A stretch of 64,000 nt of DNA from positions 1-64,000 of IMG/VR virus record IMGVR_UViG_3300036398_003294; one strand, given 5' to 3'. This stretch comes from a virus. The position numbers were made by a program, and so were the translations under genes. This document shows, piece after piece, positions 1-64,000 of this stretch. Every line of letters begins with the position of its first letter. Position 1 is the stretch's first letter. The notes under the pieces were generated by a model. The model saw only the letters and a program-made list of their open reading frames with translations. It was not told the DNA's origin and searched no databases.

Positions 1-911
1 TAAGTGGTGCAATGGTAGGTAGAATTACTTTGCACCATGCTAAAATGATTTCAAATAAAGGTTTAACTCTCAATGCAGATGTCTTGGCAATTAGAAGAGG
101 TGGTGTTATTCCCCACCTTGAAAAAGTTATTAAAGCTGGTGATCAAGCTATTGAAATTCCTGCTTGCTGTCCATTCTGTTCATCTGCTACTGAGATGAGA
201 GAAGATTTTCTATACTGCACTGCAAATTGTAGTTTATCTACAAAGGTATCTCACTTTATGGATAAGGTAGGTATTGAAGGTATAGGTAATGTATGGATTG
301 AAAAGTTAATAGAAGAAGGTTTAGTTAATAACTTTGCTGATCTTTATAGACTTAAAAGAGAAGATTTATTAAAGATTGAGAGTGTTGGTGAAACAAGAGC
401 AGATAATTGGTTATCTAGCATCACTAAAAGCACTAGATTGTCTTTAGATAAGTTTTTAGTAGGTTTAGGTATTGATAGCTTAGGTAGAAAGGCAAGTGAA
501 GTCTTAGCAAGTCAATTTAAGACTTTAGATGTGGTCTTAGGTTTAAAGACATCTGATATTGAAAAACTAGATGGCTTTGGCTCAATCACTGCTCAAGATA
601 TTGTCAATGGATTGAAAGCAAATGAAGGTCTTATTAATGATCTCTTGCAGTATATTCAAATTGATAATGGTAGTGAAAAGACAGGTATCTTTAAAGACAA
701 GTCATTCCTATTCACAGGTACATTGACTACCTTAAAGAGAAATGATGCAGAGGCAAAGGTTTTAGAGTTAGGTGGCAATGTTGCATCATCAGTAAGCAAG
801 AATTTGAGTTACCTAGTAGCTGGTGAAAAGGCAGGCAGTAAATTAGATAAGGCAAATGCACTTGGGATTAAAGTGATTTCAGAAGAGCAATTTTTAGAGA
901 TGTGTAAATAA
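1..911 (+). CDS. ligA: NAD-dependent DNA ligase, C-terminal part (5' end outside window)
   Basis: The reading frame is open from base 3, so this is the last ~303 residues of a longer protein. NAD-dependent ligases seal nicks in duplex DNA through a ligase-AMP intermediate; the adenylation domain is not in the window. Visible in order: the OB-fold segment (SGAMVGRITLHH, matching the family SGATVSRATLHN, followed by VLAIRRGGVIPHLEKV), a four-cysteine zinc finger (CPFC...CTANC, about 50-75 residues in), helix-hairpin-helix repeats rich in IEGIG, IESVG and LDGFG turns, and a C-terminal BRCT domain (FLFTGTLT...LGGNV...LVAGEKAGSKLDKA). The ATG at base 12 lies inside the OB fold and is not the true start. 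The gene ends 11 bp before a recurrent promoter-like element. Phage replication or repair is the likely role. Confidence in the family is high. Confidence 0.93.
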   Translation, partial: SGAMVGRITLHHAKMISNKGLTLNADVLAIRRGGVIPHLEKVIKAGDQAIEIPACCPFCSSATEMREDFLYCTANCSLSTKVSHFMDKVGIEGIGNVWIEKLIEEGLVNNFADLYRLKREDLLKIESVGETRADNWLSSITKSTRLSLDKFLVGLGIDSLGRKASEVLASQFKTLDVVLGLKTSDIEKLDGFGSITAQDIVNGLKANEGLINDLLQYIQIDNGSEKTGIFKDKSFLFTGTLTTLKRNDAEAKVLELGGNVASSVSKNLSYLVAGEKAGSKLDKANALGIKVISEEQFLEMCK

Positions 912-921
912 TTTTAAAAAA

Positions 922-962
922 GTTGCAATGAAAGCATTATGGTAAGTGTTTTAGGTATGTAG
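922..962 (+). promoter_or_regulatory. Early promoter-like element, copy 1
   Basis: Contains GTTGCAAT, AAGTGTTTTA and TATGTAG in the order seen in ten other places in the window, with the A/T tract ATTTTAAAAAA just upstream. It sits between the ligase stop and the SspB-like gene and points at the latter. Belongs to the short form, where AAGTGTTTTA runs straight into GGTATGTAG. Confidence 0.7.
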
Positions 963-980
963 CCAATGAAAGGAAACATT

Positions 981-1817
981 ATGGCAAGCAAAAAAGAAAT
1001 TTTAGAGTATTATCTCAATCAAGGAAACACTTGGATTGAAATCAATCCTTCTGTTAAAGGTCTTATCATTCCTAAATCATTTATTAAAAAAGGTCGTACT
1101 CGTATGACTTTAAATCCAAATGAAACCATTTTAAATGATGCAGGACTAGAAACTAAGTTGGTCTTTAAAGAAGAAACACATGAAGTCAAAATTCCATATT
1201 CATCAATTTATCTAGCAACCTTAGAAGATGATGATTCTTATGAATTTGCAATATCATTTATGGATTGTTTTCCACAAGTGATTAGAGATTTTTTCTCTGA
1301 GGAAGATTATGAAACTTTACATACTCATTATGAGTATATCCTACACAAGATTTTAAACAACATTCCACTAAAGGAAAATTCCACTATGGATAGAAAACAA
1401 ATCCTATTAGATCATTTAGCAATTGCAAAAACCATGATTGCTCTTGATCCAACAGTAAAAGGTGTTAAGTTGCCAAAGCATTTAATGGATGCAGATACTG
1501 TGAAATTAAATCTCTCAAATACAAGTGCATATCCAATGCAATTTAAAGAAGATAAAGTAGTCACTACCTTGACTTTTGGTGGTGTTCCTTTTGAATGTCA
1601 TATTCCATATATGTCAATCTTTGCAGTAATGATTGCAGGCACTTCACCTGATGAAGCAGTTGTTTTTGATGATTCAGTTCCACCAACAATGGAAAAAATA
1701 TCTCATTTTGAAAACAATAATCATGATGCAATGAAATTTATGGCTGAATTAGAAAAACAATTTGATAGAGATGATATTGTGATTGGAAATATTGAAGGAA
1801 CTAATAAACCTCAATGA
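981..1817 (+). CDS. Tandem double-SspB-like protein, possible ClpXP adaptor mimic
   Basis: 278 aa. The start at 981 is chosen because AAAGGA lies 6 bases upstream; an in-frame ATG at 966 lacks a ribosome site. The chain holds two copies of a fold that resembles the SspB family (ClpXP specificity-enhancing factor). Copy A is about residues 1-90 (KKEILEYYL..G..WIEI.P.VKGLIIP, then MTLN, then VKIPYSSIYLA). Copy B is about residues 136-230 (RKQILLDHL, IALDPTVKGVKLPKHL, KLNLS, TLTFGGVPFECHIPYMSIFAV). SspB normally dimerises, binds ssrA-tagged or other substrates and delivers them to ClpX through a C-terminal peptide. A fused pair could act as a built-in dimer. The C-terminal tail (about 240-278) is acidic and polar. 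It is transcribed from the element at 922. Family assignment is from motif memory, moderately sure; the effect on host ClpXP is inference. Confidence 0.6.
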   Translation: MASKKEILEYYLNQGNTWIEINPSVKGLIIPKSFIKKGRTRMTLNPNETILNDAGLETKLVFKEETHEVKIPYSSIYLATLEDDDSYEFAISFMDCFPQVIRDFFSEEDYETLHTHYEYILHKILNNIPLKENSTMDRKQILLDHLAIAKTMIALDPTVKGVKLPKHLMDADTVKLNLSNTSAYPMQFKEDKVVTTLTFGGVPFECHIPYMSIFAVMIAGTSPDEAVVFDDSVPPTMEKISHFENNNHDAMKFMAELEKQFDRDDIVIGNIEGTNKPQ

Positions 1818-1818
1818 C

Positions 1819-2580
1819 TTATTTTAAATTTTCCAACTTTTCTTTATATTCCATATAGAGATCGGTAAGATACATAGATAAATCATTTTCAGTGGGGGCA
1901 ATATTTTTTAAAAATATTGAATTATTGTCTTCTCTATATCTTAAATCATCTAAAGCTACAATTAAAGAAGATATGAGATGTTGGATTTCAATGGTTGGAA
2001 GTCTTTTTTGTGTAAGCAAATATAAAATCTGTACTAACACATCTTTCAATCGTAAAGCCACTCTTCTATCTGCCTTGTTCCTATCTGAATCTAAAAGAAC
2101 TTGTAAATCTGTTGAAAAGAAAGACATCAATTTTAAATCTCCCCATTCAAAAGCACTCCCACCCATATAACTTACTTTTTCTCTCATTTCGAGATACTTT
2201 TTAACCCAAATAGGTTTTTCTAAATCAAGAGAGCTGAATGCTAAATCATGATTTTTAACGACTTCCCTCATTTCTTTCACAGCCTCATCAAATCCGTAGT
2301 GATATTTTCCTAAATTTTTATCTAAAGTTAATACAGGCAAAATTGTGGGTCCACTATTAATACTAGATTCTGAAGAAAAGACAGGCATTAATCCTTCCTT
2401 TACGGCAATATCATCTATAATTTCTTTTTGTCTATCACTTAATTTTCTACCTGCTAGAAATTGCTGATATACACTCTGAACAAAGGATGTCTTGTTCTTA
2501 GATGCTAATAATTGAAAAATTGCAGATGGATTTGCTTTTTTTAAATATAAAGAGGCTACTTTTCTGGGTGTAGTTTTCAT
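1819..2580 (-). CDS. Uncharacterised protein, last gene of the baseplate operon
   Basis: 253 aa, starting behind AAGGAAAG. Not recognised as a known enzyme. The N-terminus (KVASLYLKKAN) resembles the opening of several virion proteins of large phages. Residues about 30-65 carry a helical module (FVQSVYQQFLAGRKLSDRQKEI) that recurs in the two small proteins at 21838 and 22257. The C-terminal half is helical and charged. It lies 68 bp beyond the 1730-aa baseplate protein on the same strand and meets the SspB-like gene tail to tail with 1 bp between stops. The SD is enclosed by a small AAGG/CCTT hairpin. A minor virion or assembly role is inferred from position only. Confidence 0.6.
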   Translation of the reverse strand: MKTTPRKVASLYLKKANPSAIFQLLASKNKTSFVQSVYQQFLAGRKLSDRQKEIIDDIAVKEGLMPVFSSESSINSGPTILPVLTLDKNLGKYHYGFDEAVKEMREVVKNHDLAFSSLDLEKPIWVKKYLEMREKVSYMGGSAFEWGDLKLMSFFSTDLQVLLDSDRNKADRRVALRLKDVLVQILYLLTQKRLPTIEIQHLISSLIVALDDLRYREDNNSIFLKNIAPTENDLSMYLTDLYMEYKEKLENLK

Positions 2581-2648
2581 AATAAGGCTTTCCTTTCTTA
2601 TTGTTTTTTTAATATTAATAAGACTTATAATAAAATCATTATTATAAA

Positions 2649-5600
2649 TTAAACTTGATATGGTGCTGGACTAATCGTTAAATTAGGTTTCTGAATTTTA
2701 TTCTTAATGACAGGTCTTCCTTTAATATTAAATCTATCTGCACTTGCATAACCTTCACCATATCCACTTGGTGAAATACTGCCTTGTAAAGTAATAGGCT
2801 GATTCACATCTGATCTGTAAATCGCTTGTGTAATGATAACTAATTGCAATTCACTTCCATAAGATACTTCATCATCTGTAGTAAAAGCATTTTCATCAAA
2901 GTTCTGAACGAGCATAGCTTTACAAGCTAAAACACCACCTTTAAGAACAGGTTGAACACTTATAGGAAAGCTATTAACAACATAAGAAACAGCACCACCT
3001 TTAACTTTACCTGATGCACCAAATAAAACAGCACCACGATGAGTTCTATATGTTTTAGTGCCTGATGGACTAAGATCAGTGAAAGCAATATATGTATCAT
3101 TTACTGCTTCACTCATAATAAGTGCATCACCTGCTACACCATTTACTTTTGAATAAACAAGACCATTGCTACTGATAGGCAAGGAAATGTTAGCAGTCTT
3201 TAAGCTACTTAAGGATGCTTGTAGATAACTTGATCCATCATTAAGAATATCTTCACCTAAGAAGTCATAATCATTCACAAGTAAACCTAAAGGCAGTCTT
3301 GAAGTAAGACCAATTAAAGATGGATCAAGACTACCATTACCAGCATTATTTTGAATACCTGTACCACCTTTTAAGAAAATCTTAGTATTAGCTTGTCCCC
3401 ATTGACTAAAATAGATTTCGGAATATTTGATGTCTAATAAAGTGTAGTAAAAAAAGTTATCTGTAGTAGCACCTGTAACATAATTGAAAGTGATTGAAAC
3501 TGAACATCTATTGCCAATAGTTCCTTTTTCAGTATAGATAATTTGAAGTATATTAAAATTATCATTTGATTCATCTACTGAAGAAACATGGTAGTTGGTC
3601 AAGCTACCAATTGCACTAATAATACTTACTTTCAAACCACCATCTGTTGTATCACTTGTAATTGGGATTGTACGAGAAACAGTATCATCTAAAATAGGAT
3701 CATAAATAGAGATTGTGCATAAATTCACATTTAAAATGCCACTATTCACAATTTTATTTTTTGAGAAAACTAAATAACCATTTGCATTTGTCAATCCTAT
3801 TTCACTTTCATTAAATGCTTTAGCTTTTACATGAATCAATTCTTGGTTTAATGCAGTAGGTGGTGTATGTGTAGATTCATATCCAACATCTGTTACTGTA
3901 TTTTCATAAAGAGTTCCACCTATATTGCCTGTACCTAATGTCAAATAAAAATCCATAGATGCAAGCACAGCAAATGCTCTTGGATTAGTAATTGTAATAG
4001 CTGATGAACCATCTGTATTAAATTGTTTTCTTGTAAGTCCACCATAATAATGATCGTTTGGATTAAGTTGTCCATGTCTAATAACTTCATCATTATAATT
4101 TGCAACTGATCCACCTCTTGTATGATACACATCACCTTGATATGCAGTTCTTGAATATTCTACAAAGAGTTCATCTGCTGATCCAAAAGGTGAAGGGATG
4201 ACAACATCTACATTTTGTAATTCAGTTGGTAAAGTAGTGAGATTTACATTCTCAACACCAGCACCATCATATTTACGAATGAGAATAAATCCATTCTTAT
4301 TAATAAATCCATTAGCAAAGCCAAAGACACTGCATTCTACTACATAATCAAAATCTGCAAATTCATCACCTGCAACATAAGTAGGAATTTTACGAATATC
4401 AATAGAATGTTCTGTTAGGATATAAGTATGACTGCCTGTTGTATCTGCTACATCTCTTGCACCATCTTGTCTAATGAACATAGTGTATTTAGTAGCATCT
4501 GTTCTTAATAAGTTAATAGGAGGATTAGCAATAGGAGTAACACGATCAGATTCATGTCCACCTGCTACTGAAGATCCTACTTTGGCAAGATAATCTGTTT
4601 TTTCATAGACACCATAAACACGAGCAAAGCCATGATAAGGAGGCAATTCAATACCATTTAAAATATTACCAAAGTCTGTACTTGGTACTTCAAGAGAAAC
4701 CTTTCTAGCACCTAAAGATGGATGACCTGTAGTAATATCATCACTTGTACCATAATTAATAGCAGTGTAGAAAAGCATAGGCTCAACACCTGCACTACCT
4801 TCATTGCTATCACCACCAATGATATTATAGACATCATCTGTATTTGTATTAGTGTCAATAAAGAGATGATGCAAACCATTTAAGAAAGGATCACCTAATC
4901 CTGTATTTGTATGGAAAGGGATGTCTTGTCTACCAAATTTAGGTAGGTGCATAGGTGGAAATTCAAAATAATCTTGAGGCAAACCTGTACCCGTGAAAAT
5001 GCCTGCACCATCTTTAGCTGTGATACCGTCTTGATAGAATTGACTTAAAAGCAAGTCAGTGTTTGCATTTGCACGGAAGGATTGTAATAAAAGATTATGT
5101 TGTTTAAAAGGTCTAAGGACAAGAGTTTTAGAATTTGGATCAGTAAAGATTTCATTATTGCGATCAATATCTGCACCACCAATGATTTTGCCACCGAAGT
5201 CATTTAGGTTGCCTGTTGGACTTGGGTCAGCATTTTTAGATCTTAAAGCATTCCATAATTGAATATGAGTATTAGCATCATATTTAACAAGGTCTGTTTC
5301 AAAAATAGTTTGAGCAGGATCAAGATCACTGATAGCATTTCTAAGATAAGCTGTGTTTTTATTTCTTAAAGAAACATTAAAGATTTGATCAGGTGTGCGA
5401 GCAAGACCACTGTGACCGGGTGCATATTGTAGAGTAGCATTAATTAAAAGTTTAGATGTAGAGTATGGAAAACCATTATCATCCAAATCCTCAAAAGTAT
5501 ATGTAGAGTCACTTGAAAGGGAATTGAGAACAATACATAAAGAAGGATCTGTGGAAGTAGTACCATCAAAAGCTAAAGTTCTTTTAGTTCGGATTTCAAG

Positions 5601-7841
5601 AGTTAAAGTGTTTCCATTAGGATCATTTAAAAAGAAGTCACCACCTGAAGTAGCACTTTCTAAAGGACGAATACGAATGGAATTGTTATTAGTTGCTGGA
5701 TTTTTAGTCAAAGAAGAATTACCAAAGCCAACAATTTGAAAAACAGCATTATTTCCCAATCGATTAGGATTGCCATAAATAATAGCATATAGTTCAGAAC
5801 TATATCCTGTAGCATCTTTTCCATTTGCAGTGATAAGATTTTCAATAGTTTCTGTTTGTAAAACTTTGGTTGAACCTAAAATGAAACTAGATAAGTCATA
5901 TCCTAAATTTACATTATAGTGGTTTTTAAGAATATCAATATCTAATCTAGTATCGGACATTTCTATTTTGCCAAGTAAAATAGAATTTGGTGTAATCCCT
6001 GTGAATTTCAAATTTGGATGTATAAGACCACCAAAAACATTCATAGGATAAAAAATACCTGTTGCACCAATTTTTTGATCCTTTAGAAGTTTAACTGGTG
6101 TAGTATATCCTAGATCATTAATAAAATATAACTTTAAACAATCAACATCATCAGTTTCCCATGGGGATAAGAAACGAACGGCTTTTTGATCATTCTTAAA
6201 ACCTTTCCTAGCACCACTCACACCATCAAGACCACCTAAGTTTAAGAAAATGACTGCACCACTACACCATGCTTGTTGTGGACTTCCACTTACTGTAACA
6301 TTTGGCATAAAACCTGTTGGTTTTAAATCTGCACTGATAGTCCAATTGTCTGTTAAGCCACTATCAAAATAACCAACAGTAGTACCATCTGTATTTAAAG
6401 CTGTTGTAGGATCAATAATAATATTTACATTTTTCTCAACGACTGCACTATCTGACCATACTGTTCTAATACCATTTGGTGCATCTAAAATTTCAGTATA
6501 TGGTCTTGAAGTATTAGGATCACCAATGACATCTACTTGAGCCAAAGTGATACCTTTACTGTCACTGCCTGTTGCACTTGATTTCCAAGCTGTTCTTAAA
6601 TTATTTGTGATCAAGTCATTTACTGCATTTTGAAGTAATTGGGAATAGTCAAATCCTGTTAAAGAAATGCTATTCATCAAATCTAAAATATCTTCTTCAT
6701 GAATTTGATCTGCATATAAACCATCAGGTCTTGGATTATATAAACTTACTTGTGTTGTGGATAGATGAGATTTAGCCTCTGTGCCTAATTGACCACGAAC
6801 AATAACGACTGCACCTGTACCTACATTCACATTAGAAATAAGAACGATTTCTTTATTAATACCTGTGTTTAAGACTAGATAATCACCAACAGAAGTACCT
6901 TCATCTAAACCACTGCCTACGATAGAACTACCTAAATTTAAAGTAGTAGCAGATGAAGTTAAGTTTGCACTTAAAACAGCTTGAGTTAAAGTTTTAGGTG
7001 TAGATGATGATCTTAAAGATGCACCATTATGTGTAGGTGATGCACCATTAAGAACAGCAACATAAGAAGAAGTATTTCTTCTAAAAACTGCACAAATAGG
7101 AATAGCATAAGAATAATTATCTACAGATTCAAAATCAACAGATGTGGCTTTCCAACAGGATGGATCACCTTCACTTGCCATATTAGTATATACAGCACTT
7201 GTTACAGGATTAATAGAATTGCCTTGACCAAAAACAGAAGGATCACCTAAACCTTGTGGATAAGTGTCAATATCAATATTAGTTTCTACTCTTAAACGAT
7301 ATTGGATTTGAACTCGTTTAGTGGTTTCAAATCCTATGTCATTATCAATAAGATCATCCGTGATATTAGTACCACCGAATTGAGTATTGCCATATTTATA
7401 GAAAGTGACAGCACTTGGTTTATAATCTGTAGATGGATTTGGACTAACTAAAGACCTCCAAACTTCTAAGAAAACAAGATCAACACGATTGCCTGTGGCT
7501 GGTGGTGCAGACAGTTTAATAATGTTAGAGGTTTCGCTATTAGTATTACATCCACGAATGCGAATAGGCATACCATTAACAATAGCATCGATAGCATTAA
7601 GTCTAAACTGATTGCTATCTAAAGGATTACATTCAAAATCAATCGCACTAATAGGATCAGCAAGAAAACCACTTGGTGTGGTTTGTTTAATAGCATCGAT
7701 TAAAGAATCATTGGCAAGTTGACCAACAAAGTTTAATTCGGAATCCAAAGGTGGTTTGCCTGATTGCCAAATGAGATGTGTGAATTTAGTGTTTTGGTTG
7801 TTAAGAACCCTACTGACTTCAGTTCCAAAATTATCAGCCAT
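2649..7841 (-). CDS. Large baseplate/fibre structural protein (DSELN family), 1730 aa
   Basis: 1730 aa, SD TAGGAGA. Residues about 17-280 are paralogous to the N-terminus of the 964-aa protein encoded at 10958: both carry Q(S/T)GKPxLDSELN, a LSxPPAT segment, VFLE(V/I)W(R/K)(S/A)LVSP, (E)(T/S)TKR(V/I)Q(I/Y)QYR and a (Y)(A/G)(I/L)PIC..(R)RN motif, then RPDGL(Y/F)AD. The remaining ~1400 residues are beta-rich, full of N, T, S and G, with no transmembrane segment, as expected for an elongated virion protein. The gene sits at the distal end of the baseplate-J operon, which suggests a peripheral baseplate or side-fibre position. No enzymatic motif seen. The family name is descriptive; the function is inferred from context. 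Confidence 0.75.
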   Translation of the reverse strand: MADNFGTEVSRVLNNQNTKFTHLIWQSGKPPLDSELNFVGQLANDSLIDAIKQTTPSGFLADPISAIDFECNPLDSNQFRLNAIDAIVNGMPIRIRGCNTNSETSNIIKLSAPPATGNRVDLVFLEVWRSLVSPNPSTDYKPSAVTFYKYGNTQFGGTNITDDLIDNDIGFETTKRVQIQYRLRVETNIDIDTYPQGLGDPSVFGQGNSINPVTSAVYTNMASEGDPSCWKATSVDFESVDNYSYAIPICAVFRRNTSSYVAVLNGASPTHNGASLRSSSTPKTLTQAVLSANLTSSATTLNLGSSIVGSGLDEGTSVGDYLVLNTGINKEIVLISNVNVGTGAVVIVRGQLGTEAKSHLSTTQVSLYNPRPDGLYADQIHEEDILDLMNSISLTGFDYSQLLQNAVNDLITNNLRTAWKSSATGSDSKGITLAQVDVIGDPNTSRPYTEILDAPNGIRTVWSDSAVVEKNVNIIIDPTTALNTDGTTVGYFDSGLTDNWTISADLKPTGFMPNVTVSGSPQQAWCSGAVIFLNLGGLDGVSGARKGFKNDQKAVRFLSPWETDDVDCLKLYFINDLGYTTPVKLLKDQKIGATGIFYPMNVFGGLIHPNLKFTGITPNSILLGKIEMSDTRLDIDILKNHYNVNLGYDLSSFILGSTKVLQTETIENLITANGKDATGYSSELYAIIYGNPNRLGNNAVFQIVGFGNSSLTKNPATNNNSIRIRPLESATSGGDFFLNDPNGNTLTLEIRTKRTLAFDGTTSTDPSLCIVLNSLSSDSTYTFEDLDDNGFPYSTSKLLINATLQYAPGHSGLARTPDQIFNVSLRNKNTAYLRNAISDLDPAQTIFETDLVKYDANTHIQLWNALRSKNADPSPTGNLNDFGGKIIGGADIDRNNEIFTDPNSKTLVLRPFKQHNLLLQSFRANANTDLLLSQFYQDGITAKDGAGIFTGTGLPQDYFEFPPMHLPKFGRQDIPFHTNTGLGDPFLNGLHHLFIDTNTNTDDVYNIIGGDSNEGSAGVEPMLFYTAINYGTSDDITTGHPSLGARKVSLEVPSTDFGNILNGIELPPYHGFARVYGVYEKTDYLAKVGSSVAGGHESDRVTPIANPPINLLRTDATKYTMFIRQDGARDVADTTGSHTYILTEHSIDIRKIPTYVAGDEFADFDYVVECSVFGFANGFINKNGFILIRKYDGAGVENVNLTTLPTELQNVDVVIPSPFGSADELFVEYSRTAYQGDVYHTRGGSVANYNDEVIRHGQLNPNDHYYGGLTRKQFNTDGSSAITITNPRAFAVLASMDFYLTLGTGNIGGTLYENTVTDVGYESTHTPPTALNQELIHVKAKAFNESEIGLTNANGYLVFSKNKIVNSGILNVNLCTISIYDPILDDTVSRTIPITSDTTDGGLKVSIISAIGSLTNYHVSSVDESNDNFNILQIIYTEKGTIGNRCSVSITFNYVTGATTDNFFYYTLLDIKYSEIYFSQWGQANTKIFLKGGTGIQNNAGNGSLDPSLIGLTSRLPLGLLVNDYDFLGEDILNDGSSYLQASLSSLKTANISLPISSNGLVYSKVNGVAGDALIMSEAVNDTYIAFTDLSPSGTKTYRTHRGAVLFGASGKVKGGAVSYVVNSFPISVQPVLKGGVLACKAMLVQNFDENAFTTDDEVSYGSELQLVIITQAIYRSDVNQPITLQGSISPSGYGEGYASADRFNIKGRPVIKNKIQKPNLTISPAPYQV

Positions 7842-7853
7842 GTTAATAATCTC

Positions 7854-8492
7854 CTAGTATAGTATAGCATATCCTAATAAGTGTATTTTATTTAATGAAT
7901 TATTGACAAAAGCTAGTCTTAGAGTTGTGGATGCACTCGGAAAACTCACAGGTGTCAAATAATTTGCCTCTGTATAAGATACACCATCATCATTAGAAAT
8001 ATACACTTGAATCTCACTTGGATCTAAAATTTGATATGTCATTGTACTTGGTACATTTGCATTTATAGACTGCTCTTGACCATAACTGACAGTAGCTACT
8101 TTCCAATAGACAAGGAATTTATCTTTACTTGTAGTAGTGATTGTATCTGTGATTAAGACACCATAGGCATTTGTGTTTTCATTTTTAGGTAGGATTGCAC
8201 AATGGTTGGGATTACTGCCTAATTGGCATCTTGAGATAGAAGAGATAAAGACTGCACTACCATCAAAATCAGATTGGACAGGTAAAGTTTTAAAAGTGAT
8301 GCCTGTGTAATCAGGATAAAGAGCAAGAAAGCTGTCTTGAATATCAGATTGGATAGTACCAATATCATTAGGTGATAAAGAAACCTTAGTAGTTTCAGGT
8401 TCATCTAAAAGATATTTACCATTCATGTCTGTGATAGTAAGTTCGCTTGATCTTTGAATGACAGAGTTATTTTTTCTGTTTACGATTATCAT
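7854..8492 (-). CDS. Small putative structural protein of the baseplate operon
   Basis: 212 aa, SD AAGGA. Beta-rich, low in charge, with no cysteine-based motif, signal peptide or membrane segment. The middle part reads like a beta-sandwich (TSKDKFLVYWKVATVSYGQE), followed by a segment with IQVYISNDDGVSYTEA, a wording often met in phage fibre or adhesin-like proteins. It lies 12 bp from the 1730-aa gene and 20 bp from the 812-aa fibre gene, so it is co-transcribed and probably assembles with them. No family recognised. Confidence 0.65.
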   Translation of the reverse strand: MIIVNRKNNSVIQRSSELTITDMNGKYLLDEPETTKVSLSPNDIGTIQSDIQDSFLALYPDYTGITFKTLPVQSDFDGSAVFISSISRCQLGSNPNHCAILPKNENTNAYGVLITDTITTTSKDKFLVYWKVATVSYGQEQSINANVPSTMTYQILDPSEIQVYISNDDGVSYTEANYLTPVSFPSASTTLRLAFVNNSLNKIHLLGYAILY

Positions 8493-8512
8493 TTTATTTA
8501 AATCCTTATTTC

Positions 8513-10951
8513 TTAGTTAATTTGAACAGCACCATAAATACTAGACACCCACCAACCTGTAGAATACCAATAAAGAGTGATGGCTTCATTTTGATCTAAT
8601 TTTATTGTGTGTGTATTATCACCATCGATATAAATAGGATCGACTATTTTTTGAGTATTGCCTACATTTTTAATGTGTACAGTAGTACCATTAATAGTAG
8701 CATTAGGCAAAGTAACAGTATATCCTACACCATTACCTTCTAAATGGAAAATTGCACCTGATGCTAAATTTAATGTGCCTGCTGTAGTAACGACTACAAC
8801 TTTTTGAATAAAAGTAGAATTAAAGGTAGCGATACCTTCAAAAGTAGCAATAGAATTTACTACAGTCACATCACTAGTAGCATTATTGCCTATATACACA
8901 TCAGATAATAAAGAAACAGAATTTTGAAAATCCGTATTACCAATGACATTAAGACCTGAAGAGATTTCCCATCTATTATTAGATTCATCCCACTTGATAT
9001 AGCTATTAGTATCAGTACCTCTTTCTACTTCAATAGCTATAACATCAGCTTCTTGACCTACTCCTGTTCTATCTGCATTTAATAAAATAGCTGGTGTTGT
9101 AGATGGGGTGGATGGCTTTTCAATCTTTAATTGACTATCCGTGTTTAGATATAGACCATAATTAAAATCCCATCTATCATTAGTTTCATCCCATTTAATG
9201 TTAGATGAGATTTCTTCTCCTCGATTTACCGATAAAGCAATCACACTTGATTCTTCCCCGGGTCCACTTCGATCAGCATTTAATAGGATAGCTGGTGTTG
9301 TAGATAGAGAAGGCATATTAGTGCTGATTTGACCATTTGCAAAAACATCTCCTCCACCTGTAATTGTGAAAGAATTGTTAAGTGATGTGTTTTTTACATA
9401 TAAAACAATATCTTCATTTTCATATCCACCAGAATAATTAAAAGTTCCTACCTCAGCTTGAATATCAGAAGTTTTTAATTGTTCTGTAGATACTGTGTTT
9501 GATAAGAACCACCAATTATAAGTTTCATCCCATTTAATTTGAGCATTAGTTAAAGTACCTCGTTCTACTTCAAGGCAAATAATATCAGCTTCTTGACTAG
9601 CACCTGTTCTATCACTATTAAATAAGATGGCAGAAGTAGTAGCAGTATTTGTAGGCTTTTTAAATTTAATTTGCTGATCTGTGTCTATTGTCAAATGACC
9701 TGAAATATTTGTGGTGTAGAAATTACTTGTACCATAAGTAGCATCTATATTTGCCAAAAATTGAGCAGTTGCACCCGTACCACCCAACATTAAATTTCCA
9801 CTATTATTAACATAAAAATAAGGATAAGCTAAACCTGTTTTTTGGATTTGGAAAGTTCTAGTAGTACCACTTGCCCAATTGATCTGAACATTATTACCTA
9901 ATGTTGTAGCACCTGTAACACCTAATGTGGAAGAAAAAGAACCTGTGGTGGCAGTCAATGCTCCCATATTTAATGCTGTTGGTGTTTGAGATAAAGAATG
10001 AAGATTTGTTGAAGTGGCAGTTGCACCTGTAACAAGAGCAAGATCAAAACGATTATTATAAAGACTATTCCAATAAAAAACAGGTTTTGGATCTACTGAC
10101 TTTGAGAATAAAAATCCCATATCTACAGATAAAGTACCATTTCTATTTAATTCAATGATCGTATCTTCTACACTTAAATTTGTTGTGTTGATTGTAGTAG
10201 TAGTACCATTGACTGTTAAATCACCTGCAATTATAACATCACCATCTATAGAAGTTGAACCATCACTTGAATCAATAGAAAAAACTACTGAAGGGGTTTC
10301 ACTATCTGCTTTATTAGAAATAGATGATCCTGCTAAAAGTGTTTCTCTAGTCCATGCACTACTATCTAAAACAATTTTCCATGTAACATCATTACCTTCA
10401 TCATTCGTGTTTGGCAATAAATTAATATAACTAAATCCTTCAGCACTATCACTTGCTGAGATATATGCTTGAAAATCTAAATTTAAAGTATCATTTGCTG
10501 TGAATATACAGATATAATATGTATACAAGGGATCAAAAACTAAAGAAGCATTATATGTAGGTGGTGTTGTATTTGCATAAGGATTTCCTAAACCAAGACC
10601 TGATCTATATCTTGAATAAGAAACATTAGGAATCCCATCCCCCGGCGATCCCACAAATAAAGATAATGTGTTTCCTATCAAAGTTAATGGGATTACTTCT
10701 CTAGTAGCACCACCATCATTCGTTCTGAAAACATAAATATATTCAAAATCTTGAAAAGAATCACTATCAAATTTGACATACAAGTATGCTAAAGGTGCAT
10801 CTTTTTTTTGATTATACACTTGAACATCACCATAAATATTTGCATATCCTGTGATGTCTTTATTGCCTTTGTCTTGAACATAAATGACATTATTTACATT
10901 TTTATTAATGCCACTACCTGCACTGCCACCTGTAAATGAACTTGTAGGCAT
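8513..10951 (-). CDS. Tail-fibre-like protein with three internal repeats
   Basis: 812 aa, SD GATGGAG. The middle contains the fibre signature DLTVNGTTTTINTTNLSVED followed by TIIELNRNG, common in long phage tail fibres, and then GVTGATTLGNN. The second half carries three degenerate repeats of about 60 residues (encoded near 9500-9670, 9140-9320 and 8960-9130), each with (A)ILLNADR(T/S)G, then (A)xVIA(I/L)xVxRG, then IKWDE(T/S)(Y/N)(N/D)RW. The C-terminus (about the last 100 residues) has an LPNATINGTTVHIKNVGN segment typical of fibre tips with beta-prism folds. Likely a trimeric receptor-contacting or connecting fibre. Co-transcribed with flanking baseplate genes. Confidence 0.8.
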   Translation of the reverse strand: MPTSSFTGGSAGSGINKNVNNVIYVQDKGNKDITGYANIYGDVQVYNQKKDAPLAYLYVKFDSDSFQDFEYIYVFRTNDGGATREVIPLTLIGNTLSLFVGSPGDGIPNVSYSRYRSGLGLGNPYANTTPPTYNASLVFDPLYTYYICIFTANDTLNLDFQAYISASDSAEGFSYINLLPNTNDEGNDVTWKIVLDSSAWTRETLLAGSSISNKADSETPSVVFSIDSSDGSTSIDGDVIIAGDLTVNGTTTTINTTNLSVEDTIIELNRNGTLSVDMGFLFSKSVDPKPVFYWNSLYNNRFDLALVTGATATSTNLHSLSQTPTALNMGALTATTGSFSSTLGVTGATTLGNNVQINWASGTTRTFQIQKTGLAYPYFYVNNSGNLMLGGTGATAQFLANIDATYGTSNFYTTNISGHLTIDTDQQIKFKKPTNTATTSAILFNSDRTGASQEADIICLEVERGTLTNAQIKWDETYNWWFLSNTVSTEQLKTSDIQAEVGTFNYSGGYENEDIVLYVKNTSLNNSFTITGGGDVFANGQISTNMPSLSTTPAILLNADRSGPGEESSVIALSVNRGEEISSNIKWDETNDRWDFNYGLYLNTDSQLKIEKPSTPSTTPAILLNADRTGVGQEADVIAIEVERGTDTNSYIKWDESNNRWEISSGLNVIGNTDFQNSVSLLSDVYIGNNATSDVTVVNSIATFEGIATFNSTFIQKVVVVTTAGTLNLASGAIFHLEGNGVGYTVTLPNATINGTTVHIKNVGNTQKIVDPIYIDGDNTHTIKLDQNEAITLYWYSTGWWVSSIYGAVQIN

Positions 10952-10957
10952 TTTTCT

Positions 10958-13852
10958 TTACTCCATCATCAATCTGTTTTTAGTGTTGTAGATACTTGCA
11001 ATTGTGTAATTACTACCTAAAGTAATCTTATTCTCACTATCCAATTCTGCATACCTACTGATCAAAACTAAAAGCATTTCACCTTTTCTAAAATAAGATG
11101 TGTTCGCTTTCGCTTTGCATAATAAAGGCAATACATTTTTATGACTTACTTCACTTGAAAATGGTGATGTATAAGTGACAGGTAAATATCCTGTTGCACC
11201 TTGATAAATCGTATTGCCTTGTGAATCTGTTGTCTTGCTAGTAAAAGTCAAATCTGTATTAATATCTATAGGCATGAAGTTATTAAGATTTAACATACCT
11301 GCATTAATATTAAAGTCACTGATAGAAACCTGTGCATTTGCTCTTAAATCCCATTCGTCTATGTCAAAATCACTATGGATACCTACCATGTCACTTGCAC
11401 TTGAATATGGATAAGATATACTTAAACTGCCTTTGCTCGTTTGGATAGCATACATAGATTTAGAAATATAAATAGGCTCAACTTCAATTGTTAAACCTGA
11501 TGGAATTGTGGTTTGAGATGCTAGGTATCTATAATAGACCATCGTTCTAGCTTTGTTTGCTAGTAAAGGATAATATTTTAAGCTAACTAAGGTTTGACCT
11601 GCATTTGTTAAAGCATTGACCAAAACACTAGCATCTGATTTATTGTAATCAGATGTATTAAGCACATTTGAAAAACCTGCACCAACCTCTTGATCTTCAT
11701 ACTGCACAAAATAAGTAATGCCATCACCATAAAATTTAAAAGGTGTTTGGATTTCAGTAGGTGATTTACTAACAAGATCTATGGTCTGTTCTTTTTTAAC
11801 ATATTCTAAAGCAATTTCTCTATTCGTATCATTAAACGATGCTAAGACACCTGCCTCAAATTCTGAAAAGAAAAGACTTGATTCGTTAATAACACTACCA
11901 TGTGGATAAATGCTTGTATCAGGATTTAACAAAATAGGTGTTGCTCTTAATCCATTGCCTTCTGGATAACATAAAGCAAGTTCAATAAAGATATTTCTAG
12001 GACTGCCTACATCACCATCAGTAGTATTGCCAACCATTTGATAATTACTTGTAGCAGATAGACCACCATTTACAGTGAAGTCATTTTTATCTAAGATAAG
12101 AGAAACCTTTGTAGCAGAAATGAACTCAATTTTCTTAAATTGGATATTTTGACTAACTGCTGTAGTAGTATGTCCATCATCATGCCATGCTCTTAAAACA
12201 TCAATGATCTTTGTACCTGCAGGGAATGAATCGGTAACAGGATTTGGAAAGCCTACATTATAATAATTAGCGAAGTCTAAAATAATCTCATCATTTTCAT
12301 ACCATTTAAATGTACCTACAACTTTATCTACATAAGCGAAAGCTGTTGGATCATCATCTGAAATGGTTATTGTTGCGATTACTTTTTCTACATTTGGATA
12401 ACTTGTAAATCTTCTTCTAAGACCATCTACATATCCGATCAAATTGCCATAGGTATTTGGTTGAGTAAAACCATAATATTCAATCGCATCACAAACCAAA
12501 GGCTGTGTACTGCGATCACCATCTGTACTTTGATTGCCTATATAAAATCTATTTCTACCATCTTTTTGAACAGTCTTAATGTTATTGTCTAAAAGATATT
12601 GTGTTTGCTCTGTTAATAGCTTTTCACTATCTAAGATCTCAATTACTTTCTTTCTTAGATCTGTAACATCTACATCAGCTATTAAATCAGCAAATAAACC
12701 ATCAGGTCTATCACTTATGCCTGCAGGAATAACAATAGGGTCAAGATCTAACCAAGTAGCAGTAGAGCCTGTATGTGTAGATAATAAAGCACCATTAGGA
12801 TTAATGGGATTGAAACCACCACTATTTCTACGATTGACAAAACAAATAGGCAAACCATAAACATAGCCATCTACAGTACCTAAAGCAGTAGCAGATGCTT
12901 GGTTACCTGTGCCTGCAATCCATAAACCATTATCTGTTGAACTTGCACTAAAAGAATAAGAAGTAGGTGATCCATTAGTGCCTTGTGCTTTAACATTAGT
13001 AGTATCAGAAAAGCCATCTTGATAGGTATCTACTGCAAAGTTATTTACTGTTCGGAAACGATATTGATATTGGATTCTTTTAGTAGACTCTGCATTTAAA
13101 GTAGTATCGTAAATATCATCATTTAACCATGAGCCTGTTAAAGATTGCACATTACCATAAATGTAAATCTTATTATTCGCAGGGATATTTAAACCACTTG
13201 ATTCACCTGTAGCTGGTGTGACAGTAATAGCAAGAGATGTAGTACTAATAGAAACAGTAGTGTCTAAAGTTAAGAAAATAAAATCTGTACCTTTGCTATC
13301 TGAACTGATTACATTAGATAAGCCACTTAAAGCAGTAGCAATATTTAAAGCAGTGACATATTTATCAGCACCTAAAACAAAATCCACACCACAAGTGATT
13401 GTATCTGTACCAATGGTAATCGTATCACCATTAATAACATTATCACCTATTCTTAATCTAGCATTAGGTAAAGTAGCTGGACTAACCAATGCTTTCCAAA
13501 TCTCTAAGAAGACAAAGGTGGTGGATTTTTGAGTAGCTGGTGGACTAGATAAAGAGATTTGATTTGAGCCTGAATTGTCATTCGCATAAGCAATTCGGAT
13601 AACTTTATTATTAACACGGACATCAAAAGCATTTAAAGTTAAGGTGTTTGGTGTAGTGTCAAAAACATAGTCATCAAAAATATCTTTTTTATTTGAGATG
13701 ATGCCACTAGGTTTGGAATTGACTAGACTAATATCTTGAACTAAGTTTAATTCACTATCAAGTAAAGGTTTGCCTGTTTGAAAGACAACACTTTCATAAT
13801 TCGTTAAACTCGGATCAAGATTTCTTGATGTAGTAGTAATATATTTTGTCAT
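10958..13852 (-). CDS. Baseplate/fibre structural protein (DSELN family), 964 aa
   Basis: 964 aa, SD AAAAGG. Shares its first ~400 residues in outline with the 1730-aa protein at 2649: QTGKPLLDSELNLV, SSPPAT, FVFLEIWKALVSP, STKRIQYQYR, YGLPICFVNRRN and RPDGLFADLI. Between residues about 135 and 216 it has an extra module (NGDTITIGTDTITCGVDF, then TALNIATALSGL, then a beta tail) that looks like the small inserted beta domains found decorating many phage virion proteins and is absent from the 1730-aa paralog. The C-terminal half is unrecognised and beta-rich. Only 6 bp separate it from the fibre gene downstream. A baseplate periphery or fibre-attachment role is inferred. Confidence 0.75.
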   Translation of the reverse strand: MTKYITTTSRNLDPSLTNYESVVFQTGKPLLDSELNLVQDISLVNSKPSGIISNKKDIFDDYVFDTTPNTLTLNAFDVRVNNKVIRIAYANDNSGSNQISLSSPPATQKSTTFVFLEIWKALVSPATLPNARLRIGDNVINGDTITIGTDTITCGVDFVLGADKYVTALNIATALSGLSNVISSDSKGTDFIFLTLDTTVSISTTSLAITVTPATGESSGLNIPANNKIYIYGNVQSLTGSWLNDDIYDTTLNAESTKRIQYQYRFRTVNNFAVDTYQDGFSDTTNVKAQGTNGSPTSYSFSASSTDNGLWIAGTGNQASATALGTVDGYVYGLPICFVNRRNSGGFNPINPNGALLSTHTGSTATWLDLDPIVIPAGISDRPDGLFADLIADVDVTDLRKKVIEILDSEKLLTEQTQYLLDNNIKTVQKDGRNRFYIGNQSTDGDRSTQPLVCDAIEYYGFTQPNTYGNLIGYVDGLRRRFTSYPNVEKVIATITISDDDPTAFAYVDKVVGTFKWYENDEIILDFANYYNVGFPNPVTDSFPAGTKIIDVLRAWHDDGHTTTAVSQNIQFKKIEFISATKVSLILDKNDFTVNGGLSATSNYQMVGNTTDGDVGSPRNIFIELALCYPEGNGLRATPILLNPDTSIYPHGSVINESSLFFSEFEAGVLASFNDTNREIALEYVKKEQTIDLVSKSPTEIQTPFKFYGDGITYFVQYEDQEVGAGFSNVLNTSDYNKSDASVLVNALTNAGQTLVSLKYYPLLANKARTMVYYRYLASQTTIPSGLTIEVEPIYISKSMYAIQTSKGSLSISYPYSSASDMVGIHSDFDIDEWDLRANAQVSISDFNINAGMLNLNNFMPIDINTDLTFTSKTTDSQGNTIYQGATGYLPVTYTSPFSSEVSHKNVLPLLCKAKANTSYFRKGEMLLVLISRYAELDSENKITLGSNYTIASIYNTKNRLMME

Positions 13853-13868
13853 TTTACTTATCTACCTT

Positions 13869-14492
13869 TTAAAAAGTCAATCGCCAAGTGATTGCCAAAA
13901 CAGAATTTGAAGGTTTATTGATCACAGGGAATGTTAGATAATTAATGAGAATGTCATAATTGGTAACATTCAAAGTAGTATCATAATCAGGAAAACTAAC
14001 AGGATCACCACTACCATCTAATAAAGGTGTTGTTACTAAAGGATCTGCATCATAAGGACTAACCAATCCCATTTCATTTAAAGCACCTACTGCTTCACCT
14101 TCATTATAAACTGTTGTAAAGTCCACAACATTTGTAGGTATTGTACTGACTGCAAATGTTGTAGGATTTCGAAATAAAACAGATGCAAATTCTTTACGAG
14201 CAATTTCCGTGTTTAATCTTCTTTGTCTTTGATCTGCAACACTTGGTACTAAACTTGTGCCTGTTGCACCTGTGCCTACTGCTAACATAGTAATAGGTGA
14301 TCGAGTTGGATATAAGCCTGAAAAGAGAATAGATGCGAGTAAGCTACCATCTAAAGTATAAACATTATCTACTTTAATCTCTTTATCATCTAGCTTAATA
14401 AACACTTCACCTTTTACACGATATGTATTCTCATTAAATCCAAATCCAAAAGCTACAGAACTTTGTGGTCTTTTAATATTTTCACTAATCAT
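13869..14492 (-). CDS. Baseplate/tail protein, 207 aa
   Basis: 207 aa, SD AAAGGATG. The central stretch (LLASILFSGLYPTR..ITMLAVGTGATG followed by QRRLNTEIARKEFA) resembles a widespread phage tail protein type in which a mAvGtG turn precedes an L..E..R segment. The C-terminal part (NYDILINYLTFPVINKPSNS) is beta-rich. No membrane segment. It lies between two large baseplate genes with gaps of 16-17 bp, so it is co-transcribed. Probable small baseplate component; precise role unknown. Confidence 0.65.
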   Translation of the reverse strand: MISENIKRPQSSVAFGFGFNENTYRVKGEVFIKLDDKEIKVDNVYTLDGSLLASILFSGLYPTRSPITMLAVGTGATGTSLVPSVADQRQRRLNTEIARKEFASVLFRNPTTFAVSTIPTNVVDFTTVYNEGEAVGALNEMGLVSPYDADPLVTTPLLDGSGDPVSFPDYDTTLNVTNYDILINYLTFPVINKPSNSVLAITWRLTF

Positions 14493-14509
14493 TTTTTCTT
14501 ATCCATCCT

Positions 14510-16891
14510 TTAAAGTGATATGAGTATTATTTCAACACTTGCAGTTCCATCATATATAACTTGAGTGTTATTATTTAATACATATTGCTCAAGATTTAAG
14601 ATGCCATTATTTAACAGAAATGGTGCATTATTTACTCCACTGCCTTTAAATACAGGACAAACATCTTCAAAAACAAAGGTTTGCTCCAAGCCTATCCATT
14701 CATCTTTAAAAAAACTAAACTCACTAGCTAAACCATTATTATCTGTTATCGTATCTTTAATTTTAGTTTGTCTTGGTTTTTCAGGTGAACTTGCATTGCC
14801 TAATGGATTTGCCATAAATTCATCTACATTAAAGGCAACTTGCTTAACAATATTCTTAAATGGTATCATGCCTTCATTTAAGTCATCAGGTCTAAACCAA
14901 TCACCACTTTGACTTACTGAACGATTTGTTAAGCATACAACATCGATCATCGTACCATTTGCTATGCCTGTAAAGATTAAACTATTGCCATTTACTTTAT
15001 ATGAAGTGACATTTGTTAATCCTTGCTTAACAGATATGATTTGTTTCACATGAAAAGGTAAAGTAATTTTGTTATCTAAAACTGCAACACTTGCAGTAGC
15101 AGGTGAAAGCACTCTATGCACAGCATTAATGACATTATATCTGTTTAGCTTACTCTTAGAATTTAAAAGCAGAGAGGTGTTATTAAGAGCATCTGTATTA
15201 CTATGTGCATAAAAAGATCTCATCCATTCTTTTACTAAAGGATATTTAGTCTTATGGTGGAATAAAACCTGTCCATTTCTTTTCTCAATTCTATTCGCAG
15301 GCAAAAGATTTGTTGTTGGTCTTTGGTTTCTAGGTCTATAGGAATTAAGCACAAAGCTAGTATCATTTAAAGCAGTAAAACACACTTGATCTGTTTCATC
15401 ATAAGGATAAGTGATTTCAATTTCAGTAACAGAAGTTATTAAAGAAACGACACGAGTAAATGGATTATACTCTTGGATCTCAACACTGCTAATAAAATCA
15501 CTAGGTAAAATAGGCATACCATAAATCGTATATGGTGTAGAAAAAGGCAAAGTGAATTGACTTGTCAAATATGGAAAGGTTTGAGAATATGTTTTATATC
15601 TTAAAGGTCTAGTCTTAAAAGAGGATTGAGTATTTTCTATCAGATATAAATTAGCTGTGGTTGCAGTCAAAGGTCTATCTAAAGTAAAAACCTGTGCAGA
15701 TAATTTATAGGTATATGGATTTACCTTTAAGATGAAATAAGCTGATGCACCTATTAAGACTAATTCACCTTCTTGCATTTCATATGTAGTAGATACAGGC
15801 ACAGGTACAATTAAACAATGATTTACAATATCACCTGTGCCTGTAAGTTGAAGTCTTGGTACAGAATAAGTAACATTTGAAATATCATCAGCTAAGACAG
15901 TATTAATAGCAACAATCTTTCTCTCTTGATTATTGACACGGATACGATCATTTATTTTAAAACCACTGTCATAAACTCTTAAAAATTTAGAGTTTGCTGT
16001 TGTGTATCCATAAACACTAGATAAATAAATGCCTTGATCTGTCTTTCTCAAATCCTCTTGAAACATAAGACCAGCTGTCAATGAGAAATCAAATGTAGGT
16101 TTATTGACAAGTTCTTTAAATAAAGTGCTTGGTCTGTTGCCTATATTGACATGAGCAGGTTTAGTTTTTAAGAGTAGCTTATATAGGTTGTCTTGCAGTG
16201 TAATAACATCCTGTTGAAAACCATAAAAGACTTCGTGGATATGTCCACTAGCAGTTTGGACGATGCCATCTAAAACATCATGTTGGTGTAGATCATCACC
16301 CCATTTATATCCTATTGGTGCAGATGTTTTACCTAAACCTAAAATAGGTGCATATACATAATGTTTATGTCCATTGACTTCTGTTGTCAAAGCATAAGAT
16401 GAGATAAGACAGTCAATAAGGAAAGCACCAATTTCATTAATCTCAACAAGACTATTTGGTTGAATTTTATTAAGAAGATCAATAATAGCTTTACCTGTAC
16501 TGCCTTGTAATAATGCTTGGATGAGATTTAAGATAGTATTTCTTAATTCAGTTTCATTATTAAAAGAAGGTCTATCTACTGCTTTGGGAAAAAGTAGTCC
16601 ATAAAGTCTATCATTAAAAAATTCAGGTCTTATTTGGGAATAATCTACTTCATTCACAAGGTCTAAGCAATCAAGTAAAAGACTAGAAAGAGTTCTACCA
16701 ACACCTTCATATAAAATTCTGTTATTGCTACCATATTCAGAAAGATAATTAGATGCTAAAGAACCTGAAAGAGCATTAGCATAAGCGACTACAAGTGAAT
16801 CCTGCAATGATTTTTTTTCTTCACTTTTACTGCCTATAGGATCAGTATTAGCAATTGGGAAATCAGGATAAAAAGGAATTTTATCACTCAT
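14510..16891 (-). CDS. Large baseplate-associated protein, 793 aa
   Basis: 793 aa. Not firmly recognised. The first 180 residues are helical (LASNYLSEYG, GRTLSSLLLDCLDLVNEVDYS, LRNTILNLIQALLQGSTGKAI), resembling proteins that follow baseplate J in myovirus tail operons. Residues about 175-230 are His-rich (GHKHYVY, DDLHQHDVLDG, GHIHEVFYG), which may bind metal or stabilise a trimer as in other phage tail proteins. The rest is beta-rich. It starts 5 bp after the baseplate-J stop, so translation is tightly coupled. A position next to the J-type wedge is inferred from order. Confidence 0.65.
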   Translation of the reverse strand: MSDKIPFYPDFPIANTDPIGSKSEEKKSLQDSLVVAYANALSGSLASNYLSEYGSNNRILYEGVGRTLSSLLLDCLDLVNEVDYSQIRPEFFNDRLYGLLFPKAVDRPSFNNETELRNTILNLIQALLQGSTGKAIIDLLNKIQPNSLVEINEIGAFLIDCLISSYALTTEVNGHKHYVYAPILGLGKTSAPIGYKWGDDLHQHDVLDGIVQTASGHIHEVFYGFQQDVITLQDNLYKLLLKTKPAHVNIGNRPSTLFKELVNKPTFDFSLTAGLMFQEDLRKTDQGIYLSSVYGYTTANSKFLRVYDSGFKINDRIRVNNQERKIVAINTVLADDISNVTYSVPRLQLTGTGDIVNHCLIVPVPVSTTYEMQEGELVLIGASAYFILKVNPYTYKLSAQVFTLDRPLTATTANLYLIENTQSSFKTRPLRYKTYSQTFPYLTSQFTLPFSTPYTIYGMPILPSDFISSVEIQEYNPFTRVVSLITSVTEIEITYPYDETDQVCFTALNDTSFVLNSYRPRNQRPTTNLLPANRIEKRNGQVLFHHKTKYPLVKEWMRSFYAHSNTDALNNTSLLLNSKSKLNRYNVINAVHRVLSPATASVAVLDNKITLPFHVKQIISVKQGLTNVTSYKVNGNSLIFTGIANGTMIDVVCLTNRSVSQSGDWFRPDDLNEGMIPFKNIVKQVAFNVDEFMANPLGNASSPEKPRQTKIKDTITDNNGLASEFSFFKDEWIGLEQTFVFEDVCPVFKGSGVNNAPFLLNNGILNLEQYVLNNNTQVIYDGTASVEIILISL

Positions 16892-16896
16892 GTTTT

Positions 16897-19800
16897 TTAC
16901 TCTGCTCTGTAAGTGAAGTTTAAGTTGCCAACAGTGAAATAAGAAAATGGATTTAAAGATAAGTTATTAACAAATCCTAAACCATCTGCTGTTTGGTAGT
17001 TTACATGAAATGTATATTCACTTGGTGATTTACCTACAGGCAAAGCAACAAGGATTTTATTTTTACTATTTGCAATAGGATTGCCACCTATGACAAGATC
17101 TGCATTACCTATAATGCACACACTATTTGGAGTATTTCCTAAAGTAGTGACAAGCGATTGGGAAACAAGATTAAATTCTAAACCATTGCCATAGACACGA
17201 CCAAGTTCACCACCATTGGTAGATACAGGTTGTGATAGATTTACATCTATAAGCCATGCGATTGCAACACCTGTGGTTAAAGCTACGATTTGAGTATATG
17301 AGTTATTAGGTATAATTTCTTCTCGAATGACAGGTGTATTTACTGAAAAAGATAATTGAGTTAAAGGCAAGTCTATAAAAGCAACACCATCTGCATTATC
17401 CAGCACTCTTACTACATCACTCACTCTTAGATTAGATCCTAGATTGAGATAAGAAATATAATTTTGTAGATTGTTTCTAATAGCAAGATCAATTTGGCTG
17501 ACTTGATATCCTTTACGAACAACAATATTTGCTTTTACATCTACAGGACAGGGGATACATTCTTTAACAAGAATATCAGCAGTAAGGTGCTTAGCTATAT
17601 TGATTTGAGATTGGACATTTTGTAGTACTTGATTATAGGTATATGTGACTTCAAGATTTAAGAGATAGCTATAATTGACTTTGACTGCTACATTTTCAGG
17701 GATGGTGGAATTAGAAGTTCTAGTTAAAGTAGTATATCCATCATCAGTAGTTTCAATAATGAAATCAGGATTTTCTTCAAAAGAAGAATTATAGAAAGTA
17801 AAACCTGTTTCACCATCACCACTAGAATCAAGTCTAAGTTGGATGCTTAAAGCATCCACACCTTTTTTAGTCAATTGGTATGGATAAAAACCTATAAAGC
17901 TAAACACTTCTGAAGTGGAATAAAAATCAGAAGTGATCACACCATTATTGATTAAAATATTATCTTTAGCTTTAGTGGAATAACCTTCAAGTAAAGGATC
18001 TTGTGTTTTCTTAAACAAGTAATCAGTGCCTTGTGCATATTCTACATTATTTTCATCTATTAAAGAAGTGATGCTTTCAACAGGCTGTCTAGTAAGATAA
18101 ATGATTTCACTAATATTTTCTTGCCAATCACCAATGATAACATCCGTGATATTGTAATCAGGTTGGGATAAGCTAGTGTCTAAGATAACAATATTATCAT
18201 CTGTGATGGAATGGTTAGTGAGATCAAACCATTGACCTGTAGTGGCATTTTTTAAGCCATAACCTAGTGTTTGGTTATCAATCATTTTATAAAGAGTAGC
18301 AGAGAGATCACCTAATTTAAATTGGTAGATGCCTTCAGCAATGGGAATGAAAAGACTATCTTTATGAGTTTGGAAATTTGGAGCATATAAATCAGTAGCA
18401 GTAGCTAAAGATACACCACGAATCCATACATCGACTTTACCATCACCTCTAAATTGATAAGGTGATTCAGCACCTGCGATAAAAACTTCAGTAACACCAG
18501 CTGTAGCACTAGCTAATCTTTCAATACCTGATTTAGTGCCTGTATCTACACTAGCAAGAGTATTAATAGATCTTGAACTTAAATCTAAATTTGATTCTAC
18601 TTCTGAGCCACCAAAGGTAGGATTTTCATTATTAACAGAAAGACCATTAATAGAAGAGTTTCTAATTTGATTACTAGTGACATTACCTGCAATACCTATA
18701 TTTAATGCTTGGACAGGTACATAAACTGCATATCTATCTTTAACAGGATCATAATAAGAAGACAAAGTATCTGTGGAAATTCTAGCAAATTGAGTAGTTT
18801 GAAAAGGAATACTACCAGCATAGATTGTTGTATATGCAGGAATATTAATTGTTCTAGTAGGAGCAGTCTTAACAAAAAAGACAACTTCACCAATTGCACG
18901 AGTACCTAATCTTCTTTTAATGCCAAAATTATATGCAAGTTTATCAAAGGCTGAATCAATAACAGCTTGAACTCTATTTTGTTCACTAAAGAAAAGTGCT
19001 TGACCAAGAGCAGTTTTATAATTTGAGTTATTGACTGCGATACTTTTACCTGTATTTCTAGGATCATCAATAGCAAGTAAAGTAGTAAAAGACATAGCAC
19101 GGTAAGTGAAGTCTAATAAGAATCTTGCTCTTTCCATTTCATTGACAAAAGGATCAATAATGACATCTCTTGTAACTGAGCCCGGGTTGACTAAAGCATC
19201 AGGTTGTAATTTATGGATAGTGGTGATCATATCTGTGGTTAAGGTTTGACGACTAACCACAGGCAAAGAAACATTAGATTGGTTAATATTGACAGGCTTG
19301 CCTACAACTTCTAAAGAGTATGCACTTTCAATTTCAGTACCATCCACAACTTTAACAGCAGTGGCAACATAGTAAAGCACATTTTCATTAGATAGAGATG
19401 CGAAAGCACCTATTTGGATAGTAGGTGGAGTAGAATTTTGAGTAGCTTGTCTATTATGTTTAAAGACGATTTCAGTTTGGATATCAATGGAAGATAGGTT
19501 AGCAGTAAGTCTTAATCGTTTAACAGATTCAGTGACTTCACTATTAAAAATAACATCACTAGCAAGGTTGGTTGAGCCATCAGTTTGGATAAAGTTTAAT
19601 TTAGCATATAGTGGATCAGCAGTTTCTGTATTTGCATTAAAGGTTTCATCTGCAATGGTAGTAAGAACTTCTTTGCCTATGCCATAGCTAATAGGATCTA
19701 AAGGTTCAAAGTTAATTTTTTGATAACCATTGATGCCACCACCACTAGAAACACTAGCATACAAGTTATAATATTTGATTTCATTATCTGTATGTTGGAA

Positions 19801-20166
19801 TTTAATAAGAACATCTTGAGCAAGTCTTTCGATATAGATGCCTTGAGGTTGAGCAGGTGGTTGGTAGAGGTTAACGATAGGTTGGATAACATTAAGATAA
19901 AAGGTTTCACTAATAGAAAGACTAAGAATGAGATTGTTATTACCATTATAAAGGATAAGACCATCAGGACTAAGAGCAGGATTAGGAAAGGTAAAGTAAT
20001 CACCATCAAAGAAAATATCTGCACCTGTGTAGGTTTGGTTTTCGATAGTGATGGAAAGATTACTAGGATCATCAGTAATGCCTTTAATAAAGATAGCTTT
20101 TTGAGTGGTGGAATAGGTAGCAGGACTATCTAATAAAGAACCACTAGGTGAAATAATTTGGATCAT
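16897..20166 (-). CDS. Baseplate J-like wedge protein
   Basis: 1089 aa from the ATG at 20166; an upstream TTG at 20181 is in frame but overlaps the preceding stop. Baseplate J proteins (T4 gp6 / P2 gpJ type) form the ring that joins baseplate wedges. The core shows the family pattern: VYVPVQALNIGIAGNVTSNQ, then NENPTFGGSEVES (about residues 480-520), and further on CPVDVKANIVVRKGYQ followed by NNLQNYISYLNLGSNLRVSD (about 870-915), the usual C-terminal J segment. The N-terminal ~450 residues are additional beta-rich domains, including a fibronectin-like part near QPQGIYIERLAQDVLIKFQH, so the protein is far longer than P2 gpJ (~300 aa). Downstream of the zinc-motif gene with an 11-bp gap. Confidence 0.85.
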   Translation of the reverse strand: MIQIISPSGSLLDSPATYSTTQKAIFIKGITDDPSNLSITIENQTYTGADIFFDGDYFTFPNPALSPDGLILYNGNNNLILSLSISETFYLNVIQPIVNLYQPPAQPQGIYIERLAQDVLIKFQHTDNEIKYYNLYASVSSGGGINGYQKINFEPLDPISYGIGKEVLTTIADETFNANTETADPLYAKLNFIQTDGSTNLASDVIFNSEVTESVKRLRLTANLSSIDIQTEIVFKHNRQATQNSTPPTIQIGAFASLSNENVLYYVATAVKVVDGTEIESAYSLEVVGKPVNINQSNVSLPVVSRQTLTTDMITTIHKLQPDALVNPGSVTRDVIIDPFVNEMERARFLLDFTYRAMSFTTLLAIDDPRNTGKSIAVNNSNYKTALGQALFFSEQNRVQAVIDSAFDKLAYNFGIKRRLGTRAIGEVVFFVKTAPTRTINIPAYTTIYAGSIPFQTTQFARISTDTLSSYYDPVKDRYAVYVPVQALNIGIAGNVTSNQIRNSSINGLSVNNENPTFGGSEVESNLDLSSRSINTLASVDTGTKSGIERLASATAGVTEVFIAGAESPYQFRGDGKVDVWIRGVSLATATDLYAPNFQTHKDSLFIPIAEGIYQFKLGDLSATLYKMIDNQTLGYGLKNATTGQWFDLTNHSITDDNIVILDTSLSQPDYNITDVIIGDWQENISEIIYLTRQPVESITSLIDENNVEYAQGTDYLFKKTQDPLLEGYSTKAKDNILINNGVITSDFYSTSEVFSFIGFYPYQLTKKGVDALSIQLRLDSSGDGETGFTFYNSSFEENPDFIIETTDDGYTTLTRTSNSTIPENVAVKVNYSYLLNLEVTYTYNQVLQNVQSQINIAKHLTADILVKECIPCPVDVKANIVVRKGYQVSQIDLAIRNNLQNYISYLNLGSNLRVSDVVRVLDNADGVAFIDLPLTQLSFSVNTPVIREEIIPNNSYTQIVALTTGVAIAWLIDVNLSQPVSTNGGELGRVYGNGLEFNLVSQSLVTTLGNTPNSVCIIGNADLVIGGNPIANSKNKILVALPVGKSPSEYTFHVNYQTADGLGFVNNLSLNPFSYFTVGNLNFTYRAE

Positions 20167-20177
20167 TTTTTTATCTT

Positions 20178-21206
20178 TCAATTGGTTAAGTCAATAGAAC
20201 CGGGGACTGCAAACACAATGTTAATTTCAACAGGTGTATTTGCTCTGCTAACAAGACTAATATCAACAAGGTAGGCATTATTAGTATTGGCAACTTGTTG
20301 CACATCAATTTTCCGAACAGATGCGATTTGTTCTTCTAAAGATAGCTTTTGTATTTTACCAACTTGATTTTGAATATTGATATGTTGATTAAGAGCCTGT
20401 CTAACAGATTCTTGTATGCTAAGTTTAGCAAGGTTATCTTGTTTAGCACCTACAAAATCAAAAGCATTAGTACCATACCAAGAGTGTTGAGGATTAGAAT
20501 TAATTTTAGTAAGGCAAACTTTAGCAACTTGCTGGTAAAGAAGATCATGTTTCTCTACTTGTTTAATTTCACCATACTCATTAAATCTAAGATCATTTTC
20601 GATACCTGTGCTACTGCATCGATTACAATAATTCTTTTCTGTTGTATATGAAACAAGGTAATTGCCTTTAACATTTTCATTAAAGCGAATGAAATATCCT
20701 AAGCCATCATCTCTTTTAAATAATTTCCAACCTGTATGTAATAACTTTCCTTGTGCTTTAAATTTCTCATAAGTAAATCCGAACTTATTTAAATCACCTT
20801 GTAATTCTAATCTCGAAGATAAACCTGTGGACTTATCTTTTATTTGAATAGATTGGTTTACTAGATTGACTTCTACCTTATTCATAGGCAGTGATGCAGT
20901 AAGTGTCTTTTGAATTTGTGTTGCAGACAAAAGACCTGTATCAAATTTAATAGGATAAGATACATTTTGATAAACAAAATTGTAGTTTGGATTGAGGATT
21001 TTATATGGAGCATTAGCAGGGAAGATAATTTCAGCAGATGAATAAAGACCTTCTTGATTTATGGTTATATTATTTTTAGTGATGGTGAAAAGACTAGAAC
21101 CATTGATAGGTGATCTAGTGACAACATCAGTAATATTATCTAAAGTGTAGGATTCAAACCTAATATAGTGTGGACATAGGTGTGAAACATGAATGTCTTT
21201 ACTCAT
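20178..21206 (-). CDS. Baseplate wedge-type protein with zinc-like CxxC motifs; first gene of the operon
   Basis: 342 aa. Two cysteine clusters are visible: LCPHY near residue 10 and YCNRCSSTGIENDL near residue 193. The second is followed by KHDLLYQQVAKVCLTKINSN and HSWYGT, a pattern I associate with myovirus wedge proteins in which a C..C..TG turn precedes a gp25-like segment. The C-terminal ~110 residues (NLAKLSIQESVRQALNQHI, then KIDVQQVA and VEINIVFAVPG) fit a gp25-like region. It heads the minus-strand baseplate operon. The upstream region has a 6-bp TATATG/CATATA inverted repeat enclosing the SD AAAGG. Moderately sure of baseplate role. Confidence 0.65.
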   Translation of the reverse strand: MSKDIHVSHLCPHYIRFESYTLDNITDVVTRSPINGSSLFTITKNNITINQEGLYSSAEIIFPANAPYKILNPNYNFVYQNVSYPIKFDTGLLSATQIQKTLTASLPMNKVEVNLVNQSIQIKDKSTGLSSRLELQGDLNKFGFTYEKFKAQGKLLHTGWKLFKRDDGLGYFIRFNENVKGNYLVSYTTEKNYCNRCSSTGIENDLRFNEYGEIKQVEKHDLLYQQVAKVCLTKINSNPQHSWYGTNAFDFVGAKQDNLAKLSIQESVRQALNQHINIQNQVGKIQKLSLEEQIASVRKIDVQQVANTNNAYLVDISLVSRANTPVEINIVFAVPGSIDLTN

Positions 21207-21271
21207 TTCTATATATGCCTTTCTTGTCTATCATATAAAGAGTATATATATTTAAAAAAAACTTTTAAAAA

Positions 21272-21322
21272 GTTGCAATCAAAGCTAATCGGTAAGTGTT
21301 TTATTACCATAGGTATGTAGGT
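21272..21322 (+). promoter_or_regulatory. Early promoter-like element, copy 2
   Basis: GTTGCAAT, AAGTGTTTTA and TAGGTATGTAGG in order (long form with TTACCA inserted after the TTTTA). The upstream tract AAACTTTTAAAAA is conserved in other copies. It drives the small gene at 21358 and lies in the divergent gap between it and the minus-strand baseplate operon. Confidence 0.7.
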
Positions 21323-21357
21323 AATGAACAAAAAACTCAAACAAAGGATGTCATCAA

Positions 21358-21600
21358 ATGATGAATGAACTTGTAAATCTCTGTAATACAAATGAAAATC
21401 TTGGCACTAGATACCATTGGTATCAAGAAAATGGTGTTATGTACTTTCTAGGTTTTGGTCTTAAAGGCTCTTTTACTTTCAATGAAAAAACTTTTGAGTA
21501 TGAACTTGTGCTTGATAACAAAGTACTTGCTAAAGATCAAATTGAAGAAAGTGATGACATTGCATATAGTTGTATGAGAGCAATTAGAAAAGAAATCTAA
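21358..21600 (+). CDS. Small early-type protein, 80 aa
   Basis: 80 aa, SD AAAGGATG, starting MMNEL. Net acidic, mixed alpha/beta, with a WYQENGVMYFLGFGLKGSF segment. No known domain. First gene behind element copy 2, which together with its size suggests early expression. No function can be assigned. Confidence 0.65.
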   Translation: MMNELVNLCNTNENLGTRYHWYQENGVMYFLGFGLKGSFTFNEKTFEYELVLDNKVLAKDQIEESDDIAYSCMRAIRKEI

Positions 21601-21603
21601 GTC

Positions 21604-21753
21604 ATGCAGTCAATATTAAATGATGTATATGCTTTGCTATATACTTGTAAAAGTTATCAAATAAGAACAGAAGTAGAATCTGTTCTTGTTAAAAACAAAC
21701 TCAACATAAAAATCCTAACTGCCTTAAAGACAAAACTCTTAAAGCATCAATAA
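21604..21753 (+). CDS. Very small predicted protein, 49 aa
   Basis: An ATG 4 bp after the preceding stop opens a 49-codon frame ending with TAA at 21751-21753 (product begins MQSILNDVYALLYTCK and ends KLLKHQ). Basic and helical. There is no clear SD of its own, so it would rely on translational coupling with the 80-aa gene. Its position in the same early transcript and its lack of conflict with other genes support it, but it may be spurious. Confidence 0.4.
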   Translation: MQSILNDVYALLYTCKSYQIRTEVESVLVKNKLNIKILTALKTKLLKHQ

Positions 21754-21768
21754 AAGTTTTTTTTGAGA

Positions 21769-21810
21769 GTTGCAATAGAAGCTAATCCACAAGTGTTTTA
21801 TTACTGTAGG
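21769..21810 (+). promoter_or_regulatory. Early promoter-like element, copy 3
   Basis: GTTGCAAT, AAGTGTTTTA, then TTACTGTAGG, preceded by the tract AAAAGTTTTTTTT. Lies directly upstream of the paralogous pair at 21838 and 22257. A 6-base complement of TGTTTT (AAAACA) lies just before the SD of the first gene. Confidence 0.68.
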
Positions 21811-21837
21811 AAACTTAACAAAACATGGAGTAAAAAA

Positions 21838-22257
21838 ATGGATACACAAGCCTTTATCAATAATGCCAAAGCTATTCTTATGGTAAGCAATGATGAGTGG
21901 ACAAAGAAATTTGCACAGTCATTATTAGACCAAGTCAATACAGGTAAAGCATTATCAGAAAAACAAATAAATCTTTTCAATGCTAAGTTGGATTTGATTT
22001 TCAATCCACCTGCACCTATTGAGATAGATCAAGAGTTTGTCAATCAAGTAAATGCTTTAAAGACTAAGACCAAATCTGAATGGCTTTTGACTTTCTGTGA
22101 TTCAATTCTCACTCAAATGAGAGCAGGTAGAGCATTAACAGAAAAACAAAAAGCAGTCTTTAAAGCTAAATATGACAAGTTAGTCTTAAAGATTAAACCT
22201 GTGAAATCTGAAGTTGATCCTGAATGGAATGACTATATGGATCAAGACAATAATTAA
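21838..22257 (+). CDS. Small early protein with internal helical repeat, paralog A
   Basis: 139 aa. The start at 21838 is chosen for GGAG 9 bases upstream; the frame extends further 5' but through the promoter element. The chain has two copies of one helical module: (D)EWTKKFAQSLLDQVNTGKAL with SEKQ (about residues 19-54) and SEWLLTFCDSILTQMRAGRA with LTEKQ (about 78-115). The same module type is in the 253-aa protein at 1819. Its first 11 residues (MDTQAFINNAK) are identical to those of the next gene, pointing to tandem duplication. The C-terminal tail is acidic. Function unknown. Confidence 0.7.
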   Translation: MDTQAFINNAKAILMVSNDEWTKKFAQSLLDQVNTGKALSEKQINLFNAKLDLIFNPPAPIEIDQEFVNQVNALKTKTKSEWLLTFCDSILTQMRAGRALTEKQKAVFKAKYDKLVLKIKPVKSEVDPEWNDYMDQDNN

Positions 22258-22676
22258 TGGATACACAAGCCTTTATTAATAATGCAAAATCTATTCTGAT
22301 TTGCAGTAATTCTATATGGACTAAAAACAAAGTTCAAGTTTTATTAGATCGAGTTCTTGCAGGCAAGTCTTTAGATACAGATCAAATTCATTTATTTGAA
22401 TATCTTTTAAATCGTGTCTTTCATCCAACACAGATCACAATAGAACTTAACTTTTACACAGTCACAGACCTTGCTACAGAACTTATTCGTATTTATTTTA
22501 CATCATGGCAGTTAATTTTTGTAGCAGAATTGAGAAAAAGCCTGCTAGAAAAGCAAGACATTTCTTATAACAAGCATTACATCTTTGATGTTTTATATAG
22601 GCAACTTGTCTTAAAACAAAAAACCTTAGAGGATGGACTAGATAATCAAATCTTATTTGAGATGGCTAACGAATAA
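22257..22676 (+). CDS. Small early protein, paralog B of 21838
   Basis: 139 aa. Its ATG overlaps the TAA of the previous gene (TAATG), so translation is coupled. N-terminus MDTQAFINNAKSILI matches paralog A. One recognisable module, KVQVLLDRVLAGKSLDTDQI (about residues 26-46); the second half has diverged. The pair probably arose by duplication and then diverged. No known domain. Confidence 0.68.
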   Translation: MDTQAFINNAKSILICSNSIWTKNKVQVLLDRVLAGKSLDTDQIHLFEYLLNRVFHPTQITIELNFYTVTDLATELIRIYFTSWQLIFVAELRKSLLEKQDISYNKHYIFDVLYRQLVLKQKTLEDGLDNQILFEMANE

Positions 22677-22690
22677 AATATTTATACTTA

Positions 22691-22723
22691 TTATCTTTTA
22701 TATATGCTTTAAATAAAGGATAA
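22691..22723 (+). promoter_or_regulatory. Hairpin covering the ribosome site of the 22729 gene
   Basis: TTATCTTTTAT (22691-22701) pairs with ATAAAGGATAA (22713-22723): 11 pairs with one G-U, 11-nt loop. The right arm contains the SD AAAGGA for the ATG at 22729. A TATATATG element (22699-22706) spans the end of the left arm and the loop, so RNA starting there would lack the left arm and leave the SD open. Confidence 0.55.
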
Positions 22724-22728
22724 AGATT

Positions 22729-24096
22729 ATGCCTGCAGGTTGGGAATTTTCAAGATCACCTTATCCAATGCCACCTAGAAATACATCAGCTAATTCACCT
22801 TTTCTTAAAGGTGCAATAGATTTAAGATGGGATAGTCCTTCTTTTATTCATGAAAATGAAGGTTGGATTATTCGTGGTGTCAATATCTATAGATCAAATA
22901 CATCAGATCGGGGTCCTTACCAAAGGATTAACCAACAGCCTATATCTGCTACTTTTTATAGAGATACTAATATTACTGAAATGATTTATGATGAAGTCAT
23001 TACAAATTGGATTAGTAAAGGCAGTAATGCAGATGGTTCTTATCGTTTCAGAACAGCAAGACCAATAGCTAGAATAGGTAGTGCAATTGAGCCATCTACA
23101 TCATATAGAGATGTCATTGTTAAAATAGATGGTCAAGTAGCTTATCCTGCTAGTGTCTTTGGTCAAACAGGTGATATTGTATTAAGACAAGGTGCAACAA
23201 CATCTGTAATCACTTTAATGAATGACATACAGCTTGCATTTGATCCAAATACAAGTGTAGTTACTTGTACATACCTGTCATATTTACCTGAAGGCAAAAT
23301 CAGTGCTATTATAGATAAAAAGACATATTATAGAGTAACAACAGTGGCAGAAGATCCTACTACAGGTGCTTTACATGAAAGTCCATTAGATTATACTCAA
23401 CCATTTAGTGATATTGAAATTGAGAAAGTAGATTGGATGTGGAGGGAAGGTGTAAGAAGAAATCAATGGGCATTAGAGCAAGGTGGTGAACGAGTTCGCT
23501 TATTCTTAAAGAAAGTAGTTGGTCAACCATGCGAGTGTGGAGCATTTAATAGATTTACATTAGAATATGGCAAGCAACCTGATTCAAGGTGTATTAGGTG
23601 TTTTGGTACAGGTTTAATAGGTGGATATGATGGACCCTATGATATTATAGTTGCACCTGATGATGCAGAAAGAAGAATAAGTCAAGCAACACAAGGTAGA
23701 AGGAAAGAACATAGCTATGAAGTGTATATAGGACCCTCACCTATAGTATCTCAAAGAGATTTTATAGTTAAGCAAAATAATGATCGGTATAGCATAGGGC
23801 CTGTAAGAAGACCAAATGCTAGAGGCAATGTATTGCAACAGCATTTTAATTTAGGATATTTTGAGCCTGCTGATATAAGATATTCTGTACCAATGGATGG
23901 AGTACCTGTATTATGGCATAAGACAAAATACACATATCAAACAATAAGAGATACATATTCAGCTAGGAATGATGCACCATATTCAACACAGCCTGATTCA
24001 GCGATACCAATGATGACAGAGAAAGATAGTGTATCTGCAAATCATGAATTAAGAGGCAGAACAGCAGTATGGGAAAACCATAATCATGGTGGATAA
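22729..24096 (+). CDS. Neck/head-tail connection type structural protein with zinc-like motif
   Basis: 455 aa. The middle carries a CxC...CxxC cluster: CECG near residue 268 and CIRCFGTGLIGGYDGPYDI near residue 288, a pattern I recall from conserved myovirus virion proteins. An N-terminal WIIRGVNIYRS...GPY.RIN segment looks fibronectin-like. Residues about 120-185 contain VIVKIDGQVAYPASVFGQTG with a DIVL continuation, the same kind of beta repeat present in the sheath protein. The C-terminus ends in a His-rich tail (NHNHGG). It heads the plus-strand tail/neck gene group and has an SD-covering hairpin. Assigned to the neck/tail region by context; exact role uncertain. Confidence 0.65.
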   Translation: MPAGWEFSRSPYPMPPRNTSANSPFLKGAIDLRWDSPSFIHENEGWIIRGVNIYRSNTSDRGPYQRINQQPISATFYRDTNITEMIYDEVITNWISKGSNADGSYRFRTARPIARIGSAIEPSTSYRDVIVKIDGQVAYPASVFGQTGDIVLRQGATTSVITLMNDIQLAFDPNTSVVTCTYLSYLPEGKISAIIDKKTYYRVTTVAEDPTTGALHESPLDYTQPFSDIEIEKVDWMWREGVRRNQWALEQGGERVRLFLKKVVGQPCECGAFNRFTLEYGKQPDSRCIRCFGTGLIGGYDGPYDIIVAPDDAERRISQATQGRRKEHSYEVYIGPSPIVSQRDFIVKQNNDRYSIGPVRRPNARGNVLQQHFNLGYFEPADIRYSVPMDGVPVLWHKTKYTYQTIRDTYSARNDAPYSTQPDSAIPMMTEKDSVSANHELRGRTAVWENHNHGG

Positions 24097-24112
24097 GATT
24101 TATTTTAAATAA

Positions 24113-24154
24113 GTTGCAATGAAAGCCTTTCGATAAGTGTTTATATATTGTTAG
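24113..24154 (+). promoter_or_regulatory. Early promoter-like element, copy 4
   Basis: GTTGCAAT followed by ATAAGTGTTTATATATTG. Directly after the 22729 gene and upstream of the acidic 98-aa gene. AAGTGTTT (24135-24142) has an exact inverted copy AAACACTT at 24171-24178. Confidence 0.66.
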
Positions 24155-24199
24155 TAAAAAACGAAATGAAAAACACTTTCAAAAAAAAGGACAAAGCAA

Positions 24200-24496
24200 A
24201 TGAGTGACGAACTTATTAAAGCAATGGAATGGTTAATGTGGCAACTTGGCATGATGTACACTGTTGATGAACACAGTTCAAGATACATTGAAGTATGTGG
24301 CAGTGAAAGTCATGCAGTGATTGAATACAGATGGCAAGGATTTGTTCAAGTTGTCATTTCTTCTGATTCAGATGATGAAGAAGAAAAAAGAGAAGATTTG
24401 ATACAAAGATGGGAAATTAAAGAAGATGAAGAGAATGAAGATTTACTTCAGATTGAAATGGAAAGCATCTTAAATTATGTAAGAAACAATATGTAA
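24200..24496 (+). CDS. Small acidic early-type protein, 98 aa
   Basis: 98 aa, SD AAGGAC. A hydrophobic/aromatic N-terminal half (AMEWLMWQLGMMY) is followed by an acidic stretch (SSDSDDEEEKREDL, KEDEENEDLL) near residues 55-85. Strongly acidic small phage proteins can mimic DNA or bind host enzymes, but nothing here proves that. It lies as a single early-type gene between two tail genes, behind element copy 4. Confidence 0.65.
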   Translation: MSDELIKAMEWLMWQLGMMYTVDEHSSRYIEVCGSESHAVIEYRWQGFVQVVISSDSDDEEEKREDLIQRWEIKEDEENEDLLQIEMESILNYVRNNM

Positions 24497-24506
24497 TAAA
24501 CTTTAA

Positions 24507-24538
24507 TCCTTTTATAAATGTTATCTTATATAAAAGGA
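24507..24538 (+). promoter_or_regulatory. Hairpin covering the ribosome site of the 24549 gene
   Basis: TCCTTTTATA (24507-24516) and TATAAAAGGA (24529-24538) form 10 perfect pairs around a 12-nt loop. The right arm holds the SD AAAAGGA for the ATG at 24549. TATAAATG (24513-24520), close to the T4 late promoter TATAAATA, spans left arm and loop. A start about 7 bases beyond it would yield RNA without the left arm. Confidence 0.58.
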
Positions 24539-24548
24539 ATATTGAAAA

Positions 24549-25130
24549 ATGGATAGATTAAAAAAGCAATTTGTCTTTAAACAGCCTTTAAAAGATAAGA
24601 CAAAAAAAGAAATAAAGTTCATTGCAGAAATGATCTTAAATGAAGTAAGAGAAGAGGCAAAAAGAGCAGGTCAATTATTTAGTGCAGTACCTAAAACACA
24701 AGAATTTATTTATTCGTTTGGTGTGCAAATCAAAGACAATGGTGATGTGGTCTTATATTCTACATGGCAACATATCAAATACCATTTAAAAAATAAGCCT
24801 GCATATCCAATGTATTGGTTAAAGACAGATAGAAATAAACCAAGACAAGCAATCCCTGTTAAAAATAAACAAGGTGAAATAGAATTTAGAACATTACCTT
24901 TAGTAACAGAAAAGTCATGGATTCATCCAGCTATTGTAAAATACTCATGGATAGAAAAAGCAATAGATAGAGCAGTGATGCAAGCTACTGCCATTTTAGC
25001 TTATGAGAAATTGACAGGACAAGAAATGCTTGATAGAAAAAAGCTAATGCTACAAGCTAAAAGAAAGCAAACTAGATTTAATGCTTTAACAACACGGAGT
25101 AAAAAAGATGGTGGACAAAATAATCGATGA
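24549..25130 (+). CDS. Neck/tail-completion protein, HK97 gp10-like
   Basis: 193 aa. The central part resembles the HK97 gp10 / tail-completion family: an N-terminal helix (EMILNEVREEAKRAGQLF), a strand region, then FRTLPLVTEKSWIHPAIVKY with a helix (IEKAIDRAVMQATAIL). The FR.....W.HP.i pattern is the recognisable part. Such proteins sit at the head-tail interface. The C-terminus is very basic (KRKQTRFNAL). It precedes the 369-aa tail gene by 37 bp. Confidence 0.6.
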   Translation: MDRLKKQFVFKQPLKDKTKKEIKFIAEMILNEVREEAKRAGQLFSAVPKTQEFIYSFGVQIKDNGDVVLYSTWQHIKYHLKNKPAYPMYWLKTDRNKPRQAIPVKNKQGEIEFRTLPLVTEKSWIHPAIVKYSWIEKAIDRAVMQATAILAYEKLTGQEMLDRKKLMLQAKRKQTRFNALTTRSKKDGGQNNR

Positions 25131-25167
25131 AGTTCTTAAAAGCATCTTCAAAAGGAGCAAATAAAAA

Positions 25168-26277
25168 ATGTTTCATTACTTAACATTAGAGGTTCGTAAT
25201 CTGATGATTGAAGAACTTAGGAAGTATTGGTCAGATCATCCAAGATATCCTGAATTAGCAAATAATATTCAAGGCAAATACAGCTTTGACCAAAGACCAC
25301 AATTTGGGATGGTGATTAAGACAGGTGGTGCAAATAATGTAGTGATGAGTGCAGATAACTATTTATCCACAGTAAGAGGATATGTTTATCTAGCTAAGAC
25401 AAAAAAACTACAATATGGATCTATTGAATGGGTAAAAGAAAATCCACAATTTAGAGCAGAAGAAGGCATCTATATTTTAGATATTACTCAAATGGAAGAT
25501 CAATATGAAACCTATCGTATAGATATTACTAAATATAAAAGAGTAAAAGAAACTGAGCCTGTCTTTATTAGTCCAACAGAAATTCAATTGTTAGGTACAC
25601 CTATTGAGAATAGTTTAAGAATTATTGAGAAACCATCATATATGCGATATGTGGAAGGTGTAGACTATACTTTAAATGGTGATGTGATTGAATTAGCAGA
25701 AGAATTATTAAATGGTTTAAATATAGAGATCACATATACAGAATTGCAGGTAGATGTGATTGAGCCTAAATATGTAAGACCTGATCAAGTTTATCATAAG
25801 ATCATCCCCGGGGTTTTAATTTATTTTGGTCGCAGGTTAAGAGGTGGTGATCAACAAGCAATCGTGGTTTTGGATGAACCTGATGATATTTATAGAGAGT
25901 ATGGTGGCAGATGGGATGTATCAGTAGAAATAGAAATTATAGCAAGAGATGTGCATTCACAAGCAGATTTAGCAGATAGGACAACAGTGTGGCTGTGGGC
26001 AGTATTAAAAGACCAGCTTGCATCAAGAGGCATTAATATGAATGAAGTGAGTTTAGGTGGTGAATCAGAAGAAGTGTATGATGAGAATGGTGATGATTAT
26101 TTTTACACAGCGAGTGTATCTACAACCTTGCAAGTGGATTGGTTTATGCACATCCCATTGATAGCACCATTAATGTCTTATGGGAAATCTTTAAGTTTAG
26201 AAAAAGAATTACCTGATGCTGAAAATCAAGTAGGATATACGGGTTTAGTGAAATATAAAATCCAAGATCTTAAATAA
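25168..26277 (+). CDS. Conserved neck/tail-terminator type structural protein
   Basis: 369 aa, SD AAAGGAG. The N-terminal block (ELRKYWSDHPRYPELANNIQ, GKYSFDQRPQFGMVIKTGG) matches a conserved virion protein I recall from other large myoviruses. The second half (VSVEIEIIARDVHSQADLAD followed by a WLWAVLKDQL helix) resembles tail-terminator proteins, with the Asp/Arg-rich helix and a long beta strand. It lies between the gp10-like gene and the zinc-ribbon/sheath genes, the usual place for neck and terminator genes. Assigned with moderate confidence. Confidence 0.65.
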   Translation: MFHYLTLEVRNLMIEELRKYWSDHPRYPELANNIQGKYSFDQRPQFGMVIKTGGANNVVMSADNYLSTVRGYVYLAKTKKLQYGSIEWVKENPQFRAEEGIYILDITQMEDQYETYRIDITKYKRVKETEPVFISPTEIQLLGTPIENSLRIIEKPSYMRYVEGVDYTLNGDVIELAEELLNGLNIEITYTELQVDVIEPKYVRPDQVYHKIIPGVLIYFGRRLRGGDQQAIVVLDEPDDIYREYGGRWDVSVEIEIIARDVHSQADLADRTTVWLWAVLKDQLASRGINMNEVSLGGESEEVYDENGDDYFYTASVSTTLQVDWFMHIPLIAPLMSYGKSLSLEKELPDAENQVGYTGLVKYKIQDLK

Positions 26278-26322
26278 TTTATTTATTATATCAATGTTAT
26301 TAAACAAAGAGGAGTAATCTTA

Positions 26323-26748
26323 ATGCCTATCTTAAAATTCCAATGTAGATCATGTGGTTTATCTTTTAGTAAAAGAGTTGCTACTGATATCAATTCTCAA
26401 TCCTGTAATTCATGTGGAAAAGAAGCCTTTTCTTCACTACAAGGTACAAAGAGTGTTGGATATAATGCAATTCAAGTAGCAGAAGTGAAACCACAGTCAA
26501 CAGGTATTGAAAGTTTAGATACTAACTTTGAACGAGTATTAATGCAAGATTCTATAAGAAAATGGGAAATTGCAAAGATGAGATATAAAGACAAAGTTAA
26601 GCTACTAGAAGAAACCAAAGGTAATCCATTAGATATAATCGTTGGATATGACAACGAGTATGTTATGGATAAGCATTACCATGAAACTCAAAGAGATATT
26701 AAAAACCAAGTCAGAAAAGAAATTGGATGTAACTTCCAACAAAAATAG
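26323..26748 (+). CDS. Zinc-ribbon protein upstream of the sheath gene
   Basis: 141 aa, SD AAAGAGGAG. The first 35 residues form a zinc ribbon, CRSCG...CNSCG, similar to FmdB-type ribbons. The rest is helical and charged (VLMQDSIRKWEIAKMRYKDK, then HYHETQRDIKNQVRKEIG). It ends 12 bp before the tail sheath start. Probably a small tail-assembly or chaperone-like protein; function unproven. Confidence 0.65.
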   Translation: MPILKFQCRSCGLSFSKRVATDINSQSCNSCGKEAFSSLQGTKSVGYNAIQVAEVKPQSTGIESLDTNFERVLMQDSIRKWEIAKMRYKDKVKLLEETKGNPLDIIVGYDNEYVMDKHYHETQRDIKNQVRKEIGCNFQQK

Positions 26749-26760
26749 GAGCAAAAGATT

Positions 26761-29700
26761 ATGGCTATTCAAGGTGGCTATGCACCGCCCGGTGTCTATA
26801 CTCAAACAGTTTTTGATTCACCTTTACCATCTAGCAATTTCACAGGACAAATTCCTTTATTGCTAGGTGCTGGTAAAGAAACCATTCAATCTGTTGGTGT
26901 TCAAATGATTCGTGGATCTTCTTCATCTGTAGATCAACGAATAGTGAATGAAAACATGAGTGGTCGTGCAGTATTAGGATTTAATCCTGATGGCACACCC
27001 ATTCTTGGTGATTTCAATGGAACTGCAACTAAAGTGCAAGTTCAAAAATTTCCTATGGTAGATGGCACAGGTGGTGGTGTTGTTGCTACTGATAGTTCTA
27101 GTGTTACAGCTTATGTCAATGGTCAAGTCACTGTTGTTTTAAGTGTAGATGGTGCTAAAGGCATTGTAGATACTGTTTTGGTTTCTTATTTTTTTAAGAG
27201 AACAGATACCTTAGTTGAAGATGAAAATATTTCATCTCAAATCACTACTACACAAGCTGAAATCATTGGCTCAAATGGTAGCTTTGATTTCGATGCTTTA
27301 AGTAATGTTTTTGTTTTCTTAGTAGATGGTGTTCAATATTCTATTTCTTTGCCAACAGTTTCTACAGGCACAAGAGAAGATGATCTTAATAGAGTAGTTG
27401 CTATTATTAATTCAGGTTCTTATGGATCTTTAGAGGCATCTTCATACACAGATAATTTCAATCAAGAGAACTTACAATTAAATGCTAATGGTTCTATTGT
27501 TATTGGCAATGGTTCAGCTAATGCTAAACTTGGTCTTGTGGTTAATCAATCTACATCAAGAAACAAAACTTTCTTTACAAGTCATTATCCTATCGTTGAT
27601 GGTACTAATGGTGGTATCACTACTACTGATATTACTGATGTTGTAGTTAAACTTAATGGTGCTGTTATTAGTCCAGCTAGTGTAGATGGTTCTAATGGTA
27701 GTATTACTCTTAAAGATGCTCCTGCAACAGATGCTACTTTAACAGTAACCTATTACTTTAATAACTTTAGAGATCAATTTGACTACATCCCAAGCACAGG
27801 TGTTGTTAGTGTTGAATCTATTTCTCTTGTTTCTGATGGATCAGGTGGTGCATCTTCTAATTTTATTGAAGGTGTTTCATGGGTTCTTAAAGATGATAAG
27901 ATTGTTTGGGGTACTTCTGTTCTTGTTGGTGCAGGTGAAACTTCTTTAGGTGCTACTGCATTTAATGACAGCCAAATCACTGCATCTTTAAAAGATGATA
28001 AAGTTTATCTTGTTGAATGTGAAAGAGTGATTGATACAAGTGTAGTACCACCTAGAGCATTGCCAAGTACCTTTAAATTACCTTACCAACCTGTTGATGG
28101 TACAGGCTCAGGTACACCAACATCAAGAGCAGATTTAGTTGAAGTCAAGGTAGGCTATAATTTTACTGATGCGATTGAAAAAGCTAATTCAGTAGTCGTT
28201 CGTGTTAATCCTTCTGATTCTACAATCGTTTTGGCTGAAGAAGTAGAAGAAGGCAAACAAGTATATGCTACTTTCTATTATAACACTTTGACTGATTCTA
28301 CCATTGGTGGAAATAATCAATATCAATTTGTTTGTTTATCTGATGGTGCTAGTGGTTCAGGTAAATATCAAGTCTTAAAGCAAGGTAGTGCTTTGCATGA
28401 TGTTACTTTAGGTACAAAAGGTTCATCTTTAAATGGTGTAGATTTATCTTTCCCAAGTGGCAGTGAATTATTGCCTGATGCTCGTATCACTACAGGCACA
28501 CCTGTAAATGAAACAGTAACAGTAACATTTACATCAAGCAAGCCAGCAAGTGCTTTATTTATTAGTGGTGGTGCTAGTCCATATTTCACCATTAAAGATA
28601 CAAGTGATCAAATCAATTTATCTATTGATGAGGCAGTTGTTACAGGTGGTGTAAGTTTATCTGCTCCAACAGGTACAGGTAGATTTGGTGCGATTGCACA
28701 TATCGTAGGTGATGTATTGCCATATACAGTAGAAAGTGGCTTGCAAGATTTAGGTACAATTAGTGCAGGTAATGACAGTCTTCAATTAAAGCTAGATAAT
28801 GATGATGTAGTCGTCAATATTGGTACTGTTGCAAATTGTACTGCTGATGATATTGCAAATGCTATTAATATTGCTTGTAATAGTGTTTCTGCTAAATACC
28901 AAGCGATGACTACCATGAATGGTGGTGTTGAGATTATTGCAAACAGTCATGATACTTTATCTTTCCAATTTGTAGGTAATACACATGGTACAGTAGGTGA
29001 AATTGCAATCACTTTGACAGATGCTGTTTATTCCACTGCAAATGCTTTGGCAACAGAACTTGAAACACAAATTAATAGTGCATTAGTAGATGCTTTACTT
29101 CAATATGAAGTAAATGGTGTTACTCAAGGTATTATTATTTCTGTTAGTGCAAATTCACAAGGTCGATTAATTTTTAGCTTAGATCAAATTGGTAAGAAAT
29201 TTGAAATCTTAGATGCAGTAGATATCATTCCGGGCGAAGTTTATGTTATTAAAACAGTAGGTGGTACAGACTTTACAGCAGTTGGTAGTGCAGATAATAA
29301 TATAGGTACAACCTTTACTGCTGATGAGTTCGGTATCATTTTAGGTGGTGTAGGTACAGTCGTTCATGCGATTACAGAACTTGTAGAAGAAACAGCAGGT
29401 TCTTTTGTTGTTGGTGAAACATATACAATTACAGTAGCAGGTACAACAGACTTTACTTTGATTGGCGCCGCTAATAACTTAGTAGGTACAACCTTTATTG
29501 CTTTAGGTGCTGGTGCTTTAGGTACAACAGGTAAAGCTGAACGAAATGTAGACCTTGAAGATACTTATGGTTACCTTGAATTTATTAGTCAAGCTGATCC
29601 TGAAGATGATTTTGCTATTATTGCAGGTATTGACACAGATGATGCAGATGGTACACAAACTAAGTTTGGTCTTTTACCTGTTGCTCAAGTTGCATCTACT

Positions 29701-31959
29701 TCTTTAGGTGGTGGTGCATTAAAAGAAAGATTGATCTTAAGAAATCGTTTCTTTCAAGGCAACACTTATTTCTTACCAAGTGGTGAATTAGGTATCCGTG
29801 TAGTAGCAGGTAGCTTATTAACAAAAGCAGGTTTGAAATCAAGTTTTGCATCTGCAATTAAAGGTGCAGTCGTTCAACAACCTACATTAAAGTTATTAAC
29901 AGGTTGGACAGAACAAAAGACTGCTGATAGTCAACCTGCTGTGAAGTTCTATAATGGTACTAACAATTCATATCCTGCCAATAATACTTTATTGTTAGAT
30001 GTGAATGGTACTATTGTTAGTGTAGAATTTACATCTAGTGCCACAGGTACTTTAACTTGTGTAGGTGAAAGCATTGTAGATGGTTTGATTTTGATTTCAA
30101 ATTCTATTGTAGATCAAATCAATAATGCTTTTGCTGATGCAGGTGTAGATGCGATTGTAGAGGCAAGTCAAGAAGGTGCAGGCATTCGTATTGTAGGTGG
30201 TGGATCTTTTGTAAATAGTTATCTTAAAGTTTTAAATGGTAGTGCAAATGAAACTTTAGGTTTAACTGCAAACCAAACTTCTACTTCTACAAATGTAAGT
30301 GCAAGTCAAATTGTAAGTGCATTAATGAGCCATCAATCAAATACTTTAACAGATTTGCTTTTTGGTGAAACTCTTGCAAATGACTACTTTAAATCTAAGG
30401 CTGTTGCTTTTGTACATATTTCAGCTACCAATAAGCAATATTTGGCAATTGAAAGTTTAAGCACAGGTGTTGGATCTATTGTAGATTTCACAGGTGGTAA
30501 TGCAATCACAACCAAAGGCACAGGCTTAAAGATTACTACTACAGATGGTGCAGTTGGTGAAGATGCTAAACAAGGTTTCTATGTAAAATCAAGTATCTCT
30601 AATGGATCAGGTTCAGCAAACACTTCTATTTTTAATAGTGGTGTTGGTCAAGATGGTTTCATTGGTCAAACTTATGTAGATGCAGTAACAGGATTGACAT
30701 TTACCATTTTGCCAAGAGATGGTGGTGTAGATTATCCTCAAGATGCAAATGCTTTCTTTAAATGGAATGTAAGTCAAAACATCACTTGTAATGCAAATAT
30801 TCCTAAGAACTTTGTTAATGGTGTATCTGTAATCGTATCAAATACAACAGGTGTAGCAGTAGGTGATACAGCAAACCTTGAAACATTTGATAAAGGTGGC
30901 AGTGAACCTGATATTGGTCAAGTATATTATATCTCTTATACACAAGAGAAAGTAGACTACACAACAAAGGTCTTTAATAGCATTGCAGATGTAGTCGCTG
31001 AATATGGTGATATATCAACACAAAATCCATTATCTTTAGGTGCATACTTAACGATTTTGAATGGTGCAGGTACAATTGCTTGTAAGCAAATTAAGAGATT
31101 AGCAAATACAGCTGAAATCACAGAAACACAAATGATCGAGGCAATCGATTCAATTGAAGGTGGCATCACAGCAACCTTAACACCATCTGTAATTTTGCCA
31201 TTAATCCCTGCAAGTGAAAGTTTGTTAAGTCATATTAGCAAGCATTGTGATTTACAAAGTTCATTAAGATTTAGATCTGAAAGAACAGCGATTTTAGGTT
31301 TTGCTAGTGGTACTATTCCTAAAGAGGCAGGTCGTTTGGCAAACCTTACAGGATCAAGTCGTGTTCGTGTAGTATATCCTGATATTGCAAGTTTAACTTT
31401 GACAAACACTTTGGGAAATCCTGTTACTTATATTGTAGATGGTCGTTATCTTGCTTGTGCAGTAGCTGGTACAACAACATCTCTTAATATTGATGTTGCT
31501 ACCCCATGGGAATCAAGACAAGTAAATGGTTTCAATGGTGTATTGAGAAACCTTACACCTGTTGAGGCAAATGCTACAGCAGTTAAAGGTGTATCTATCC
31601 TTGAAAATGCAGGCACTACCATTAAGATTAGACATGGTTTAACAACCAATATGTCTTCTGTATTGACTAAGACACCTACAATCATTCAAATTGCAGATCA
31701 AGTTCAAAGAACGATGAGAGGTGTTTTGGATGGATTTATTGGTGTTAAGAATTTACCTGTGATTCAATCACAAGTATTGTTAGCAGTCAATAATGAATTT
31801 CAAAGACTTGTATCTAGTGGCATCATTGAATCATATACAGGTTTAGCAGTCGTTCAAGATCCTGAAGATGCAACAGGGTTATTGATTAATGCTTTCTACA
31901 AGCCTGTATTCCCATTATTGTATATTCAATTTACATTCAATGTTCGCTCTAATGGATAG
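26761..31959 (+). CDS. Giant tail sheath protein
   Basis: 1732 aa, SD AGGAGC. The N-terminus GGYAPPGVYTQTVF is the standard sheath opening, and the C-terminal ~250 residues have the sheath core pattern: LPVIQSQVLLAVNNEFQRLV, SSGIIESYTGLAVVQDPED and FYKPVFPLLYIQFTF. The sheath contracts to drive the tube through the envelope. T4 gp18 is ~660 aa, so over 1000 residues are insertions. These include three VDGT(G/N)(G/S)G beta repeats (starting near residues 99, 277 and 444), two (G)E(V/T)Y(V/T)I..(G)GTTDFT-type repeats (near 827 and 885), and two modules ending (N)GSAN..LGL (about 165-264 and 1069-1171). The last is followed by the core fold. Insertions probably decorate the tail surface. Confidence 0.9.
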   Translation: MAIQGGYAPPGVYTQTVFDSPLPSSNFTGQIPLLLGAGKETIQSVGVQMIRGSSSSVDQRIVNENMSGRAVLGFNPDGTPILGDFNGTATKVQVQKFPMVDGTGGGVVATDSSSVTAYVNGQVTVVLSVDGAKGIVDTVLVSYFFKRTDTLVEDENISSQITTTQAEIIGSNGSFDFDALSNVFVFLVDGVQYSISLPTVSTGTREDDLNRVVAIINSGSYGSLEASSYTDNFNQENLQLNANGSIVIGNGSANAKLGLVVNQSTSRNKTFFTSHYPIVDGTNGGITTTDITDVVVKLNGAVISPASVDGSNGSITLKDAPATDATLTVTYYFNNFRDQFDYIPSTGVVSVESISLVSDGSGGASSNFIEGVSWVLKDDKIVWGTSVLVGAGETSLGATAFNDSQITASLKDDKVYLVECERVIDTSVVPPRALPSTFKLPYQPVDGTGSGTPTSRADLVEVKVGYNFTDAIEKANSVVVRVNPSDSTIVLAEEVEEGKQVYATFYYNTLTDSTIGGNNQYQFVCLSDGASGSGKYQVLKQGSALHDVTLGTKGSSLNGVDLSFPSGSELLPDARITTGTPVNETVTVTFTSSKPASALFISGGASPYFTIKDTSDQINLSIDEAVVTGGVSLSAPTGTGRFGAIAHIVGDVLPYTVESGLQDLGTISAGNDSLQLKLDNDDVVVNIGTVANCTADDIANAINIACNSVSAKYQAMTTMNGGVEIIANSHDTLSFQFVGNTHGTVGEIAITLTDAVYSTANALATELETQINSALVDALLQYEVNGVTQGIIISVSANSQGRLIFSLDQIGKKFEILDAVDIIPGEVYVIKTVGGTDFTAVGSADNNIGTTFTADEFGIILGGVGTVVHAITELVEETAGSFVVGETYTITVAGTTDFTLIGAANNLVGTTFIALGAGALGTTGKAERNVDLEDTYGYLEFISQADPEDDFAIIAGIDTDDADGTQTKFGLLPVAQVASTSLGGGALKERLILRNRFFQGNTYFLPSGELGIRVVAGSLLTKAGLKSSFASAIKGAVVQQPTLKLLTGWTEQKTADSQPAVKFYNGTNNSYPANNTLLLDVNGTIVSVEFTSSATGTLTCVGESIVDGLILISNSIVDQINNAFADAGVDAIVEASQEGAGIRIVGGGSFVNSYLKVLNGSANETLGLTANQTSTSTNVSASQIVSALMSHQSNTLTDLLFGETLANDYFKSKAVAFVHISATNKQYLAIESLSTGVGSIVDFTGGNAITTKGTGLKITTTDGAVGEDAKQGFYVKSSISNGSGSANTSIFNSGVGQDGFIGQTYVDAVTGLTFTILPRDGGVDYPQDANAFFKWNVSQNITCNANIPKNFVNGVSVIVSNTTGVAVGDTANLETFDKGGSEPDIGQVYYISYTQEKVDYTTKVFNSIADVVAEYGDISTQNPLSLGAYLTILNGAGTIACKQIKRLANTAEITETQMIEAIDSIEGGITATLTPSVILPLIPASESLLSHISKHCDLQSSLRFRSERTAILGFASGTIPKEAGRLANLTGSSRVRVVYPDIASLTLTNTLGNPVTYIVDGRYLACAVAGTTTSLNIDVATPWESRQVNGFNGVLRNLTPVEANATAVKGVSILENAGTTIKIRHGLTTNMSSVLTKTPTIIQIADQVQRTMRGVLDGFIGVKNLPVIQSQVLLAVNNEFQRLVSSGIIESYTGLAVVQDPEDATGLLINAFYKPVFPLLYIQFTFNVRSNG

Positions 31960-31977
31960 TAGAAAAATTTAATAAAA

Positions 31978-32018
31978 GTTGCAATGAAAGCCTTTGTGTA
32001 AGTGTTTTATATATGTAA
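31978..32018 (+). promoter_or_regulatory. Early promoter-like element, copy 5
   Basis: GTTGCAAT, AAGTGTTTTA and TATATATG in order. It starts 19 bp after the sheath stop and points to the 116-aa gene. Its second half forms the left arm of the long hairpin at 31991-32039. Confidence 0.7.
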
Positions 32019-32039
32019 AGAAAAACACTTACACAAAGG
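31991..32039 (+). promoter_or_regulatory. Perfect 18-bp inverted repeat joining promoter element and ribosome site
   Basis: CCTTTGTGTAAGTGTTTT (31991-32008) is the exact reverse complement of AAAACACTTACACAAAGG (32022-32039), with a 13-nt loop. The left arm lies inside element copy 5; the right arm includes the SD AAAGG of the gene at 32049. RNA coming from the sheath gene would fold and hide the SD, while RNA started near 32015-32020 would not contain the left arm. Confidence 0.75.
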
Positions 32040-32048
32040 AAAAACAAA

Positions 32049-32399
32049 ATGGAAAACTTAGATCAAGTTATTCAAAATCTTAATGACAAAAATTGGAATG
32101 AAGAAGAATGTTGCATTGATGGTGCAGAAGTTCTTTGCAATATGTTAAATAGTTTTGATGATCTTCAAGTAAAATTTAAACTCAAAGCAAAGAGTTTTAC
32201 TAGAGAAGAAAATAGAATTTATTTTGGTAGAAACTTGAAATTTCAAATTGTCATCCTTGAAGACAAAATGGCATATGTTGCAAGAAATGATGGTTGGTTT
32301 GGACATGATTCTGAATCAGGACATCCATACTCATGGCATAAACTAGTGACTAAACCTGAATGGTTGAAGAAAGTGATTTTACATTATATCAATCAATAA
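32049..32399 (+). CDS. Small early-type protein, 116 aa
   Basis: 116 aa, SD AAAGGA. Acidic N-terminal half (LNDKNWNEEECCIDGAEVL), then a mixed basic region and an aromatic C-terminal part (DGWFGHDSESGHPYSWHKL). No recognised domain. Its ribosome site is inside the 18-bp hairpin, so expression probably depends on its own upstream element and not on read-through from the sheath gene. Confidence 0.65.
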   Translation: MENLDQVIQNLNDKNWNEEECCIDGAEVLCNMLNSFDDLQVKFKLKAKSFTREENRIYFGRNLKFQIVILEDKMAYVARNDGWFGHDSESGHPYSWHKLVTKPEWLKKVILHYINQ

Positions 32400-32412
32400 T
32401 TATTTAATTGAC

Positions 32413-32444
32413 TGATCCTTTGTATATCTCAACATAAAGGATCA
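32413..32444 (+). promoter_or_regulatory. Hairpin covering the ribosome site of the 32450 gene
   Basis: TGATCCTTT (32413-32421) pairs perfectly with AAAGGATCA (32436-32444) around a 14-nt loop. The SD AAAGGA is in the right arm, 9 bases before the ATG at 32450. The loop contains TATATCTC (32423-32430). Confidence 0.58.
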
Positions 32445-32449
32445 TTTAA

Positions 32450-33184
32450 ATGAAGTATTCATATATTAGTAAATATGCTAGTCCAACTTCGATTGTGAAA
32501 TTAGCTTTTGGCAATCTCTTTAATTTAATTCCTATCGATAAAGAAAAGATTGTAGCAGATGCTTTGATAACAGCTTTAGCAGATGCCATTTTGAATTTAA
32601 AAGTGTATGCTACTAAATCACTCACACCATTAGAAAAGATTTTAGGTGAAGCGATTTTGACTAAACCAAGTTTTGCAAATTCTAAAGAAATCAAAGTGGA
32701 TGATGTAATTGTAGGATTTAGAATGTTCTTTCAAGGTAATATCTTACATACCGACATGGCTAAAAAGTTATTAAAGGCAGTCAAGAATTATGGCAACCAA
32801 ACGGATCTTTTAAATGCTATTAAATCTGACTTGTCTACTGATGCTGGTAAAACACAATTGATGAAAGAAATTCAAAGTCAAATTAAAGGCTTTGAAGATG
32901 GTGAAGAGGATGACAGTTGGGATGATAGTGAGGAAGGATTTTTTGAAGATGAACAAATCGAAGATTTTATTGATAAGGTATTTCAAGAAAATATTAATTT
33001 GGCAAAAGAGAATGTTGGACAAATTCCGGGCATTGGTGTGATTGTGATTGACGAACAAAATCTAGCTGAAACAGAATTAGAAAAGATTGTGATGTCTTTT
33101 GAAGTGAATCGCTTAAATGTAGGCATTGAGATGAGTTGCGAATATAAAATCAAAGCACATAGATATATTGACGAAGAAATGTAG
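32450..33184 (+). CDS. Uncharacterised protein before DNA polymerase, 244 aa
   Basis: 244 aa. An N-terminal helical region (SIVKLAFGNLFNLIPIDKEK, ADALITALADAILNLKV), a very acidic stretch around residues 145-170 (FEDGEEDDSWDDSEEGFFED) and a beta-rich C-terminus. No membrane segment or catalytic motif recognised. Located 46 bp before the polymerase gene; each has its own SD-covering hairpin, so the two may be separately controlled. A replication or virion role cannot be decided. Confidence 0.6.
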   Translation: MKYSYISKYASPTSIVKLAFGNLFNLIPIDKEKIVADALITALADAILNLKVYATKSLTPLEKILGEAILTKPSFANSKEIKVDDVIVGFRMFFQGNILHTDMAKKLLKAVKNYGNQTDLLNAIKSDLSTDAGKTQLMKEIQSQIKGFEDGEEDDSWDDSEEGFFEDEQIEDFIDKVFQENINLAKENVGQIPGIGVIVIDEQNLAETELEKIVMSFEVNRLNVGIEMSCEYKIKAHRYIDEEM

Positions 33185-33198
33185 CAAAATAATATAAT

Positions 33199-33232
33199 AT
33201 GATTGAACTCTTTTTATTAAAAGGACAATCAT
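33199..33232 (+). promoter_or_regulatory. Hairpin covering SD and start codon of the DNA polymerase gene
   Basis: Outer stem ATGATTG (33199-33205) with CAATCAT (33226-33232), inner stem CTTTT (33210-33214) with AAAAG (33219-33223), with a small internal loop. Both the SD AAAAGGA and the first two bases of the ATG at 33231 are paired. TATAATATG (33193-33201) overlaps the left arm and could be a promoter -10 region. Confidence 0.5.
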
Positions 33233-35831
33233 GTTTTCAGATTTCTTTGAATCACTACAAAGACCAGATGTTAAACCTAAAAAATGGATGAGAGAAGTAG
33301 ATCTCATTTTAGGTACAAAAGATAATATTAAACAAGCTATTGATGAGTGTTTAGCATCTAGTCATTATGGCATAGACTTAGAAACAACAGGTTTAGATAA
33401 TCGTGTTTTTCATGGTAGAACAAGAGCATCTATTGTAGGTATTTCTATTGCACCTAATGAAAAGAAAGCATATTATTTTCCTATTAGACATAGTGCAGGT
33501 ACAGAACATAATGTTTCATGGTCAATTATAGATAGAGAATTTAGTCGCTTGCTCAGTGTAAATGCTACAGCTATTCCTGTGTTTCATAATGGTGCTTTCG
33601 ATCAAGAGTTTTTAGAATATAATGGAGAAACTCTTTTAGGTAAAGAACGATTTGAAAATCCAAAGTTATGGGAAGATAACTATATTATGGCTTGTCTTAT
33701 GAATAGTCGTGATAAAGGTGGTCGTGGTCTTAAAGATATGTCTAAAGATAAATTAGGTTGGGAAATGATCGAACTTGATGAACTCATTCCTAAATCTAAA
33801 ATTAAAGATTATTCTACTCTTGATCCATCTTGGGAAGCCTGTGTTTGGTATGCAGGTGCAGATGCTTTATGTACTCTTAAACTCTATAATATCTTAAAAG
33901 ACTTGTTTCCTAAAGAAATGATTAGTCTTTATATGATCGAAAAGAAATGCAATACTTCAGTTAGGTGGATGCACAGAAACAGAGTTTATATTGATCAAAA
34001 GAAAACACAAGAGTTTATTAAGATTGGTCAAAAGGAATGGATGGATAGTCTTATTGAAGTGTATGAAGGTGCAAAGGAATTACTTGGTAGAGATGTCATG
34101 CCTGCATACATTAAAATTATGAAAGGTGATCTAAAAGGTGTCAATAAGTTTAACACGGATAATACAGACAGCTTTAAAGATTGCATAGACGAGGCAAGAA
34201 AAGAAGCTGATCGTATGTATCCACATTTAGATATGGCAGGTGAAGATTTTGTAGCTAGAAAAATGGTAGCATCTTTGACTAATCCAAAACAAAAAGAAGA
34301 AGTAGTCTTTGAATATAAATATGATATTTTATCATCTCAACAATTAGGCATGATGTTTAGAGAATTAGAAGTACCTAATTTACAAACTACAGCAAGTGGA
34401 CAAGTCGCAACAGGTGCAGATGTTTTAGATGAAGTGATTGAAGAGGCATCGGATACTTTTCCATTTGTAAGAAAGATTAAAAGATTAAGAGAACTAGCTA
34501 AAGCACTTGGTCAATATCTTATACCTATGAAAGAGGATGTTGCAGATGATGGTACATTAAAACCAAAATTTAATCAGTTTGGAGCAGATACAGGTCGTTT
34601 TAGTTGTGGTACAACAAGTAAGCCATGGGAGACAAAAGATGGTGGTTGTAGAGTACCTTTTCAAGGCATACCATCAGGATATGATCCAAAAAGACCAATG
34701 ATTACTTCAAGGTTAAGAGAATGTATAGCAGTAAGAAATCCTGATCATTATTTAGTGGCAATTGACTATGCAGGTGTTGAATTAAGAATTGTAACAAATA
34801 TTAGTCAAGAGCCTTTATGGATTGAAGAATTTTTTAGATGTTCATCATGCAATCGTAAATACACTAAAGAAAGAGGTGAAGATGGATTTCCTATCGTACC
34901 ACCAGCTATTTGTATTTGTGGATCAGATAAGATAGGTGATTTGCATACATTGACAGCAGTTGCTTTTTATGGCGAAGAGGCAAAGAAAAGACCTGATTGG
35001 AAAGCATTAAGAGGCAATGCAAAAGGTGTAAACTTTGCATTATGTTATGGTGGTACAGGTAAAGCAGTGGTTAGAACGATTAACTGTACACAAGAAGAAG
35101 GTGATGAGAAATACCAAACCTTTACAAAGACATATAAAGGTTTAACAAAGTGGTGGAAAAAGGAAGTGGATTTTGCCAAAGAGAATGGATATGTATTAAC
35201 AGCATTTGGTCGAAGAATGTTGATGCCTGATATTAAATCTAAAGAGTTTTCTTTGAGATCAAAGGATGAACGAAAGGCAGTAAATTCACCTGTGCAAGGT
35301 ACAAGTGCAGATATTACTAAGATTGCAATGAGTTTAATTTATGAGAATGTTAAAAAGAGAAATTGGTTTGACAAGCTAATGATGATTTTAACAGTGCATG
35401 ATGAAATTGTATTTGAAATCCATAAAGATATCATAGGCGAGGCAATACCATTGTTATGTGATATTATGGTAAGGAATAAAGCATTGCAAAATAAGAATTG
35501 GATTGTGCCTTTAACAGTGGATGTAGAAATAGGTAAAGATTGGTCTGTGCCTTATGATTTGAAAGAGTTAAGAGAAGGCAAAGGAGAAGATGAATTTTTA
35601 GTGAATGCTTTTAAAGTGGATCATAGTGGACAGCCAAAGCCAAAGGTATTAAATGAAACTACCTTAAGCACAGAGCAAGAAGAAAAAACAAAGCATTATG
35701 AGATTTACGAATTGAATGAGTTATCGTATAGTGAGGCAGATCGATTATCTGAATGGATTAAGTTAAATACAGGTAAAGACATTAAGATTATGTATCAAGG
35801 TAGAGATGTATCTATCTTATTAAAGGATTAA
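33231..35831 (+). CDS. Family A DNA polymerase with 3'-5' exonuclease and zinc-like insertion
   Basis: 866 aa. Replicative family A (Pol I-type) polymerase. The proofreading domain is complete: Exo I DLETTGL (about residue 48), Exo II FHNGAFDQEF (about 118), Exo III YAGADALCTLKLY (about 207). Polymerase motifs: A DYAGVELRI (about 510), B RGNAKGVNFALCYGG (about 593), C VHDEI (about 722). There is no N-terminal 5'-3' exonuclease domain, as in other phage polymerases. Between motifs A and B there is an insertion (about 537-570) with CSSC and CICG, which looks like a zinc ribbon in the fingers-side region before GDLHTLTA. The C-terminal ~90 residues beyond the fold are acidic and unassigned. Followed 7 bp later by the eleven-gene tandem array. 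Confidence 0.95.
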   Translation: MFSDFFESLQRPDVKPKKWMREVDLILGTKDNIKQAIDECLASSHYGIDLETTGLDNRVFHGRTRASIVGISIAPNEKKAYYFPIRHSAGTEHNVSWSIIDREFSRLLSVNATAIPVFHNGAFDQEFLEYNGETLLGKERFENPKLWEDNYIMACLMNSRDKGGRGLKDMSKDKLGWEMIELDELIPKSKIKDYSTLDPSWEACVWYAGADALCTLKLYNILKDLFPKEMISLYMIEKKCNTSVRWMHRNRVYIDQKKTQEFIKIGQKEWMDSLIEVYEGAKELLGRDVMPAYIKIMKGDLKGVNKFNTDNTDSFKDCIDEARKEADRMYPHLDMAGEDFVARKMVASLTNPKQKEEVVFEYKYDILSSQQLGMMFRELEVPNLQTTASGQVATGADVLDEVIEEASDTFPFVRKIKRLRELAKALGQYLIPMKEDVADDGTLKPKFNQFGADTGRFSCGTTSKPWETKDGGCRVPFQGIPSGYDPKRPMITSRLRECIAVRNPDHYLVAIDYAGVELRIVTNISQEPLWIEEFFRCSSCNRKYTKERGEDGFPIVPPAICICGSDKIGDLHTLTAVAFYGEEAKKRPDWKALRGNAKGVNFALCYGGTGKAVVRTINCTQEEGDEKYQTFTKTYKGLTKWWKKEVDFAKENGYVLTAFGRRMLMPDIKSKEFSLRSKDERKAVNSPVQGTSADITKIAMSLIYENVKKRNWFDKLMMILTVHDEIVFEIHKDIIGEAIPLLCDIMVRNKALQNKNWIVPLTVDVEIGKDWSVPYDLKELREGKGEDEFLVNAFKVDHSGQPKPKVLNETTLSTEQEEKTKHYEIYELNELSYSEADRLSEWIKLNTGKDIKIMYQGRDVSILLKD

Positions 35832-35838
35832 ATTAAAA

Positions 35839-36063
35839 ATGATCTGTTGGTTTGAAAATCATAGCAATACCATACAATACAATCCCACTCATGTATTTTT
35901 GTCGTCTTCAATATCTAATAACAAGCATGGTTTTCCTATATTAAATAAAGAGAGTTTTAGAAATTCAGTATCTCTTTTTTTAAGTAGGTCAAATACAAAT
36001 AGCAATTGGATAATCCAGCCTAATGTGTACTTAAAACCAAGTAAAGGAAATAAGTTAAAATGA
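35839..36063 (+). CDS. MICWF array protein 1
   Basis: 74 aa. Carries the family blocks MICWFEN, VFLSSSISN, a single SFRNS, an SRS segment, NW and VYLKPSKG. The segment SLFLSRSNTNSNWI is identical to that in array copy 10, about 2 kb away, also at nearly all bases. No signal peptide, membrane helix or known fold. Starts 7 bp after the polymerase stop and ends in an ATGA overlap with copy 2. Confidence 0.8.
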   Translation: MICWFENHSNTIQYNPTHVFLSSSISNNKHGFPILNKESFRNSVSLFLSRSNTNSNWIIQPNVYLKPSKGNKLK

Positions 36064-36287
36064 TTTTTAGTTTTGAGATGTCGGCAAATGAAGTGAAAAG
36101 AAATACAAGATTTGTGTTAATCACATCAAGTTCTTTTGGTAATACAGGAGTTCCTATTCAAGAAAACAATTTTAGAGATGCCTTAGCTTTCTATATTGTT
36201 AGGACAGGTGGTCTTATGGATTCAAGAAAATATGAGAATTGGCATCGTGCTAATGATATGTATTTTAAACCTAATGGGGATAAATAA
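36060..36287 (+). CDS. MICWF array protein 2 (divergent)
   Basis: 75 aa. The most divergent copy: it begins MIFSFEMSANEV, lacking the Cys3-Trp4 pair, but keeps NNFRDAL, the aromatic W near residue 63, and ends MYFKPNGDK like copy 5. Overlaps copy 1 by four bases. Could be a specialised member. Confidence 0.75.
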   Translation: MIFSFEMSANEVKRNTRFVLITSSSFGNTGVPIQENNFRDALAFYIVRTGGLMDSRKYENWHRANDMYFKPNGDK

Positions 36288-36290
36288 AAA

Positions 36291-36518
36291 ATGATCTGTT
36301 GGTTTGAAAATTCAAATAATGACATCACTTCTATTGATTCTCATGTTTTCTTTTTATCTTGTGTATCAAGTAGGCATTCAGGATATTATATAGATGAGAA
36401 AAACTTTAGGCAGAATATATCTATATATATAGCAAGAGGAAGGGATGTTATAAATAGAACATGGGTGAATAATTGTGATCGGTATTATGCACCACATCTT
36501 AATAAGGAGGGTAAGTAA
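36291..36518 (+). CDS. MICWF array protein 3
   Basis: 75 aa. MICWFEN, VFFLSCVSSRHSG, NFRQNISIYIARGRDVI, TW and YYAPH. The QNISIYIARGRDVI block is shared exactly with copy 11, while SSRHSG is shared with copy 5. The tail HLNKEGK is unique. Confidence 0.8.
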   Translation: MICWFENSNNDITSIDSHVFFLSCVSSRHSGYYIDEKNFRQNISIYIARGRDVINRTWVNNCDRYYAPHLNKEGK

Positions 36519-36520
36519 AA

Positions 36521-36739
36521 ATGATCTGTTGGTTTCACTCACATGGCAATTTAGTTCGATATAATAAAGAGATCGTGTTTCTGATAAACAATTATCAAGG
36601 AGCAGGTTTCCATATACATAAGGGAGATTCATTTAGAAGATCAATCGCTTTATTTAACACAAGAGCCTTAGTACAGCCTAACGGAAAAAATTGGTATATG
36701 GATTGTGATGTTCATTTAGCACCAAATGGAGATAAGTAA
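36521..36739 (+). CDS. MICWF array protein 4 (INNY subtype)
   Basis: 72 aa. MICWFHSHGN, then INNYQGAGFHI in place of the usual SS(I/V)SSRHSG, then SFRRSIALF and HLAPNGDK. It forms a subtype with copy 8, which also has INNY(E)GAG and FRR. Preceded by GGAGGG in the previous gene's tail, a fair SD. Confidence 0.8.
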   Translation: MICWFHSHGNLVRYNKEIVFLINNYQGAGFHIHKGDSFRRSIALFNTRALVQPNGKNWYMDCDVHLAPNGDK

Positions 36740-36741
36740 AA

Positions 36742-36966
36742 ATGATATGTTGGTTTGAAAATGATAGTAATAATGTAATGTCAAATACAAATTTTGTATT
36801 TCTAATGAGTTCGATCTCAAGTCGTCATTCAGGTATGTATTTACAAGAAGAAAATTTTAGATTAGGAATAGCTTTATACATAGCTAGAGATAGAAAACTC
36901 ATTAAACCAAATTGGAAGTATGATATTGATCCGTATTTTAAGCCAAATGGAGATAAGTTAAAATGA
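36742..36966 (+). CDS. MICWF array protein 5
   Basis: 74 aa. MICWFENDSNNV, VFLMSSISSRHSG, ENFRLGIALYIARDR, NW and YFKPNGDK. The N-terminal two thirds match copy 6 most closely, the C-terminus copy 2. SD GGAG in the tail of copy 4. Ends with an ATGA overlap into copy 6. Confidence 0.82.
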   Translation: MICWFENDSNNVMSNTNFVFLMSSISSRHSGMYLQEENFRLGIALYIARDRKLIKPNWKYDIDPYFKPNGDKLK

Positions 36967-37181
36967 TTTGTTGGTTTGAGAATGATAGTAATGATGTTCG
37001 CTCAATAGATAACTATGTTTTTCTATTAGGTTCTATATCTAGTCGTAAAACAGGATTCCATTTACACAACCAAAATTTTCGTTTAGGTATGGCATTATAC
37101 CTAGCAAGAGGAAGGGATGTTATAAATAAGACATGGATAAATCAATCTGATGCCTATTTAGCACCAAAGGATAAAAAATGA
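36963..37181 (+). CDS. MICWF array protein 6
   Basis: 72 aa. MICWFENDSNDV, VFLLGSISSRKTG, QNFRLGMALYLARGRDVI, TWINQSDAYLAPK. Close to the family consensus. The GRDVIN.TW.N block links it to copies 3 and 11, and NQSDAYLAPK to copies 10 and 11. Confidence 0.83.
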   Translation: MICWFENDSNDVRSIDNYVFLLGSISSRKTGFHLHNQNFRLGMALYLARGRDVINKTWINQSDAYLAPKDKK

Positions 37182-37402
37182 TTTGTTGGTTTGTCAATAA
37201 AGGTAATGCACCTGAAGCTAATGAACATAATGTTTTTTTATTGTCTAGTGTATCGCCCAAAAGAGTAGGTGAGATGGTAGATGAAAGAAACTTTAGAAGG
37301 TTTGTAGCTTTATCTACAGCAAAGGGTAGAGAAGTCGTAGGTCGAGGTGAGTGGATTTTAAACCATAATTTATATTTAGCACCTAAGAAAGGATTAAGAT
37401 AA
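37178..37402 (+). CDS. MICWF array protein 7
   Basis: 74 aa. MICWFVNKGN, VFLLSSVSPKRVG, NFRRFVALSTAKGREVVGRG, W and LYLAPKKG. The REVVGR...W block is shared with copy 8 and no other, suggesting a local exchange or duplication. Confidence 0.8.
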   Translation: MICWFVNKGNAPEANEHNVFLLSSVSPKRVGEMVDERNFRRFVALSTAKGREVVGRGEWILNHNLYLAPKKGLR

Positions 37403-37403
37403 A

Positions 37404-37622
37404 ATGCTATATTGGTTTCATCATGGTGGAAATAGATTTCAATATAATGAAAAGCTATGTCACTATATCAACAATTATGAGGGAGCTGGTCTTGTGATCA
37501 CAAAAGAAAACTTCAGAAGATGTATGGCATTGTCGATTGCAAGAGCAAGAGAAATCGTAGGCAGGAATAATTGGATAGTGGACTCTGATTTATATATTTC
37601 ACCAAAGGATAAGATAAAATGA
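37404..37622 (+). CDS. MICWF array protein 8 (INNY subtype)
   Basis: 72 aa. Begins MLYWFHHGGN, so Cys3 is missing although Trp4 is kept. INNYEGAG pairs it with copy 4; the C-terminal half AREIVGRNNWI..SDLYISPK pairs it with copy 7. It looks like a recombinant of two lineages. ATGA overlap with copy 9. Confidence 0.8.
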   Translation: MLYWFHHGGNRFQYNEKLCHYINNYEGAGLVITKENFRRCMALSIARAREIVGRNNWIVDSDLYISPKDKIK

Positions 37623-37849
37623 TCTGTTGGTTTGAGAATGTAGGCAGTTGCACTACAACAAATAGAGTAGTTTGTTATATGGTATCTTATCCGTCACCTA
37701 GTGGAAATGGTATTTGTATCTATGCAGGCTCAAACTTTAGAGAATTTATTTCTTTTTCTGTTTGTAAAAGTGATTATCTCATTCCACAATCAAATTGGCT
37801 TACACATAGTAATAGATACCTAGCACCTAAGAAAGATAAGTTAAAATGA
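37619..37849 (+). CDS. MICWF array protein 9
   Basis: 76 aa, the longest member. MICWFENVGS, then a divergent Cys-containing middle (VVCYMVSYPSPSGNGICIYAG), NFREFISFSVCKS, NW and RYLAPKKDK. Five cysteines in total, more than any other copy. ATGA overlap with copy 10. Confidence 0.78.
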   Translation: MICWFENVGSCTTTNRVVCYMVSYPSPSGNGICIYAGSNFREFISFSVCKSDYLIPQSNWLTHSNRYLAPKKDKLK

Positions 37850-38058
37850 TCTGTTGGCTTAATAATAATAGTAATGATGTTTTTCAGAATACAATGACTG
37901 TGTTTTTAATATCCTCATTTGCAAGTAAGGCACATGGACTTTATGTACATAAAGAAAATTTTAGAAATTCGATATCTCTTTTTTTAAGTAGATCTAATAC
38001 AAATAGCAATTGGATAAATCAATCAGATGCCTATCTAGCACCTAAGAAAGATAAATAA
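37846..38058 (+). CDS. MICWF array protein 10
   Basis: 70 aa. MICWLNNNSNDV, VFLISSFASKAHG, ENFRNSISLFLSRSNTNSNW (as copy 1), then INQSDAYLAPKKDK (as copies 6 and 11). This is the clearest mosaic in the array: the middle matches copy 1 and the end matches copies 6 and 11. Confidence 0.82.
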   Translation: MICWLNNNSNDVFQNTMTVFLISSFASKAHGLYVHKENFRNSISLFLSRSNTNSNWINQSDAYLAPKKDK

Positions 38059-38060
38059 AA

Positions 38061-38276
38061 ATGATCTGTTGGTTTGAAAACCTAAACAACACTGTGCAAA
38101 CGATTCAATTTCAAGTTTATTTTATGTCTTCTAAATCATCACAAGCACATGGATATTATTTGGATGAAAAAAGTTTTAGACAAAATATATCTATCTATAT
38201 AGCAAGAGGAAGAGATGTTATATTTACTACATGGATAAACCAATCAGATGTGTATTTAGCACCTAAGAAAGGATAA
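38061..38276 (+). CDS. MICWF array protein 11
   Basis: 71 aa. MICWFENLNN, VYFMSSKSSQAHG, SFRQNISIYIARGRDVI (as copy 3), then TWINQSDVYLAPKKG (as copies 6 and 10). Last member; the next gene (38284) is unrelated, so the array ends cleanly here. Confidence 0.82.
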   Translation: MICWFENLNNTVQTIQFQVYFMSSKSSQAHGYYLDEKSFRQNISIYIARGRDVIFTTWINQSDVYLAPKKG

Positions 38277-38283
38277 AGTTAAA

Positions 38284-38787
38284 ATGAAAGATTTATTATT
38301 TGAATGCAATGATCAAGGCATGACAGAAAAAGAATTTACTGAAATGTTTTGTAAGGTATGCAAAAATAGAAAATGTGCAAGAGCAAGTTGGGCATTTTCT
38401 TCATGGGATGAAAGAATTAATACTCAATATGATAGATTTTTTCATACACCTACTATAAAGCAATCTGAAGCCTCTCAATATAAAGGCATCAGTGATTTTG
38501 AAGAATACCATATCAATCCTGTAGTCGATATATGGACACCTGCAAGTTTAGATTTTAGTAAATCACAACCTAAACATTATAAGATAGAACAAGATATTTC
38601 TCAATCATCCATTGAGAAACCTATCTTATCACAGCATGATGAAATAAACACACCTGTGCAAAACCTATATTTTATAGGTGACAGTAAACAACAAGTACAA
38701 CCACAACAACAAACCATTCAACAAGACGAATGGTCTTTGCCACCTAAAACTTTAAAAGTTGGTGGCAAGTTTCAAATGGGAAAATAA
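38284..38787 (+). CDS. Conserved phage protein with N-terminal cysteine cluster
   Basis: 167 aa. The N-terminal 60 residues contain FCKVCKNRKCARASWAFSSW then DERINTQYDRFFHTP. This C..C...C arrangement, followed by an aromatic W.eRi.tQ segment, is one I recall from several large phages as a conserved protein of unknown function, perhaps metal-binding. The middle is Q/S-rich and low complexity (QQVQPQQQTIQQ). The C-terminus is LPPKTLKVGGKFQMGK. Lies directly after the array and is probably co-transcribed with it. Confidence 0.6.
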   Translation: MKDLLFECNDQGMTEKEFTEMFCKVCKNRKCARASWAFSSWDERINTQYDRFFHTPTIKQSEASQYKGISDFEEYHINPVVDIWTPASLDFSKSQPKHYKIEQDISQSSIEKPILSQHDEINTPVQNLYFIGDSKQQVQPQQQTIQQDEWSLPPKTLKVGGKFQMGK

Positions 38788-38789
38788 AA

Positions 38790-39002
38790 ATGTTAAACTC
38801 AACAATCATTCAAGCTATTAATGATGGCTATCAAGTCGTTTTACCAGCTACAGTAAAAAGAGATTTAAAGATCGAGTTAAAGTATTATAACTTGGTTATC
38901 TGTACAAAAGAAGAAGTGAAAAACAAAGAAAAGTTAATTTTCTTGAAATGGGAAGATGCTAATGAACTTGAAAGATTATCTTGGAAACAATTTTTACTTT
39001 AA
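38790..39002 (+). CDS. Small hypothetical protein, 70 aa
   Basis: 70 aa, 2 bp after the previous stop, so translated by coupling. Mixed alpha/beta with IQAINDGYQVVLPATVKRDL at the start. No recognised domain. Overlaps the next gene by about 40 bases in another frame. Confidence 0.55.
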   Translation: MLNSTIIQAINDGYQVVLPATVKRDLKIELKYYNLVICTKEEVKNKEKLIFLKWEDANELERLSWKQFLL

Positions 39003-39330
39003 GCGATGGATTGATCCTGTGTTGGTCTTGCCACCTGATCTCATACCTAAAGTAAATAAGAAACAAAAAAGAGCAATGAAAGAGGCAGAGGCATGGGTCT
39101 TAAAATATGGCAGTACAATTTTATATCTTAAAGGACTAATCCGAAAAGATGAATTTGTATATATGGAAGAAAATCATGTTTTTGTGAACACGATTATTAA
39201 ACCTACAATGCAAGAATTGATAGACATAGCTAAGATCTGTGGTGAAGAACAATTTCAGACAGTGATAAAAATGACATCACATAAAAAAATTGTTGAGTAC
39301 CTGCGACAATATTATTGTATAATTAAATAA
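38962..39330 (+). CDS. Small hypothetical protein, 122 aa
   Basis: 122 aa from the ATG at 38962, chosen because GGGAAG lies 6 bases upstream; an ATG at 38956 is also possible but sits directly against that SD. Basic N-terminal half (PKVNKKQKRAMKEAEAWVLK), then a region with TMQELIDIAKICGEEQFQTV. No known family. Overlaps the end of the 70-aa gene. Confidence 0.55.
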   Translation: MNLKDYLGNNFYFKRWIDPVLVLPPDLIPKVNKKQKRAMKEAEAWVLKYGSTILYLKGLIRKDEFVYMEENHVFVNTIIKPTMQELIDIAKICGEEQFQTVIKMTSHKKIVEYLRQYYCIIK

Positions 39331-39354
39331 ACTCAAACCAAAGGATATGTTCAA

Positions 39355-39618
39355 ATGACAGTATCAGAAAAATTAGCACAAGCGATTGCACAATTACAAG
39401 CAGTAGTTTCCGATGTTGAATCTGCTGAAAAAGGTAAGCTCAAACCAAGTGTACGAGCAAGAAAAGAACTTTTAACAGTTTCTAAATCTTTAAATGGTTT
39501 AAGAAAAGAATTGTTGGAAGTAGCTAAAGCAGAAAAAGAAAAGAGAAAAGCTGAAAAGGAAGCCAATCCTAAAAAGAAATATGCAACAGGCTTTGCGATT
39601 AAGAAAGCTAAAGCCTAA
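39355..39618 (+). CDS. Small lysine-rich histone-H1-like protein
   Basis: 87 aa, SD AAAGGA. An N-terminal helix (EKLAQAIAQLQAVVSDVES), then SVRARKELLTVSKSLNGLRK and a lysine/alanine/glutamate-rich tail ending KKKYATGFAIKKAKA. This ARK.LL...K....RKE.LE pattern is common in small phage proteins labelled histone-like. DNA binding is plausible from charge but not shown. Followed by a strong hairpin. Confidence 0.6.
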   Translation: MTVSEKLAQAIAQLQAVVSDVESAEKGKLKPSVRARKELLTVSKSLNGLRKELLEVAKAEKEKRKAEKEANPKKKYATGFAIKKAKA

Positions 39619-39627
39619 TCATTAAAT

Positions 39628-39660
39628 ATCTTTATCTTAAGTATCTCTTAAGATAAGGAT
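39628..39660 (+). promoter_or_regulatory. Strong hairpin covering the ribosome site of the 39668 gene
   Basis: ATCTTTATCTTAAG (39628-39641) pairs with CTTAAGATAAGGAT (39647-39660): 14 pairs including one G-U, 5-nt loop TATCT. The right arm holds the SD AAGGA for the ATG at 39668. There is no U-run after it, so a simple terminator is less likely than an SD-masking structure, though both are possible. Confidence 0.6.
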
Positions 39661-39667
39661 ATACATA

Positions 39668-39892
39668 ATGTTAATAGTATGGATAGCTTTATGCACTCTC
39701 CCTATGTATGTAGGGATTACTCTTAAAGTAAGCATCATACTATTAGACAGCGAGTTGGCAATACAGGATAAGGTAGTTTGGTATGTAAAAATATTAGGCT
39801 ACCTTTTTTTATTTTGGTATGTAGAGATACTAGATTATATGATTGATAAAGATTTATGGACGATCAAATGGTATTTAAAATTTAAGACTTAG
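39668..39892 (+). CDS. Small membrane protein, 74 aa
   Basis: 74 aa with two hydrophobic segments: LIVWIALCTLPMYVGITLKV (about 2-21) with continuation, and VVWYVKILGYLFLFWYVEIL (about 36-55). Likely inner-membrane; could act in lysis control or superinfection exclusion, but nothing decides this. It converges with and overlaps the minus-strand 334-aa gene by 11 bp. Its ribosome site is in the hairpin just upstream, so expression is probably stage-restricted. Confidence 0.6.
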   Translation: MLIVWIALCTLPMYVGITLKVSIILLDSELAIQDKVVWYVKILGYLFLFWYVEILDYMIDKDLWTIKWYLKFKT

Positions 39893-40886
39893 GACTATAG
39901 AACATATAACTAGCAACATCCATAATATTTTGATGTGCATGAGCAAGTTTACTTTCAACCCAATCTTCTAAAGGTGTATCATGCTTAATAATATCTGCAA
40001 GAGAAGAAAGTTGAGTAAGCATTTGATTGATGTTAGAAACAGACATATAAGAACCATCAGAATCAGCTTGAAGATCCATAATAGCATTAGCTTTTTTACC
40101 TAGCTTTCTAGCTTCTTTTCTTTTAGTCTTAGCAGTCGTTTTAAGATCTTTAACAGCTTTCTTAACAAGTTCTTCTGCACTCTTAATAATATCAAAAGAC
40201 GAAGCTAGTTTGTCATGCAAATCAGCTGGAATAACATTAGATTTTTTAAGGTATGGTAGATCTTGTTTAGACCATGCAGTTTTATATTCTTTAGCTTTTT
40301 CATCAGCTTTATCTGCTTCAGCTAAAAGTTCATTCATTTCGGATTCAATAGATGCGATTAACATTCTAGCAGTTCTATTAAGAAACTTATTTTGACCAGC
40401 TTGTTTATTAATAAACTTATTAGCTACTCTTGATGCAAGTTTAACATTAAGTTCTTTTTCACAAGACTCTTGAGATTTAGGTGCTTGACCTGTAATTGTA
40501 CCACCATACATACAGGTATTTACTTTCCATTCATCTTCAAAGTCTTGTTCTTTAATCCATTTTTGCCATTCTTTCTTACCTTTGGGTCCTTCATGAAATC
40601 TTGATTCTCTTTGAAGATCTGCTTTCTTAAATTGATCTTTATATTTCTCAGTGTTTTCTTCCCATTCATCTTGAAAATCTTTAGGTTGGTCTTCAAACCA
40701 TTCTTTAAATTCTTTCTTACCTTTGGGGCCTTCATGAAATCTTGATTCTTTATCAAAATCAGCAAACATATCATTTGCCTCAATGCTACCATAATCTCTT
40801 CTCATCATTAGAGGTTGAGATAAGCCTTGATCAGTATCACTACAGCCACAGGCTGTAAAACGATTAAATTTATTTCTTCTTAACAT
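39882..40886 (-). CDS. Virion/assembly-type protein with duplicated RFHEGPKGKKE motif
   Basis: 334 aa, SD AAAGGAT. Two copies of ESRFHEGPKGKKE(F/W) followed by (K/Q)(E/K)W and a D(F/FQ)DEW helix (about residues 47-85 and 93-122). A cysteine near the N-terminus (ACGCSD). The C-terminal 200 residues are helical and charged; the end, LEDWVESKLAHAHQNIMDVA then SYMFY, matches a C-terminal motif I recall in many large-phage proteins. Downstream of the cysteine protease gene with a 4-bp gap, hinting that it may be a protease substrate or partner, which is inference. Confidence 0.6.
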   Translation of the reverse strand: MLRRNKFNRFTACGCSDTDQGLSQPLMMRRDYGSIEANDMFADFDKESRFHEGPKGKKEFKEWFEDQPKDFQDEWEENTEKYKDQFKKADLQRESRFHEGPKGKKEWQKWIKEQDFEDEWKVNTCMYGGTITGQAPKSQESCEKELNVKLASRVANKFINKQAGQNKFLNRTARMLIASIESEMNELLAEADKADEKAKEYKTAWSKQDLPYLKKSNVIPADLHDKLASSFDIIKSAEELVKKAVKDLKTTAKTKRKEARKLGKKANAIMDLQADSDGSYMSVSNINQMLTQLSSLADIIKHDTPLEDWVESKLAHAHQNIMDVASYMFYSPKS

Positions 40887-40890
40887 TTTA

Positions 40891-41451
40891 TTAAAATCCT
40901 TTTCTTTTTCTTAGAGATGCCATCACTTGACGACCTTCTGTGTTAATTTCACGATCTACCATAAGAGCAGGTCTACGAACCATGTAGTTGGGCCATTTTT
41001 CTGACCACTTGGAATAAAAGGTACTTGAATCCACAATGCGAACAGTTTGATCAGGATCAGGGATATTTGGATCAGCTACATAAACATCCATATTACCATC
41101 AGGTTTTTCAACTACATCAAAGACTAAACTAGCATGACTCCATTCTCTACCTTCAGGATTCCAAGAGATAAGAACAGGTTTACCTAGATCAGTCCAGCCT
41201 TTAACTTGCTTTAATGTGGAAGGTACAACTAAAGTGCCTCTACATCCATAATGTTGAAGGCAAGCTAAAACTTCTTCCCATCTAGCACCTTGCATAGGTT
41301 TAGCACCAATTACTTTTTGAACTTCATCTTCTGATGTATCAAAACCTAAAGCATTTAATGCCATAGCTGTAGATGCAGATACACAAGAGTATTGTGTTCT
41401 TTGCCTTACAGGATTGACATTAGCTTTGGCAATACGATTATTAAAAAACAT
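40891..41451 (-). CDS. C39/papain-like cysteine protease
   Basis: 186 aa from the ATG at 41451 (AAAGG 10 bases upstream); an ATG at 41469 would add six residues. Catalytic residues are readable: Cys23 in TQYSCVSASTAMALNALG, His106 in EWSHASLVFDV and Asp127 in VYVADPNIPDPDQTVR. The preceding Gln17 could form the oxyanion hole. WNPEGREWSHAS, FYSKWSEKWPNYMVRRPALM and GRQV are strongly conserved in related proteins of large phages and cyanophages as I remember them. Substrate unknown; head or tail protein maturation, or modification of a host protein, is possible. Transcribed with the 334-aa gene. Confidence 0.75.
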   Translation of the reverse strand: MFFNNRIAKANVNPVRQRTQYSCVSASTAMALNALGFDTSEDEVQKVIGAKPMQGARWEEVLACLQHYGCRGTLVVPSTLKQVKGWTDLGKPVLISWNPEGREWSHASLVFDVVEKPDGNMDVYVADPNIPDPDQTVRIVDSSTFYSKWSEKWPNYMVRRPALMVDREINTEGRQVMASLRKRKGF

Positions 41452-41528
41452 AGGAATAGAACCTTTCATCTTTATATGTATGCAAGATAGATTGAATATA
41501 AAAAGAATATGAAAAAAAGTTTTAAAAA

Positions 41529-41570
41529 GTTGCAATAGATGCTTATCCATAAGTGTTTTAGGTATGTAAG
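41529..41570 (+). promoter_or_regulatory. Early promoter-like element, copy 6
   Basis: GTTGCAAT, GATGCTTATCCATAAGTGTTTTA then GGTATGTAAG in pieces (short form). The stretch ATGCTTATCCATAAGTGTTT is identical in copies 10 and 11. Upstream tract AAAAAAAGTTTTAAAAA. Drives the 103-aa gene and lies in the divergent gap with the cysteine protease gene. Confidence 0.7.
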
Positions 41571-41595
41571 AAACGAAATGAAAGGAAAGGAAAAA

Positions 41596-41907
41596 ATGAT
41601 GAAGTCAATTCTTAATACTCTTGCTCTTAATGGTTTCACTCTCAATATTGAAGTTGAGAATGATCTTAGTATCTCTGGTGACATCTCTATGAATGACATA
41701 AAGAGAGATTTCTATCTCACAAACAAAGACTTTACTTTGATTGAGTTTGTGTATGACTATTCAACAGGTACTTATAATGACAATGTGTTATTAGAAGTCT
41801 TAACAGATGATCTTGGTCTTATTACTACTATGACTAAAGAAATCTTTGATAACATAGACAATGAGATCAAAGGTGAAGAACTCTACTTAGAATACATGAA
41901 AGGATAA
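41596..41907 (+). CDS. Small early-type acidic protein, 103 aa
   Basis: 103 aa. Start at 41596 (ATGATG) chosen for the double SD AAAGGAAAGG. Begins MMKSILNTLALNGFTLNIEV, similar to the partial protein at 63699 (MIKSIVKKVALALANHSISL), so these are probably paralogs each driven by the same sub-type of promoter element. Acidic, alpha/beta. Function unknown. Confidence 0.65.
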   Translation: MMKSILNTLALNGFTLNIEVENDLSISGDISMNDIKRDFYLTNKDFTLIEFVYDYSTGTYNDNVLLEVLTDDLGLITTMTKEIFDNIDNEIKGEELYLEYMKG

Positions 41908-41947
41908 AAAAATGAACAACAGTCAACCAACAAAGGAGTTATCCAAA

Positions 41948-42187
41948 ATGGAAGAACTAGAAAATTTAATTGCCAAGAATGGCAAAGTAGAAGGCAACCT
42001 TGTAGGCATAGATGGTAATGCTATTGCTTTGATAGGATATACATCACAATGCTTAAGAAGAGCAAAGTGGTCTAGAAAAGATATTGAAACATTTCAAAAG
42101 ATTGCTTTAAGTGGTGATTACAACAATGTGATTTGTTGCTGTGTATTGGTCTTAACCTTTGAAGATGAAAGTGGAGACTTATGCTAG
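41948..42187 (+). CDS. Conserved small phage protein, 79 aa
   Basis: 79 aa from 41948, where AAAGGAG lies 9 bases upstream; an in-frame ATG at 41912 also has AAAGGA and would add 12 residues. The core KVEGNLVGIDGNAIALIGYT, then an LRRAKWSRKDIETF helix and SGDYNNVICCC, fits a very common phage protein type (GNAF..mG...ra.....v....eA..GDY..ll) of unknown function. Stop overlaps the next start. Confidence 0.65.
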   Translation: MEELENLIAKNGKVEGNLVGIDGNAIALIGYTSQCLRRAKWSRKDIETFQKIALSGDYNNVICCCVLVLTFEDESGDLC

Positions 42188-42411
42188 TAGGAGTTGCACT
42201 TGATTTTGAAAATCTCTGTAAAAAGCATGGTTGGGAAAAGAAAAACAATTACTTGTATGTTGATTCAGAAACAGGATTGGTTTTGAAAATCAAAAGTGAT
42301 TGTGTAATTCTTTCACATGAAGATGGTCTTGATGATGAAATCCCTTTAATAGGATCAGCCATAGAAACAATGGCAGTGGTCAAAAGTCTAAGAAAAGAAT
42401 ATTTATATTAA
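42181..42411 (+). CDS. Small acidic protein, 76 aa
   Basis: 76 aa, starting inside the end of the previous gene (ATG at 42181, that gene's stop at 42185-42187), SD GGAG. Alternating beta segments (YLYVDSETGLVLKIKSDCVI) and an acidic loop. No domain recognised. Translationally coupled with the two upstream small genes. Confidence 0.6.
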   Translation: MLVGVALDFENLCKKHGWEKKNNYLYVDSETGLVLKIKSDCVILSHEDGLDDEIPLIGSAIETMAVVKSLRKEYLY

Positions 42412-42487
42412 GATTGTAAAAATCTGTGAATATACTCTAAGCAATAACACACACACTTATCAATCTATCAAAAAAGGATTTAAAAAG

Positions 42488-43765
42488 ATGAGTACCTTAC
42501 TTACATTAACATCTAATACAGATGTGAAAAATATCAAAGCACTATTTGATAATCCAAATAGCTTTCAAATCACTAATGACAACCTTAATTTTCCATTTCA
42601 ATGCTACTTTGTAGGTGGCAGGTTGGAAAACATTAAAGAAGTGATTTTACCTGCATTAAGAAAAGAATTAGGAATGCACCTTGTCTTTGGTGGACATAAA
42701 GATCCAACTAAAAAATCTTTTCCTGTTATTCCATTTACAACAATGGTTGTGTTTCATTTAAAAGATATGTCAGGACATCCCATAAGAGAATGGGCAAAAA
42801 AAGAAGCTGATGATATTGGTGTGCCTTTCATTGAGATTGTGCAAAAAATCAAGCCTACTATTGATACCATACAAAAGCATTATCCAAACTTTTGGGAAAT
42901 ATCACAAAGGTTTAAAATGTTAAGGTCTTTACTACCTGCAGAAGACTGCAAGCAAGAAAGTGAGTTTTTTGTGTTTACCATTGAGAATTTCATTAAAACT
43001 CTTACTGAAAAAGAAGATTGGTTAGTGATTGAAAAGAACTGTATGGCAAAACCATATAGACTACTGCCTGTAAATGTGCATAATGAAAACACTACTGCTT
43101 TTTATAGGAAGTGTGCAAAAGAAAACATCAATAAATTTTTAGATGGTGTTGAAAATCCTATGGATAAAAAGACAGACAATATCCCACCTAGAATGCAGTC
43201 TTGGTATGAAGAAGGTGCTGATTTATTATCAGCACATATCTTATCTATTCTACAAGGCAAATCAGATAGGTATAGCAAAGAGCAATACCTTGAGATCAAA
43301 AGACAGTGGCTTATTGATATGATCACAGATCCTACTCTTGATAAAGAATGGACTAAAAACTTTCACAAAATAGATTTAGCTTTTAAAGGCATCTTTGGTT
43401 GTGGCATTCCATCTGTATTAAAAACAGAAGTAAAAGACATGATGGAAATGAAATACCAAGATGATTTTAAACATATTTTACCAGCTGTTAAGCAAGAACA
43501 ACCTATTGTTGTTGAGCAACCTATTGTTGAGCAACCTATTGAAAAGGATATACCTGTTATGAAACAAACAGATACTATTATTAAAACTGAAACCAAACTC
43601 TTAAAGAGTGCAGGTATTAATGGCATGAGATTCCAAATGACAGAAGGTGCTACCTTGATCATTGAGAATATCCAAATCACTGATTTGGACTTAAAGGAAT
43701 GCACTCAAGTGGTTATTAAAAATGTAAATGGTAATCAAGTTGGTGAATTAAAGATTACTTTCTAA
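42488..43765 (+). CDS. 425-aa protein, N-terminal DUF2325-like region
   Basis: 425 aa, SD AAAAGGAT. Residues about 30-125 (CYFVGGRLENIKEVILPALR, HLVFGGHKD, SGHPIREWAKKEADDIGVPF) resemble the DUF2325 type, a small Rossmann-like GG..d..... sH....a...gvP fold; this is a weak recognition. The middle (130-330) is helical. Near 340-360 there is a short VVEQPIVEQPIEKD repeat acting as linker, and the last ~60 residues look like a small beta domain (GATLIIENIQITDLDL). Overlaps the convergent 164-aa gene by 4 bp. Confidence 0.55.
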   Translation: MSTLLTLTSNTDVKNIKALFDNPNSFQITNDNLNFPFQCYFVGGRLENIKEVILPALRKELGMHLVFGGHKDPTKKSFPVIPFTTMVVFHLKDMSGHPIREWAKKEADDIGVPFIEIVQKIKPTIDTIQKHYPNFWEISQRFKMLRSLLPAEDCKQESEFFVFTIENFIKTLTEKEDWLVIEKNCMAKPYRLLPVNVHNENTTAFYRKCAKENINKFLDGVENPMDKKTDNIPPRMQSWYEEGADLLSAHILSILQGKSDRYSKEQYLEIKRQWLIDMITDPTLDKEWTKNFHKIDLAFKGIFGCGIPSVLKTEVKDMMEMKYQDDFKHILPAVKQEQPIVVEQPIVEQPIEKDIPVMKQTDTIIKTETKLLKSAGINGMRFQMTEGATLIIENIQITDLDLKECTQVVIKNVNGNQVGELKITF

Positions 43766-44256
43766 AATAGAATTTTTTTAGCATCATTTTGAATTTTCTT
43801 AATATACTTATTTATAATGGTTGAACTCACACCTTTTGAATGTAATAATTTCTCAAGCACTGCTTCTGAATGAGAACTAAAATTTTCCATAATATATTCT
43901 TGAGTATATTCAAAAATCTCACCATCATCATCATCAATATGACTAAAGTTTTCTAAGTATTTAATACCATCAAAAACAATATCCATAATCATATCTTTTA
44001 CAGCACCAGCACTTTTGAAACTAGCTTTCTTACCTGTAAAGTATTCGCTTGGATCTTTTTTACAATGGACTTTATCGCCCGGGTTCTTATATTTACAGTA
44101 AATGCTCCAAGCTGTACTAAAAGCATATCCTGTATCATATCCTTTTTCTTTTTCAAAAAACTCTGCCTTGTCTTGAACATATTTTGGAATATCTCTATCT
44201 TCAGCAGATAATCTTTGTAACATAGCTTTTCTAATAGCATTGTGCTTGAAATTCAT
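43762..44256 (-). CDS. Conserved phage protein with CKY motif, 164 aa
   Basis: 164 aa. Start at 44256 chosen for GGAAG 10 bases upstream; longer in-frame ATGs lack a ribosome site. Residues about 28-70 carry GYDTGYAFSTAWSIYCKY followed by CKKDPSEYF, a pattern I recall from many phage and bacterial proteins (a.Aw.iyCkYk.p....C.k....yf). The C-terminal half is acidic/helical. Function unknown, possibly virion-associated. Convergent with the 425-aa gene. Confidence 0.6.
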   Translation of the reverse strand: MNFKHNAIRKAMLQRLSAEDRDIPKYVQDKAEFFEKEKGYDTGYAFSTAWSIYCKYKNPGDKVHCKKDPSEYFTGKKASFKSAGAVKDMIMDIVFDGIKYLENFSHIDDDDGEIFEYTQEYIMENFSSHSEAVLEKLLHSKGVSSTIINKYIKKIQNDAKKILF

Positions 44257-44378
44257 GGCTTCACACTTCCTTTTCTTTATTTTCAATAAGACAAACAAAA
44301 TAAATACATTATTAAAAGTAAAACACAATCCCAATCATATATGTGAATATATCCATACCATCACTGAAGGTAAACCTT

Positions 44379-45119
44379 ATGTCAAACCTACTCTTTCAAA
44401 AATTTGAACAAATCGTTCGCAAACGAATTGAAGAAAATGATCAAGATATTAAAGATTTTCTACAATCTCTTGATCCAGAGTTCTACTCTCAATCTGAATT
44501 TTGGTTAAATGTTTTCCAACACCATACAGCCTTTGAACTTAATACAGATAAATATAAATCTCTTTATGCTTTTATGCTTTACCAATTAGATGCCACTACT
44601 TTAACAGATACTCGCAAAGCAGGTATAGATACTGCTACTATCTTAGGTAAAGAAATCGGATCTATACCTTTACAGGAAGAAATGGTCTTTTCATTTAAAG
44701 ATGAACATGGTCTTTTATGTCCAACTACACTGCATACTCGCATTAAAGATAAAAAACAATTTTCTGTTCTTGATTACTGCATTTCTAAATACCTTGAATC
44801 AAATGATCCATATTACTTCACTTTCTATTACCTTACTCTTGGTGATGTTCTTTTAAACACACTACAAAATGTTTTATTAGACCATTCAGCACAGCAATGG
44901 ATTTTTAAACAATTATCTATTGCACTACAGGTAGAGGCTGATTTATGTTCTTTAAAACACCTACCTACTTTAGAAGATTTACATGATCTCATGGTCAATA
45001 ATTATGGTTCAAATCTTAAAGATTTGAATAAAATGGAAGCATTTCAAGAACAGTATGGTTTATATTATCAATATAGAAGAAAGCCATTAGATTATTTTTT
45101 TAAAAAGTTTTTTTTCTAA
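44379..45119 (+). CDS. Uncharacterised helical protein, 246 aa
   Basis: 246 aa from the ATG at 44379 with GAAGG upstream. Mostly helical (LFQKFEQIVRKRIEENDQDI, FYYLTLGDVLLNTLQNVL). No recognised motif. Its last codons (FFKKFFF) are encoded by the A/T tract that precedes promoter element copy 7, so the control region and the coding end overlap. Divergent from the 164-aa gene across a 122-bp gap that shows a CATATATG palindrome near 44336 but no early element. Confidence 0.55.
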   Translation: MSNLLFQKFEQIVRKRIEENDQDIKDFLQSLDPEFYSQSEFWLNVFQHHTAFELNTDKYKSLYAFMLYQLDATTLTDTRKAGIDTATILGKEIGSIPLQEEMVFSFKDEHGLLCPTTLHTRIKDKKQFSVLDYCISKYLESNDPYYFTFYYLTLGDVLLNTLQNVLLDHSAQQWIFKQLSIALQVEADLCSLKHLPTLEDLHDLMVNNYGSNLKDLNKMEAFQEQYGLYYQYRRKPLDYFFKKFFF

Positions 45120-45120
45120 A

Positions 45121-45162
45121 GTTGCAATGAAAGCCTTTTGGTAAGTGTTTTATATATGTAGG
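45121..45162 (+). promoter_or_regulatory. Early promoter-like element, copy 7
   Basis: GTTGCAAT, AAGTGTTTTA and TATATATGTAGG. Starts 2 bp after the stop of the 246-aa gene; the upstream tract AAAAAGTTTTTTTT lies inside that gene. Heads the transcript of two tiny genes and the restriction-modification-like pair. Confidence 0.72.
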
Positions 45163-45185
45163 AAACGAACACTATGGAGCAAAAA

Positions 45186-45425
45186 ATGACAAACTCTACA
45201 AAAGGTAATGAAACTATGACAAATCAAAAAACATGGTCTACCAACCAACCAGCTTACAATTGGTCTAACATTTCTGAACATCCAGCATCACCTACTTGGG
45301 GTCAAATGGATACTTTGCCTAAATCAACAGATGAATGGCATCTTTCTGATATTGATCCAAGTGAATGGATGTCTAGTGAAGATGAATTTATGGAAGAAAA
45401 TGAAACTGAAGCCAAAGGGAAATAA
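45186..45425 (+). CDS. Small acidic early-type protein, 79 aa
   Basis: 79 aa from 45186 (GGAG 6 bases upstream); an ATG at 45174 would add four residues. Polar, Trp-rich for its size (NWSNIS, TWGQM, EWHLSDIDPSEWMSS) with an acidic C-terminus (EDEFMEENETEAK). Probably disordered. First gene behind element copy 7. Function unknown. Confidence 0.6.
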   Translation: MTNSTKGNETMTNQKTWSTNQPAYNWSNISEHPASPTWGQMDTLPKSTDEWHLSDIDPSEWMSSEDEFMEENETEAKGK

Positions 45426-45427
45426 AA

Positions 45428-45628
45428 ATGACTACTGAAGAAAAACTTTTAGAAATCATTGCTAAAATAGCAACAGATAAAGCACTACAAACAAAAGTGA
45501 TTGCTCTTTATGAAGAACATAAAATTGAACCACTAAAAAAATATGCTTGGTTTAATGAATCACAAAAGAAAGATGAGTTTAAAAATCCACTCTTTGATTC
45601 CTTGTTTGGACACCAATTTAAAAGATAA
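45428..45628 (+). CDS. Small protein, 66 aa
   Basis: 66 aa, 2 bp after the previous stop. Helical N-terminal half (EEKLLEIIAKIATDKALQTK) and a more polar end. No domain recognised. Co-transcribed between the acidic 79-aa gene and the nuclease-methyltransferase gene. Confidence 0.6.
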   Translation: MTTEEKLLEIIAKIATDKALQTKVIALYEEHKIEPLKKYAWFNESQKKDEFKNPLFDSLFGHQFKR

Positions 45629-45646
45629 TTTAAGAAAGAAAACAGA

Positions 45647-48640
45647 ATGCTTACTGCATACCTAAACCAACTCAAAGATATTAAATCTCGTAACGGTTCT
45701 GAATACTCTTACAGACCTGCACTTAAATCCATTCTTAAAGGTCTTGTCTTTACTGATGAACCAACAGGCAAAGGTAAAAATAAAATCGATATGGAAGTCT
45801 ATACTCAAAATTCTTTGGTAGCTTTCTATATCGAAACTAAAAACCTTAATGAAGACTTATCCCATCCAAAACACCAAGACCAATTCAATAGATATAAGCA
45901 GGCATTTCCTAAATTGCTTATCACTAACTTTATTGACTTTGAATTTTACCAAGATGGCAACTTGCTGGATAAATGCACATTATCTGATGCTCTTAGCTTT
46001 GATAAGTTTAACACCTTGCTAGATAATTTCATGGCAAGCACTATCCAATTTAATAGTCCTTTGGCATTAGCTAAAAAACTTGCAGATAAAACCAAATCCT
46101 TAAAATCTGAAATCCTGTCTACTTTAAATACAGATGATCTTGAAATTGAGCAGAAGATTAAAACTAAAAAGAAGTACAAGCTAGTAGCATATAGGAATGA
46201 ATTTAAGAAAATGCTTATTGAGGATATTGATAACAATCAATTTGCAGACCTGTATGCACAAACTTTAACTTATGGTTTATTTGCATCAAGATACTATGCT
46301 TATCAAAAAGATCCTAATGCTATCTTTACTAGATCAGATGCCTCGAATCTTATCCCAAATACCAATCCTTTATTAAAGCAATTCTTTGATACCATCAGTA
46401 ATGATAAAAATGAATTATCCCAAAGCATTAACAATTTAATTGATGCCATCACTGTCATTTTAGCTAATACAGATATGTCTAAAATCATCTCTTCTTTAAA
46501 GCTGGCTAACAATGATATTGTCATTCACTTTTATGAAAACTTCCTTGAGCAATATGATCCAGAATTAAGAAAGCAAATGGGTGTTTGGTATACACCTGTA
46601 GAAGTAGTGAACTATATTGTCAAAGGTGTAGATGAATTATTAAAAACTAAGTTTGCTATTAAAGATGGTATTTCATCTAGTGAAAAGCAATCATATACCT
46701 ATACTAAAAAAGTAAAGGTAGGCAAAGATTCATATAAAACAGAAACCTGCATTAAAGATAATGTGCATAAAGTACAGATTTTAGATCCTGCTACAGGCAC
46801 AGGTAATTTTTTAAATTCAGTAGTGGAATACATTAAGACAAATTACAAGTACTCATCCTTATGGAATGACTATGTAAATAAAGACTTGATACCTAGATTA
46901 AATGGATTTGAATTGATGATGCCTTCTTATGTGATGGCTCACATGAAGATGTATGAATTATTAAAAGACAGTTTAACAGAAGATACAGACAGGTTTAACA
47001 TTTACTTAACAAACACCTTAAATGGTGCAGTGGATGTAGAAGAGCATTTATTAAGTGTAAGTGATTTGGTATATCAATTAAATGAAGAGGCAATAGGTGC
47101 AAATAGAGTAAGACAAGAACAGCCTGTGATGGTAGTCTTAGGTAATCCTCCTTATAATGGTAATAGTAAGAATAATGGTACTTTTATCACTGAACTTATG
47201 AGTGAATATGCACAGAAAGGTAAAAATATTGGCAAAGGTCTTAATGATGATTACATTAAGTTTATTAGATATGGACAATCTCTTATTGATCAAAACCAAT
47301 CAGGTATTCTAGCTTATATCTCAAATAATAGTTTTATCAAAAGCCTTGCCTGCTCCAAAATGAGAGAGTCTTTATTAGGAAGTTTTGATGAGATTTATAT
47401 TCTCAATTTACATGGTGATAAAGATGAGAATATTTTTAGTATCACCACACCTGTCTGCATATCATTCTTTGTTAAGACTAATAAGAAAGCAGTAGGTAAA
47501 TTAGGTAAAGTCTTTTATCATGAGATTAAAGGTTTAAAATCAGATAAAATCTCTTATTGTACTAATCAAGTCTTGAATGAAGATTTTAAAGAGATTGAGA
47601 TTATAGGTGATGAGAAGTATTTTTATTCTCAAGATGTTACAATTTTCAATCAGTATAATCAAAACTCTTTTGCTTTGTGTGATTTATTCTTAGAAAAACA
47701 GCAAGGGGTTTTAACAGCTTGTGATGATTTAGTCGTGGATACTAATAAAGAAAGATTAGAACTAAAAATAAAATTATACCAAGATGTAGGTCAACTACCC
47801 ATTTCTATTGAAAAAAGCAAAGAAACAAAAAGAAGTGCTAAATATCATTTAAAAAACTTAAAAAATAAAAAAGGGAAGATTAAATTGTTTCCTTATAGAC
47901 CTTTTGATATTAGAGTGCTTTATGATTCAGATATGGTTCTTTTTAAGAAAAAAGAACTAACACAGCATGAACAAGTACATGAAAATATCTATTTTAATTT
48001 CACTCCTAATTGTTGGGATAAAAACAATTACTCTCATATCTTAATATCCAAAAATACACCTTGTAATCATCTTTTTGCACATGGGACTACATACACAGCA
48101 CCTTTATATCTCCACTCACCTAATGTTATTGATCCATCTGCTCCTCAATTCACATCTAACCTAAACACTACCATCACAGCTAAATTCACTTCCCTTGAAT
48201 CCACCATCACAGATTTAGATATTGTAGACTATATTTATGGTGTGCTTAATGATAAAGCATACACTACTAAATACAATCAGTTTCTTAAATCTAATTATCC
48301 AAAAGTACCTTATCCAAAAGATATTGATACTTTCAATACTTATAAAGATGCAGGCAGTAAACTTAGACAAGTTCATCTCGATGATAACACTCAAGATGCA
48401 CAATCCACTTATAATGCCACTACCAATAATAAGATTGAAAAAGTTTCTTTTGATGCAGATAAAGTATATTTCAATAAGTCCAGCTACTTCGATAACATTT
48501 CTCAAGAGATGTGGGATTTTAAAATAGGAGCAAGCCAACCTTTAAAGAATTGGTTAGAAAGTAGAAAAGAAGATACCTTTGACCAAACCATGATTGAGCA
48601 ATATTTAAATGTTGTATATAAAGTAAGAAACTCTCTATAA
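45647..48640 (+). CDS. Restriction-modification fusion: PD-(D/E)XK nuclease plus adenine-N6 methyltransferase (type IIG/ISP-like)
   Basis: 997 aa. The N-terminal ~130 residues look like a PD-(D/E)XK nuclease: Asp48 in KIDMEVY, Glu63 and Lys65 in FYIETKNLNEDL, then QFNRYKQAFPKLLITNFIDF, as in type IIG and type ISP enzymes. The methyltransferase core follows: WYTPVEVVNYIVKGV (motif X side), ILDPATGTGNFL (motif I, about residue 380), FELMMPSYVMAHMKM, and NPPYNGNS (motif IV, about 500; NPPY marks adenine-N6 enzymes). The C-terminal ~400 residues hold the specificity region, ending MWDFKIGASQPLKNWLESRK, the usual type ISP end. No helicase domain is present. Such an enzyme cuts unmethylated and methylates own sites. 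In a phage it could attack host or competing phage DNA. Confidence 0.8.
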   Translation: MLTAYLNQLKDIKSRNGSEYSYRPALKSILKGLVFTDEPTGKGKNKIDMEVYTQNSLVAFYIETKNLNEDLSHPKHQDQFNRYKQAFPKLLITNFIDFEFYQDGNLLDKCTLSDALSFDKFNTLLDNFMASTIQFNSPLALAKKLADKTKSLKSEILSTLNTDDLEIEQKIKTKKKYKLVAYRNEFKKMLIEDIDNNQFADLYAQTLTYGLFASRYYAYQKDPNAIFTRSDASNLIPNTNPLLKQFFDTISNDKNELSQSINNLIDAITVILANTDMSKIISSLKLANNDIVIHFYENFLEQYDPELRKQMGVWYTPVEVVNYIVKGVDELLKTKFAIKDGISSSEKQSYTYTKKVKVGKDSYKTETCIKDNVHKVQILDPATGTGNFLNSVVEYIKTNYKYSSLWNDYVNKDLIPRLNGFELMMPSYVMAHMKMYELLKDSLTEDTDRFNIYLTNTLNGAVDVEEHLLSVSDLVYQLNEEAIGANRVRQEQPVMVVLGNPPYNGNSKNNGTFITELMSEYAQKGKNIGKGLNDDYIKFIRYGQSLIDQNQSGILAYISNNSFIKSLACSKMRESLLGSFDEIYILNLHGDKDENIFSITTPVCISFFVKTNKKAVGKLGKVFYHEIKGLKSDKISYCTNQVLNEDFKEIEIIGDEKYFYSQDVTIFNQYNQNSFALCDLFLEKQQGVLTACDDLVVDTNKERLELKIKLYQDVGQLPISIEKSKETKRSAKYHLKNLKNKKGKIKLFPYRPFDIRVLYDSDMVLFKKKELTQHEQVHENIYFNFTPNCWDKNNYSHILISKNTPCNHLFAHGTTYTAPLYLHSPNVIDPSAPQFTSNLNTTITAKFTSLESTITDLDIVDYIYGVLNDKAYTTKYNQFLKSNYPKVPYPKDIDTFNTYKDAGSKLRQVHLDDNTQDAQSTYNATTNNKIEKVSFDADKVYFNKSSYFDNISQEMWDFKIGASQPLKNWLESRKEDTFDQTMIEQYLNVVYKVRNSL

Positions 48641-48661
48641 TTGATTGTAGGATAATACACA

Positions 48662-50686
48662 ATGACTTATGAAAATACACTTCCTATAGAAGTTAGAAAA
48701 AAATTAGGTGTTTGGTACACACCAACCGAAATAGTAGAATATATGGTTAAAGGGATTGAGAACTTATTAAATTCTAAATTCAATCTTCCTTTAGATAGTC
48801 AAGATATTCAAATCCTTGATCCTGCTACAGGCACAGGAACTTTTATTGACTGTCTAGTCAATAAAGTTTCTTTAGCAGAAATACATGGGATTGAAATTGA
48901 TCCTGATGCTTATGAGATAGCATCAGAGAAGTTTAAAGATTTAGATAATGTGAAGGTATATAATTTAAATACTTTGGAAGGTGCATTAAAACTAAAATCA
49001 TCTAAAGTGAGAGTAGTCTTAGGCAATCCACCTTATAATGGCAACAGTAAGAATAATGGTGATTTTATCACTGAACTTATGAACTCTTATAAGGTTAGTA
49101 ATAAAAATATAGGCAAGGGACTTAATGATGATTACATTAAGTTTATTAGATATGGACAATCTCTTATTGATCAAAACCAATCAGGTATTCTAGCTTATAT
49201 CTCAAATAATAGCTTTATCCAAAGCCTTGCTTGTTCTAAAATGAGAGATTCGTTATTAAATAGCTTTGATGAGATTTATATCTTAAATTTACATGGGGAT
49301 AAAGATGAGAATGTTTTTAGTATCACTACTCCTGTTTGTATCTCATTCTTTGTTAAGACTAATAAGAAAGTAGCTGGTAAAGTCTTTTATCATGAGATTA
49401 AAGGTTTAAAATCAGATAAAATCTCTTATTGCCTTAACAGCACTCTAAATTTAGATTTTAAAGAGATTGAGATTATAGGTAGTGAGAAATATTTTATTCC
49501 ACAAGATGTGGATGCTATAAAGGATTATAACAAAAACTCTTTTAGTTTAGATGATTTGTTCTTAACTAAGGGACAAGCTATATTAACAGCTTGTGATGAT
49601 CTTGTAATCGACACTAATAAAACCAATCTCTTAAATAAGATCAATGACTTTCAAACAAAAGGATGGCTACCTGAGAAAATAGAAAATGGTGCAGACTCGG
49701 AACATACAGGTAAGATTAAATTAAGATCATTAAAAAATAAAGATGGTGAAGTTAAACCATTTGCATATAGACCATTTGACAATCGCTTTATTTATGATTC
49801 GGATATGGTGCATAGAAGAAAAACTGAACTAACACAACATGATCAAGTACAAGGCAACATTTATTTGAATAATGCTAGAACAGGTAAGATTAAATTAAGA
49901 TCATTAAAAAATAAAGATGGTGAAGTTAAACCATTTCCATATAGACCTTTTGATACTAGATTTATTTATGATTCGGATATGGTTTTGTATAGAAAAGAAA
50001 CACTGACAGAACATGATCAAGTCATAGGAAATATCTATATTAACTTTAAACATAATTGTTGGGATAAAAACGACTTTACACATATCTGTATCTCAAAAAA
50101 CACACCATCAAATGAATTTTTTGCACATGGTGCAACATACACAGCACCTCTATACCTACACTCTCCATATCATTTAAATCCTACTGCTCCTCAATTCACA
50201 TCTAACTTAAACCATATCATTAAATCTAAATTCACTTCCCTTGATCCTTCTATCACAGACTTGGATATTATTGACTATATTTATGGTGTCCTCAACGATA
50301 AGAACTACACCACTAAATATAACCAATTCCTTAAATCTAATTATCCAAGAGTACCTTATCCTAAAGACACTATTGAATTTAATGTCTATAAGGATAAAGG
50401 CACTACTCTTAGACTTGTTCATCTTGATGATAAAACAGAAGATGAACAGTCTACCTTTAATGCCACCACTAATAATAAGATTGAAAAAGTTTCTTTTGAT
50501 GCAGATAAAGTGTATTTCAACAAGACTAGCTACTTCGATCAAATCACACAAGAGATGTGGGATTTTAAAATAGGTGCAAGTCAACCTTTAAAGAATTGGT
50601 TGGAAAGCAGGAAAGAAGATACTTTTGACCAAGCTATGATTGAGCAATATTTAAATGTCATTTATAAAGTAAGACATTCTATCTAA
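48662..50686 (+). CDS. Adenine-N6 methyltransferase paralog without nuclease domain
   Basis: 674 aa, SD AGGAT. Starts directly at the methyltransferase part: VWYTPTEIVEYMVKGIENL, ILDPATGTGTFI (motif I, about residue 53), IHGIEIDPDAYEIA (motif II), NPPYNGNS (motif IV, about 122). No nuclease residues precede it. Its middle and C-terminus are close to the 997-aa protein, including a 92-base identical stretch. The specificity region contains an internal tandem duplication (49706-49879 and 49880-50053). It may add a protecting methylation at the same or a second site. Lies 21 bp downstream of the fusion gene. Confidence 0.8.
   Translation: MTYENTLPIEVRKKLGVWYTPTEIVEYMVKGIENLLNSKFNLPLDSQDIQILDPATGTGTFIDCLVNKVSLAEIHGIEIDPDAYEIASEKFKDLDNVKVYNLNTLEGALKLKSSKVRVVLGNPPYNGNSKNNGDFITELMNSYKVSNKNIGKGLNDDYIKFIRYGQSLIDQNQSGILAYISNNSFIQSLACSKMRDSLLNSFDEIYILNLHGDKDENVFSITTPVCISFFVKTNKKVAGKVFYHEIKGLKSDKISYCLNSTLNLDFKEIEIIGSEKYFIPQDVDAIKDYNKNSFSLDDLFLTKGQAILTACDDLVIDTNKTNLLNKINDFQTKGWLPEKIENGADSEHTGKIKLRSLKNKDGEVKPFAYRPFDNRFIYDSDMVHRRKTELTQHDQVQGNIYLNNARTGKIKLRSLKNKDGEVKPFPYRPFDTRFIYDSDMVLYRKETLTEHDQVIGNIYINFKHNCWDKNDFTHICISKNTPSNEFFAHGATYTAPLYLHSPYHLNPTAPQFTSNLNHIIKSKFTSLDPSITDLDIIDYIYGVLNDKNYTTKYNQFLKSNYPRVPYPKDTIEFNVYKDKGTTLRLVHLDDKTEDEQSTFNATTNNKIEKVSFDADKVYFNKTSYFDQITQEMWDFKIGASQPLKNWLESRKEDTFDQAMIEQYLNVIYKVRHSI
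49706..50053 (+). repeat. Tandem 174-bp duplication inside the methyltransferase specificity region
   Basis: Two adjacent 174-bp units (49706-49879, 49880-50053) in frame. The first 57 bases are identical (encoding TGKIKLRSLKNKDGEVKPF); the rest is similar (YRPFD.RFIYDSDMV..RK..LT.HDQV.GNIY). The paralog at 45647 has one copy of this segment. Confidence 0.88.
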
Positions 50687-50745
50687 AACATTTATTTCTT
50701 ATCTAAAACATTTATAAATTAAGCATACCTATCTAAAACAATTAT
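50680..50745. repeat. Three short direct repeats between convergent genes
   Basis: TATCTAAAACATTTAT occurs at 50680-50695 and 50700-50715 and as TATCTAAAACAATTAT at 50730-50745. The first includes the stop codon of the methyltransferase gene and the last that of the minus-strand coiled-coil gene. No hairpin is evident. May be slippage repeats or protein sites. Confidence 0.6.
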
Positions 50746-52007
50746 TCTTCACCATCGCCAAAGAAATCATCATCATCCATATCTTCACTAATGCCATCAT
50801 CATATTCTTCTTCTGATGCTTGCTCTACATCATCATCACTTGGCTCAGTACTCCAAAGATTTTCTAATTCTTCATCTTCAGATGATGTTCTTAATGGACT
50901 TGAGTTATTAGCAAAACCTTTATTATCAGGAATGACTTTAGCTGATCCACCACTTTGCACAACTTCTGTAATGTTATTTAAAGCAGTAGCAGGTGTTCTA
51001 CCATGACTATCTGATCTATCTAAATTCAAAGTCTTATTGACAGGTGAATCAGGTGCAGTACTGCCTATATCATCTGAATAACCTTTAGGTAAACTTTCTT
51101 TGCCTTTAAAATTATCTACACCACGATTTGTTTGCACACCTGTTGAAAAGCTATCTCTATTTGGTGGAATAACATCTCTTTGAAAATCAGCACTCTTAGT
51201 ATTTAAAAATCCTGATGCTTGGATCATTTCACTAACAAAAGCATTTCGTTCTGTTTGACCACCTAAAGTAGTTTTAATATTTTGCCATGTAGCTGATTTT
51301 TGCAATGCTACATTAATGGTATTCATATTGCCTGCTTTTACAAATGGTTTCATTTCTTTAATAATAGATGCCATCACCATATTCTTTTGTGATTTAGCTA
51401 ACTTTTGCTTTCTAGCTTCGACCATTTCTAATTGCTTTTGCTCTTCAGCTTGCTTTAATAATGCTTGCTTTTGCATTAACAGTGCTTGCTTTTTTCTTAA
51501 TTGAGCCTGCTCTTGTTCTTGTGCATACTTTTGATCTAACCTATCTTGAATAAGTTCATTTACAGATGATACGATGGATTTAATAGAATTGTTATCTACT
51601 GCATCTTTAATCTCATTCCAAGTATTTGATTGCTTAAACAATACTCTCAAATCATATTCTTCATCTTTTACTTTTGGTAAAATCTCATTACCTATCCTTA
51701 CTGCAAATGACTTAATCTTATCATCTGTTAAACTTGCTTTTTTTATCTGATTGACAACCATAGGTTTTGGTGCAGTAGTTTGCTTTGGTCTTTCACTTCT
51801 TAAAGATGCAATTCTCTCTGCCATTGATAATGTTTTTTGTGATGGATTAATAGGCATTACTTCTACCTTTTTTGCTACTCGTGGCTGTTGTTCTTCTTCT
51901 TCATTCAAATCTTCTTCATTTAATTTCATCAATGCCATTGATGCTGTCTTTACAACTTCCCATAATGCTTTTTGGATTTGTGCTTTTTCATCAGATGCAA
52001 ATTTCAT
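50742..52007 (-). CDS. Coiled-coil, acidic-tailed protein, 421 aa
   Basis: 421 aa. The start at 52007 is chosen for AAAGGTGG just upstream. N-terminal helix MKFASDEKAQIQKALWEVVK, then a spacer and a globular helical part (FAVRIGNEILPKVKDEEYDL). Around residues 165-215 a Q/K/A-rich coiled coil (QEQEQAQLRKKQALLMQKQA) is evident. The second half is low complexity and ends in a very acidic tail (SEDMDDDDFFGDGEE). A QKSATWQNIK motif echoes an earlier FKQSNTWNEIK, so there are two copies of a short module (about 125-160 and 230-260). Possibly a scaffold- or core-like virion protein, by shape only. Confidence 0.6.
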   Translation of the reverse strand: MKFASDEKAQIQKALWEVVKTASMALMKLNEEDLNEEEEQQPRVAKKVEVMPINPSQKTLSMAERIASLRSERPKQTTAPKPMVVNQIKKASLTDDKIKSFAVRIGNEILPKVKDEEYDLRVLFKQSNTWNEIKDAVDNNSIKSIVSSVNELIQDRLDQKYAQEQEQAQLRKKQALLMQKQALLKQAEEQKQLEMVEARKQKLAKSQKNMVMASIIKEMKPFVKAGNMNTINVALQKSATWQNIKTTLGGQTERNAFVSEMIQASGFLNTKSADFQRDVIPPNRDSFSTGVQTNRGVDNFKGKESLPKGYSDDIGSTAPDSPVNKTLNLDRSDSHGRTPATALNNITEVVQSGGSAKVIPDNKGFANNSSPLRTSSEDEELENLWSTEPSDDDVEQASEEEYDDGISEDMDDDDFFGDGEE

Positions 52008-52054
52008 TTTTTCCACCTTTGTTTGTGTATGATTTATATACAATACATATTATG

Positions 52055-52062
52055 TATAAATA
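52055..52062 (+). promoter_or_regulatory. Possible T4-type late promoter TATAAATA
   Basis: Exact TATAAATA 23 bases before the ATG at 52085, in the divergent gap ahead of two virion-type genes. T4-like late promoters consist of this octamer at -10 without a -35 box. No sigma factor gene is visible in the window to support it. Confidence 0.4.
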
Positions 52063-52084
52063 GAATACAAAGGATTTTTCACAC

Positions 52085-52645
52085 ATGGCAATTTCACCAC
52101 CTTTAATTGCATCCACCCTACTCGCAAGTAATCCTGCTCTTAAAGGTCAAAGCTGGATTTTATCCACTAATGCTCTTGGTTTAGGTATCTTTAATTGGAT
52201 TAATTCTTCCGTGATTGCTAATGTTACTTGCACAGGCACTCTTGGTCTTGGTAATGCTAATGGTAAAGTTATTATCATCCCAAACACACCTTTAGCTTTA
52301 GCTGGTTTTACTGCTAATGGTCTTGTTAGTTCTAATGCTACTGCTATGGCATCTGCAATTGCCACTTGCTTAAGCACCCTGCCTATGCAATTCACAGGCA
52401 TTAGTCCTCTTGTTGGTACAGGTGCTTGTGCAATCGTTAATATCATTGCTCCTTATCCTACTCTACTTGCTAGTCTACAATCTGCTTTCCCTGCTAGTGG
52501 AATACCTAATCCAAATCCTTTACTTTTAAATTCTTTTGCTCTAAGCATAAGCAACTTGTTTCTCACAGGCACAGGTGCAGGTCTTGTTATTGGCTCTGCT
52601 AGTGTAGTTCCTTCTGCATCACCTATCATCTGTAAAATAGGATAA
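52085..52645 (+). CDS. Hydrophobic virion-type protein, 186 aa
   Basis: 186 aa, SD AAAGGA. Rich in A, G, L, N and T with no charged helices: TLLASNPALKGQSWILSTNA, TCTGTLGLGNANGKVIIIPN, GTGAGLVIGSASVVPSASPI. The GTLGLG...P....l pattern and the C-terminal GTG.G...GSA segment resemble a conserved structural protein I recall from other large phages. No signal peptide. Located just upstream of the 2853-aa gene, probably in one late transcript. Confidence 0.6.
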   Translation: MAISPPLIASTLLASNPALKGQSWILSTNALGLGIFNWINSSVIANVTCTGTLGLGNANGKVIIIPNTPLALAGFTANGLVSSNATAMASAIATCLSTLPMQFTGISPLVGTGACAIVNIIAPYPTLLASLQSAFPASGIPNPNPLLLNSFALSISNLFLTGTGAGLVIGSASVVPSASPIICKIG

Positions 52646-52651
52646 TAAAAT

Positions 52652-55600
52652 ATGTCTAGTAAAATCATCTTAGATACAAAAAATGCTAACACTAACCAAT
52701 CCACTACAAGCCTTGCTACTAGGTTCATTGGTAATCGTGATGCCTATCGTCAAGGCACTTTATGCTTTGATCAAGGTCAAGTTGAATATCTTCTCATCTC
52801 TATGAATAACTCTAAAATCGCTTGGTCTTTAAATCCTGTTCGCAATTTTACTCTTAATCCAACAGGCAATATGGATGGCAATTACTACGAATATAAAATC
52901 CAAACCTATGATGCTATTAAAAGTCCTGTACCTACTTCCACCAAATTCCTTAAGCCTAACCTTTTCTACTCTCTTGTTAATAACCTTACTGATGCTGATT
53001 TCTATCTTGAAGAACCTTTATTCCATTGGACTAGAAATGATTCATCTAAACAAAGATTTGATTGGGATGGTCAAAATTGGAAACTCTTAAAAGGTGGATC
53101 ACCTGTCAGTTTAGGTATCTTAACTACTTCAGAATACTCTTTGCCTAAAGGTCTTATTGATGAAGATAATGTTTTTGTTAATCTTATCTACATTGGTCAA
53201 GATCTTATCCCTGCCACCACTAAAAAGTTTTCTGTTAAACCTGATCCTTTTACCTTTGATGGTACTTTTGATGTTGCTATCTTTGTAGATCAAAATAAAG
53301 TTCAATTTAAAGATGCTTTTATCCAAGCAAATGCAGGTAAAGAAATTTGGTTTTTTAATGAATCACTAGATACTTCAGACGGTATCGTTCATCCTATCTA
53401 TGATTCTTATTACCTATCACCTAAACCACAAGGCTTTGAAACACCTTTATTAAGATTAGGCAACAGAGAATACCTGTCTGTTCAATATTATGATGATGAA
53501 AGTCTTTTTCCTTTATCCTTAGAAAAAGGTATTGCATATATTAGTAAACAAACAAGCAAGGTTTCTTTACTCAATCCTGATAACTACACTTTATATTATG
53601 ATGGTCTTGTCTTATCATCTAAACCTGTTTCTTTTGTTGAGCCTGTCTTAATTGAGAATGGTAAAATTAATCCTAAAACTAACTTCACTGCTGGATTTGA
53701 TGTTATTGCTGATGGCACAGGTATCTTACCTACAGGTGATAATCCTACAAGTTCAAGACCTGATGGCAGTGGTTTAAAAATCGCTGTCTTAAATAAATAT
53801 AATTATGTGATCAATGATGTAGGTGATATGATTGATGTCAATATTTATCCTACCTATGAAGATTTACCTAATGATCTCAAATGGTCTAAAGCATATTTGA
53901 CACTTGTTAAAAATCCAAGCGACTTCACTATTAATATTGAGTTCAAATCTACATTCCTATCTTTTCAACAAGATAAAGGTAGATCTCTTTACTTTACTCA
54001 AAGTGCAATCCCTCTTAAATCCTACACTAAATACAATGACACAGATTTTAGAATTTATTCAGCTAAACAAGACAAATACACAATTACAGGTGGTGTTCTT
54101 AGATTAGTCATTAATGGCATCACTAGAAATCTTGATTTTAATAGCTTAACAGGTAATAAACAAGCATGGGAAATTCAAGATCACTTTGACACTTTACTTG
54201 GATCTTCTAATAATCCTATTAAATCTGAAAACAGATACCTTGTGATTAAAGCTAGTTCTTCTGTTCAAATCTTAGATACTTCTGATTTAGAAATCCTGCA
54301 GGCTTTAGGTTTTGTCACTCATCAAAATATTACAGATTGGTATTTAACCACAGGTCTTTATTTTGATCTGCAAAAAAGAAATGATAATAATGCAGACTAT
54401 GACTTCACTAGCACCATTCTTTATAATGATATTCAAGTCACTAAAGAAATCATCCAATCCACTTATGCTTTCTTAGATTTTATCCCAAGAGAAGATTTTG
54501 ATGGTTATAGTGAAAACACCTTTTTTAAAGTAGGTAAAAACACTTTAACTGCTGATGTAGAAATTCAACACCTTTTCAATGAAAGCAAATTTGCTTGGAT
54601 TAGAAATATTACTCGAACTAGAAAAATTGACACTCCTACTGCTATTTTAGATCTTGAGCCCGGTGTCGTTGACCAATCCACTTCCATCACTCTAACAAAA
54701 GATAAGTTCACTGCGAATCTTGTAGAAAATGAAACCTTTGATACAAATATTGCAGGCTTTGCTAGATACTTCACTAGATACTCTAAACAAATTGAACAAG
54801 GATTTAATGCAGTTATCAATGATGAAGAATATACTTTAGATGCCACCTATGACATCAATCCTAATGATTGGATTCAAACTTCTACTCATTTCTTTAAAGT
54901 CTTAGATGTTAATGCGAATGTCTTAAGTTTATCTTCTATCCCTTCAGATACTTCGTGGAAAGCATTTAAAGGATATTCCGAACCTGATCCAAGTCTTTTG
55001 ACTTCTGAATGTTTCATTTCTCTTAATAATGTGAGATCTTTCTTAAAAGTTAAGAAAGTTCATGCAACAGGCTCAAATACTCTTAAACAAACCATTACTG
55101 CTAAATGCTCCATAGAAGAAAATCTTATTGCTAGATTTAATGATAATACCGAACAAGCTGTCACTATCCTTAAAGATGTTGCTTTAGGTTTATCCACTGA
55201 TCAATGCTTTGTTGATATTACTGATCCAAGAGTTTTAGATTTACAATTTAAAATCCGTGTAGGCAGTGATGCTACTTTATATACTCCTGTCTTTGATACA
55301 CCATCAGCAGATGTTTCTATTAATAGCTCTACAGGTGAAATCACTTTATCTACTGCCTTAACTTCTTTGACAGGTGATGTTGTTTTTATTCCTTTAGCTT
55401 ATCAAAATATTGAAGTGCTTATCTCATCTGAAACAACAAGTGAATTTTATGGTGTAAATAAACCTGCATACATTATTGAAGAAGTATCTCATGATGACTA
55501 TGTTGTAGAAACCACAGGTGGAAACATTTCTTTCTTAAGTCCTTTGGATGCTGGTGTGAGTATTGAAGTTGAATACTACACGGATGAAAACACTCAAATT

Positions 55601-58600
55601 GTTGAGCCTATTCTTTTCACTATTCAAAATGAAACGACTACTAAAATCACTTCAACCAAATATAGCTTTAATCCAAATGACTACACAATAGAGCAAACAG
55701 TAACTCCTCAAGTTTATGTAGGTGCTGAAATTGTAGGTATCTTTGATGATACTCAAATTCCTACTTTTGACTACACAACAAATATCTTAACTTTACCTAA
55801 TGCGAACACAGAAGATTACACAGTCAAAATCTCTTATTCTATTAAACAAGCTATTGGTGGTGAATACACTATTAAAGTTGTTAATCCTATTTGGTTGCCT
55901 TTAATGCAAATTCCCAAAGGCAGTACAGGTTTTGATATTTATGGCGACTACACTAGCATCGTTAAAGCAAACTCTGTTATTAAATCCACTACTGAATTTT
56001 TTGTTGTAGATACTGCTACCTATGCAAATGGTAAAACTACTATAACCTTTGATGGCAATCCAGCTAAATTTGATAGTGGTGCTAGATCACCAAGTGATGA
56101 TCCCAAAATCTTTGTCTTATCTAATGAAAATATCTTTATTGCTTTAAGCACACTCACAGGCAATAATAACCATGTCATCAATGCCAAACCTTTATCTAGT
56201 AGTATAACCATCAGTGAAGATGTTACTGCATTTATCCAAGTAAATACCTTGATGTTCTTAGATACAGATTGCTATCAAGTAAAGTCCATCCAATTATCCG
56301 ATGATCAAACAAGAACTATCATTACATTTACAAGTGTTTTAAGCATAGATGTAAGCAGTGAACCTATAATTACTGTTAGTGCAAGACCTGTCTATAATCA
56401 AAATGATACTAAGATCTATGGCAAACCTTTCTTAGCTGATCAAGACTATAAACTTATTAAATACGATACAGAATTTGGCATAGGCAGTGAATTAGTACCT
56501 AACTTTGATTATTCTATTAATGATACTACAGGTGAAATCCAATTAAATCTTAACCATTCCGTGCAACCTAATATCTCTTATTATTTCTTCCACACTAGAC
56601 CACAAAGCCTTAGTCCTTTTCTTTCTAATGGCAGATTGATTTATCCTACCTTTAAAGCAAACTTCAATCAATATATCGAATCACCATATATAGGTAAAAA
56701 ACTTTTTGCCAAATGTGTGATCAATGCACAAGACCAATTTTATTTAAGAGTAGTAGAACAAGATGATTATGAAAGCGAAGTCAATTTTACTACTTCTTCA
56801 ACTAATGGCAGATCTAAGTCTTTTGGTGATACTCCTAAAGGTGTAGGCTTAGGTATTTATGATGATCTAGCTAAAGATGTCATTGCTCGTAAAAACTTAT
56901 CTGATTATAATCAAGTAATCACAAACCTAGAAAACCTTGACCTTGATCGTTCTGTTGGTGATCAAGATGGTGCTTTTAAATTTGAAATCATTCAAGCCAC
57001 TTCAGATTATTTTGGCACAGGTTTAGAAGATCCACTCACTAGAGAATTAAATCCTAGATATGTTGCTTTAGAAATTCTTAATGTAGAAAATCCTAGTACC
57101 TATCTTTTACCTACTGATCCTATTAAAATCAGTGCATCTTATAATCCTGTTACAGGTGGTTTAACAGTAGGATCTAATCCTACTGCTAGTCAAATCGATA
57201 CCATTATCAATAAACAAAAATCTCTCATCTATAATGATATTGACGATCTTGTTTTAACAGACACTAAATCTGTATCCACCTTTTATTTCTTAGGTATCAA
57301 TTCTACTTTGTATTTCATTTGGAAATCCATGTCCAAAGATAGTGTCTTTTCAAGACTTTATCCTGAAAAAATGCAATCAGCTTATTTCCTAGCAGATGGT
57401 GATTTTAATTTTCTAGATACCTATGGCAAACGAATTGGATCTGTTTCTAATCCACTGCTCAATCCTATTACTAATATCTCTTCTCTTACCATGAGAAAAA
57501 GAGCAGGTGCTTATTTCGTCTATGACTACTCAAGCACAGGTTATGCAGGTATATCCACTAATCCTACTCTTATCTTATCTTCTGTACCTTTAAGCGAATT
57601 TCCTATCGATCAAGATACAGGCTTGCCTAATACCAATGAACTTATCCATTCCTCTAATCCTACAGGCTCAACATATTCTGTTGCATCAGGTAATCCTACT
57701 CTTGTTATTCCTCCACTCTCTATTGGTAATCTTATTGCTATCAGTAATGATAATAATACTTTCACTTCTATTAAAGATAGAAATAGTCCTGTCATTAGCT
57801 TAACTTCTTTTGACTATCGCAATGCTCAAATCCAAGATATTATTCAAGGTTGCTATGTTGTCTTAAATACTACAGCTCCTATCGTAGATAATATTTCCTT
57901 AAATGCTACCTTTGGTCAAACCATCCTCCAAAATCTATCAGGTGGTGATATCGATAACCAAACACCTTCTCTCTTTGAATATCGTATTGGTTTTGATGTT
58001 AAAGTAAATTATAAATCAGGTAGCATCATAGATAATAGCTACCCATCTTTAAATGATCCCAACTTGCCTATTAAAGAATTTGTTGAACAAAATCCTCCTA
58101 GTCCTAATGAATGCCTTGAAGGTGATGTTTTCTTTAATTACACAGCTACAGAACCTTTTGAACAACTGCCTGCTCTTAATGGTCTTAACCAAAATGATTC
58201 AGGTCTTTTGTCTATCCCTTATGCTAACCTCAATGGCAAAGAAAGAGAACTCCTAAACAGACTTACTAGAGATATTAAAGCTATCCTATATAAACAATAT
58301 GCAGGCAACCTTGTTTATCCTGATGAACTTCGTTTCGATTTAAATATTGACACTTCAACAGGCACGATTATCAATCCTAATATTGACCCTACTGATAAAA
58401 ATGATCTTGTTATCATTAAAGGTCATGGTTTCTACCAATCATCCAGCGATTCCGAACTCATTATCCCAAGAATGAATATCTCCTCTAATAACAATATTGT
58501 AGAATATAAACTCTCTAACTTTATCACAGGCAACGAATTTATTGTTTATCCACCCTCTCTTATTTCTGTATTCCCAACTACTGTCTACCAATACAGATTA

Positions 58601-61213
58601 AAATTTATTCCTCCTAATACAAATTATGATTTCACTTCTCTTTTTAATACTCAACAAACTCCTATCCTATTTAAATTTATACAAGCAGGTGCTTATACTG
58701 ATACTTGTGTTCAATTTACTTTCAATGGTTCACAATGGTCTGTCACCACTAGCATCTTATCCCCCACAAGCTATAATATTTCTAACCTTGACCTTTCTAC
58801 TATTAATGAAATCAAATTTCAAACTGTTGGTGTTCTTTCCTCTATCTATGGTCTAACTCCTGATATTCCTTTTAATACTATGATCCCTTTCACCTGCTCT
58901 CTTAATGATTCCCATAATGATAATAACCTCACTATTAATGAAGATAGATGCTCCATTACTCACCAATATATAGACTTCTCTTATTTTGCTCCTACTAATA
59001 CGACTATCGATAATGTAAATGTCCAAACTGAACTTATTATAGGTATCACTAATGTTGCTTATTATGACTTAAATTTATCTACACCATCTATTCAACCTAT
59101 CGCAACTAATTCTTCTTTCTCTTCTAATGCTCTACAACCATATACCTTCTACTCTTCTTCAAATCCAAACACTTTACTTATCCCTTCTTTCTTTGGCAAA
59201 GGTAACATACCTCTATCCTACAATAATATCACAGGCAATTTATTTACTTCTGCTAAAGTTGACACTGACTCAACACTCCCCACTAACTACACTGCATACT
59301 TCCACCACTCTTCTAATTCTAATTATTTTCTCACTCTCTTTAATATCTCAGCACCAATAGATAATGTCTTGCCTAATGATCTTGTCTTCTTTAATGGCAT
59401 TTCTCTTTTAGGTATCGTTAAAGAAACTGCATTAACTCCTACCATAACCATCAATCTCAATCCTGCTTTTCCTACATTCTCTTCTGCTAATAATACAGAA
59501 ATCCAAATGATTGATGCTTTCGATACTTCTACCTTCACTAACACTACCATTTACATCCAAATCGATGCAGATCAATCTATGTATAAATGCACAGGTATCT
59601 CATATAATCCTGCCACTAAAATTATCTCTATTGGTACGATCGTTCAATATGACTATAATACAAACTCCACTACTCCTATCCTAACTCCTATCTCTTTATC
59701 TTCAGGTTATGTTACAGGTCAAACTATCGTACCCTTTGACAACTTTTCTTCATCCTTCCCTTTTAATTCCAATGCCACTGTTAATAACCATACCAAGACT
59801 TTTAACACAAACACCACTGCTAATAATAAAATCACTTTCTCCACTGAAACTATTTTTCTTAGAGCATATATAACCACTGCCACACTTACATACTCTATTA
59901 CTACACCTGCCATTAAACTTAATTCTACTGCTCCTAGTCTTCTTAATGCTAACCTTGCTACTCTTAATACTTCTACTCTTTTCACTGACTACCTTACTAA
60001 CATCAACACATACCTTTTCCCATCTCCACCACCCGTACCACCTAACGACAACCTTACTCTTCCTGTCACTTTCTCTATTAGACGAACTAGACGATTTGAT
60101 CAAAAATTCTCTTCTTTCCAAGCTGACTACATTAAAAATTTCTACCTAAGAATCCAAACCTCTTCACCTTCCATCTCATACTCTAATCCTTATCTTATCA
60201 CCTTTAATAATCCTACTAATATCGATGCACTCTCTATCGGTGATATCCTTGCACAAGCTAATACTCCTTTTGCTCGTATCACTAATATAGACAATAATAA
60301 CTTCACTGCTCTTATCTTTGACCAATCTGTTACACCTACTGCAAACACTTATTATTATGCCTACAAACAAAACAGTAAACCTATAGAACAATCTCTTATC
60401 CAGCTTATTAATAATAATCTCATCACTAAAAATAATATACTAGCATCACAATCACCTATCTCTATCACTAACCTAAATGAATTTACTTTTCCTTTAACAG
60501 AAGACATCACACCTATTAAAACAGGTCAATATCTTTTCATCTATCCTAATCCACTTGGTGAAGCTAGATCTAGCACTACTCATCCTTCTCTTGATGATAA
60601 TCGTGGTCTTTATCTTATTACTAATATAGATACAAACACTAGAATTTTATCTCTTGATCCTATTATAGGCACTGACTATCTTACTTATGATAATGCTTAT
60701 CCTACTAATTACTCTTTTGATCTTATTCCTACTGTAGATATTCCTATCTCACAATGGTCTATTATAGATCTTGCTCAATCAAATGATCTACCTATCATTG
60801 CTTATCTTCTTTATGAGAGATTATTATCTTATGTCTATAATCTTTCTTCTTTATATGCCTCTCAACCTTATCTACCTACTTGGCAAGATTTCTTTTATGC
60901 AGGTTATGCCTCTTCTACTGATCCTGATATTTTAGGTATTGATGATACTACTACTATTACTAATCCTCAATTCTTAGATGTTATAGGTAATGTAGATACA
61001 TATCCTTATCAACCTACAGACCAAAGACTTTCTATTTTAGATAGACGATATTATATTGAAGATCCTTTCTTAATTTTAGATGGTTATCTTAATAGCTTAC
61101 CTAGTGCTTTAAAGTCTTTTCTTGAAGACACTATTGATGGTTTTGATTTGCGATCTAGTAGATATTATTGGTTAAACATCCGTGCAAATAAAGTTTATGG
61201 CACTAAAAAGTAG
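52652..61213 (+). CDS. Giant beta-rich virion-type protein, 2853 aa
   Basis: 2853 aa, SD TAGGAT, 6 bp after the previous stop. No catalytic or membrane motif recognised. The whole chain is beta-rich with many D, N, T, S, Y and F, as in large fibres, baseplate or whisker proteins. The first ~110 residues include NRDAYRQGTLCFDQGQVEYL and a SKQRFDWDGQNWKLLKGGSP segment. Several positions have YDINPNDWIQT or YNPVTGGLTVGSN-type turns repeated in different forms. From about 58000 on, the coding strand is nearly devoid of G and rich in C and T, unlike its own first half. The last ~130 residues (SYVYNLSSLYASQPYLPTWQ) are more helical and may be an anchor. Long enough to span several hundred angstroms if extended. 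Confidence 0.75.
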   Translation: MSSKIILDTKNANTNQSTTSLATRFIGNRDAYRQGTLCFDQGQVEYLLISMNNSKIAWSLNPVRNFTLNPTGNMDGNYYEYKIQTYDAIKSPVPTSTKFLKPNLFYSLVNNLTDADFYLEEPLFHWTRNDSSKQRFDWDGQNWKLLKGGSPVSLGILTTSEYSLPKGLIDEDNVFVNLIYIGQDLIPATTKKFSVKPDPFTFDGTFDVAIFVDQNKVQFKDAFIQANAGKEIWFFNESLDTSDGIVHPIYDSYYLSPKPQGFETPLLRLGNREYLSVQYYDDESLFPLSLEKGIAYISKQTSKVSLLNPDNYTLYYDGLVLSSKPVSFVEPVLIENGKINPKTNFTAGFDVIADGTGILPTGDNPTSSRPDGSGLKIAVLNKYNYVINDVGDMIDVNIYPTYEDLPNDLKWSKAYLTLVKNPSDFTINIEFKSTFLSFQQDKGRSLYFTQSAIPLKSYTKYNDTDFRIYSAKQDKYTITGGVLRLVINGITRNLDFNSLTGNKQAWEIQDHFDTLLGSSNNPIKSENRYLVIKASSSVQILDTSDLEILQALGFVTHQNITDWYLTTGLYFDLQKRNDNNADYDFTSTILYNDIQVTKEIIQSTYAFLDFIPREDFDGYSENTFFKVGKNTLTADVEIQHLFNESKFAWIRNITRTRKIDTPTAILDLEPGVVDQSTSITLTKDKFTANLVENETFDTNIAGFARYFTRYSKQIEQGFNAVINDEEYTLDATYDINPNDWIQTSTHFFKVLDVNANVLSLSSIPSDTSWKAFKGYSEPDPSLLTSECFISLNNVRSFLKVKKVHATGSNTLKQTITAKCSIEENLIARFNDNTEQAVTILKDVALGLSTDQCFVDITDPRVLDLQFKIRVGSDATLYTPVFDTPSADVSINSSTGEITLSTALTSLTGDVVFIPLAYQNIEVLISSETTSEFYGVNKPAYIIEEVSHDDYVVETTGGNISFLSPLDAGVSIEVEYYTDENTQIVEPILFTIQNETTTKITSTKYSFNPNDYTIEQTVTPQVYVGAEIVGIFDDTQIPTFDYTTNILTLPNANTEDYTVKISYSIKQAIGGEYTIKVVNPIWLPLMQIPKGSTGFDIYGDYTSIVKANSVIKSTTEFFVVDTATYANGKTTITFDGNPAKFDSGARSPSDDPKIFVLSNENIFIALSTLTGNNNHVINAKPLSSSITISEDVTAFIQVNTLMFLDTDCYQVKSIQLSDDQTRTIITFTSVLSIDVSSEPIITVSARPVYNQNDTKIYGKPFLADQDYKLIKYDTEFGIGSELVPNFDYSINDTTGEIQLNLNHSVQPNISYYFFHTRPQSLSPFLSNGRLIYPTFKANFNQYIESPYIGKKLFAKCVINAQDQFYLRVVEQDDYESEVNFTTSSTNGRSKSFGDTPKGVGLGIYDDLAKDVIARKNLSDYNQVITNLENLDLDRSVGDQDGAFKFEIIQATSDYFGTGLEDPLTRELNPRYVALEILNVENPSTYLLPTDPIKISASYNPVTGGLTVGSNPTASQIDTIINKQKSLIYNDIDDLVLTDTKSVSTFYFLGINSTLYFIWKSMSKDSVFSRLYPEKMQSAYFLADGDFNFLDTYGKRIGSVSNPLLNPITNISSLTMRKRAGAYFVYDYSSTGYAGISTNPTLILSSVPLSEFPIDQDTGLPNTNELIHSSNPTGSTYSVASGNPTLVIPPLSIGNLIAISNDNNTFTSIKDRNSPVISLTSFDYRNAQIQDIIQGCYVVLNTTAPIVDNISLNATFGQTILQNLSGGDIDNQTPSLFEYRIGFDVKVNYKSGSIIDNSYPSLNDPNLPIKEFVEQNPPSPNECLEGDVFFNYTATEPFEQLPALNGLNQNDSGLLSIPYANLNGKERELLNRLTRDIKAILYKQYAGNLVYPDELRFDLNIDTSTGTIINPNIDPTDKNDLVIIKGHGFYQSSSDSELIIPRMNISSNNNIVEYKLSNFITGNEFIVYPPSLISVFPTTVYQYRLKFIPPNTNYDFTSLFNTQQTPILFKFIQAGAYTDTCVQFTFNGSQWSVTTSILSPTSYNISNLDLSTINEIKFQTVGVLSSIYGLTPDIPFNTMIPFTCSLNDSHNDNNLTINEDRCSITHQYIDFSYFAPTNTTIDNVNVQTELIIGITNVAYYDLNLSTPSIQPIATNSSFSSNALQPYTFYSSSNPNTLLIPSFFGKGNIPLSYNNITGNLFTSAKVDTDSTLPTNYTAYFHHSSNSNYFLTLFNISAPIDNVLPNDLVFFNGISLLGIVKETALTPTITINLNPAFPTFSSANNTEIQMIDAFDTSTFTNTTIYIQIDADQSMYKCTGISYNPATKIISIGTIVQYDYNTNSTTPILTPISLSSGYVTGQTIVPFDNFSSSFPFNSNATVNNHTKTFNTNTTANNKITFSTETIFLRAYITTATLTYSITTPAIKLNSTAPSLLNANLATLNTSTLFTDYLTNINTYLFPSPPPVPPNDNLTLPVTFSIRRTRRFDQKFSSFQADYIKNFYLRIQTSSPSISYSNPYLITFNNPTNIDALSIGDILAQANTPFARITNIDNNNFTALIFDQSVTPTANTYYYAYKQNSKPIEQSLIQLINNNLITKNNILASQSPISITNLNEFTFPLTEDITPIKTGQYLFIYPNPLGEARSSTTHPSLDDNRGLYLITNIDTNTRILSLDPIIGTDYLTYDNAYPTNYSFDLIPTVDIPISQWSIIDLAQSNDLPIIAYLLYERLLSYVYNLSSLYASQPYLPTWQDFFYAGYASSTDPDILGIDDTTTITNPQFLDVIGNVDTYPYQPTDQRLSILDRRYYIEDPFLILDGYLNSLPSALKSFLEDTIDGFDLRSSRYYWLNIRANKVYGTKK

Positions 61214-61499
61214 TCGGTATTCGTCTTTATATTATATGAAACATTAGTTTATTTGTACATAACCTCGTTTTGAAAAAACATGGTTATGTGTGTGCAGGTC
61301 TTGTATGTGCAGAAAAGACTAAACCCATATTGAAAATGGAAAAGAAAAAATTGAAAATGAAATAGTTTTTGGAAAATAAATTATATAAGCAGTTTATCCG
61401 ATTTTTGAAAAGTATATCTATATGGGAAAAAGTTTATCTAAGTTATTGAAAAGATTGAAATCGAAAAAATTGAAATAAATAAAGTAAATAAAAAGGGAA
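61214..61499. other. Noncoding gap between convergent genes with a small hairpin
   Basis: 286 bp without a supportable gene. An inverted repeat ACATAACC (61257-61264) / GGTTATGT (61282-61289) with a 17-nt loop lies 43 bp after the giant gene's stop; no U-run follows, so terminator activity is uncertain. From 61320 the sequence is a purine-rich run of GAAAA-type repeats (TTGAAAATGGAAAAGAAAA and similar). Nothing else seen. Confidence 0.5.
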
Positions 61500-61961
61500 T
61501 CAGATTTTATAGAGTCTAACAAAAGGTAGATAGAGCTGGATATTGGGAAGGATGTGAACAAAAAGGGAATTGATGTTAGACATTTTATGTAAAAGACCAT
61601 CATAGGATTGTAGTTGTTCATTAGAGATAAGACCAAGAACATAAAGATTTTGATCATTATCAGAGAAATGGGAAAGGGAATGAGTAGGTAGTAAAGAGTT
61701 GGTAGTGGATAGGTAGTACTGGTATTTAAGATGAAGGGACTGTTGGAGAGCAAGTACAGCTTTTTCAGCATCCTCAAAGGAAAAGTTTTCATCATGAAAG
61801 AAAGGATAGAGAAGTGCTTTAGCAGGAGTATGTAAAAATTCTGAGAGAATGGAAAGGTCTTGCTGGTAAAGTTGAGTAAGAGTATCAACAGAGATAGGTA
61901 GGATTTCAATCTTTGCATAAGATTGATTAATAGGAAAAGATTTATGAAGGATTTTAAGCAT
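61500..61961 (-). CDS. Small early-type protein, 153 aa
   Basis: 153 aa. Helical, with LTQLYQQDLSILSEFLHTPA and DAEKAVLALQQSLHLKYQYY in the middle. No recognised domain. Second gene of a minus-strand transcript headed by element copy 8; 5 bp separate it from the 80-aa gene. The coding strand is C/T-rich, like the end of the giant gene opposite. SD weak (GGATTAA). Confidence 0.55.
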   Translation of the reverse strand: MLKILHKSFPINQSYAKIEILPISVDTLTQLYQQDLSILSEFLHTPAKALLYPFFHDENFSFEDAEKAVLALQQSLHLKYQYYLSTTNSLLPTHSLSHFSDNDQNLYVLGLISNEQLQSYDGLLHKMSNINSLFVHILPNIQLYLPFVRLYKI

Positions 61962-61966
61962 AGTGG

Positions 61967-62209
61967 TTAATCCATATAAGGAAGGTTGTTAAATTGTTTG
62001 GGATTGACAACAAGAACATTGCCTGTAAGAAAAGGAAAGAAAGGATTAGCAGGAAGATCTAAGACCAAACCTTCTTCATTAAAAAGAAGAGTATTAGAAC
62101 CTTTATTAAGGATTTGAACAAGACCACCTACAAGAGATTGAGCATGAGAAAAAGAAGTGATTTCAATTTCTGATTGAACACCATTAGAAGAGAAAAGAGT
62201 AGCTTTCAT
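61967..62209 (-). CDS. DUF3846-like small protein, 80 aa
   Basis: 80 aa, SD AAAGGA. Contains SLVGGLVQILNKGSNTLLFN, EEGLVLDLPANPFFPFLTGN and VLVVNPKQF. The pattern NEEG....LP.N....-..G...VV is that of the DUF3846 family found in phages and plasmids, function unknown. Directly behind element copy 8. Confidence 0.62.
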   Translation of the reverse strand: MKATLFSSNGVQSEIEITSFSHAQSLVGGLVQILNKGSNTLLFNEEGLVLDLPANPFFPFLTGNVLVVNPKQFNNLPYMD

Positions 62210-62230
62210 AGCTGTAAGTCCTTTGTTGAG

Positions 62231-62271
62231 TTACTGTAATAAAACACTTGTGTGTAAGCAATCATTGCAAC
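62231..62271 (-). promoter_or_regulatory. Early promoter-like element, copy 8
   Basis: On the minus strand: GTTGCAAT, then ACACAAGTGTTTTATTACAGTAA. Drives the 80-aa and 153-aa genes. The tract AAAAAAACTTTTTAAAA upstream overlaps the stop codon of the 95-aa gene (62274). Confidence 0.7.
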
Positions 62272-62273
62272 TT

Positions 62274-62561
62274 TTAAAAAGTTTTTTTACTAAGTAGGAA
62301 TTTGAGTTTAGGTTTGATTGAAGCAGGATTTGTTTCTTCAATATAGAAACTTCTTGACTTGCCTAAGTCATTGCCTAAATCTTTTCTGACTTGGACAAAG
62401 AAATAGACCTTACCTTTTTGTATGTGTTGCATACCATGTATGTGTATGCAGGTAGTATCATCAAGTTGATGATAGATGCAACCAGATGCTTGTGCATCAG
62501 TAGTCATATTTGGATAAGCAACAGAAAGAGCAGAGATGATATGTTGAGATAAAGTGTTCAT
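62274..62561 (-). CDS. Small early-type protein, 95 aa
   Basis: 95 aa, SD AAGGAG. N-terminal helix (LSQHIISALSVAYPNM), a His/Cys-containing beta region (TTCIHIHGMQHIQKGKVYFF) and a basic C-terminus whose final codons lie in the A/T tract of element copy 8. No recognised domain. Second gene behind copy 9. Confidence 0.6.
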   Translation of the reverse strand: MNTLSQHIISALSVAYPNMTTDAQASGCIYHQLDDTTCIHIHGMQHIQKGKVYFFVQVRKDLGNDLGKSRSFYIEETNPASIKPKLKFLLSKKTF

Positions 62562-62570
62562 AGTGACTCC

Positions 62571-62864
62571 TTATTTGATGTTTTTGGGAAAAAAGGTTTT
62601 GAGTATTTTTATGCAGTCATCTGCTTTACAGGATTCATACCTGTCTTCAATATGGACTTCATGTTTGTCCATGATAGACATAGAGAAGGTGCAGATTGCT
62701 CTACATATAGGTGTTTTGTAGACAAGAGTAAATCTTGTTGTGTCTTGGTGCTTACCTGTATAAACACAAGTAAATACATAGCCATCAAAATCACATTCAG
62801 AAGTGATTTCTAGGTTGCTGTACTTTGCTCTAAGAGAGTTTAACAAATCATTAAAGTGGATCAT
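62571..62864 (-). CDS. Small early-type protein, 97 aa
   Basis: 97 aa, SD AAAGGAA. Layout resembles the next gene: helix, then beta strands (DGYVFTCVYTG, RFTLVYKTPICRAICTFSMS), then a basic helix at the end (ADDCIKILKTFFPKN). Six cysteines. First gene behind element copy 9. Function unknown. Confidence 0.6.
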   Translation of the reverse strand: MIHFNDLLNSLRAKYSNLEITSECDFDGYVFTCVYTGKHQDTTRFTLVYKTPICRAICTFSMSIMDKHEVHIEDRYESCKADDCIKILKTFFPKNIK

Positions 62865-62890
62865 TTTTCATTTCCTTTCGTTTTACATTA

Positions 62891-62932
62891 CCTACATATA
62901 TAAAACACTTGTGGATTAGCTTTGATTGCAAT
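62891..62932 (-). promoter_or_regulatory. Early promoter-like element, copy 9
   Basis: On the minus strand: ATTGCAAT (first G replaced by A), AATCCACAAGTGTTTTA, TATATGTAGG. Drives the 97-aa and 95-aa genes. Lies back to back with copy 10, with about 39 bp between them. Confidence 0.68.
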
Positions 62933-62971
62933 TTTGAGAAAGTTTTTTTATGGGAAAAATATTTTTATAAA

Positions 62972-63021
62972 GTTGCAATGGATGCTTATCCATAAGTGTT
63001 TTATTACCATAGGTATGTAGG
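62972..63021 (+). promoter_or_regulatory. Early promoter-like element, copy 10
   Basis: GTTGCAAT, ATGCTTATCCATAAGTGTTT, then TTACCATAGGTATGTAGG (long form). Nearly identical to copy 11 over 50 bp. Drives the genes at 63053 and 63349. GTGTTTT has an inverted copy AAAACAC immediately before the SD GGAG. Confidence 0.72.
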
Positions 63022-63052
63022 TTGTGATTAAACAAAACACGGAGTAAAAGCT

Positions 63053-63355
63053 ATGTCAAAGCTAAAAATGTTAAATGATCTTAAGCTCAAATTAGAAAAT
63101 TCAAAAATTGAGTTTAGTCATGTAGTGGCAAACAAGATGATTGAGATCAAACACCAAGCACTTGCAAATAGCAAGATTGAGATCAAGGTTTCTTGTGAAA
63201 AAGATGAGTATGGTGCATATCTCAAAGTCCATGTGAATGATGATTGTCTTGGGATGTTTGCAGAAAACACAGACACAGAATTTACAAGTGTAGTGAAACT
63301 AACCAACAGTATTAAATCAGTGATTAAATATGAAAGTGAGTATTGGGGATGTTAG
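63053..63355 (+). CDS. Small early-type protein, 100 aa
   Basis: 100 aa, SD GGAG. N-terminal helix (LKMLNDLKLKLENSKIEF), then strands (IEIKVSCEKDEYGAYLKVHV) and a final helix. Weakly like the other 95-103-aa early proteins in order of elements. No recognised family. Its stop overlaps the next start. Confidence 0.62.
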   Translation: MSKLKMLNDLKLKLENSKIEFSHVVANKMIEIKHQALANSKIEIKVSCEKDEYGAYLKVHVNDDCLGMFAENTDTEFTSVVKLTNSIKSVIKYESEYWGC

Positions 63356-63603
63356 AAGTCAGTAAAGAAAAGTTGAAGTCAGCAAATGACTACCTAGTGC
63401 AAGCAAATGGTAGTTTGTCATACAAGACAATCCTACTAGAAATCCTACCAGATATTTTGGATTTAGATATTCACAAAGTGAGTGCAACTGAGTTGGTAGG
63501 AAAAAACTACTTTTTATATGATCATATAAAAAGAGAACATAAAGATGAATATCCAGCTTTATTGAGTGCATTGGCATTATCAGTGCCTAATGAAAAGCAG
63601 TAA
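63349..63603 (+). CDS. Small early-type protein, 84 aa
   Basis: 84 aa from the ATG at 63349, which overlaps the end of the previous gene (stop at 63353-63355). An in-frame TTG at 63343 is less likely. Helical, with LLEILPDILDLDIHKVSATE in the middle and DHIKREHKDEYPALLSALAL near the end. No recognised domain. Coupled to the 100-aa gene. Confidence 0.6.
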   Translation: MLEVSKEKLKSANDYLVQANGSLSYKTILLEILPDILDLDIHKVSATELVGKNYFLYDHIKREHKDEYPALLSALALSVPNEKQ

Positions 63604-63618
63604 AGTTTTTTTCATAAA

Positions 63619-63668
63619 GTTGCAATAGATGCTTATCCATAAGTGTTTTATTACCGTAGGTATGTAGG
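63619..63668 (+). promoter_or_regulatory. Early promoter-like element, copy 11
   Basis: Long form, almost identical to copy 10 (GTTGCAATAGATGCTTATCC, AAGTGTTTTATTACCGTAGG, TATGTAGG). Upstream tract AAAGTTTTTTTCATAAA. Drives the gene at 63699. Confidence 0.72.
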
Positions 63669-63698
63669 TTGTGATTAAACAAACAAAGGAAAAAACAA

Positions 63699-64000
63699 AT
63701 GATTAAGTCAATTGTAAAAAAAGTTGCTCTTGCTCTTGCTAACCACTCAATTTCATTAAAAGTGGAAACACTAGATAATGAAGAGGCTTTTGTCACAGTG
63801 GAAAAAGAAGGTGTGTATTATTCACTAATTTTGCTTAGTGATTATGCAGAATTTTCTGAAACATATTTCAATGATGACATTGGATGTGAAGATCAGAGAA
63901 TTCTTCTTGAAGAAAAAGACTATGAGATTGAAACTTTAGTAGGCAAGATTGCAGGCATTATGGATGCACAGATTGAATCTTTTAGAAAAGAATTAGAGTT
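63699..64000 (+). CDS. Small early-type protein, runs off the window
   Basis: Open from the ATG at 63699 (SD AAAGGA) to the window end, 100 codons and counting. Begins MIKSIVKKVALALANHSISL, similar to the 103-aa protein at 41596 (MMKSILNTLALNGFTLNIEV), and continues strongly acidic (ILLEEKDYEIETLVGKI). Probably a paralog of that gene. Function unknown. Confidence 0.65.
   Translation, partial: MIKSIVKKVALALANHSISLKVETLDNEEAFVTVEKEGVYYSLILLSDYAEFSETYFNDDIGCEDQRILLEEKDYEIETLVGKIAGIMDAQIESFRKELE

Follow-up and report, generated by a model that had tools for sequence, protein, structure and literature searches.

The systems closest to the gene array described here are the AcrID1 clusters of archaeal viruses and two cases of local gene amplification in phages. 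Of the 35 AcrID1 homologues, 26 are clustered in four rudivirus genomes (PMC11065993). As in our array, the clusters of Icerudivirus SIRV1/2/3 encode small viral proteins, with several diverged paralogues close together in each genome; presence and number vary among related viruses, and most copies are functionally uncharacterised (PMC11065993). However, these are archaeal viruses, no sequence relation to the array family was found, and the AcrID1 genes mostly stand singly behind a shared regulatory sequence at the genome ends (PMC11065993), whereas our array is tightly operonic and lies behind replication genes. The array proteins, moreover, are not known to have anti-CRISPR activity. In phage T4, the 85-aa toxin inhibitor TifA undergoes tandem amplification (PMC9391042); the segmental amplification of dmd-tifA is likewise a recombination-driven tandem multiplication of a small phage gene, but its copies are recent, near-identical and selected for dosage (PMC9391042), whereas ours are old and diverged, again with no sequence relation found. 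According to a third report (PMC13096335), SegB drives amplification of anti-defence loci in phage; as in the present case, accessory loci of a large lytic phage are multiplied locally, but the process needs a homing endonuclease, and none was recognised inside the arrays studied here. The AcrID1 clusters and TifA show that small inhibitor genes are indeed retained or multiplied by viruses in such a manner, although no homology ties them to the array family.

The sequence analysed, hereafter the window, comprises positions 1 to 64,000 of the IMG/VR virus record IMGVR_UViG_3300036398_003294, a 72.4 kb linear fragment. It contains 11 intact small genes of 70-76 codons (as many codons per copy as residues listed below), arranged head to tail in the same direction between a family A DNA polymerase gene and a gene of 167 codons. 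The relatives named in the list are four IMG/VR records (G001-G004), a 316 kb record (G007) and a 6.7 kb record (G005).

33231..35831, + strand: family A DNA polymerase, 866 aa, upstream anchor (Pfam DNA_pol_A, E 6.4e-70; 98% identical in G001-G004, 90% in G007)
35839..36063, + strand: array copy 1, 74 aa (alignment, leave-one-out profile)
36060..36287, + strand: array copy 2, 75 aa; orthologue at array position 4 of G001-G004 (89%)
36291..36518, + strand: array copy 3, 75 aa; orthologue at array position 5 of G001-G004 (85%)
36521..36739, + strand: array copy 4, 72 aa; orthologue at array position 3 of G001-G004 (81%), order changed
36742..36966, + strand: array copy 5, 74 aa; closest relative (70%) elsewhere, between sbcC and sbcD in G005
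36963..37181, + strand: array copy 6, 72 aa; used for an AlphaFold2 model
37178..37402, + strand: array copy 7, 74 aa
37404..37622, + strand: array copy 8, 72 aa; orthologue at array position 7 of G001-G004 (94%)
37619..37849, + strand: array copy 9, 76 aa; orthologue in the pol-locus array of G007 (71%)
37846..38058, + strand: array copy 10, 70 aa; second half in common with copy 1 (DNA 76% identical, vs 55% in the first half)
38061..38276, + strand: array copy 11, 71 aa (leave-one-out profile)
38284..38787, + strand: downstream anchor, a conserved 167-aa gene of unknown function (identity in relatives 81% and 76%)

The array follows the polymerase stop codon after 7 bp and ends 7 bp before the 167-codon gene. 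Start-to-start spacing is 215-231 bp, and the junctions are five ATGA overlaps and five gaps of 1-3 bp. Cys3-Trp4 is present in nine of the eleven copies, the exceptions being copy 2 (MIFSF) and copy 8 (MLYWF), and M1, G31, F40, R41, W57 and P67 (copy 1 numbering) are invariant in the alignment. This layout, including the number of copies keeping Cys3-Trp4, is as an earlier note on this DNA had given it. Profiles built from ten copies find every left-out copy with E values between 9e-15 and 3e-32, whereas among 415 frames of the window the best one outside the array reaches E 0.36 or worse; thus the likeness of the copies is far beyond chance. No family copy was found in the window record outside the array at the pol locus. 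Rfam and tRNA scans of the window gave no matches, and a promoter scan stayed at chance level. An assembly artefact, which the earlier note had considered, is unlikely, since the DNA of the compared window copies diverges by about 30% or more, so that these are not identical repeats, and since four separate IMG/VR assemblies contain the corresponding seven-copy array without a single letter of difference.

The earlier note knew of no described phage family with this pattern, and the profile searches it had proposed bear this out. No significant family match was obtained in Pfam, PHROGs, NCBIfam, PADLOC, the PDB, 50,697 phage records or two GTDB pattern scans. Hits in Pfam, PHROGs, NCBIfam and PADLOC were isolated, nearly all from one member, with best E values of about 0.006-0.01 on which the members disagree; PDB profile searches gave no hits or E values of 1 and above, nothing in the phage records was better than E 4, and the GTDB scans with two subfamily alignments returned zero relatives. 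Scans of viral sequences with single members and with neighbouring genes returned the same few records and no others, and literature searches found no described match. By these searches the array proteins appear to form a family not previously described. Its conserved framework consists of MICWF, G, NFR, W, Y and P, between which the segments vary in sequence and length. AlphaFold2 models of two distant members predict, at low-to-moderate confidence (mean pLDDT 80 and 72; pTM 0.59 and 0.57), a strand-strand-strand-helix (beta-beta-beta-alpha) core; the C-terminal tail (WIN..Y.AP) is conserved, yet poorly predicted. Foldseek found no match to the two models (best E 9.3 and 5.3), a weak test of the fold given their moderate or low confidence. 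Net charge lies between 0 and +7 in all 43 members compared, most with a pI of 8-10. An Ocr-like DNA-mimic inhibitor, which would have to be strongly acidic, was rejected on these charges.

The comparison of copy number among related phages, likewise proposed in the earlier note, revealed that the pol site holds 11 copies in the window, seven in G001-G004 and two in G007, always between the same two genes and in flanking DNA that is 81-90% identical on both sides. In G001-G004 the orthologue of copy 4 precedes that of copy 2, so the order of the array has changed. The distant 485 kb phage LR745208.1 (polymerase 48% identical) has one or two short non-family frames between its polymerase and a homologue of the 167-aa downstream gene (E 4e-17, 44% over 64 aa), and the whole record contains no family member. 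Its polymerase is a 1758-aa frame (L025 7962-13238) with two insertions that look like inteins, and its 951-aa DnaB frame also looks interrupted.

In the relatives the family occupies several sites, usually behind replication or repair genes, namely pol, dnaB, sbcC and a 520-aa NPPY-motif gene; the motifs of this last gene suggest a methyltransferase-like protein, and it gave no family hit. Behind it stand 12 additional copies in G002, split 8+4 by three opposite-strand genes, and seven in G007. Furthermore, G007 has three copies between the genes for DnaB helicase and CHC2 primase, and G005 has a single copy downstream of RecA, flanked by SbcC-like and SbcD-like genes. The dnaB/primase junction is empty in G002 and G003 (DnaB 96% identical), where the primase start comes 7 bp after the last DnaB codon, counting the stop codon; a more distant relative, G007, has no copy at sbcC/sbcD. 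Occupied and empty junctions together indicate that spread of the family involves entire genes, set in between one stop codon and the next start codon. The association with replication genes is strong and incomplete, since the second G002 sub-array of four copies does not lie directly behind one. These statements refer to a small number of independent sites, in metagenomic records that are mostly fragments, with the family seen in about three or four phage lineages, partly from the same samples. A gene for a phage GroES co-chaperonin is located between two parts of the G002 array (L021 7232-7504), and helix-turn-helix repeat proteins of ~370-400 aa are encoded near the arrays of G002 and G007 (L021 6019-7218, 3351-4463; L022 4671-5819). 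One array member (L022 7048-7332, - strand) has an internal duplication of its ENNFR.....Y.AR helix segment, as unequal recombination would give.

The analysis of divergence separates orthologues from paralogues. The orthologues of window copies 2, 3, 4 and 8 in G001-G004 are 81-94% identical, far closer than paralogues within an array, which are mostly 30-60% identical (best pair 62% in the window, 69% in any array) with synonymous sites near saturation. Orthologue dN/dS is 0.06-0.14 (copies 2, 3, 4, 8 and 9), showing purifying selection and thus that the copies encode selected proteins. For the same phage pair, pooled array orthologues have a synonymous divergence of 0.47 vs 0.23 for pol (Fisher p 1e-8), which fits exchange of cassettes with other phages; copy 2 alone does not differ significantly from pol. 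In a family tree of few columns and many open forks, copy 5 (W5) is sister to the sbcC/sbcD copy S1 (99/94), the pol-locus copy A6 to the methyltransferase-locus copy M12 (98/90), and W2/A4 group with N7 in a well-supported clade that joins different loci. These groupings indicate that lineages change locus. The first and second halves of copies often differ in nearest neighbour; three of 153 pairs are clearly past the Bonferroni limit and a fourth (p 2.2e-4) is also below 3.3e-4, a pattern only suggestive of mosaicism, to which regional rate differences could contribute. Copies share synonymous codons somewhat more often than codon usage predicts, above all at the 5' end (0.73 vs 0.57), which is compatible with junction recombination or with a translation-start constraint.

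Our best explanation, which we hold tentatively, is that these may be small early inhibitors or adaptors directed at varied host or rival-phage targets, most likely in anti-defence. The array would be a repertoire of distinct functional proteins of ~75 aa inserted within the replication operon, translated together with the replication genes and, as we assume from operon position, expressed early. Copies would come and go, change order and be duplicated into other operon junctions, a turnover shown by the comparison above whose motor may be recombination between similar cassette ends. Each kept copy would hold its own specificity under purifying selection, as a putative small binding module with a conserved N-terminal strand, the NFR helix and variable loops, and would neutralise a different host- or rival-encoded antiviral or regulatory protein in early infection; we infer such neutralisation from size, position, turnover and precedent. 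The variable copy number at one site, the further arrays, the empty sites, the contrast of orthologue constraint with paralogue divergence, the cross-locus sisters, the raised synonymous divergence and the AcrID1 and TifA precedents all count in favour. Against it stands the lack of any significant homology to known anti-defence proteins in PHROGs, Pfam and the 50,697 phage records. The orthologues, moreover, are constrained instead of diversifying rapidly, as would be equally expected with a fixed replication partner, and the association with replication and repair genes could instead mean a role in replication.

Such a role, in which the proteins are accessory factors binding or modulating the co-encoded polymerase, helicase/primase, SbcCD or methyltransferase, is the next explanation, and we consider it rather improbable. 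Members do stand directly behind pol, dnaB, sbcC and the NPPY-motif gene, the proteins are mostly basic (pI about 9), and the constraint on orthologues would be expected of them; however, relatives retaining pol, dnaB, sbcC and sbcD have no copies at the same sites, so that the proteins at a site are dispensable to those enzymes, near relatives have few copies in common at the same locus, and sister copies behind different enzymes make a fixed partner per locus unlikely.

Inteins and free-standing homing genes occur at replication genes, and the array genes could by comparison be selfish cassettes, small frames spreading among junctions near replication genes, where recombination is frequent, with little benefit to the phage. 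The clean insertion between stop and start codons at multiple sites and the cross-locus sister groupings agree with this, as do the corresponding pol and dnaB genes of LR745208.1, both with intein-like insertions, and the helix-turn-helix array proteins, matching DNA-binding parts of HNH endonuclease families, that are encoded near two arrays. We nevertheless judge it unlikely: no nuclease or recombinase family was hit, a search of 42 members for HNH, GIY-YIG and LAGLIDADG domains giving nothing, and purifying selection on the protein sequence of the kept copies argues for a function at the protein level.

The earlier note left open whether dosage or diversity had been selected. Tandem amplification raising the amount of one protein would suit the head-to-tail layout in one operon and has a precedent in the evolved T4 tifA amplifications (PMC9391042), but selection for dosage would leave near-identical copies instead of paralogues near synonymous saturation, and the orthologous relations are older than the split of the phages; this half of the proposal is very improbable. 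The diversity half is upheld by old, diverged paralogues, constrained orthologues and turnover of array membership and order, which together favour a turning-over repertoire of distinct proteins; the varying host or rival-phage target that the earlier note also put forward is conjectural. Targets of a diversity-generating retroelement or another dedicated mutagenesis system, which a conserved framework with variable segments might recall, are scarcely credible, since the variation lies between old diverged copies, no reverse transcriptase was found in the fragment records G000, G002, G003, G004 and G007, and no solved structure or family linked the proteins to C-type lectin variable proteins.

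The arrays could also represent a new type of phage repertoire, in which small proteins on a common scaffold move as exchangeable one-gene cassettes between operon junctions behind replication genes, every huge phage holding an individual set of inhibitors for the defences that it encounters; this wider proposal is doubtful. Most small phage genes have no known role, and the 43 members compared, together with orthologues, vacant sites and moves between loci, make the function of this family approachable by simple screens. If the anti-defence repertoire is true, the arrays would offer a ready library of inhibitors and a marker of host-defence pressure on huge phages; if instead they are replication-linked cassettes, they would illustrate how phages can rearrange genes within essential operons.

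Several other features of the window were observed. An NAD-dependent DNA ligase gene (12-911, + strand) is apparently cut off where the record begins, as would be expected of a fragment. An unusually long tail-sheath-like protein of 1732 aa (26761-31959, + strand) has only its C-terminal sheath domain recognised, slightly below the Pfam cut-off. A 334-aa protein (39882-40886) contains an internal direct repeat, ESRFHEGPKGKKE..KW (40516-40763, - strand), which is also present in relatives. Finally, a phage-borne Type ISP-like modification system is duplicated: two tandem genes (45647-50686, + strand; 997 and 674 aa) with long similar stretches encode N6 methylase domains together with the C-terminal specificity domains of Type ISP restriction enzymes.
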